Shown here: in pieces, positions 1 through 64,000 of the stretch | Numbering within the stretch: the first letter of the stretch is position 1 | Layout: each line of letters opens with the position of its first letter | Source: Dirofilaria immitis | Taxonomy: Eukaryota; Nematoda; Chromadorea; Rhabditida; Onchocercidae | Direction of reading: 5' to 3' | Length of the DNA stretch: 64,000 bases | Assembly: GCA_024305405.1 (NCBI GenBank) | Contig: JAKNDB010000065.1 | Coordinates: forward strand, 186,001 to 250,000 | Made by a program: the position numbers and the translations under genes | Notes under the pieces: generated by a model | Database searches by the model: none | Told to the model about the DNA's origin: nothing | Seen by the model: only the letters and a program-made list of their open reading frames with translations

Positions 1-2424
1 GATATTCGTGATAACGGTAGAATTAATCAGAAATGAGTATGATTGACTAATTGTGAAAAGGTTTTTTGCTTCTACTTATTCATAATAATTTTTGCAAAAT
101 TTAGTATTTGGAGTGAATATTGCTAGCTTCTGGATGATTCAATCCTTGCTAATATAGCTAAGTCAAGAGCCACTTAAAATCTACATTTTACCGGATCCAC
201 TTTTCGAAAAGAAAAAGAAGTTTTCATCCGCAACAGTATAACTGGTTTGCTTAGCATAACTTCCAGCTAATCCGGAATATAATCAAAACTTAATAAAGAT
301 TGCCATTTTATGTCAACAGCTCTTAAAATTTCCGGAATTTTTGCTACTATGATGTCCCTTATTGACAATTTTCTTACACACTGAGGAAAGATGAAAAATT
401 AATGAATGAAATTTACAACAATGAGACTGAATATAATGTTGTGGTAAAGGTAGTTTGAAATTTTATTGCATCTTCAACAGCATAAAATAATATTTTCATT
501 TTTAATTTTCATTCATTTGCAATTTATTTTTAGATTTAAAATGTGACACTTAAAATTTTGAGAGAAATTAGTTGTTTTGATTTGATATTATCATCATGAA
601 TATTTTATCATAATGCGAGAAATTAAACTAATTAAATAATAATGAGTTATATTTCTAATGAGACGAAATCTTTTTCGAGACACAATTCTTTAACTAAGAT
701 CAAATTATCGAAGGATAGAATAATTATTGTAGTGATTATTCGTTTATGAACTATTTTAAGAATCAACTCAATGATTGTACTAGATATGTAGGTAAGCTAT
801 TACTATATTAATGGCAAAAATATGTTGAATTGTTTGACTTTCAGATAAAGTAAAACGGGTGTTTGTTTTGCCTCGCATAAATTATTCTTGAAAACACACG
901 CGTATTAATCGAATTAATTATAATATATAAAGCAATGATTGTTTGAAATTTGAAGCAGCAGATGATGGTTCAACTATTCATAGTTAACTTTATTAACATG
1001 AATTTTTCCTTAGTTTCTATTTATGAAATAAAAGTCTCGAGCAGATAAATAGTTTAAAATATAGCAAAAATATAAAAATAATTGAAAGTAATTATTAAAA
1101 TATAGTAATCGGAAGAGTAGTTCTTTTTTTTTTCAGGATTTTTGATTTATCTGAAATTATTTTATCTCAGCATCATTTTAATGCTTTCTTCCTTTTCATA
1201 TTCGATTTTGAATTGAAGACGCAATAAGACCGTAGAAGAAATTAAGGCATATCTGGATTAAGTGAAATATAATGTGCAACTAAATAAATGTTCAATATTT
1301 AAAATCACAAAAACTAAATTATTCGAATTATAAAAATATTTCGTCAAAATCAACATCTATTATTATTTTCAAGGAATGATCGATGATTGTCATATCAGGA
1401 AAACCACGAATGAATCTGTCTTTTCTTTTAAGTTCATAATTCGGTTTCAATTAAAGGCATAGTGCTGTCGGAAAATCAAAATAATTTATAATACAGATAT
1501 ATCTCGATAATCAAACTATTTCATGTATGATTCTTCATCATATAATATAAATGAATCGTAAGAATGTCTATTGTAACAAATCAGTTATTGATTTCTCCTC
1601 TTCATTCTCTGTAACGATCGAAGCTTCATGCATGTTTAAATATTATCCATCTCTTATTCTTTGTGATAATTAAACACTTCATATAATTAATGTGTGATAA
1701 GCCACCACTCGCTACAAAAATCAAGGATCAACTAATACAAAAATAACTATCTCATGATTACCTGGGCATGTTTCAAATAATCAGATTCTGGTTACTGATC
1801 AGTAGACTTTTCTATCGCTTTTTCTCTTACATCATTTGGCAAACACGCCCATACCTGATGTCTCTATTAATAAAAAGGTATATATTATCATCCAAAAAAT
1901 ATCCTTTACATCAATATGACTCTTCAACATGATTTACCCTGTAATAATTTGTTTATTTTGCTCTTTCTCTAATACTATTATTATTATTATTATTATTATT
2001 ATTGTACTATTGCAATACTAGTATATTCTCATTGCTAGTATATTTTCATTGCTATTATTATGATTATCTGCGTATCGTTCATATCCAATGCATCAATAAA
2101 ACTTTATCATAACAAATAAATTCTTTTATAAAAGTGTAGTAATAGTGTAAATTTAAGATTTTAAAAAATGATTCATTTAAAAATTTTATAAGCGATATTT
2201 CTCTGTTCGTTCTTAAATTATTTCGAATACTAGTCATCTTAATTTTATTTGATAACAAATTCGAATTGCATATTATTATAAGAAAATTGATATAGGCGAA
2301 CAAAACGGGGATCAACTTTTTGATCATTCATGATGATTAAAAAACTCCTAAGCAACTAAAGATTAATTATCAAATTAGTGTTCTTTAGTGGAAAGAAAGA
2401 TTGTGATAAAACAATCTGTGAATT
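1..2424. other. Intergenic, no gene recognised
   Basis: AT-rich sequence without coding features that I can support on either strand. The longest minus-strand frame (2079-2327) is low-complexity, hydrophobic and matches no family I know. A short (ATT)n microsatellite lies near 1976-2003. The collagen gene on the minus strand ends at 2425, so the right part of this stretch should hold its 3' UTR. I found no convincing AATAAA close behind its stop codon. Confidence 0.6.
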
Positions 2425-4611
2425 CTAGGTAGTAATTCTAGATAAATCCTTTGATTTAGACGAAATTTTACGATAAATAGAAGGATACGGTGTTACCGCT
2501 TGGATGGGTTTAGAAGATAAATATTGCATGGTAGAATCTGCCGCAACTAAAAAGCCAGAAGTTGGAAATGCTATTCGTTTTGGAAGAAAAATGGATGTAG
2601 ACTGAGAGTCAAAAGTCTGTGTCATAGATCCTAAAATTTTTCTATGATAAGGACCAATTTTTGATTTTTTATTGTATTTCATTCTATTTAAAGGTTGTGA
2701 AGCTGGTGGCATTAAATATAAATCTGTTGGTGATGTTTTATTCCGTGATGGACAGATACAATATTGACCATCAGTGCCAGGAATTCCTGGTGGCCCAGGC
2801 TGAAAATAGGAAAGATTTCAAAAAATTTAATTGTGATATTCAATGCTATCATCTATAGCAGAAGAAGTACGTGATTTTACTGTTCTGAAGTCATTAGCTA
2901 GTAAGAATCCCAAAGAATTAAGGTTAACTAATGAATTTTCCTAAACAGCTGAAGTTTTAAGATTTTAGACTCACCATTCCAACAAGTCCCGATGTCCCAT
3001 TCAAGCCTGGTTTACCACTAGCTCCTATTGGACCAATCGATCCGATTTCACCAGGCTGCCCTTGCTTACCGGGAATTCCAGGTTTTCCGGCGAAACCTCG
3101 TGGTCCCGGTGGTCCTTTCGGTCCAGGTGTAACAATCAAGTACTTGGCACCTGATGCGCCGGGCATACCAGGTATACCAGGTTTTCCTTGTTCTCCCGGC
3201 AAACCTAAATTAGGATTTTTTTATTTTAATGTCACAAATTTGGAAAATAACACGGCTCATCTCCATTACAGACAAATCATCCGTAAAGTATTTTCTATCT
3301 TCACTTTACCGATGATATTCTATTTCGAAATTATTGAAAAATTGAAGGAAAGTTTTTTAATTGAATTTTAAAATATATAAATTCAAATCAATCCACCAAA
3401 CAAATTTTCTTACCTGGAAGACCTTGATCACCGATTGGTCCTGGTGGGCCAAGAATGTTTAGTGTTCGAGCTATACCAGGTTTACCAGATACACCGTTGA
3501 CACCTGGAGGTCCGTCGGGTCCTTTTTGTCCAGGTGGACCAGCTGGACATTTAATACAACCTGAAGTCGTATACTCGATGGCAATTGCTGGTAAGCCTGG
3601 ATAACCGTCAATACCAGGAATTCCTGGTTCTGAAAAATTTTGCTTTTTGTTTTTATAAGAAGATATGAGAAAAGATTTTGTTGCTTTTCCATTACTTTAA
3701 AATTTGAATTTTTATTCAAAATAGCACCTCCATTTGGTCCCTTCTCTCCTGGAAGTCCTGGTGGTCCGGTTGGGCATGAATAAATTATTACGCATCCTGA
3801 AAAAACAAGTTTTCAAACTTATCGATATAAATTAAGCTGAAAAATTATGCATTTCGATACAGTCTGATTGAAAATGATTTGGTATAGATGACATTTTCTA
3901 TTCAAAAATAATTAATTACTATTAGAAACCATTTCTTCTTCTCTCTAATCTGTTTTTATAGCAAAATGGAATTAGAAGAGTTTGAAAGTAATTTCTTTTC
4001 TGAACTTAAGTGCAAAAAGTTTTGAAGTATGAGAAATAATTTACCAAGAAACGGAGGTTGGAAATAATTTTGTTCCTTTTCTCCTTGATTCCCATAACCA
4101 GTAGAAATGATTTGTGAGGAAATTTCCTCCATATTGTTAATATTTTCAAAATTAATTTTTGTAATTTCCTTGAAATTTGACGTTTTTTCGATTAGATTCT
4201 GAAGATTTCAGTGATACTTCTCGAATAATTTGCATGTTCGGGAATTGAGAAAGTTTATTCCAAACATTTTTTTCGAAAATCTAAACATTTTCTACGAATA
4301 TCTCGAAAAATTTTTGTCCAGTATGTCGATCTTTCCTTATTATGAATTTTTAATTTATGATTTAATTAATGCACGAAAAAACATTAATTAAAAAAGTAAA
4401 ACAGAAATGATTTTAACACCAACATAATGATTATAAAATAAGATTAATAGAAACGGATGAAAATGCAAACTTGAAATTCCTCAAGATCATGAAGAGCATT
4501 TTCGTAAAACTCGTTAATATTGCCAACGATCAAACCACAAATTAAAATTATGATAGAAAGTGACAGTATGAGAACTGTTGTAGTAACATTAATCCAAAAA
4601 CTCATCATCAT
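2425..4611 (-). CDS. Nematode cuticle collagen, six exons, 394 aa
   Basis: A structural collagen expected to be secreted into the cuticle. Exons, in transcript order: 4471-4611, 4045-4198, 3728-3796, 3414-3629, 2975-3204, 2425-2799. All join in phase without a stop. Residues 1-47 form the N-terminal domain: a hydrophobic membrane segment at about 6-30, followed by [19 protein letters not shown], which resembles the col_cuticle_N pattern. Exon 2 (48-98) is a non-collagenous linker. A Cys pair (C100, C106) precedes Gly-X-Y repeats from G109. The repeats are interrupted by a CIKCP Cys pair and by short hydrophobic breaks ([14 protein letters not shown]). They end near 281 with the CIC cluster (C284, C286), followed by a long 108-residue non-collagenous tail. 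Three ATG codons lie in tandem (4603-4611); I took the first. I did not see a clear furin-type RxxR site. Exon boundaries were read by eye; the first and last exons are the safest. Confidence 0.9.
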
Positions 4612-7446
4612 TATTTTTCAAAGAATTAATTACCTAAATGAATAATATTATTAGGAATACAAAATGAATGTCGTAAAGTGAAAATGATTTTCATTTTGTC
4701 ATTAATCAAGCAAAATTCGAAGATGTTTGTTCAATCGTATGTGAACAATTTTTTAAATTGTGAAAATGAAATAACTTTTAATTAGTTAAAATGATAAATG
4801 AACAAATATCTAGAAAAGTGATTGGTGTTTTAATAAAAGACTAGAAATATACAGTGATAAACCGATCAAGCAAGTTTAAGAAAAAAAAATCCAGAGTATT
4901 GTTAATACAGTTTTCGTCTATTAAATGTCTTGATTATTCACTTGAAGTAAATCATAAATATTTTTTTATCAAATATAATTGGAAATACTAAGTCCCTTTT
5001 TATAAACTCTTTGGAGTCAAATAGGAGAAAGAAAGATATGAAATATCTTCATTACACTGTAGGAATCATATTAACAGTATTAGACAATAGATCTCATGTA
5101 TTCATTTGGATTCAGTGTTCAGAACATGAGATTCAGATCTGTTGGCTTAGATGATTTATTGCATAATGCCCAGTAATAATTGTAATTTTTTTATTCCACT
5201 TTTTCTTCTCAATTATAACTATTAGAAGAATTTTTCATTATATTTGAGGATTAAGAATTTTACTGGCTTTGTTTGGTCTTTCGATTGGATCATCAAATAA
5301 GCTACAAATAACATGGTACAGAAAAGGTATATCCATTGGCTAATTATATTTCTTTCTCACCTTTAGAGCACAGCCATTTTTACCCTTCACTTTCATATTT
5401 TTTTAGTTACGAAACTTTTCTAAATTACTACAAATTAACGTGTATGATTTGCCTTGCTTAGATAATTGTAATGCCTAAAAAAATTAGCATAATTTAGCAT
5501 CATAATGTGTCATTTAAGCCAAGTTGAAGTTACAAAAAACTGCACTGAGCCCATCAGAAGAGAATTATTTTACGATTAAAGTAAAGAGGGATGATGAACA
5601 AAATGATAATAAAACATTATGATAATAATATGTCAAATAAGAATGAAATTTAAATGCAGGATATTTAAATAATCCAAAAATATCATAGTATAACAGGTTT
5701 GATTACAATCTAATAATCATTTCAGTGACAACATATCATGTGATTACAATTCTAATGATAACAACAAGTTTCAATGTTATTTTTATATTGCGTTAATTAG
5801 TCATAATGTTATATTTTAAATCATAAATTTTGCTACACGATATTATCTTTTTTGCAGCACATCATACATTGCTATATACGATATTTCATAAATTTTTTCT
5901 TTCATAAATTTAATGACTATAATAGTGATTATAAAGTTAATAAGAAGAATTTAGTTGAATAAATTTGATGGAAATTTAAATTCATATCCTATAAGTGTGA
6001 TTTGAATATCTGATTAGGCATTTCATTTTGTTTCTATAATTATCGGCCAAATTTAAACGTAGATACAATTCTCGACGGATTATAGAATATGGCAATAACA
6101 GCAATGAAATACAATTGCTTCACATATAAAAAAATTGAATCCAAGTTTCGATTGATATTAACCGGACGATTTAAGGAATTTCATTAATCAATAAGAATAA
6201 TTAATTTGCAGATAATTAAACATCAGTCAGATCTCCAAATAATTTAAATTTCTCAAAAACTCAAAACAAGTTATCATATCCATATGACCAATTTTTCATT
6301 CATTTCAACAATCGCATAAAATGATTTATGTTATCATCAATAATCGTTTGATTCTGGCTATATTGTGTACAACCCCGACAAAAAATTCTTAAAATATGTC
6401 TTTGTTTTATAAAATTCGGAAGAATTTAAACCAGATATCATAGTTCCCTCATATGAATTAAAAGATTTATTTTCGAAATTTGCTGCATCGGTTACCAATT
6501 TAAATTTTAAAATCTTTCTTCACATTCCCGGCGGCGATGTCATAATAATTCAAGGAAATTTTCGATCTTCTAATCAATCGATTATGATCTGTTTTTTACA
6601 TGCCAGAAAATATTAGAATTTTTCAGTTTAAAATTTTAAATTCTGATCTATCAACTATATTTGACCCAAGAAATTATGAATTAAAGCAAATAAGGGGATA
6701 GTCCCCGATGAATGATATCTATTGAAGAAATGATCTGTGAAAGATTTCTTCCGGAGAATGATCTCTGATTAAATCTAAATATTTCGTTTTATACGTTTGG
6801 GTTTCCATCGGAATAGTGATGTTAATTGATTTTGACGTATTTTCTCGAATAAACTTTTCAGAATCCAAGTCGCCAACAACTTTTAATGCCGAATTTTGAA
6901 GCATTTGACACAATCATTCCATACAAGATTTTTAAAATAGTTTTTTTTTTTATCAGCTATGATATCAGTCTTTTCAGAGTGAATGATTCATATGAGATAT
7001 GTAAGTTTCGAATTATAAATAAAAAATTGAGGGTTCCTTGAAGATGAGACTTTTGCTTTTCAGCTATAATAGAATGACAAAGAAATGGCTATCCAAAAAA
7101 AAAAAGCAGAAATTGGTATAAAAATCAAAAAGAGATTAATTAGTCGTCATATGCGAAACTAATTTTTCAGAGTATCTCACGGATAAACTGCAAGATGATA
7201 AAAATCTCATAACCTTGGATATTTTGTTTCGCACATCTTAAAACTGATTAAAAAACTTCAAAACAATAAAAAAAAATGATATAACGAAAGAATGCGAAAG
7301 TTGTAGTAATCAAAAATGATTGAAATAGTTTCGCCAAAAATGAATAAGAAAGTTATGAAAGCACCTATCGAAGGAAGCTTTTTTATAAGTATTTCTTGAT
7401 GAGTTGTGTTCATACACTTTGATTGTTTATCGTGTATTTTCATTTA
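4612..7446. other. Upstream of the collagen gene, no clear gene
   Basis: AT-rich flank that should hold the collagen promoter; I cannot point to a specific element. Two minus-strand frames look slightly more protein-like than the background. One is 6719-6910, ending in HSPEEIFHRSFLQ. The other is 7258-7443, starting MKIHDKQSK and followed by a hydrophobic stretch, a little like a collagen N-terminal region. No splice pair joins them and no family is recognisable, so I do not call a gene. The part around 6450-6530 weakly resembles 17690-17765, which suggests old duplicated sequence. Confidence 0.4.
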
Positions 7447-7606
7447 ATTCAGATTATTGTATAGGTGTGATCTTGTGTTATAATATATCATATAAACTCA
7501 ATAAAGTCTATTTGGTAATCTTGCCGAGTTAAATAGTAAAAGGAATCAGTCTCCAATCAACAAATTACAAATGAATAAAAGGATTCATTCTGTGAAATTC
7601 TCCCAA
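7447..7606 (+). mobile_element. Diverged LTR-like relic (3' part)
   Basis: The sequence around 7498-7606 (AATAAAG, a GCCGAGT block, TCCAATCAACAAA, then a CCAACACA end) matches, with many changes, the 3' part of the LTR-like relics at 7893-8466 and 12091-12662 and the more distant relic ending near 17200. The AATAAA sits where an LTR polyadenylation signal would be. No protein-coding part is present here. The family assignment (BEL/Pao-like) is inference only. Confidence 0.45.
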
Positions 7607-7892
7607 CACATCGATATATATTATTATCATTATTGCTTGAGTTATATTGCAAAAAAAAATGTAATAAAAATTATCATAAAATGAAAAAACAAATGTTAAA
7701 AACCAGCATGCTCTTGTAAGGTGAGATTTTTATGAGCATCCAATTTGCTATACGTATACTAATGCTTCTATATAAACAAAATTAGCCATGTTTTTCCTCT
7801 TAATGAATTCGTTGGCTGCTAACAAAACTATTTAATTATATATATAAATATATTTTCAAAATCTTTTTATATAATAAAAAATCATAGCATAT

Positions 7893-9330
7893 AAGGAACA
7901 TTGAAGTTTGAAAGCACATCATAGTTGTAAAAGGGCCTTAAGCTGAAATGAACATGTTTAATGCCAAAATGTTACGATTCATAGATCAATAAAGTAAGGT
8001 CAATCAGTCACGAGGTGATATATTAGAGATCAGGTAAGCTCGGAAGGATTAAAAGAAAATAAAAATTTTGAAACTGAGATCAGTTTAATTCAATAATACA
8101 GTTTGACAGCAGTAGCAATTTCGAAAACAATTTGACGGAAGCTGAGGCCATAGTTCAGCGTCGCGAGCAACAGTTCAGCAGGAGTAAGAGAAGTGATGGA
8201 GCGAAAGGAGAACGACAATTTTAAAAGTTAGATACGACATCGTGATATGAATTTAGATTGTTGGTACTTTTTGTTCATTTATTGTTCATTGTACATTTAA
8301 TCCATGGCATTCTGTGAGCATGATATTGTGTTAAAAATATCTTAATAAATATAATAAAGTTGGCCTAGCCGAGTCACAATAACAGCAAGAATCATTCTTC
8401 AATCAACAAACTACAAGCAAAAAGAGAATTCTTTATCGGAAATCGTGCAAAAATTTCCGAACACATCTATTCGGTTTAAGCAACAATTACGATATATCAT
8501 GTATGTGATAGATTTCGATAAAAAGTTATGAAATTTTGACTTGCAGCAGTTGTTTTAATTTCGGATATATATTTTCTCGAATATATATCGAGTATTTCCT
8601 TATTGTTTTCAATGTCAATTTTATGCTCGTAGCTGGATCTTTTGCGATTGTTGAAACAAAAAATGAAACATCGAATCATCGATAACCCCACCAGCGAGGG
8701 AACAAATCGGAGAAATTTGATGAGTGCGTTTTACAAAATTGAACGTTTAGAAAATTTCAGAGCTTCCAGTGAATAACTAACTACAAATATCCGATATCAA
8801 ACAGATTACTAAACCATTTCTGTTTCTCAAAGTTTCAAAATTATTCTCTCATCCATCTCTTAACTTTTGATCTCTTGTCATTCGATTCAATCTTCTGTTT
8901 TTCAAATCACCGAAAAGTCCATTTAACTTCGAAAGATATTATCAAAATAACTTTCATGTTATACTTTATAGAATCATTTCACAGTGAAGTCTTGAATTGT
9001 TTCTTTGTGCTCTATAAAAGATTCATATCAGATCTCCGACTATCAAAAGAAATTATTTCTCGCTGAAATTCACACTACTGACTTAAATTTAAATATTAAT
9101 ACTCTTCCTATATTTTCGGCAATAATTTGTTCCTTGTATAAATAAAACTATTACAACTTTTCAGCCGATCTATTTATTTCTTCAGCTTTGATTCATCAAT
9201 TACAATTTTCACGAAATAACGGAAAGACCAAATTCTTAGTGCGAATAATCTTTTGAAGGAATTGAATAACTTTTGGCACCTCTTTCGTTTCCTTTTTACA
9301 ATATTTCAAAAGATCGGAATTCTGAAAATT
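7893..9330 (+). repeat. 1.44-kb direct duplication, copy A
   Basis: Nearly identical to 12091-13530 over its whole length. The visible differences are a few substitutions plus one-base length changes in A or T runs. It contains an LTR-like part (about 7893-8466, with AATAAA near 8343) and an unrelated 0.86-kb part. The latter includes an identical 63-codon frame in both copies (8875-9066 here). That frame resembles no known protein and is probably not a gene. Copy A is followed directly by repeat B, whereas copy A' is followed by the small collagen-like gene. Confidence 0.9.
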
Positions 9331-9340
9331 GAAAAACACA

Positions 9341-10950
9341 AAAGAAAGTCGAAAAACAAAAAAAAAACTATCATCATTTTATCGTATTATTTATACATCA
9401 AAGATATCAGGCTAATTTTTTTTTTGAATAAATCAGCATTTTCTTTTTTTTTAACAATGAAAAGAAAATTTATGATTAATTTTTTTGCATGAGAAAATCG
9501 TTTTTCTTTATTTTTAAATTAATATTTAATATTATCTTTGAATTATTTCACAATATTTTATTAGTTTTTACATTTTAATAATAAATTAAAATTTCATTTA
9601 AAAATATAAAATTTATATATTTCAATTCAAATAAATTCGAATATATTACTAATATTTAATAATTTATTTAAAAATCAATGAAATATGTATGGGAAAATTC
9701 ATAAAAATATAATTCAATTTTATTATATAATAAATTATTTTTAATAATTTATTAAAATTATGCAAATTTTTTCAAAAAGAATTTTTCTTTCGTCTTTTTC
9801 TTTTTTCTCTTTCAATTCGTTAATTCTTTCGACAATTATATTATTTAATAAGTTTTCTTTTTCTTTTTTTGCAAATATAATTTAAAATAAAATAAAATAA
9901 ATTAATACTTTGTGGAAAGAAAAAAAACTTCATATTGAAAATTTTAAAAATTTAACTCATTTAATTATTTATAATATTAGCATCCCAATCTTCTTTGCCT
10001 TAATTCCATTCCAATCTCATTTTGTTGATTAAATTTAATTCTTTCTATCAATACTTAATATCCATGTCGATCATTTGGAATACCCGAAAGATGGGATAAT
10101 AAAAGAAAATCTTAATGAAATTGCATGTTACAATTATCTTCCTCTTTCCATCTCATCCCTTTCTCTCATTTTATTTCATTAAAATGATTCTCGAATAAAA
10201 ATTCCTAAACTTTTTGCATCCCTAAAATTCTCTTCAATACCATTCATTTTCTATTCCTTGCTATGAAAAGAAAATCTAGGAAGAGATTAAAATTAGAACT
10301 TCTTTATTGCTATTATTAATATTCAAAATGAATAAATATATTATTAAAATTCATTGATTGATAATTTCTTGTAATATTGCAATTGAATATTTCGAAATTT
10401 TATTTAATAAAAATAAATTATTTGATGAAATAAAATTGCAAAATATATTATAAACTTTACGTTTTTATCATTTCCTTTCTTATAAAATGAATTTATTTAT
10501 TTAAAAATGTTTTATGCATTGCGAAATTTTAATTAAAATTTATACTTAAATAAATTAAAAATTTAATATATTTGCTAAATTTTTTTGTTCCATAATGTTT
10601 GCTAATATTTTATTAAATAATATAAAAAGGCAAAGATTCATTTTGTCAAATAATCTCAGATTTTTTAAATTCTTTTCTTTTTTAAATTTCTTTTTCATTT
10701 AGCAACTTAACTTTTTTATCGCTAATTTTTTTCTTTTATGTAATTTAATTTTTTTATCACTAAAAATTTGGAAGTATTCAAAAAGCATAGCAAATAAAAT
10801 ATATTGTAGAAATTTAGAAATTGATAAAGATGAAATGAATCGAATGCTTTTGAAAAATGATAATTTCGTAACGATAATTTTACGATCCTATTTATTAGCG
10901 TTAATTCTAATTCGTTACTAATGCAAGCATGACCTTTAATAGTTTAACGT
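9341..10950 (+). repeat. 1.6-kb repeat B, copy 1 (carries the Wolbachia insertion)
   Basis: Direct, near-identical copy of 33414-35010, which lies in an intron of the Eph receptor gene. It is very AT-rich and non-coding as far as I can see. Differences are mainly homopolymer lengths. The match continues for about 21 bases (11531-11551, matching 35010-35030) on the far side of the bacterial fragments. So this copy is a filled site and the intron copy an empty site for the same insertion. Confidence 0.9.
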
Positions 10951-11257
10951 ACAATCTCTTCTTTCTTGATAAGGTCACTAATTGTAAAGCTTCAACTCAT
11001 TGCGTGTACAATTATAAGCCAAAATGACATCATCATGAGTTATATCGATTAAATGTAGCAAAATTTTACACCTTTCTATAGGTTCAGAAACTTGTGACCG
11101 AGTCTGGCTCCAAGATGAGCATCAGCAATTATTCCAGGAATATCTGCTACTACAATTTTACTATTATCCACCCTTACTATACCTAAATGGCTTAATGGTG
11201 ATGAATGGATAATCCCCTACTCTTGTATTTGCATTTGAACAAACGAGTCAAAAATTT
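10951..11257 (-). pseudogene. obg: Wolbachia-type obg (cgtA) GTPase fragment
   Basis: Obg is a bacterial ribosome-associated GTPase. Read on the minus strand with frameshifts, the fragment gives the end of the P-loop region (STFLTR-like, then [13 protein letters not shown]), the block LGIVRVDNSKIVVADIPGII with the DxxG motif of G3, then [13 protein letters not shown] and a broken [13 protein letters not shown]. It ends near KKEEIV, just before the expected NKxD motif. Only about 100 codons of a roughly 330-residue protein are present, and several indels break it. The DNA carries no intron and is bacterial in protein content. A Wolbachia source is inferred from the host type; I did not run a search. 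Not functional. Confidence 0.85.
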
Positions 11258-11260
11258 TGA

Positions 11261-11500
11261 TTCAATAACACCGCATAAGAAGTTTAAGGCAGAGGTATAT
11301 GTATTGAAGAAAGAGGAGGGAGGGAGACATACACCATTTTTGAAAATTATCAGCCGCAATTCTATATAAGAACTACGGATGTAACAGGAAGTATAAAATT
11401 GTTGGAAGGAAAAGAGATGGTAATGCCAGGAGATAATGTAAGTATAGAAATAGAATTACAGATACTGATAGTAATGGATAAGTGATTGCATTTTGCAATA
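11261..11500 (+). pseudogene. tuf: Wolbachia-type tuf (EF-Tu) C-terminal fragment
   Basis: EF-Tu carries aminoacyl-tRNA to the ribosome; this is a piece of its C-terminal domain 3. The frame reads [20 protein letters not shown] and on through GGRHTPF. A one-base loss in a T run near 11337 shifts the frame, after which it reads [27 protein letters not shown] and HFAI. A TGA (11483-11485) replaces the codon expected for the Gly before LHFAI. These blocks are among the most conserved in EF-Tu, so the family call is firm. The start and C-terminus are absent. It lies head-to-head with the obg fragment, although obg and tuf would not be expected to be neighbours in this way. A non-functional nuclear copy of bacterial DNA. 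Confidence 0.93.
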
Positions 11501-11532
11501 ATTTTTGACCCGTTGTTCAAATGCAAATACAC
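11499..11532 (+). pseudogene. obg: Second, inverted 34-bp piece of obg
   Basis: This stretch is the reverse complement of 11224-11257, apart from one indel and one or two substitutions. Read on the plus strand it encodes FLTRCSNANT, the stretch just after the obg P-loop. The tuf fragment is therefore bracketed by two inverted copies of the same obg stretch. At first sight the pair looks like terminal inverted repeats of a transposon, but both arms are explained by obg coding sequence. Confidence 0.75.
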
Positions 11533-11551
11533 AGTTAAACTGATCATTATA

Positions 11552-11999
11552 AACTATCTTTATTGTCATCAATGCGAAGCAAAGTAATAGAAGGAAATGT
11601 TTGGAATAAAATTTATTTTCAGACATGTTATCCTGACAAATAAATCGGAAGGGCCGTCAAGAAGAGAAGGAAACGATGAAATTCAGAATATGTAAGTGCC
11701 CTAAAGGAAACAGGAAACAGAAATGGTGGGCCAAAAGGATCACAAGATGGACAGGGCGATAAGGGCAAAACGAGATCGAAGAAATTGAAAGATGTGAGAA
11801 TAGGAGATGAAAAAATGGTAGGAATGAGAAGACGATAGAGGGATTAGCTAATGAAATTTGAAAGAAGAGAACACAATAGAACAAAGAAAACGATTCTGAA
11901 TTCACATGAAAATATAGCATCAAGGATAACGAGTGCCATCAAGAAACAATGTGTTGCTAAAGACATTGCACTTTTCGACCCGGAATGTTGAAGAAAGCC
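11552..11999. other. Unassigned purine-rich stretch
   Basis: Sequence between the bacterial fragments and the next LTR-like relic. From 11650 to 11900 it is purine-rich on the plus strand, with a frame that contains GPKGSQDGQGDKGK. This could be a decayed retroelement or collagen-like relic or chance. The frame has stops within it and I recognise no family. Confidence 0.3.
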
Positions 12000-12662
12000 G
12001 AAAGATGTGATTAATTACATATAGATAGAAATGTCAAAAGGTCAAATAGCGTCACAAGAAGTATTGCAAGCAATGGGAAATCATACTTTCAAGGAACATT
12101 GAAGTTTAAAAGAACACCATAGTTGCAAAAGGGCCTTAAGCTGAAATGAACATGTTTAATGCCAAAATGTTACGATTCATAGATCAATAAAGTAAGGTCA
12201 ATCAGTCACGAGGTGATATATTAGAGATCAGGTAAGCTCGGAAGGATTAAAAGAAAATAAAAATTTTGAAACTGAGATCAGTTTAATTCAATAATACAGT
12301 TTGACAGCAGTAGCAATTTCGAAAACAATTTGACGGAAGCTGAGGCCATAGTTCAACGTCGCGAGCAACAGTTCAGCAGGAGTAAGAGAAGTGATGGAGC
12401 GAAAGGAGAACGACAATTTTAAAAGTTAGATACGACATCGTGATATGAATTTAGATTGTTGGTACTTTTTGTTCATTTATTGTTCATTGTACATTTAATC
12501 CATGGCATTCTGTGAGCATGATATTGTGTTAAAAATATCTTAATAAATATAATAAAGTTGGCCTAGCCGAGTCACAATAACAGCAAGAATCATTCTTCAA
12601 TCAACAAACTACAAGCAAAAAGAGAATTCTTTATCGGAAATCGTGCAAAAAATTTCCGAACA
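12000..12662 (+). mobile_element. LTR-retroelement-like relic
   Basis: Begins with a block (12000-12090) that is also found at 16752-16840, then continues into the LTR-like sequence shared with copy A. The 3' part has AATAAA, a TTGGCCTAGCCGAGTCACAA block, and an end close to TTTCCGAACACA. Four related relics in this window share these blocks in the same order, which is why I treat it as a mobile element. No gag or pol frame is left. BEL/Pao is a guess at the class. Confidence 0.5.
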
Positions 12663-13530
12663 CATCTATTCGGTTTAAGCAACAATTACGATATATCATG
12701 TATGTGATAGATTTCGATAAAAAGTTATGAAATTTTGACTTGCAGCAGTTGTTTTAATTTCGGATATATATTTTCTCGAATATATATCGAGTATTTCCTT
12801 ATTGTTTTCAATGTCAATTTTATGCTCGTAGCTGGATCTTTTTGCGATTGTTGAAACAAAAAATGAAACATCGAATCATCGATAACCACACCAGCGAGGA
12901 ACAAATCGGAGAAATTTGATGAGTGCGTTTTTACAAAATTGAACGTTTAGAAAATTTCAGAGCTTCCAGTGAATAACTAACTACAAATATCCGATATCAA
13001 ACAGATTACTAAACCATTTCTGTTTCTCAAAGTTTCAAAATTATTCTCTCATCCATCTCTTAACTTTTGATCTCTTGTCATTCGATTCAATCTTCTGTTT
13101 TTCAAATCACCGAAAAGTCCATTTAACTTCGAAAGATATTATCAAAATAACTTTCATGTTATACTTTATAGAATCATTTCACAGTGAAGTCTTGAATTGT
13201 TTCTTTGTGCTCTATAAAAGATTCATATCAGATCTCCGACTATCAAAAGAAATTATTTCTCGCTGAAATTCACACTACTGACTTAAATTTAAATATTAAT
13301 ACTCTTCCTATATTTTCGGCAATAATTTGTTCCTTGTATAAATAAAACTATTACAACTTTTCAGCCGATCTATTTATTTCTTCAGCTTTGATTCATCAAT
13401 TGCAATTTGCACGAAATAACGGAAAGACCAAATTCTTAGTGCGAATAATCATTTGAAGGAATTGAATAACTTTTGGCACCTCTTTCGTTTCCTTTTTACA
13501 ATATTTCAAAAGATCGGAATTCTGAAAATT
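12091..13530 (+). repeat. 1.44-kb direct duplication, copy A'
   Basis: Pair of 7893-9330. Copy A' extends further to the left into retroelement-like sequence (12000-12090) that is missing at copy A. On the right it runs on into the collagen-like gene. It therefore looks like the more complete, original context, with copy A as the truncated duplicate. Its 63-codon frame (13075-13266) is identical to that of copy A. Confidence 0.9.
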
Positions 13531-13567
13531 TGAAGGAAAGCTTCTAAAATTTTAACTCATTACGCAC

Positions 13568-13580
13568 AACTAATTTCAGA
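13568..13580 (+). promoter_or_regulatory. Possible spliced-leader trans-splice acceptor
   Basis: A consensus-like acceptor, CTAATTTCAG, ends at 13579, nine bases before the ATG of the small collagen-like gene. No cis-exon is evident upstream. In nematodes this arrangement is typical of an SL1 trans-splice site. Inferred from position and consensus only. Confidence 0.5.
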
Positions 13581-13588
13581 CAATATCA

Positions 13589-13957
13589 ATGCTTTATATC
13601 AGTACTTTTCTATTGGTTATTTGTGCTATTTTCATGATTCAAGTGAGTTTTCTTTTAAATGAGAAAAGTAAAAAAAATTTTAATCGTTTGGATACATTTT
13701 ACAAATTTCGTTTCCAGGCTTGTGGGCCATTCCAGATGCGAGGGCCACCAGGGCTACCAGGAATAGATGGACAAGATGGAGGCGAAGGAAATCCGGGACC
13801 GCAAGGGCCTGAGGGACCAATGGGAAATCAAGGTCAAATAGGAGAGCCTGGAATTCAAGGCCAACCAGGCATACGTGGAGATATCGGAGAGCAAGGTGAT
13901 GCTGGTGATCAAGGAATGAGAGGTATAAGAGGACAGGATATGATGGCAGGACGATGA
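13589..13957 (+). CDS. Small secreted collagen-like protein
   Basis: Exons 13589-13642 and 13718-13957 give 97 residues. The first 18 (MLYISTFLLVICAIFMIQ) form a signal peptide or membrane anchor. ACGPFQMR and about 22 Gly-X-Y triplets follow, ending in RGQDMMAGR. The 75-nt intron starts GTGAGT and ends TTTCCAG. It is a multiple of three with no stop, so retention would give a 122-residue form; splicing is more likely from the good sites and the sharp change in composition. The protein is much shorter than usual cuticle collagens (about 300 aa) and lacks the C-terminal Cys cluster. It could be a truncated relative or a true small collagen-like peptide. A plausible trans-splice acceptor and an intact frame favour a real gene. 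Confidence 0.7.
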   Translation: MLYISTFLLVICAIFMIQVSFLLNEKSKKNFNRLDTFYKFRFQACGPFQMRGPPGLPGIDGQDGGEGNPGPQGPEGPMGNQGQIGEPGIQGQPGIRGDIGEQGDAGDQGMRGIRGQDMMAGR

Positions 13958-14156
13958 AATCGAGTAATGGAATATGTCGGATATAACCTTCCCAATCATA
14001 TCGATTTTCTTCGGATTATTTTTGTTTGCATAACTGTTGTATACTTATTTATTATTTCACGAGAATGATAATCCTGAAATGAAATAATAATCGATGCCCT
14101 AACGGAATTTCCTTATTATTGCTGGAACACAAAAGTTGAGTTTTGTAAAACGAATG

Positions 14157-14404
14157 TTTCATTATTACAGTAAAAGATTACTCCTCCTTTCATTATTACA
14201 GTAAAGATTACTCCTCCTTTCATTATTACAGTAGAAGATTACTCCTCCTTTCATTATTACAGTAAAAGATTACTCCTCCTTTCATTATTACAGTAAAAGA
14301 TTACTCCTCCTTTCATTATTACAGTAAAAGATTACTCCTCCTTTCATTATTACAGTAAAAGATTACTCCTCCTTTCATTATTACAGTAAAAGATTACTCC
14401 TCCT
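14157..14404. repeat. 31-bp minisatellite, eight units
   Basis: Eight near-perfect tandem units whose core is TCATTATTACAGTAAAAGAT followed by TACTCCTCCTT. One unit is 30 bp and one has an A-to-G change. It lies 200 bp behind the stop codon of the small collagen-like gene, so it could be transcribed in its 3' UTR or lie just outside it. Confidence 0.97.
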
Positions 14405-14790
14405 TGTCGAATACAGCGTTATTATAATCAAACAAAAGTTGCATTAATAAAAGAAAATTACATATTTCTTTGCGCTAATAAAAAGTTGAGTCAATCTTCG
14501 GATGTAAAAGAAATCTATTCATATGTTTGCGACAGAATTAAAATATTGTTGAAGTAAAAAAAAAAATGAATTAAGAAAAATGAGTCAATCAGTTTGAAGA
14601 AGGAAATTTTAGGATTAATATTGAAGTATATTATAGCGTTTTTAAATTATATATTTCTCTTATATTTTTATTCATTCTTAGCCAATAAAAATACGTTCTC
14701 ATTGCTTTTCATGAAACGATGCTAATTTGGATGCAAACAGTTCATTTATTTGCTTACTTATTAAAATAAACATTATCAGCTTCTGTACGG

Positions 14791-15562
14791 CTATTTACAA
14801 TCGTCAATTTCTGCACTTTTAATCACACTGGCCAGTCTCTCAGAGTTATTCACAAGATTACCAATAGTGTCATCATATTTATAACATAATGGTTTTAGCT
14901 ACTAGTTGAGAATTATTTAATTTTTCAGTTTGACAGATGCAGTTAATTAATTTTTTCGCCTGATGTAGCCTGGAAAAACTAAATGTCTTTAAAAAATCAA
15001 AAAACAGTAGAAAAAGCAATAAAACTAAAATATTTGCCAATGTCTATCGCAAATTTTTTAATTTCACTTCTTTCCCTGTAAGTTCGTCGGTATTGCCACT
15101 AATCATCCATAACAAAATCAGCAAGTTATTCATCTTCTATTAAGTGAACCTAAAATTCTACAAAAAATTTATTGGTTCATATGATTTGAGAATTTACAAC
15201 TCACCGATCTCATACCATATCTAATTGAAATCGCGAGTAGAAGCAAAGAATTAATAACTCCTTTTGCTTTGGATTTAATATTGGTATCATATGTTAAATG
15301 TGCTAATTTACTATGCAATGTAAAACGTAAGCTAAAATTCTGCTCATTGTATCGATTAGCTCTGAAAAAAGCTTCATTTAACGCGCGCTAACAAAAGCGT
15401 TATATCTTGTAGTCGCAGAACTGTACCAGGATTCTTTACCAATGCGGAAGAAGAGAATCCTGAGCGCCGAAGCCATTTTGAAAAGATGTTCTTTAGCGAA
15501 ATCAGTTGGAGGGTATATTGGGCATTTGGTCTCTCCTTTCTTTTGAGTTGTGATGTCGTCAT
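14791..15562 (-). pseudogene. Decayed unidentified gene with introns
   Basis: Minus-strand exon-like blocks in order. (1) From about 15562 to 15437, ending KWLRRSGFSSSAL before a 52-bp intron (GTAAAG...TTGTTAG). (2) 15202-15384, RALNEAFFRANRYNEQNFSL and on to SIRYGMRS, followed by a GTGAGT donor. (3) About 15035-15160, VHLIEDE-stop-LADFVMDD-stop-WQYRRTYRERSEIKKF. (4) 14791-14968, LHQAKKLINCICQTEKLNNS, then after a one-base frameshift near 14880, KYDDTIGNLVNNSERLAS, ending in a stop. Phases of blocks 1-2 and 2-3 agree. The two in-frame stops and the frameshift make it a pseudogene, unless they are sequence errors. I do not recognise the protein family. Base composition is less AT-rich than the surroundings. 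Confidence 0.6.
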
Positions 15563-15625
15563 TAAAATTGTCTTATTGATATCATTGAATTTGAATTATT
15601 AATATTGCAATCGCTGCGTCCATCG
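15305..15625. repeat. 0.3-kb direct repeat, copy 1
   Basis: Highly similar to 16259-16572, about 950 bp downstream in the same orientation. The central 170 bases, which include the GCGCGC stretch, are almost unchanged. It spans blocks 1 and 2 of the unidentified pseudogene. Confidence 0.9.
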
Positions 15626-16258
15626 ATGTATTATGAAATTATCGTGACAAAAGTTTAGTTACTCAAGTTTGCAATTCGTCTTCAAAGTGGGTAAAACAAA
15701 AATTTGAAGAGTCCTTCAATTTTGTCGCGATCAGAAGGAAGATGTCGATAGCCGCATAATGATTGTATTATGGATGGAAAAATCCAGTTGAATTTATTTT
15801 GATGATTATTTCCTATTCTCTATTATAAGTCTCTTCTAATCTTAGATGATGATAATGTTTGATTCCATTTTTCAAATCTTATATTTTACAGTTTATTTTC
15901 TTTGTTCATGTGTTTGAAATTAACAATTTTAGTGATGCAACTACAGTAATAGAATGACTAATTGGCAATAATGTTTACTTTTCCTTTTGCCATTTTTCAT
16001 TCATTTTGTATTTTGCCATGGACAAAAAGTGATGAATCATTCGGTATAAAAATTAAGTTTCAACATTTTTATTTGCTGGTAATTTTCATTTTTGAAATTC
16101 CATTTAGCTTCAGTAAGTTATAACAAAATTATTAATTCTGTCTAACGGAACTGAATCAGTCGCTTAGCATGACGTAAAAACGCAATGCCTATATAATTTG
16201 GATTATAAAATTATAAAGTTCAAATTTTTATAGCTGCACGATATTAGAAGTATTGAAT

Positions 16259-16572
16259 AATTTACTATGTAATGTAAAATGTAAGCTAAAATTCTGCTCA
16301 ATGTATCGATTAGCTCTGAAAAAAGCTTCATTTAACGCGCGCTAACAAAAGCGTTATATCTTGTAGTCGCAGAACTGTACCAGGATTCTTTACCAATGCG
16401 GAAGAAGAGAATCCTGAGCGCCGAAGCCATTTTGAAAAGATGTGCTTTAAATCGTTGGATGAGCATATCGGGCATTTGGTTTCTCCTTTTTTCTTATGAT
16501 ATCGTCATTAAAATTGTCTTATTGATATCATTTAATTCGTATTATTGATTTTGCAATCGCTGTGTCTATTTA
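16259..16572. repeat. 0.3-kb direct repeat, copy 2 with partial pseudogene
   Basis: Second copy of 15305-15625. On the minus strand it again encodes HIFSKWLRRSGFSSSAL, the 52-bp intron, and RALNEAFFRANRYIEQNFSL, but then departs from copy 1 and hits a stop. It is a truncated second copy of the unidentified gene. Confidence 0.8.
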
Positions 16573-16751
16573 TTGTAATAAAGATCTAATTAACCAAGTT
16601 TGCGGTGCTACGATTGAAATGCAGAAAGGACTGTCAATCTTTATCACGGTTGAAGAAGATCAGCAAACCACAGATAGCGTAATGAATCTATTGATTTAGT
16701 AAGATCAACATTTTCGCAGAAGTGAGTGAAGGATCATAGCGATCACTATAT

Positions 16752-17200
16752 TGGCGAAAGCCGAACGATGTAATTAATTATGTATAGATAGGAATGTCAA
16801 AAAGTCAAATAGCATCATGAAAAGTAACTGAATACAAAGGGAAATTCATGAACAGAAGGAGCATTAAATTCCAAATAGCGTAATGCACAGGATTCAACGA
16901 GCCGAAAGGATAAACATTTTTATCGCCATAATGCTCCGATCGACCGATCAATAAAGGAAGGTTAACCAGTCCGAGACTATATGTGTAGATCTAGTAAGAG
17001 GAAAAAGTCCAGAAGGATTTAAAAAGAAGAAATTTCGAAGTTGAGAGGTCATTTCAAGTTCGACAATTCAGCAGAGCAATTCGATACAATTCAACAGTAG
17101 CAGCAAATAAACTTAATAAAGCCTATTGTTGACCTAGGCGAATCACATGAATAAACAAGAGGATTCTTCATTCGAAATCATACAAATAATTTCCTAACAA
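16752..17200 (+). mobile_element. Diverged LTR-retroelement-like relic
   Basis: Keeps the order of blocks seen at 12000-12662: GCCGAACGATGTAATTAATT, then CCGATCAATAAAGGAAGGTT, GAAGGATT, AATAAAG, a GACCTAGGCGAATCACA block and an AATTTCCTAACA end. It is shorter, with large internal deletions. No coding capacity was seen. Confidence 0.5.
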
Positions 17201-20022
17201 ATAATATTATACAATAAAACATTTCTTGAAATTTGACCAATTTTGAAATTGAGCGAAGGAAAAAACTAAAGTACTTTTTCTACTCTGCTGAATATAGTAC
17301 TATCATGGGCTTAGACGGAAATAGTATATATTTATGCGGAAAATGCAAACAACTCGCCATTTCCACTCCGTTCCTAATAATGAAAAAAATGGATCATCTT
17401 TGTACGCAAAAGAAAGATGTTCACATGACCATGATATGATATGATATAAATCAAAATGGCATAAAGCAATTTTAGGTGCAAAACTGCTGAAAAAAGTATG
17501 AAACTGTGAGGTAAAGAGGGACGAGTCATTTGATGTGGATGAAGAAAAATCAAAGATTAATAGTGATTACAGATTTTCTAATGTTTTTCGTCGTTATCAG
17601 CTGTTGATCTTCTCTTATTATTCGATTAAGCTTTTTTAATTCATTCCAAAATTCGCAAAATATTTATATCAGATATTCTAATATCCAATATAAATAAAAG
17701 ATTTTTTTCGAAAATTTACTGCCACTAATTTTCAATATAAATTTAAAATCTTTTCTTACTCAGTTAGGATTTCTGTATCCCCTCAATTTTGATATCTCGG
17801 TAGAAATTAAGAAGTATAAAGTAAAAGATTCTATCGTGCACGATCCTTTATTAGAAAATGACGAATGATAAATTGAAAAGATCTATAAAAGATCAAAAAT
17901 TGAATATTTGATAAAAATTTTGAAAAATTCTAGACACTTGCAAGTTACTGATTTCAGAATGCCAATACATTATTTTTGCCGTTTTCTTGATCAAACACTG
18001 CTTGAAGACAATTTATGAAGCAGAAAAGATTATATGTAAAAATTTTATTTTCATCTCCTAATAAATAAAACGACCAAATAGAGGATATAATAGAAATTCT
18101 TTTCCGTATATTTCGCGATAATTTAACTTTCTTTTTTTTTTTTTGATAAATGAATGATAAAAACTGATTACTTTAGAAAAAATGATTCATTTGAATTACA
18201 TCTCAAATAAAAATGTTTTTCGAAAGATTTCTGTGAATTAAAAGAATTGAATTTCTCGTAACGAATATTCGAGATTAGAATTTCACGGTGAATGATCGAT
18301 TTTAATTACTACTATTTTTTAAAAACGATTAAATAATAATACACTCTAGTGATATTTTCCCTTCACTGCTTTCTCATTTATTCTTCCGTAAATTCATCCA
18401 ACATCAGTTTAATTTTTTGGTTATTAAAACGGAAAAACAGTTGAATAGATTTTCATTTATTATCATACATGAATACTAGTCAAAAATTGATAACTTAATG
18501 ATCAGAAAACGACAAAGAGAATAAAATGATATTATGAAAAACCAATTTCTCTCAGATAATACATCATTTCTTATTTCTAATTAAATTCCCGGTAAAGTAA
18601 ATCGATTAAAGCATTCATAAAAGCAACTTGAAATAGTTAAACAAATCAATGAATTCATATACAGTTGTGCAATTGTGCAATGATATTAATGTTCATGTCA
18701 GCTTTTTGCTATTCCACCAAAATCATTTATGATAAATTTATAAAATAAGCCAAGTCAATTTATGAAAAGTCTAACGCTTTCTATTATACGATATAAGATA
18801 ATGACCATTCGTTTTCTTTATTCGTTGGAAGGCTCACATTTCATATAACTTGAAATTAAATTTTGTATGCATAAAAACTGACAGAAATGTACAAAAGGGA
18901 AAATATTTAAGTATATAAAACAAATCGAAATGCATATTTTTATTTAAGATAAAGGCACCTAGGAAAAAGTATTGAATGAAATTCACAAATGAATTTCAGG
19001 AATTGCAGAAAATTAAGAAGAGTTAAGAAGAAAAAGACAAATTACATTTTTTTTTTGATGAAGAATAAATTGCACATTTTAGTGTAAATAAATAATTAGA
19101 TAAATCGTTGAAAAAAATTGGATCATTTAGGGAAATTAAAATTTGCTAAAGTTTAAGAATATACAATGCCTATTGAAAAAATCAAGAAATATTTGTTTGA
19201 AAAAAATATATGAAAGATTATAAAACAATGCTATTAAAAGAAATGGATAAGATGAAAATATTTTATCAAATAAAGTAAAATGTATTTTCAATCATTAAAC
19301 TTTTTACATTTAAATTTACTTAAAAATCTGCAAAAATTAAAAATTTCCGAATTTTAACCGAAACAATTAGCAGAAATTGAATAAAAAGAAAATAATTTTT
19401 CCCTAAATGATGAACAAAATTCAAATAAATGCTTGTATTTGATTAATTTTAAACCAGATCAAATAGAAGAATGAACAGATGTAAATGATTGATCATACAA
19501 TTTTTGAGAGTAACGTTAAATTACAAAAATTTTTTTAAAAAGATATAAAAGTAATTTCATGACAATTATTATTATTTGCTTTATACGAAGTATCATTTTC
19601 TTATTTGAATAAAATATTTTTAAATTTTATAATTATTAGTACATTTTTTCTTTCCATCCAAAACTGAAAGAATTATGATTTAAAACAAAATTTTTTTTTT
19701 GAAAAATAATTAAAAAAAATTGGGTAAAGCTATAAAAAAATATCAATTTATGAATAGTAGTAGATTAAAGAAAATGGATTAATGAAATTATACCGGATTT
19801 ACATATATGAATATTATTAATCTTAACATACATGGTTAATTAATCATTAATCAATTAATTTCATAATATCAATAAATGTTCAATTTTATAACATTTATCA
19901 AGATTTGCATGAATGAATAATACCCGTTTTAATTATGAAAACTAAATGTTAATAATATCACTTATTTATCATAATTCAATATTAAAATTTAAGCAGCTAT
20001 AAATTAAACAAATTAATGCCTA
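17201..20022. other. Intergenic, no gene recognised
   Basis: AT-rich sequence between the relic region and the 3' end of the Eph receptor gene. The 68-codon plus-strand frame at 17233-17439 has no recognisable motif or splice context. The last few hundred bases should contain the 3' UTR of the Eph gene, which ends at 20023 on the minus strand. Confidence 0.5.
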
Positions 20023-40410
<20,388 letters not shown>

Positions 40411-42762
40411 CTAAAACAATTATATAAAATATAACAAAAAATAAAGAGTAAAAGTATTAAAAAAAAAAATGAAACTTTTCGTGTTATTAATTTTAAATTG
40501 TAAGCAAGCCTGCAACTTGCAAATTGTTTTAACCTTAGTCATTTTAACACTTCTAAGATTAGTGATTAGCATGATAGTAATGACAAAAATAATAATCCTT
40601 ACTATTATGTATGGATTGACAAAAGCCATTAAATTATAGATTAGAGGAAAATTATTTTTACTAATTATTACTGTACTAATATTACTACTAATTAATATTA
40701 TCATTATTACTATTATTGTTATTGTAATTATTAATACCACCGTTGTTATCATCATTATTATTGCAAAATGAGCAACAAATATTCTAAAAATAATTATTAT
40801 ATTTAAACGAATAAACTATTTATTAGTTTGGGGAAAAAAAGGATTTTGTTTTCATTTTAATTAATTTTTATTTAATAAAAAATTATAGCAAAGTTAATAT
40901 TTAAATTGATAAGATAAAAGTAAACAAATGATATGAAACAAGGCAACAACAGTTCTTGTAGTAAATCATAAATTATGGAAAATTTGATTAAAATGATAAC
41001 ATTTAAACAATATAGATAATAAGGATCATTAAAATGATAACACTTAGACAATATAAATGATAAGGAATTTTGGTAATAATTAGAATGATAATAATAATTA
41101 TCATTATCAAGACCCTACATTGTCTATATTTATCAAATTTTATAAATAAGATAATAACTATCAATGTTTTTATCAGCTTTTATAATAAGAAAATATTTGC
41201 TAAAAACTTTTATCAATTTCTATTATAAAATAAAGAAGGAAAAAAAAATTTCCGGTTTATTCGAAATTATATTCTATTATCCAATAAGTAATAAACAATT
41301 ATTTACAAAATAATTAATTCTATTTAAGTGTGAGAATTTTTAGCCATTAAATAATAGCACTTTGCAAATGATATTAGATAAGTGTCCTTATCTAAACTTC
41401 TTGAAAATGTTTACCAAAATTGGGCAATAATCAATGATTGATTCATTGTAATTAGAAATTAAATTTGCATAATATTGTATTAATCGTAATTTTTAATGCC
41501 AATTTTACGCAAATTCAATGAAACTATTTTAAATTATTTATTAGCGAATTGTTATTTTTCCAATAAAATTTTTTTATTTAATTAGCTAAATTTAAAATTT
41601 CAATCTCATAAAAATTCTTTTTAACTTTAGAATTTATCAAAATTCAAATTCTTCTTTTATGCATTTTAGTCAATAAAAATTTGAAAGCAAACAACAAATA
41701 AAAGCAAAACATATAAAAATTCTTAAGAAAAAAAAAAGAAAAGGAAATAAAGCAAAATAAAAAATGCAAAAATATTTTATATATGTGAAAATGAAAAAGA
41801 AAACAGGAATTTTAATTTTAAAAATAGAAAAAATTTAACTATTAATTTATCCCATTTTTCTATTTTTTCTTTTTCCCGCACAATTACCTTAACATTTTGA
41901 TTTGTTTCGAATTTATTGTAATAAAAAAAAAAAAAAGAAATGAAAAGTAAAAAAAAGTTTTAACAAAAATTTTAAAATTTAGGACAAACACATAAAGTGT
42001 AATAGCGAAACATTCGTTTATTAATCAAAAGTAATAGCGAAAAATTTTCAACTCTATGAAATTTACAGTTTCTCTTTTTTTAAAACCTTTTTTTTCTTTT
42101 GCAATATTATATCTTTAACTATCATCATCATCATCGGTAGACTTATCATATCTTTAAAAGTATTATTATTATCATCATTATGGGATGATGGGATAGAGGA
42201 TATTTTTTGAATTGAAAATTTTGATACTTCCTAGAACAATAGGCAAAGAAAATTTAGGGTTGAAATTTTTATTTGCTTGAAATAGCTAAATAATGCAAAG
42301 ATGATGGTGGGAAAAATTGGAGAAAATTAAAATTAAACTTATATCTTGATGCTTAAAATACTTCAATTTACTTTTTCTTGATTTTTGCTCTTGCCATTTT
42401 CAATAAAAAATTAGCTGCTTAAATTATATTTCATATGAATTTAATTAATTATTAAATTATATTTCACATAGTCTGTTGATGAATCATCCATCAAATGGCT
42501 AAATGTATATATATATATATATAATAAAACTTTGAGAAATTTAAAATTTCATCATAAATAAAGCGAATCGCTAAAATGTCGCTTAAAATTGAAAATATTT
42601 TCGCTAAAATATTATTATTATTATGCGAAATATTTGATTATTAAATAATAGAAAGGAAGAAAATATATTTTGCAACTCTAATTTCATATATTCATCCTTT
42701 TGAAAAAATTATTATTTATGTTAGATAAATAAATTTGGAGCAAATTTCAATATTAGTTACAG

Positions 42763-42766
42763 AGGA

Positions 42767-42801
<35 letters not shown>

Positions 42802-42845
42802 AAGAGAGAGAGGGAGAGAGAGAGAGGGAGAGACAAAGGAAAGAA
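42763..42845. repeat. (GA)n microsatellite, interrupted
   Basis: Purine run of mainly GAGAGA with short breaks, about 80 bp. A shorter run is at 53312-53334. Confidence 0.95.
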
Positions 42846-45800
42846 AAATATTATTTTTAGAAAAATTCTATATTCATCATTTATTCCCAATAATATATAT
42901 ATATATATATATATGGATACGGTGACCAAATCGAGAATCTATAATATTAATAATTAAGTAATATCAGCACATCTGCATCCATTTATTATATATATATATA
43001 TACATATATATTTGATAATATGAATAAGAATATATCAAATAGAATAAATTAATGAAAAAAATGGGAAAAAAAATCAAAAATTAATTATGCAATAGTAATT
43101 TGAACTCAATTAAAGCTAATAATTAATTAATCATATTCCATTTATTAATTTAAAAAAAATGATATCCTTAAAAAAAAAATTTATATATTTTTCAACTATT
43201 TCAATTGTAGAAAATTAATTTTAAATATTAAAAATTTATCAAAAAAAATTTTAAATTGATAGCAAAGAAAAAGAAGCAGAAAAGTCATTTCATAATCGAT
43301 TAGATTAATATGATAAAAATGTAAATTAAAATTTTGATAAGAAAATATTAAAATTAAAATTTAAACTGATAATTGTAATTTGCTATATACGAAAATGATA
43401 AAAATAAGCTGATTATTTTATTAATAAATTAAATTTAGTTTATTTTTATTTTGAATACTTTAATTATTATCCATTTATTACTATCAATTGTCTCTTTTTT
43501 TTTTGCATATTTTAAATAGAAAAAACATAAATTTTATCTGTTCATTTTAATCAAAAATATCAATTTTAATAAATGTTAAGATGAAATTTAATGATAATTC
43601 TAAAAGATCAAATGATTAGTTAGTAAAATTTAAAAATTTAAAACTTACTAATCAGAATAAAACGATAATTAATTAAAAATTTAATAAATGGAATGATATT
43701 TTTTACTTAGCTTTCAGTGTTAAACATTAATTATATTTAAAATAAAATAATTATTGAATTCCATTTTTGAACTTTCACCTTTCAATTGATTAATTTATCA
43801 TCAGAAATTGACAATCTTTTCGGAAAGGAAATGATAAATGAATTATTGTTACACAGTATTGAAAAGAAAGCCGACATATTTTATTGTTTACAAATAATTA
43901 GATCGATGAATTATTGATATAGGAGGAATGAGAGATATTTTACCTTATTAATAGTTATCATCTGCTGTATCTAAAATTTATATCTCTACTCGTAATCACT
44001 ACTATAGGCTAATTTGATATTAATTCTTAAACATTATTTATCAACTTCATCATCATTTATTACTGTTATCATTATCATTGACGATATTACTCATATTATC
44101 ATCAACAACTGTCCTATTTACATTTTTACTGAGGGGTTATTGTAATCATTCTTATCATTATTTCATCACATCTGCTTATATTCACCTTTTCCTATATCTT
44201 CAATAATATTCTTATCATTATCAATAATTGTTTAAATGGTATTCCGATAAAAGAGGCGAAGACATACAAAAATGTTTGTTCTAAATGTTTTCTTACTAAG
44301 CAATCTTTTGCTTAACCTTTAATCTCTTTAATGATAATGATAATGAAATTACTATTTATAATCATTGTGAAATGCATTAAAGTTTTTTTTTTTTTAGCAA
44401 ATAGAATCTATTACAAAAAAAAAAATTTCACAATTTATTCATTCTAATAAATTAATTTGAAATTTATGGAAAACCTGAAATGCTCAAATGACTTAATTTG
44501 AAATTTATGGAAAAACTGAAATGCTCAAATGAACAACTAATTAACATGCTGATGATTAATAGATAATAGAAAAGATTTAATCTTATTTTAAATCATATCT
44601 ATTATCTTAGTTTTATTGAATAGTAATAGCAATTTTTATATCGTTCATTTTTTCAGAAAATAGATAAGATAATTTTATCATTTCTCATAAATTTAAAATA
44701 AATATAAAAATTCGTTCGGTTTTTTCTCCCCTCCTTGTAAATGTCGAAATATTCACAATTGCAATTTAATTAATTAATTTTTAAAACTATTAAAAAATCA
44801 ATCAATTCAATCTTATTCTTATTTTTAATCATTTGTTTCTCTACAATAATAAATAGCTACTAATATTGATAATCATAGTATTTAAAAAAAATTTTTTTAA
44901 ATATTTCAGTTATTCATTTTTAAATTTCTTAAAAATATCATTTCTTTTTCTTTTCTTTTCTTTTTTTTCGTTTTTCTCAGTAAAATATCATTCAAATGTA
45001 CATTTAATGTGATTTTTTTATTTATTTTTTTTAAATGATTTTTTCACTCATTCTTTCCCATCATTCTTTTTAGTTTTTTTTTTTTTTTCAAAAATTTCGT
45101 TAATTTTATCATCTAATCGTTATCTTATTCTTTATTACTCTCTCTTTTATAAATTTGTTCATTTCTTTTCAATTCATAACATTTTTTCTTTTTAGAATTT
45201 TTTTCAAAACATAAAAAAAGAATAAAAAATTAAACTAACCTTTTTCTATATCATCCAATAATCATTTCATTAAAGCAAAAAAAAAGGAGCAGCTAAATAG
45301 TTATAAATAATAATCAATTTAGTAAAAGCTTATTTAAAATTAAATTTTTAATACTTATATAAATGAAATTCATTCAAATTTAAAATGCATCATTCATTCC
45401 CTTCTTATATTTTCTTTTTTTTTGCTACAGTTCGATGATTATGTAAAGAATTAGATAATTAATATTATCTCTTATCACATATCAATTAATCAATAATAAA
45501 TATTATTTGCAATCTTTTTTTTCATCCTATCTTCATCTTCTTCTAATAATATTATGATAGAAATATTTGCATGGATAATTAAACAATTTACTCCTATTCA
45601 TTAAGATTTCCCATAGCATTCATTCGTTCAAAATTATTTTGGGAAAATCAGAAGATCTTTATCAGTGCTTTTCCCTCCTATCATCCATCAATCAATTATA
45701 ATTAGGATACAAAAATTTACTGATGGAATCTTAATTTGAAGATATCATCCATTTTTTTTTCCTAACAATCCATCATTACAGGTAAAACAGGTAAAACTTA

Positions 45801-46636
45801 CATTTATACATATATCATATGTTAAAATGTTATCAATTTATTTCTTAACTAAAAATGAAAACATATGTACAAATGATATATAATCGGGGCACATATGGTA
45901 CCAAATCTCGATTAGTCATTTATTCATATGCAAATCGAGTATTTTTACTTACATTGATATAGTAATTAATCAAACTATTACTATCATTCATAATTTTATA
46001 CAATTTTCTTTTTTCATTTTATTAATTTATCATCAAATTATATTTGTAAAAATTAGAAATTTAATTAATCAATTAACTAATCAATTAAGTAATTAATTAT
46101 ATACTTATAAAATATTCATATTATTTGTCGAAATTAGCAAAAATTTTTTATCAATCAAAAAGAAAAGAAATTCTTCAATCTTTCATATAATACATATATG
46201 AATTAATAATAGCAATCATTCATATAAATATATATTAATTAATGATAGCAAAAATATATAATAATTAATAATAGCAAAATATATATTAATTAATAATAGC
46301 AAAGCTATTATTAATTAATATATAAATGATGAAAAATATATTTGATTTTACAATTTTAATATATGAATCTGAAATTTAATAATATATAAATTATTATAAA
46401 TTTTGATATAAATTATTTAGAAAAGAATAAAAATTTAAAAATAATAATTTCAAAATTTTTCATTTTAGATAAAAAAACTCTTTCGTCTTTTTTTTTGTTG
46501 TTGTCGAAAATTTTTTCAATAATTAGAATCAATTTTGAGCAATTACAAAATATTTTAAACTATCGTTTCTTTCATTCGTTTTCTTTCTTTTCTTTTTTTT
46601 CTGTCCTAAAATTAGAAGAAACATTTAAAAGAAGAT

Positions 46637-46700
46637 GTATGTAATGTATGTATGTATGTAATGTAATGTAATGTAATGTAAGGTAATGTAAGGTAAGGAC
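46637..46700. repeat. TGTA/TGTAA tandem repeat
   Basis: Mixed tetra- and pentanucleotide units (TGTATGTA, TGTAATGTAA, GGTAATGTAAGG). Followed by a (GAT)n run at about 46750-46770 and a (TA)n run at 46967-47010. Confidence 0.9.
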
Positions 46701-46964
46701 AATCTAATAATTTCAATGTATTTCCTCAATTTTACTACAAAATTACTACTGATGATGATGATGATGATAATGATTTTTTCCTATATCATTCAACAATCAC
46801 AACAATAATAACAGTAACAACAAATCGGCCATTTAAATTTAATGTATAAATCAGAAAAAAGAAAAATGTTTTTTTTTGTATAAAAATATAAATTAAAAAG
46901 AATAATAATAATTGGAAAAAAATGAAATTAATTTCTAGTAAAATGATAATAATTTTAAATTTGA

Positions 46965-47013
<49 letters not shown>

Positions 47014-47269
47014 TAAAAAAAGGAAACTATTAGATAAATATTTAAATGTATTATAATTATAGTTATGTTTTAATAGGAATAAAAATATTTAATTAATTAA
47101 AAATATTTAATTCTTATTTCTTAAAACTTTAGAACTTTTCTTAATATATATGTGTAAATAAATAAATAACCTCTCTTGGACATAACCATAGATGAGCATA
47201 GTGTGATTAGTAGTAGATGAATCGAGAATGGAATAAATTTAATTGTAACAGTCGGCGACAATAACGGTT

Positions 47270-47560
47270 TATTTATAGGTAGCTGCATAAGCGCCCCAAG
47301 TTGCCCGAGGCTAAAGGTTAATTGGATAGTTCAAAAATGATATCCACGAATTGTTAGCAGCTAAGTAAGATGATGAAAACGGAAAAAGTTTCCAAATGAA
47401 AGCGATGAATATAGTAATAATCGAAATGCAAGTTATTAAAATTTGTTTAATTATTTCGCAATATTTCATCGAAATTTCAACATTACATTGAATATTGCCT
47501 ATCCAACAAATCATATAGCCAAAGTTATTTCCAATTAATGGCCATAATAAATGTGCCTGA
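47270..47560 (-). CDS. Candidate 3' terminal exon of an unidentified gene
   Basis: On the minus strand an AATTTCAG acceptor (ending at 47561) opens a frame of about 82 codons down to a TAG at 47311-47313. An AATAAA lies about 45 bases behind the stop (near 47265). The peptide starts AHLLWPLIGNNFGYMICWIG. It has Cys at several places, a hydrophobic helix (ILITCISIITIFIAFIWKLF), and ends SWISFLNYPINL. It is clearly less AT-rich than its surroundings. No upstream exon was found and I do not recognise a family. It could be the last exon of a small gene, or a relic of a mobile element. If the Eph first exon lies further right, this would sit within an Eph intron on the same strand. Confidence 0.35.
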
Positions 47561-48689
47561 AATTATTAAAATTCATTATAGTAAATGAATTAGAATATAC
47601 TATAAAAGATATAATTCATATGTTTAGTGATATGATAAAATCCGAATATATTTATTTGATAATGAAATACAACATATAAAATATAAAATGATTTTTATTT
47701 AAATTAAATACTAATAAAAGCTAAACAATTTTACTTATGCCAGTCTTACACTATCATTTGATTAAATAATAAAAATGCGCCTAACTTTCAAATCAGTAAT
47801 ATTGATAATTATTAATCAAATAATTAAAATATTTGAAATGCAAAAAAACGATAAACATATAAATAGGAATAATAATTTAATAGTAATTAATTAATTATTC
47901 TTTTGAATAGATTGGAAAAATTTTTAAATTTACTAAATGAAATAAATAAATGAACAAGGTACAGATGTTTGATTGAGATCAGATGAAAGGAATGGATGAG
48001 ATAGAATAATTAAAGATTCTAATCATTTTTCTGTGCCATTTTAATGAATGTATGTCGTCGATAAAGATAAATCGAAATAAATTCAAAATCAAACAAATCT
48101 TCCTTCAAAAGTTACAATTTAAAATAATAATTGTTATCAGAGATATATTACAAAATAAAAATATTTAGATCATTGTTAATATATTAACGATAAAACTCTC
48201 GATACATATATATATATATATATATATCCTGTCGAGATTAATAAATTTAGTTATTCCAAATTTGGTATAATTTCCATTCGGATTAGTGAATATGATTTTT
48301 ATTTAGCTTATTAACTTTGATATACATTCAATTTGGATTAAGAATTTTTATCTTATCATACTTTGGCATAATTCTCATCCGGATTAATCAACTTAGTTAG
48401 TTACAATATCAATGATTCACAGTAAAAATGATGATATCTTATATTAATCAAACTTTCTGTATATTGATAATTAATTTGAAGAAAATATAAAAATAAACAT
48501 GAAATTAATAGGATTGAATTAAATAATCTACAATAGAATTAATATATACAAAATACGTGCATTTTGTATATATTACGTGAAACGTTCATTTTGTATGTAT
48601 TACGTGAAACGTGCATTTTTAATCCATAAATGACGTAAATGCTACAGCGTAACAAAAGAAGATAAAAGTACATAATATACATATATATA
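47561..48689. other. Non-coding, nothing recognised
   Basis: AT-rich with a (TA)n run near 48208-48228 and a short repeated motif around ATTCAATTTGGATTA / CATTCGGATTA (48240-48390). Confidence 0.4.
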
Positions 48690-49135
48690 TCCATTCATCA
48701 ACAACGACATCTACCTACCAAGAAAAGAAATATACACGCAACGGGCCAGCAGCTGAAGCTATTCGAATTGATCAATTCAGTTAAGACTACCAATGCCGCC
48801 GAATTTTATAGGGGTGGAGAATAGCGTGGGAAGGCGGTGCTACAAAGGATGAATGTTGATGACCTACGTTGTGACCTAATGAATGAATGTATACTACTGT
48901 TTGTTAAATATCGAATTGGTAAGCTACGTTGTGACCTCCCGATGAATGAATGTATACTAGTCTTACGTTGTGACCTGATGAATGAATGTATACCAGCATT
49001 CGTCAGTTATGAATTGGTGGCCTACGTTGTGACCTAATGAATATATGTATACTAACTACTATTTGTCAATTATCAAGCCTACGTTGTAACCTCCCGATGG
49101 ATGGATATGTACCAGTGTTTAGCAAGTATCGAATT
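48690..49135. repeat. GC-richer island with degenerate 55-60-bp tandem units
   Basis: 48720-48850 is a non-repetitive, notably GC-richer piece. It is followed by five to six degenerate units with the core CTACGTTGTGACCT, then a NATGAATGAATGTATAC block and a spacer (48860, 48925, 48963, 49022, 49080). A plus-strand frame (48837-49037) runs through the units only because they repeat. The origin is unknown; it could be a satellite fragment or retroelement tail. Confidence 0.8.
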
Positions 49136-51659
49136 TCTGTATTTCTCAATTATTCCATTTAATTTAATTTCATTTCTAATTTCTCGTTATTAATTATTAT
49201 AAAAACTTAAATAATACTTATTACTATTTTTCATTTATATTTGTTTACGATGAAATTTTGATTAATTTTAATTTTTATTTCTTTAAATTCTATTTATAAA
49301 GAAAAAAAAAAACAAAAATAAAAATCAATTTTTTTCAATCAACGATATAATTATCAATGATAAAGCAGTGGTTGATGGAAATTTAAGGTAATTCAAATTT
49401 TGAAATTATCAAAGCGAAAATTTGATTTTTATTCGTAATTAAATTTGAAATCAAAAAATTAATTTTAATTAATTTTATTATGTAAAATTAATTTATTTCT
49501 TATATTTTATTTTTACAAATTTATTACGCATTTATTTTGTTATATTTCAGAATACTTGCAAGAAATGAATTTTTATTTCAACCAAATTACTTTTATTCCT
49601 AAAACAGAGAGAAAAAGAAGAGGGAAAGAGAGGAGAAAGAGATAGAAGAAAGAAAGAGGAGGAAAGATAGTGAAACAAAGAATTAATTACTGATTAATTA
49701 TTAAATTCATATTTTATATTTCAATTTTTCATAATATATTAATAATTATTTTATAAGACGAATAATAGATAATAACTATTTCTATTCAAGTATTAATAAT
49801 CATTCAAGTTATGATAACATATTATCATTTTCAAATTATATTCTAACTAATTTAATAAAGCTTAAACTAATCAGTAAAGTTTACGGATATGATTAAACAT
49901 TACTTACAATAACTATTCCTTTCATCAATATTAATTTTAATCCATATAAGATGAATATTGAATAAATCATTTCAATTTCCTATATCATTTCATTGTTCAT
50001 TGTGAGCAAAAAAAAAAAAATGATAAAAATAGAGTAAAAATAAAGTATGACGAGAAACAAATTCAAAAATTATTAAAATTAATTTTAACTGATAAAAAAA
50101 TTAATATCATTTATCAAATAAACAAATATTTTAAATTAAACGATATGATTTTTTTCATTGTTTTTTTTTTCAAAATGCTCATTTCCATTGATTAAATTAT
50201 TTATTTATTAATTATTTATTTATTTAATTAAAATTTTTTTTTAAAAAAGTTCATTTTAATGAAAGCAGAAGAAAGCGAAGAAATTTTAACTTAAAATTTA
50301 TAAAAAGAAAAAAAGTTGAAAATAATTTTTTTAAAAAAATGCTTTTGTTTTTTTTTCCATAAATTATTTATTTAATTTTGTTGTTTTTGTTTTTGTTTTT
50401 TTTTCTAATAATAATAATGAAAGAAAAATGAAAACATAAAAATTGTTTACAAAACTGTACAACATATATATATTATATCTGATAAAAAAAAACGAAGGTA
50501 TATATCATACGGATAGGTGAACATATGAAATAATCATTTTAATTATGGATAATCCATCATTTATATATATCCGTTTTACCTGGTAATATTTTATCTCATA
50601 TTTTCATCGCTATTAATTTAGTAGTAAACAAAACAAAACAAACTTTAACTATTATTATCATTTTGTTGTTCCTAAAAAAAAAAAAAAATTTTTTTTCTTT
50701 GGATTAAATTAATCGAATTTATATTCGAAATATTTTTTATTTTACTTATTGATTGTTTATCAAAAAAAAAAGAAAAATAAATAGGTTAAAAGATAAATTT
50801 GAAAGAAGGAAGAGTTGGAATGAAAATAATTTTTTTAACAAAAATATTTTTAAAACGAAATGAACAAAAATGAAAAACAAAAAAAAGGAAATATGGAAGA
50901 GAGAGAGAGAGTGAGAGAGAGAGAGAGAGGTAGTAAAATTATTATAATCGAAATAATTCTTTTCGAGAATTATTTCATCAAAATAAATAAAAATTTAATT
51001 AAATTATTTATTATTCAAATTACAATTAATAATAATAAAATAAATGAAAAAAAACCAATAAACAAACAAATAAAAAAGTATAGGAATAAAATTAAATTTA
51101 AAAAAAATATTTTGAAATTTTGGAAAATAATTGTCGAAAAAAATTTATTAGAAAATAAATATTTTTTTTCTTTAAATATTAATGATTTTTTTTGTTGAAA
51201 AATTAAAAATCACCAACCGTCAGATATCATTTATAATTAAATATAATTAGTAAATTGAAACTAACATTTGTTAAATAATACTAATTTGTTAGATTTAAAT
51301 ATAATTAGCGTATTAAAATTGATATAACAAATATTGATTACTTTTTAGATTTAAATATTTTTTTTTTTACTAAATTTATGTTTTCTTTGTTATTAAATTT
51401 TGGCAAACTTTAAGAATAATTTAAGCCAATTTTTTTTTTTTTATAGTAAAATTAAAATTTATAATATTATGAAAAGACGAAAATACATCATTGATTAATT
51501 AGTTTACAATCGAAATTTTAAACTAATTCATTCTTATAAATTGAATATCAAATAAAATAAAATAATAAAACAATTGCAAAATTATAATTTGAAAAATGCA
51601 CAAATATTTTTAAAATGATAATAAACAAATAATGTATGATAATAATAATAATAAATAAA
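49136..51659. other. AT-rich non-coding stretch
   Basis: No gene recognised. Contains an AG-rich block at 49605-49675, many A and T runs, and a (GA)n run at 50879-50930. The 112-codon plus-strand frame at 50860-51198 is Lys/Asn/Ile-rich low-complexity translation of A-rich DNA and has no domain. Confidence 0.5.
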
Positions 51660-51995
51660 AATATGATACGTCAATAAGAACCGTAAGATGAAACGTAATC
51701 AAATCCAACAATACTAAAAGGAATGACGTAAAACTTTCGAAATATTAAAGATATCAAAATGATACGTAAAAAAATATATTCACAAAATGATATCAGCTGA
51801 TATGATAATACGATATGTAAATAAGTAGCGTAAAAGAAACGTTTATCAAATCTTTTAGAAATATTGAAGATATCAAAGTGATGCGTGAAAAAAATATTCA
51901 AAAAATGATATTAACTGATATGATAATATGATACGTGAATAAGTAGCGTAAAAGAAACATAATTAAATCTAACAATACTGTAAGAAATGAATTAA
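51660..51995. repeat. About 120-140-bp tandem repeat, three copies
   Basis: Units share CTGATATGATAATACGATAT, then a GTRAATAAGTAGCGTAAAAG block and a GATATCAAARTGATRCGT block. The last two copies are about 119 bp apart; the first is partial and more diverged. Open frames on the minus strand here (51671-52095) follow from the repeat. Confidence 0.8.
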
Positions 51996-54374
51996 AAAAA
52001 AGAAAGAGACGAAAGGATAAGTTACAAAATTTTGATATCAAAATTACAATATTGCGATGATTTACGATCGTAATTGCTATTATGAATGATTGCAATTATA
52101 ATAAATAATTCAGATCAATAGTTCCTATCAATATTTTCACAACAACAAAATCGGCCATATATCGTACTACTATTTACAACCGTATAATCATATCGTACTA
52201 CGATTTACAACCGTATAATAATCATTCCATCTCTTTTAAATAGTATATTTTGTTATTTACTTTCTTTCCATTAATATGCATCAAATGAATGAATGAGATG
52301 TTGTTGTTTATATTTTGCTAAATATTACTAAATAAATTGATAATATTTTATTTATATTATTAAAAAAAATAAAGAGTGATAATAAATGATAATTATTATC
52401 AGTAGATATTTAAAATTAAATGAAATTACTTAATTTTTAAAAATTAATTTCATACATTGCTAAAAATATCGCTACTTACTTCTAATTAATATACATATGA
52501 TGGATGATAGTATGATAGCTTATCATTATTATATATCAGTAAAAAGTAAATTTATTATAATATATTTGATTAAATTGGAAATAAAATCATAATTATTATC
52601 GATAAAAAATTAGGTAAAATTATTTAATATTTTAAAAATTAATTAGTTGCATTATTATTACTACTATACGCATATATGTATCAATTATATATGTATGTTA
52701 AAATGATAAGTTGAAATGATAAATAAAAAGATAATTATTATCAATAAATAATAAGAATTAAATGGAATTATTTAGATTTTTGGAAATATAATTTTAGAAA
52801 TTCTAATTAAATTATTCAAATCGTTTAAGCAAGCAAATAACATCTGCGCAAGTGTTTATTGATAAGTTGATCAAATAGGGAAATATAATCAAATATAAAT
52901 AATTCGAAAAAGGTTTGATTTATACTAATGGAAGAATAGGAATATATAAGTTTAATTTTATATTCTAATAATCGATACTACAATATAAAATTTGAATAGC
53001 TTTTCAAATAAAGCAAAAATAGGAATTGAAAAATATGATAATTTACATTTTAGGAATCGAAATACTTTACAATTCTATGCTTGCTGTTAAAGTTAAACAT
53101 TTGCCAGATAACACACGTACGTCAGTGAAAAATAATCTACGCTATCATTTCTAAATAATCATTGCTCAAATTCGTTGCTGAAAATAATATTTGAACGTAA
53201 CACGATTATACGTGAAAAAAAAAATTTTTCTATCATTATCTAACATTTAAGTTCAAGGATAAAAATTAGGCAAATAAATCATTTTGTAAGTTTGTTAACG
53301 AAAAAAGAATTCAAAGAGAGAGAGAGAGAGAGAAAGAAGTAAATGAGCGTTGACTGATATGAATTGAAAAAGTTTCTTTCATTTTACTCGATAGTTGATT
53401 ACAATCAGGAAAAGAGAGATGATAAGAAAACGAATCAAATTTTGATACAAAAGATTGCCGCAATGGATGCTTATCAAATTTGTAAATCTGATCTGATGAT
53501 GTAAAATTAGAATTTGATTGGTATAAATTGATCGAGAATGATCAAAAGTAAAATAGTTTAGTTAGTTTTTGTCTTTTCATCTTTTCATACAAACAATCTA
53601 ATCTATTCAATGTTACTATTTGCATATAATTTTTTTTTTCATTTTGTTAATTGCAAAAAAAAAATGTTGTAATTAATTAAAGCATTGTCTTAATTTTTTA
53701 TCGAAACGCAAAAAATTACAGCCCTAAAATTATCACAATTATTATCATTTATCAATTTGATGATATATAAAATGATAAAATATTTTATGCATTATTCATA
53801 AGAGTGAAATTTAACTCGTTTAATTTCATGCAATCTTCATTCATTACCAGTTGATATATTATACCGAAATTTGTCAAGTCAGCCAATATCAATTATCTTA
53901 TCATTTTCATAAGTTGATTTTGTTGTTATTTTTATCAACTGATATTAAATGATATTTATACATAAATGTTAAAACGTCTATGCAAATAAATGACTGTATT
54001 TAGGCATATTTATAATAAAAAAATTGTATAAATTTTTAAAATCGAATATTATTGTAATTTTGAGAATTTATCGAAAAATTTTTTTAATTATTAAATATTT
54101 TTTATTTTTTGAATATTAAAAGATTATGAAATATTACAAATTTTAAATTTTAAAATTTAAAAATTTTCAAAAAATTTAATAATTTTTCAAATAAATTAAA
54201 TTAAAAAAGTGCCTTTTTCATTTCTAATTGCAAACAAAAACAAAAAATATTGTTAATATTTTAAGCAAAAAAGAAAAAAACTTTTAAAATTATCGGAAAA
54301 TGTTTTAAAAGAATGGGAAAAAAACGAAGAGAGCGGAGATTATTATCGATAAATGGTTGATAAATATGGGAATA

Positions 54375-54870
54375 AATTAGAATTCCAAATTAATTATATA
54401 AATACCGTGATGAAATGAAATTTAAATTTAACAATTATGAAATATTAATTATTATAAAAAAACTTTTATCATATTGGCTATTGAGATGATGAAAAAAATT
54501 CCTAATGATAATGATTATTATGTGATAAATTATATTTATAAACGATTAATGATTATAAAATCCAAATTAATAAATATCTTGATGGAATAAAATTTAAATT
54601 TAACATTCATTAAATATTAATTATTATAAAAAAACTTTTATCATATTGATTATTGAGATGATGAAAAAATTCCTAATGATAATGATTATTATGTGATAAA
54701 TTATATTTATAAACGATTAATGATTATAAAATCCAAATTAATAAATATCTTGATGGAATAAAATTTAAATTTAACATTCATTAAATATTAATTATTATAA
54801 AAAAACTTTTATCATATTGATTATTGAGATGATGAAAAAAATTCCTATTGATAATGATTAATATTTTGAT
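54375..54870. repeat. About 180-bp tandem repeat, three copies
   Basis: Copies start near 54415, 54595 and 54775. Each has AATATTAATTATTATAAAAA, then ACTTTTATCATATTG, TTGAGATGATGAAAAA and TTCCTAATGATAATGATTAT. Copies 2 and 3 are almost identical, the outer ends more diverged. Confidence 0.9.
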
Positions 54871-55499
54871 AAATTATATTTGATAAATCATATTTAATTA
54901 TCATAAAAAGAGTTGAAAATTTGAATTTAAAAAAATATAAAATTTATCATCATTTGTTGATAATCAAATTGAATAATTGTAATTAAAAAGAAATGTGCGT
55001 AGAATATTTATTGCAAAATATAAATTTATATTACAATAAAAATTAATCATAATTATCATAATTGATTTGATCATTTCGTTGTCATCGATTTAAGTGCATT
55101 AAAATCAATCAAAATTGATAAACTGTTTGACAAATAGCTTCTTCTCTTTTCTTTCATTTGATAGACATTAAATTATTTAAATTTATTACATGTACTCAAA
55201 TAATTAATATTAATTGATAATTAAAATGAATAATTGTGTAAATAAAAAGAGTTGTAAATAGAATATGAATGTACTATATCAATTATTTAAGTATATATGT
55301 TATATATCTATCATACTTTTATGATAATTAATAAAAAGAAATTTTAAGAAATTAAAATATTAATTAATTTTTTTGTAAATATTTACGATTAAATTAAAAC
55401 CTAAACAATTTTTGATTTTATGCTATAAAAATCTGAATAATAAATAACATTACGATTAATCGAAAAAGACATCCAATTAAATAAGCAATATTATATTAA

Positions 55500-55700
55500 C
55501 CAAAAATTTGAAGATAATCAAATTATTTGAATAAAGTTTGATAATCAAATTATTTAAACAAAGTTTGATAATTACATACTTTGGATAAAGTTTAATAACC
55601 AAATTATTTAAATAAAGTTTGAAAATCAAATCGTTCGAATAAAGTTTCATAATTAAATTATTTGAATAAAATTTGATAAACAAATTAATTGAATAAAGTT
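55500..55700. repeat. About 30-bp minisatellite
   Basis: Six or seven imperfect units built on AATCAAATTATTTGAATAAA followed by GTTTGAT. It is directly followed by a second, unrelated minisatellite at 55711-55960. Confidence 0.85.
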
Positions 55701-55710
55701 TGTCTGAAAG

Positions 55711-55960
55711 TTGTTATTTCAATTCTCAATTAATTTATTTATATATTCATTATTTGAATTCTCAGTTAATTCAACTATATATTTATTATTTCAATTCTCG
55801 ATTAATTTAATTATATATTCATTATTTGAATTCTCAGTTAATTCAACTATATATTTATTATTTCAATTCTCGATTAATTTAATTATATATTCATTATTTG
55901 AATTCTCAGTTAATTCAACTATATATTTATTATTTCAATTCTCGATTAATTTAATTACTT
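55711..55960. repeat. 36-bp minisatellite in 72-bp higher-order units
   Basis: About seven 36-bp subunits that alternate between two types (TTATTTCAATTCTCGATTAA and TTATTTGAATTCTCAGTTAA, each followed by TT(C/T)AA(C/T)TATATATT). This makes a 72-bp higher-order unit. As 36 is a multiple of three, an open frame runs through it, with a peptide repeat; I do not take it as a gene. Confidence 0.92.
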
Positions 55961-56634
55961 ATATATGTATATATTTATATTAATATATGTTATGCGAATA
56001 ATTATAAAAGAATAAATTAAAATTAAAAGGAATAGAATATTTTCCTTAAAGGATTATTCGATTTGAAATATGCATAAAATATTATTTTTCAAGGAATTAA
56101 ATAGTGTAAAAGATGGAAAGAGAAAGGGATAAAAAAATTTTTTTCTTTTTTTTAAGCTAATCAGTCAGTTTTAATCTTTTAGACAGTTGCGCCATTATTT
56201 ATTCTCAAACTTATGACATTTCCGTAACAGATTGAAAGGATTCAAATATATTTTTTTTTTTTTTTTGGGGAAGAGAGAAGGGAAGCAAAAAGAGAAAAGA
56301 GAAAAAGGTAGGATTAGAAAAATTGGCATATTTTAATTTTAATTTAAAATAGTTAAAAAATGAAGCATAAAATTTCATCTACTAATCAATAATAATATAT
56401 TTAAAATTAAAAGCAAATCAATAAATGTTGGTATTTTTAAACAAATACTATATTGCTGATAATAATGATAATAATAATAATAATAATAATATATCATTAA
56501 CGAAAATCACAATCATCATTTTAAATGAATATTAATTTTAATCTACGATTTATTTAGTAATCATCTCATATATCCAAAAATATATTACTAAGAAACTAGC
56601 TAACTTTGTTGTAAGTTGAACGATTCAAAAAGCA

Positions 56635-56742
56635 ACTTCAACAGTGATAATGTAATTTCAGCAGTGATAATATAATTCCAACAATGATAATGTAGTTTCA
56701 ACAGTGATAATATAATTTCAACAGTGATAATATAATTTCAAA
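56635..56742. repeat. 21-bp minisatellite, five units
   Basis: Units of about TTTCAACAGTGATAATATAA with small changes (GCAGT, CAAT, TGTAG). Confidence 0.9.
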
Positions 56743-58350
56743 ATTATCATTAATTATATGAATGCATCTACTAAATAAATCAACAAAACACTAATAGATA
56801 ATGATGAAAAAAATGATAGTAAAAAAGCTTCATCTTTAATCAGAAAATTTGACAATATGGAAATTTCAAAAATATATGTATAACTGACAGTCGGTCGTTT
56901 AGGGAGAAACTGAAAAATCATAAATGGTTTGTTTCCGGTTTTTCATGATATATATATATATTTTTTTATAATTCTCCTATTTTAATATAGCATTTATATA
57001 TAAATAAATATTTCTGTGCATTATCAAGATAAAATGGTTTCAGATTTATCGATAATTATTTTACATTTAACACACTCTAAAAATTTCAGATTTATAACTA
57101 TCAAAAAAAAAATTTTTTTCATCTTTTCTAACTTTTAATATTTCTCTCTAATATGGTTGTAATTGATTAAAATTTCCTATTTTCTTTTCTATTAAAATTA
57201 TTTAAGCCAAAGTCAAATTCTCGATGAAATTAATTAGCTTCAAATTCGGTGGCAAGTAAGCTAAAATAAATTTTCATAAAGAAATTATAGGTTAAAAAAA
57301 TATTACACAAAATCATGGCCAGATAGAAACTTATAAATCCTTTTTTTTTGATTAGATAATTTTGTATTAATTGTGAATTTTGGAAAATGGAATGTCTAGA
57401 GTGCTAAAATCGCTAGTTTGAACATTTTCTCGAAAATAATCTTTTAAATTTCTCAATACTAAACAAATGTTTTGCATACGAAATTTCCATCTTATTCAAT
57501 TAATCATATATTACTGCTAATAAACGATATCATAATTCGTTACCATATTTGTTTACCAAATTATTATAATAGTAAGCATCATCATCTTCATCTTCCCTAT
57601 ACTACTGTTATTGATGATTAAATTTAAAATTATCATAATTTTCATATTTATTTCTGCTAATAGTAGCAAATCATCATTATAATCACTATTATCATTGATT
57701 GTGATATCAATGAATATCACATGATTATCAGGAACAGCATTTATTTATCACACATCATTTTATCATACTATGTCTTATCACATAATCATTATTATCTTTG
57801 ATAACACTATTTTATAAATATTACTGTTATAATTAATATTATGCTAAATCTTTATTTCTCTCTCCATATTTTTTATCAATTTAATTTAATGTTATTATCA
57901 AATTTCAAACAAAGAAATAAAATTTACATTTATTCAATAAAATTTAATAAAAATAAAAAAATACAATTATCAAAATTAGTAATTAAAACTTCGACTTCAT
58001 GCAATAGTATTTATTCAGTACAATCATTGGCCCTAGTAAAATTTGATAAGAGAAAGTAAATCAAAAACTATGATTGATATTATCGAGAGTTAAATTCAAT
58101 ACTGTAGTATACATTATTTTGCATCTGGCAAAATCTCAATAAGCTTCGCACAAAGATAATCATAAACCAGAAAGGTCATCATTGTTTAGAAGAGATTATA
58201 GTAGTTATTGTTATGATTATGATCACGAATAATCATTGCAATACTATAAATATCACATATGCACACAGCTGCTCAAATTTCAAAATGTTTAGCAAAAATA
58301 CCAAAACGATCATTCTGAAATTAAAATTTATATAGTAAAAGATTTTATCA

Positions 58351-58885
58351 CAGTATACTATTTTCTGCACAATGTATCATTTTAAGTTTTAAGTTTTTGT
58401 TGGTAATGTAATGAAAATTAAAATTTGTCATCTACAAAAAATTATTTATAACATTGAATATCATTTAATTGGAATAACTAACTAATAAATTATTCGAAGA
58501 TCTCATAATTTGAATTAAAATTCATACGGTAAAGGATTACAGTATACTATTTTCTGCACAATGTATCATTTTAAGTTTTAAGCTTTTGTTGGTAATGTAA
58601 TGAAAATTAAAATTTGTCATGTACAAAAAATTATTTATAACATTGAATATCATTTAATTGGAATAACTAACTAATAAATTATTCGAAGATCTCATAATTT
58701 GAATTAAAATTCATACGGTAAAGGATTACAGTACACTATTTCCTACACAATGTATTATTTTAAGTTTTAAGCTTTTTTGCAATATAATGAAAATTAAAAT
58801 TTGTCATGTACAAAAATTATTTATAACATTGAATATCATTTAATTAGAGTAGCTAACTAATAAATTATTCAAAGATTTCATGATT
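58351..58885. repeat. 189-bp tandem repeat, three copies
   Basis: Copies begin at 58351, 58540 and 58729 with CAGTATACTATTTTCTGCAC and continue through AATGTATCATTTTAAGTTTT and TTATTTATAACATTGAATAT. The first two are nearly identical; the third is diverged and shorter by a few bases in the centre. Confidence 0.93.
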
Positions 58886-59924
58886 TGGACAAAATTAAAA
58901 GAAAAAAAAACTAATTTATGCGAAAGAAAATTATTTTATTCCATTCAAAGTTATTCTTAAAGAATTTAATCTTACAAAATAATCAAATCTATAATAACTA
59001 ATTTTGAAAAATATCTAATAATCATATCGATGATGATACAACGTAAATTATTATTCCACTAATAATTTGCATATTTCAAATTTCAAGCAGTTAAATTTTG
59101 ACAATTTACTAAAAGCGATCAATAGTTATGCTATATTATCCCATATCAATCATCATTTCATAAAACCGTTAAATGTGTCTTTTCATATATTCCATATCTG
59201 TCTCTCTCTCTTTTTTTTTATCAAATTTCTCGAAAAGAGCAATAAAATAGAAAATGGCGCAAATTGATTAGTTAACAAAATTAGAAACATCTGTCACTCA
59301 TTCACTAATCCGCCTCTGTAACTAATTAATTCATGCAAAAAAGCTATCCATTTCTCGACAACCAATATAATATCTTTACCATATTTAATCATCCTATTCT
59401 TCTTCTATCTACTTTTCTCTTTTTTTTTTTTAAATATTATCTCATCCTTCTTCTCAATTCTTTCTTTCATTTCAATTTTTCTTATTTTAAAACTTTCAAA
59501 CTTTGATAAATTATCTTTTCTTTTTCCTCCAATTCCCTTCTGACCTTTTTCCTATTACTCCTTTTGAAGTATAGAAAGTTATTTTTATTGCATCTATTGC
59601 TAAATAAAAATGGTAACAAATCTTTGATGAGTTATACTTCTCTTCTCTCTCTTTTTTTTTTAAAAAAAAGAAGAGAAAAGGAAATGGATAGATGAAGAGA
59701 TGGATAAAGGAAGGAGATAAAAGTTAAAAAAAAGTAAGATAAGAAGAGAAAAAATTTTTTTATTTTTTTTTTTAGAATAACATTAAGAAGAGTTATTGTG
59801 GGAAAAAATTATTTAAATTTTATTTTTATAAATTTTTTTGATAACAAAATGTTATTTGTTTTTGAAATTAACCATTTGAATTATATAGTAATAACATTTG
59901 AGCAAAGATACGGTATATAAATAC

Positions 59925-60295
59925 AGTAATATATATTTGAACACAGACAAAGATTGTAATATAAAGAATCTCCTCTCTCTGTTTAAAAATAAAATTTATT
60001 ACATGAGAAATTCTCTCTAATGATAAATACAGTTAATGAGATAAATCGTTCGTTAAATAGTGATAAATATGGTACAATATGAAAATTTTCTTGAAATAAA
60101 AATAAATACAGTAATATAAGAAATTTTTCATAATAAAGATAAACATGCTAACACAATAAATCTTTCCTAAATATAGATGAAGATGATAGATAATATAAGA
60201 AAACTCTTCTCTAAATGAAGATAAATATGGTAGTAGAAGAAATCTTTCCTAAATATAGATGAATACAGTTATATGAGAAATCTTATCTAAATATG
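59925..60295. repeat. Degenerate repeats of about 40 bp
   Basis: A loose succession of motifs such as GATAAATACAGTAATATAAG, GAAATCTTTCCTAAATATAG and their variants. It is older and much more diverged than the other arrays in this window. Confidence 0.6.
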
Positions 60296-61570
60296 ATAAT
60301 ATGATAATAATTAAAGCAACAGGCGAAATATTATAAGCTTATTTTGTGTTAGAAATAAATATGAAAAATGACAGCTATTTCGTGAGAAGTTAAGCTTTTA
60401 ATCAAACTTTAATCTAAAAGTTTAGAAATGTGAGAAGATGGTATTGGTAATAGTTAATATTGTTTGTCTTATTTATTTCTTATTCCTTAGTCAATATCAG
60501 ATATTCATATCTAACAAAACTATATTTTAACAATTCTGATTCATCTATTGACAAATATTAGCATAAATTCATAAAGATTTGAAAAGAATCATTTTATGAA
60601 TCTTTAATTAGTCATATATCACATACTACTCAAATTCCTCAATTTAGATTTAAAGTTGAATTTAAACATAAATTGCAAATTAGATGCTAACAATCATTTC
60701 CTTCTAATGTACAAATAATAACAGCTCTTTAGGATATATAATTTACCAATACGATACTACCATATACATACAGTATACAAATATATCACGATATTTAAAC
60801 ATCTATACTGTACTCGTTACAATATATTCAAATTTAATAGATGAAAAATAGTGAATTAAAAATTTTTGCTTTGTTAAATCTATGTAACATTTGAAGAAAT
60901 TTTATTTTGGAAAGAATAAAATTTTTAAAAGAATTAAATTTGAATACTTCTACAACATTTACGATTAATACAATACGTTAAGTACTAGTTTCAAGTGATT
61001 TTTCAAATTGATAAAGTAGAATTTTTGTAAATTGAAGAACTTTAAGAAATGTGAAGTGTTGCCAGCAAATATTTCTTACAAATTTATAATGTACAAAAGA
61101 AATGATTCTTGAATGGTCATATAAAAATTATTAAAAAAAAAAGTTTTGCATATTTATTTAATTCCAAGATTATTGCCTTTCTTTTTTAAAAAAAAAAAAA
61201 AAACGAATTATCATTTAATAAATTTAATTTTTGTTATATAAATTATCAAATAATAAAAAATATATGCAATAATTATCATAAAAAAAAAAAAATTGATTGC
61301 TAGTAAATATATTTACAATAATTTTAATATAAATTCATTTAAATAAAATTTTATAATTTGTTGCAATAAATTTTATTTAAATTAAAAGTTAATTATAGTT
61401 TACAACTAACATTTTAAGCAATAATTATTTAGGAGAAATGAAATATTTTCCTTTATTCCTTAGCCAATTGAACAGTTTCAATTCTTTATCTCGTATTCAT
61501 CTTATCTTTTCACTCTCATCATTTTCTTCGTTCTTTTTATGTCTAGAACTGTTGAATATTACACATTAAT

Positions 61571-61622
61571 TGGTAATGATGATGATGATGATGATGATGA
61601 TAATAATAATAATGATAACGAT
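61571..61622. repeat. (GAT)n / (AAT)n microsatellite
   Basis: GATGAT run that passes into AATAAT and back. Confidence 0.9.
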
Positions 61623-61854
61623 GAAATGATAGTGAGGACAGAACGAGAAGTTTAATTTTAGACTGATTGGTTAAATATATTACTATTCATCATCGATCAT
61701 TATCATCATTAATCAGTGAAAGTTTAAAATTGAAACAGTTTTGAGGTGTGAAACTTGACACGTCAATCTTGCAAACACTATATCCCCATATTATCTATTA
61801 CAAATATCCTATAGTTAATATATATCGAACACTTAACTAAATGATCAATTAAAT

Positions 61855-62135
61855 ACCTCTTTTCTCTTTCTCTCTCTCTCTCTCTCTTTCTAAAAGAAAA
61901 TTAATTTGGAATTTTCAAATATAAAATATTTGAAATTTTTTTGATTAAAAATTTAAAAAACATATAAATAATCAAAAAAGAAAAAGAAAATTTACATTTT
62001 TTCAATATAGTTAATAAAATAAAAAAAAATAAAATTTAAAAGAGAGAGAGAGAGAGAGAAAGGAGAGGGAGAGGGAGAGGAAGAGGGAGAGGGAGAAGTA
62101 GAGAGAGAGGGAAAAAGAAAAAGAAGAAGAAGTAA
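61855..62135. repeat. Second pair of CT and GA microsatellites
   Basis: A (CT)n run at 61864-61890 and an AG-rich run at 62040-62130, about 150 bases apart and complementary. This is the same layout as at 37.4-37.65 kb. The Ser/Pro/Leu-rich minus-strand frame 61992-62177 is a product of this repeat. Confidence 0.85.
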
Positions 62136-63109
62136 AGAATTCTTTTTTTTCAACAAATGACTGCCAATCAATGTCATTTATTTGAAAATATCCTTTCCTC
62201 CACTTCTATCGCTGTATCAATTCGTTTAAAATGAACGATGGCGGTAAAAGGGAAGATAATCGGTTGAAAAAATAAGAAAAATAAAAATAAAAAAAAAAAA
62301 CCGAAGTAGAAGAAAAGAGAAGAAAAGAATTGAAATGAGTCTGACATTTTCGAATAAAAATTTGTTCAACAAAAAAAAAAAAAAAAAAAGAAATAGAAGA
62401 AGACGAAAATTGGAAGGCTCCAACTAAACTAGCATCAATATAAAAAGTAGTAGTAACAATACTAATAGCAAAAAAAAAAAAAAATTAAAGAAAAATATAA
62501 ATTTGTGTTGAGGAAAATGAAAAATGAGAGGAGAAGAAGAAATGAAATTAAATATATTCAAGGAACAAAAAAAAAAATAAAAAATTGAATATATGATAAT
62601 GCTGATGATAATAATGATGATGATGATAATGATAATCGATAATTTGTAAAATTGATAATTTTGATAATTAATAATTCTACAAATCTTATCTATTATTTCT
62701 TTAAAATTACATCCTTACATAAAATCTATTAAATAAAATTTATTTCAAATTATAATTTAATCAAAAATCTAAACTACAACAGGTAAAAACAATTTTCAAA
62801 ATTATATATCTTAAAAAATTAAAAAAAAACAAAGAAATTAAATAAAATTCATTTAAAACTTTTTGCTTTTTTCTTTCCTTCCTTTTTTTTTTGTTGACAA
62901 AAAAAGAAAGGAAAAATAATTTTTTGTAAAAAAAAAAATTATTTCAAAATTTTATTTCAAATAATAATTATAGAAAAATTTATTAGAAAATTTCCGAAAA
63001 AGTTTTTCAATTTTATATGAAATTTTTTTTTAGATTAAAAAAGAAAAATTTTTTAATAGATTAACCATAAATAATAAATAGCTGAGGAAATTCATTATCT
63101 AAGTCAAGG

Positions 63110-63110
63110 A

Positions 63111-63157
<47 letters not shown>

Positions 63158-63178
63158 TTCCAAATCCTATCTCTCTCT
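63110..63178. repeat. (CT)n microsatellite
   Basis: About 25 CT units, with some interruptions to 63178. Confidence 0.95.
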
Positions 63179-64000
63179 TTATGCCTTTTAGAAAATAGAT
63201 CATAGGTTGTTTAGATGCGGAATATTTATCGTGAATTAGTGAATCGGCTAGATGATTAGTGGAGTAGGAAAGTTTTTCTTCAATCGATTTCAAATATAAT
63301 TTTTGCTAAAATATTAATTGATTCGAATCAATCAATCCCGATCAATCGATTGATCTATTTCTTTGAAGCTAATTTAAAATATTAATGCTTTTGTAAAAAT
63401 TTTACATTTTTAAATATTAAAAATGATAATTGATACTTTTTATAAACCAAATCGATGATATGTGTAAATTAAACTAATCATTGCAACAATGGTAATCTGA
63501 TACTCTTTGTTTACTCATTCAATTCAACACCTTAAACTTTCTTCACTTTACTTTTTATTTTCATCTCTTCCTTTTCTCATCTCTTTCCCTTTCTTTCATA
63601 CTAATGAATTATTTTCGTTATACATTATTTCCTTCTACAAAGAAACAAATAAATAAATAAATAAACAAACAAAAACGAAACAAAACAAAACAAAATAAAC
63701 CAATAAGATTCATTTATTGGTCCGATGACCTCTCTAAGTGGATTCAATGATTCGAATGAGAATATATGTATAAACATTATATATCAAAGATGAATAATGC
63801 ATTATAGAAGAAGCGCAATGAGAGATAAAATATTTCCATAAATTGTTGACGAATAATTCATACAATATATATATGATAAATGGATAATATCATATCAATT
63901 TATTGTGAAAAAATTTGATTAACATATTTTTTATATTATATTATTATTATGATAATAAAATTTTACTGATAAAATGTTATCATTTAAATGATAAATTAAC

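What the first reader, a model, noticed from the sequence alone, without database searches (positions are those of the whole stretch)
10951..11532. Chimeric nuclear insertion of Wolbachia-like obg and tuf DNA
About 580 bp in nematode DNA encode pieces of two bacterial proteins, Obg GTPase (minus strand) and EF-Tu (plus strand), joined head to head and broken by frameshifts and a stop. Conserved blocks are plain: LGIVRVDNSKIVVADIPGII for Obg, and [20 protein letters not shown] with MVMPGDN for EF-Tu. Filarial worms are known to carry nuclear copies of Wolbachia DNA. What is notable is that two loci are fused in one short insertion, which implies several breaks and joins during or after transfer.
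Basis: partly seen in the sequence, partly recalled or inferred. Interest (0 to 1): 0.85.

Follow-up and report, generated by a model that had tools for sequence, protein, structure and literature searches.

The report
Patchwork Wolbachia DNA in heartworm chromosome
A short, broken patchwork of three DNA pieces from the worm's bacterial partner Wolbachia sits in a dog heartworm chromosome; it is real and clearly delimited, but it is one of many such relics and most likely does nothing.

Summary
Confirmed, and ordinary in kind. The host is Dirofilaria immitis: two contig lengths equal N50 values printed for its nanopore assembly. Window 10950-11531 is a nuclear Wolbachia insertion (nuwt) of three pieces, not two: obg (10950-11262, minus, 92% to wDi), tuf (11260-11501, plus, 94%) and a 32-bp second obg piece, inverted (11500-11531, 97%). 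wDi, the heartworm's own Wolbachia, matches best among 41 Wolbachia genomes. A paralogous copy of the site without the insert lies at 34930-35046. Frames are broken and private changes ignore codon position, as in neutral relic DNA. Composites are common: 5 of 6 nuwts whose DNA I held join non-adjacent Wolbachia pieces. Published work reports 483 nuwt regions in this species, and adjacent or inverted pieces in other filariae. Modestly new: the empty site, and the fold-back geometry of the third piece, which suggests end joining with templated copying. Longer-than-chance microhomology was tested and not found.

The parts
10950..11262 (-). Wolbachia obg piece (wDi 909343-909655), four indel events relative to wDi, frame broken
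   Evidence: 92% DNA identity to wDi; sister to wDi at 100/99 in an obg tree; NCBIfam Obg_CgtA
11260..11501 (+). Wolbachia tuf (EF-Tu) piece, domain 3 (wDi 696635-696877), one indel and a TGA stop
   Evidence: 94% to one wDi tuf copy and 93% to the other; Pfam GTP_EFTU_D3; grouped with wDi at 91/89
11500..11531 (+). second obg piece, inverted relative to the first (wDi 909349-909380), beginning 6 bp inside the inner edge of the first piece
   Evidence: 97% to wDi; 94% inverted repeat with window 11224-11256
10880..10953 (+). left host flank; its last four bases TACA are also the first four of the obg piece
   Evidence: alignment to window 34938-35012
11531..11564 (+). right host flank, continuing the empty-site sequence
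   Evidence: aligned to window 35010-35046; its first 18 bases are identical there and occur nowhere else in the window
34930..35046 (+). paralogous empty (pre-integration) site without the Wolbachia DNA
9341..10953 (+). host segment B, the duplicated flank left of the insert; its copy is 33404-35012
   Evidence: 98.8%; 17 mismatches and 9 gaps over 1602 aligned sites
7879..9330 (+). host segment A of the same duplication; its copy is 12078-13530
   Evidence: 98.8%; 9 mismatches and 5 gaps over 1436 aligned sites, counted on 7893-9330

Best explanation
A nuclear Wolbachia transfer (nuwt) in the heartworm Dirofilaria immitis. Shown: three pieces from two places of a supergroup C-type Wolbachia close to wDi (obg, tuf, and again obg inverted) joined into a 582-bp insert; a host target that lost little or no DNA, as the paralogous empty site shows; broken reading frames. 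Inferred: fragments of Wolbachia DNA were captured at a double-strand break in the germ line and sealed by end joining. Inferred, less sure: the last 32 bp are no independent fragment but a snap-back copy, in which the free end of the tuf piece folded back on the obg piece already joined, copied 32 bases, and was then joined to the right host end. The insert has since decayed neutrally and most likely has no function.
For: Wolbachia origin and wDi as best match among 41 genomes (six genomes reached from named loci); trees. Empty site. Neutral decay: of 10 substitutions seen only in the insert, 2 are at third codon positions, against 44 of 70 wDi-wOo differences (Fisher p 0.015). Composite structure is usual: 5 of 6 held nuwts. 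Fold-back: the 32-bp piece begins 6 bp from the inner edge of the first obg piece; an independent random piece would start within 10 bp of that edge, on that strand, with a chance of about 5e-6 (reckoned after seeing the geometry). Match coordinates show inverted partial copies of one Wolbachia region at two other places, C55:10711-11008 and C21:2664120-2664317. Reverse-complement snap-back insertions are described in C. elegans as a minor class (PMC5068794, passages).
Against: Shared bases at the joints (4, 3, 2, 1 here; mean 2.4 over 11 contacting inner joints of five nuwts, 7 further joints with gaps left out) are no longer than chance joints give (mean 2.7, P 0.55), so microhomology use is not shown. 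At C21 the inverted copy starts 70 bp from the edge, not next to it, and both other short copies are weak matches (E 8e-4 and 7e-5). The insert's private changes (10 of 553) exceed what the flanking duplication's 26 differences in 3038 predict for an insertion after the duplication, so the order of events is unsettled. With wOo as the only outgroup, 11 obg changes fall on the insert side and 5 of them are at third positions, a weaker contrast. No reads and no other Dirofilaria genome could be examined.
Confidence: 0.94

Rival explanations
1. Stepwise build-up: an obg piece, perhaps with a small palindromic end, inserted first, and the tuf piece entered later at that weak point; no single capture event.
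For: The tuf piece sits between the two arms of the obg inverted repeat. At C60 a 150-bp piece of 91% identity lies between two collinear pieces of 78-79%, which looks like a later nested insertion.
Against: The private-change rates of obg (5 of 311) and tuf (5 of 242) are alike, so there is no sign of different ages, though the counts are small.
Confidence: 0.25
2. Assembly or library chimera of heartworm and Wolbachia reads.
For: Junction reads were not available; the assembly was made from raw nanopore reads and contigs classed as Wolbachia were removed.
Against: The pieces are 6-8% different from wDi and broken, so they do not come from the live symbiont; a precise empty site exists in the same contig; four other held loci have the same kind of architecture.
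Confidence: 0.02
3. Resident nematode genes: mitochondrial EF-Tu or an Obg-like GTPase of the host.
For: The host genome has EF-Tu-like and Obg-like loci of its own.
Against: 94% and 92% DNA identity to wDi, against no DNA match to those host loci; trees place both pieces with wDi.
Confidence: 0.005
4. The obg and tuf pieces were already fused in the donor Wolbachia chromosome and were transferred as one collinear fragment.
For: The donor strain itself is not sampled; insert and wDi branches in the obg tree are 0.038 and 0.046 long.
Against: Where both matches lie on one contig in the genomes, they are never nearer than about 25 kb (nearest in G014) and about 213 kb apart in wDi; the pieces are cut inside coding sequence and one is partly repeated in inverse order.
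Confidence: 0.02

Closest known systems
Nuclear Wolbachia transfers (NUWTs) of D. immitis and other filariae (Vancaester et al. 2025, PMC12693587; outline, results section, data section and passages seen)
   Same: Same species and, by the N50, the same assembly; short fragments, mostly supergroup C-derived and neutral; 483 regions reported in D. immitis, 85% from supergroup C
   Different: The parts I read count matches gene by gene and do not speak of piece order, junctions or empty sites; the locus list is in supplements that I could not open
Adjacent nuwts in Brugia malayi (Ioannidis et al. 2013, PMC3849323; one section and passages seen)
   Different: Called recent in the paper's title and partly transcribed; no inverted third piece in the section read
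Wolbachia fragments in Onchocerca flexuosa and Acanthocheilonema viteae (McNulty et al. 2010, PMC2882956; one section and passages seen)
   Same: Homologous stretches of 159 and 174 bp on average, with inverted repeats in two contigs (Of70, Of71)
   Different: The authors compare these repeats with transposon insertion sites; no pre-integration site in the passages read
Complex and mosaic numts/nupts (Portugez et al. 2018, PMC6215612; abstract and one section seen)
   Same: Several non-adjacent organelle pieces joined end to end, blunt or with a few shared bases
   Different: Organelle donors in plants, not a bacterial symbiont in a nematode

Membership tests
Nuclear Wolbachia transfer (nuwt) | Sequence nests within Wolbachia diversity | tested here: met
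   obg sister to wDi 100/99; tuf with the wDi copies 91/89, below the tool's 95/80 star
Nuclear Wolbachia transfer (nuwt) | Flanked by host nuclear DNA in one contig | tested here: met
   Both flanks align to the empty site at 34930-35046; a collagen-repeat ORF lies at 13574-13957; contig C7 has 648,738 bp
Nuclear Wolbachia transfer (nuwt) | Broken, neutrally evolving copy | tested here: met
   Indels and a stop; 2 of 10 private changes at third positions
Nuclear Wolbachia transfer (nuwt) | Physical junctions supported by reads or PCR | not testable with these tools
   No reads held
Complex (multi-piece) insertion | Two or more non-adjacent donor pieces directly joined | tested here: met
   wDi 909 kb, 697 kb (or its 266-kb duplicate gene) and 909 kb inverted
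Microhomology-mediated end joining | Shared bases at joints longer than chance | tested here: not met
   11 contacting joints, mean 2.4; 357 contacting of 400 simulated joints, mean 2.7; P 0.55. 10 of 11 share at least one base against 63% in the simulation. Small sample; end joining as such is not excluded
Polymerase-theta snap-back insertion | Short reverse-complement copy of nearby sequence at a joint | tested here: met
   11500-11531 is the inverse copy of 11224-11256, starting 6 bp from the inner edge
Polymerase-theta snap-back insertion | Dependence on polymerase theta | not testable with these tools
   Needs genetics in a laboratory nematode

The most novel reading that the evidence does not exclude
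Filarial nuwts are built by an end-joining process that strings small Wolbachia fragments together and sometimes ends a piece by fold-back copying, leaving short inverted copies. The insert here, with its empty-site paralogue, would be a clean natural example of nematode alternative end joining acting on symbiont DNA.
Probability: 0.3. Interest if true: 0.45.

Novelty: new member of a known kind. Interest (0 to 1): 0.27.

Why it matters
As a single locus it matters little: it is one of hundreds of decaying Wolbachia relics in heartworm. If the fold-back and patchwork pattern holds genome-wide, nuwts would be a natural record of how a nematode germ line repairs double-strand breaks with foreign DNA. 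It would also mean that counting nuwts gene by gene misstates the number of insertion events, which bears on inferences about past infections.

Tried and rejected
Rejected: host EF-Tu or Obg; collinear transfer from a rearranged Wolbachia; contamination chimera (divergence, empty site); a classical transposon with the inverted repeat as its ends (both arms are obg coding sequence, and the genome search with the locus found these arms only here). My first reading, that the insert is filler at the breakpoint of the flanking duplication, was dropped when the empty site showed host homology continuing on the right. Enrichment of microhomology was tested and not found. A 54-bp match at 81% to wDi at window 9843-9896 showed up in one locus only (L014) and not in the overlapping locus L001 or the window search; I take it for low-complexity chance.

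Led nowhere: the genome-contig search with the bare 46-aa piece (too short); relatives of the host genome are not held; the wDi set used for BLAST is incomplete (about 870 of 920 kb held, of which 112 kb read N).

Limits of counts: the 157 matches come from the first four of eight stretches drawn at random, 40 of 42 candidates were scored. 48 matches under 80% identity were left out of the nuwt estimate, because some look like collinear exons of host genes. Four of the 109 kept are copies of one sequence (C10, C22, C27, C55) and two more share another (C22, C25). The six nuwts with DNA in hand were found by searches with this locus (C7, C18, C21, C39) and with two protein families (C60, C26), so they are no random sample. 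Other held host loci without a wDi match at E 1e-4 were not counted as nuwts: those on C3, C4, C6, C15, C58, C63, C64 and at C26:0.88 Mb. For the joint statistics 11 of 18 inner joints were used; 7 with gaps of 1 to 554 bp were left out, as were 43 of 400 simulated joints.

Left-out joints, Pfam misses and differing assembly sizes were added.

Full report
What was checked. The finding places a broken Obg piece (minus strand) and a broken EF-Tu piece (plus strand), head to head, at 10951-11532. Both are there. DNA searches against Wolbachia genomes align 10950/10951-11262 with obg and 11260-11501 with tuf. Of 41 Wolbachia genomes searched, 41 have a match to the 590-bp query, and the heartworm symbiont wDi is best for both pieces (obg 92%, E 7.5e-124; tuf 94%, E 5.5e-104), ahead of wOo from Onchocerca ochengi (84% and 90%). 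Unjoined reading frames match Obg_CgtA and EF-Tu models, as fragments below the whole-protein cut-offs. Pfam recognises the EF-Tu domain 3 but neither Obg frame, and the genome search with the Pfam family PF01018 did not list this place either. Within the 64-kb window no other stretch matches the wDi DNA held at E 1e-6.

A third piece. Window 11500-11531 is again obg, in the opposite orientation, matching wDi 909349-909380 at 97%. The first obg piece ends, on its tuf side, at wDi 909343. The two form an inverted repeat of 32-33 bp around the tuf piece. The inverted copy begins six bases from the inner edge of the first. As an independent fragment it would start within ten bases of that edge on that strand with a chance of about 5e-6, and would fall anywhere inside the piece on that strand with a chance of 1.5e-4 (both reckoned after the fact). 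It is most simply a copy templated by the first piece.

Whose genome. The window is C7:186001-250000 of an 86,694,620-base assembly of 65 contigs. Contig C18 is 3,687,191 bp long and C26 is 4,253,153 bp. The first is the N50 printed for the nanopore assembly of D. immitis (PMC9179477, passages seen), the second the contig N50 printed for D. immitis GCA_024305405.1 (PMC12693587). The totals printed there (87,899,012 in 110 contigs; 86,813,779) differ a little from the one held, which may lack some contigs. I take the host to be D. immitis. Contigs classed as Wolbachia had been removed from that assembly.

The empty site. Host segment B (9341-10953) has a 98.8% copy at 33404-35012. In that copy the sequence does not stop where the Wolbachia DNA starts: the right flank of the insert (11531-11564) follows directly, as 35010-35046, its first 18 bases being identical and occurring nowhere else in the window. 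Window 34930-35046 is therefore an uninterrupted paralogue of the target, and little or no host DNA was lost (one G differs). The joints share 4 (host-obg, TACA), 3 (obg-tuf), 2 (tuf-obg) and 1 (obg-host) bases. Homology on the right was found for about 33 bp beyond the insert and no further.

Decay and age. Between insert and wDi, obg shows 22 substitutions in 311 aligned sites and tuf 13 in 242, plus indels and a TGA stop. Bases seen in the insert and in none of the seven Wolbachia sequences compared number 5 of 311 and 5 of 242. Two of these ten are at third codon positions, as neutral change predicts (1/3; p 0.51), whereas 44 of 70 wDi-wOo differences are (Fisher p 0.015). With wOo as the only outgroup, the 22 obg changes split 11 to 11 between insert and wDi, with 5 and 7 at third positions, a weaker contrast. 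In an obg tree of 22 rows the insert is sister to wDi (100/99), with branches of 0.038 and 0.046; in a tuf tree of 19 rows it groups with the two wDi copies (91/89). The donor was thus a relative of wDi after the split from wOo. One result does not fit neatly: the flanking duplication differs at only 26 of 3038 sites, so an insertion after the duplication should have about 2.4 private changes, 4.7 if all fell on this copy, against 10 counted (Poisson P 0.0002 and 0.02; conditional tests 0.001 and 0.06). Gene conversion between the copies, a duplication formed between a filled and an empty allele, or unsampled donor differences could explain it; I cannot decide.

How usual it is. The host loci in hand were compared with the 860 kb of wDi fetched (112 kb of which read N) plus 904369-914626. 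Six are nuwts, and five of the six join non-adjacent Wolbachia pieces: C7 (this one, three pieces), C18 (four), C39 (two: obg and a stretch that I read by eye as rplB), C60 (five, one apparently nested) and C26 near 1.61 Mb (nine matches). C21 near 2.34 Mb shows one. A search of the host genome with four randomly drawn 20-kb wDi stretches (80 of 920 kb) gave 157 matches, 109 of them at 80% identity or more, with a median of 147 bp. Scaled up, this is about 1,250 pieces and 215 kb, a rough figure that counts pieces, not insertions. Vancaester et al. report 483 nuwt regions in D. immitis at a cut-off of 1e-30. Of the 10 pairs among the 157 matches that lie less than 200 bp apart, six are same-strand and collinear or nearly so, one joins stretches some 120 kb apart in wDi (C16), and three lie on opposite strands and come from one stretch. 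Of these three, C55:10711-11008 resembles the case here (a 34-bp inverted copy, 180 bp away, starting 3 bp from the inner edge); C21:2664120-2664317 has a 40-bp inverted copy starting 70 bp from the edge; C8:812555-812835 is a neighbouring piece flipped, not a copy. Their letters could not be fetched, and the two short copies are weak matches (E 7e-5 and 8e-4).

Mechanism. Fragments of Wolbachia DNA captured at a double-strand break and joined end to end explain the order, the truncation inside genes and the near-lossless target. Which pathway did it is open. Overlaps at 11 contacting inner joints of five nuwts average 2.4 bases (7 joints with gaps left out); random joints analysed the same way average 2.7 (357 contacting of 400 simulated; P 0.55), so there is no evidence of microhomology selection. 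The fold-back geometry points to templated copying. In C. elegans, polymerase-theta repair leaves templated insertions, of which reverse-complement snap-back copies are a minor part (PMC5068794, passages seen). That a heartworm enzyme did the same here is inference.

Against what is known. Nuwts in filariae are well documented, including adjacent pieces from different parts of the Wolbachia genome in Brugia malayi (PMC3849323) and inverted repeats in O. flexuosa inserts (PMC2882956). Complex organelle insertions joined end to end are known in plants (PMC6215612). A search for papers holding three of the terms nuwts, end joining, microhomology and Wolbachia listed six, none of them by title about nuwt junctions in filariae. 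I saw only that listing, and the library lacks most subscription journals. The locus is a new, well-delimited member of a known kind; it may itself be among the 483 published regions, whose list I could not open.

Verdict. Observation confirmed; interpretation supported; interest low to moderate, because the feature called notable, fusion of two loci, is common in this genome.

Noticed in passing
L033 1119-3189 (C26 about 1609.8-1611.8 kb), with further matches at C26:1612300-1612487 and C26:1613189-1613264: A dense patchwork of Wolbachia pieces: nine matches from all over wDi at 94-99% identity in L033 and two more within 1.5 kb; a young multi-fragment insertion or a hotspot.
   Followed up: partly
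L008 106-1790 (C60 about 4295.2-4296.9 kb): Five Wolbachia pieces, four at 78-80% identity and one at 91% sitting between two collinear old pieces: looks like a young insert inside an old one. The low identity might also mean another supergroup; not tested.
   Followed up: no
C55:10711-11008, with copies of the longer arm at C27:2642-2725, C22:6493-6576 and C10:12530926-12531009: The same Wolbachia piece in four places at equal identity, one with an inverted short copy 180 bp away: perhaps a nuwt spread by host duplication.
   Followed up: no
window 7879-13530 and 33404-35012: A host segment of about 3.1 kb is present twice (98.8%); in the second copy roughly 20 kb (13531-33403) separates the two halves. 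The order of duplication, 20-kb separation and nuwt insertion is unresolved.
   Followed up: partly
window 11985-12110: A diverged repeat: besides itself, 16 places in the genome match the end of the stretch 11525-12110 at 72-86%, and a match lies at window 16748-16975.
   Followed up: no
window 13574-13957: ORF with collagen triple-helix repeats, Pfam PF01391 at 1.5e-14, probably part of a collagen gene of the host.
   Followed up: no
window 14157-14405: Tandem array with a period of about 62 bp, copies about 98% alike.
   Followed up: no
window 18001-64000: G+C falls from 0.26-0.34 in the first 18 kb to 0.16-0.27 in the rest, in 2-kb steps.
   Followed up: no
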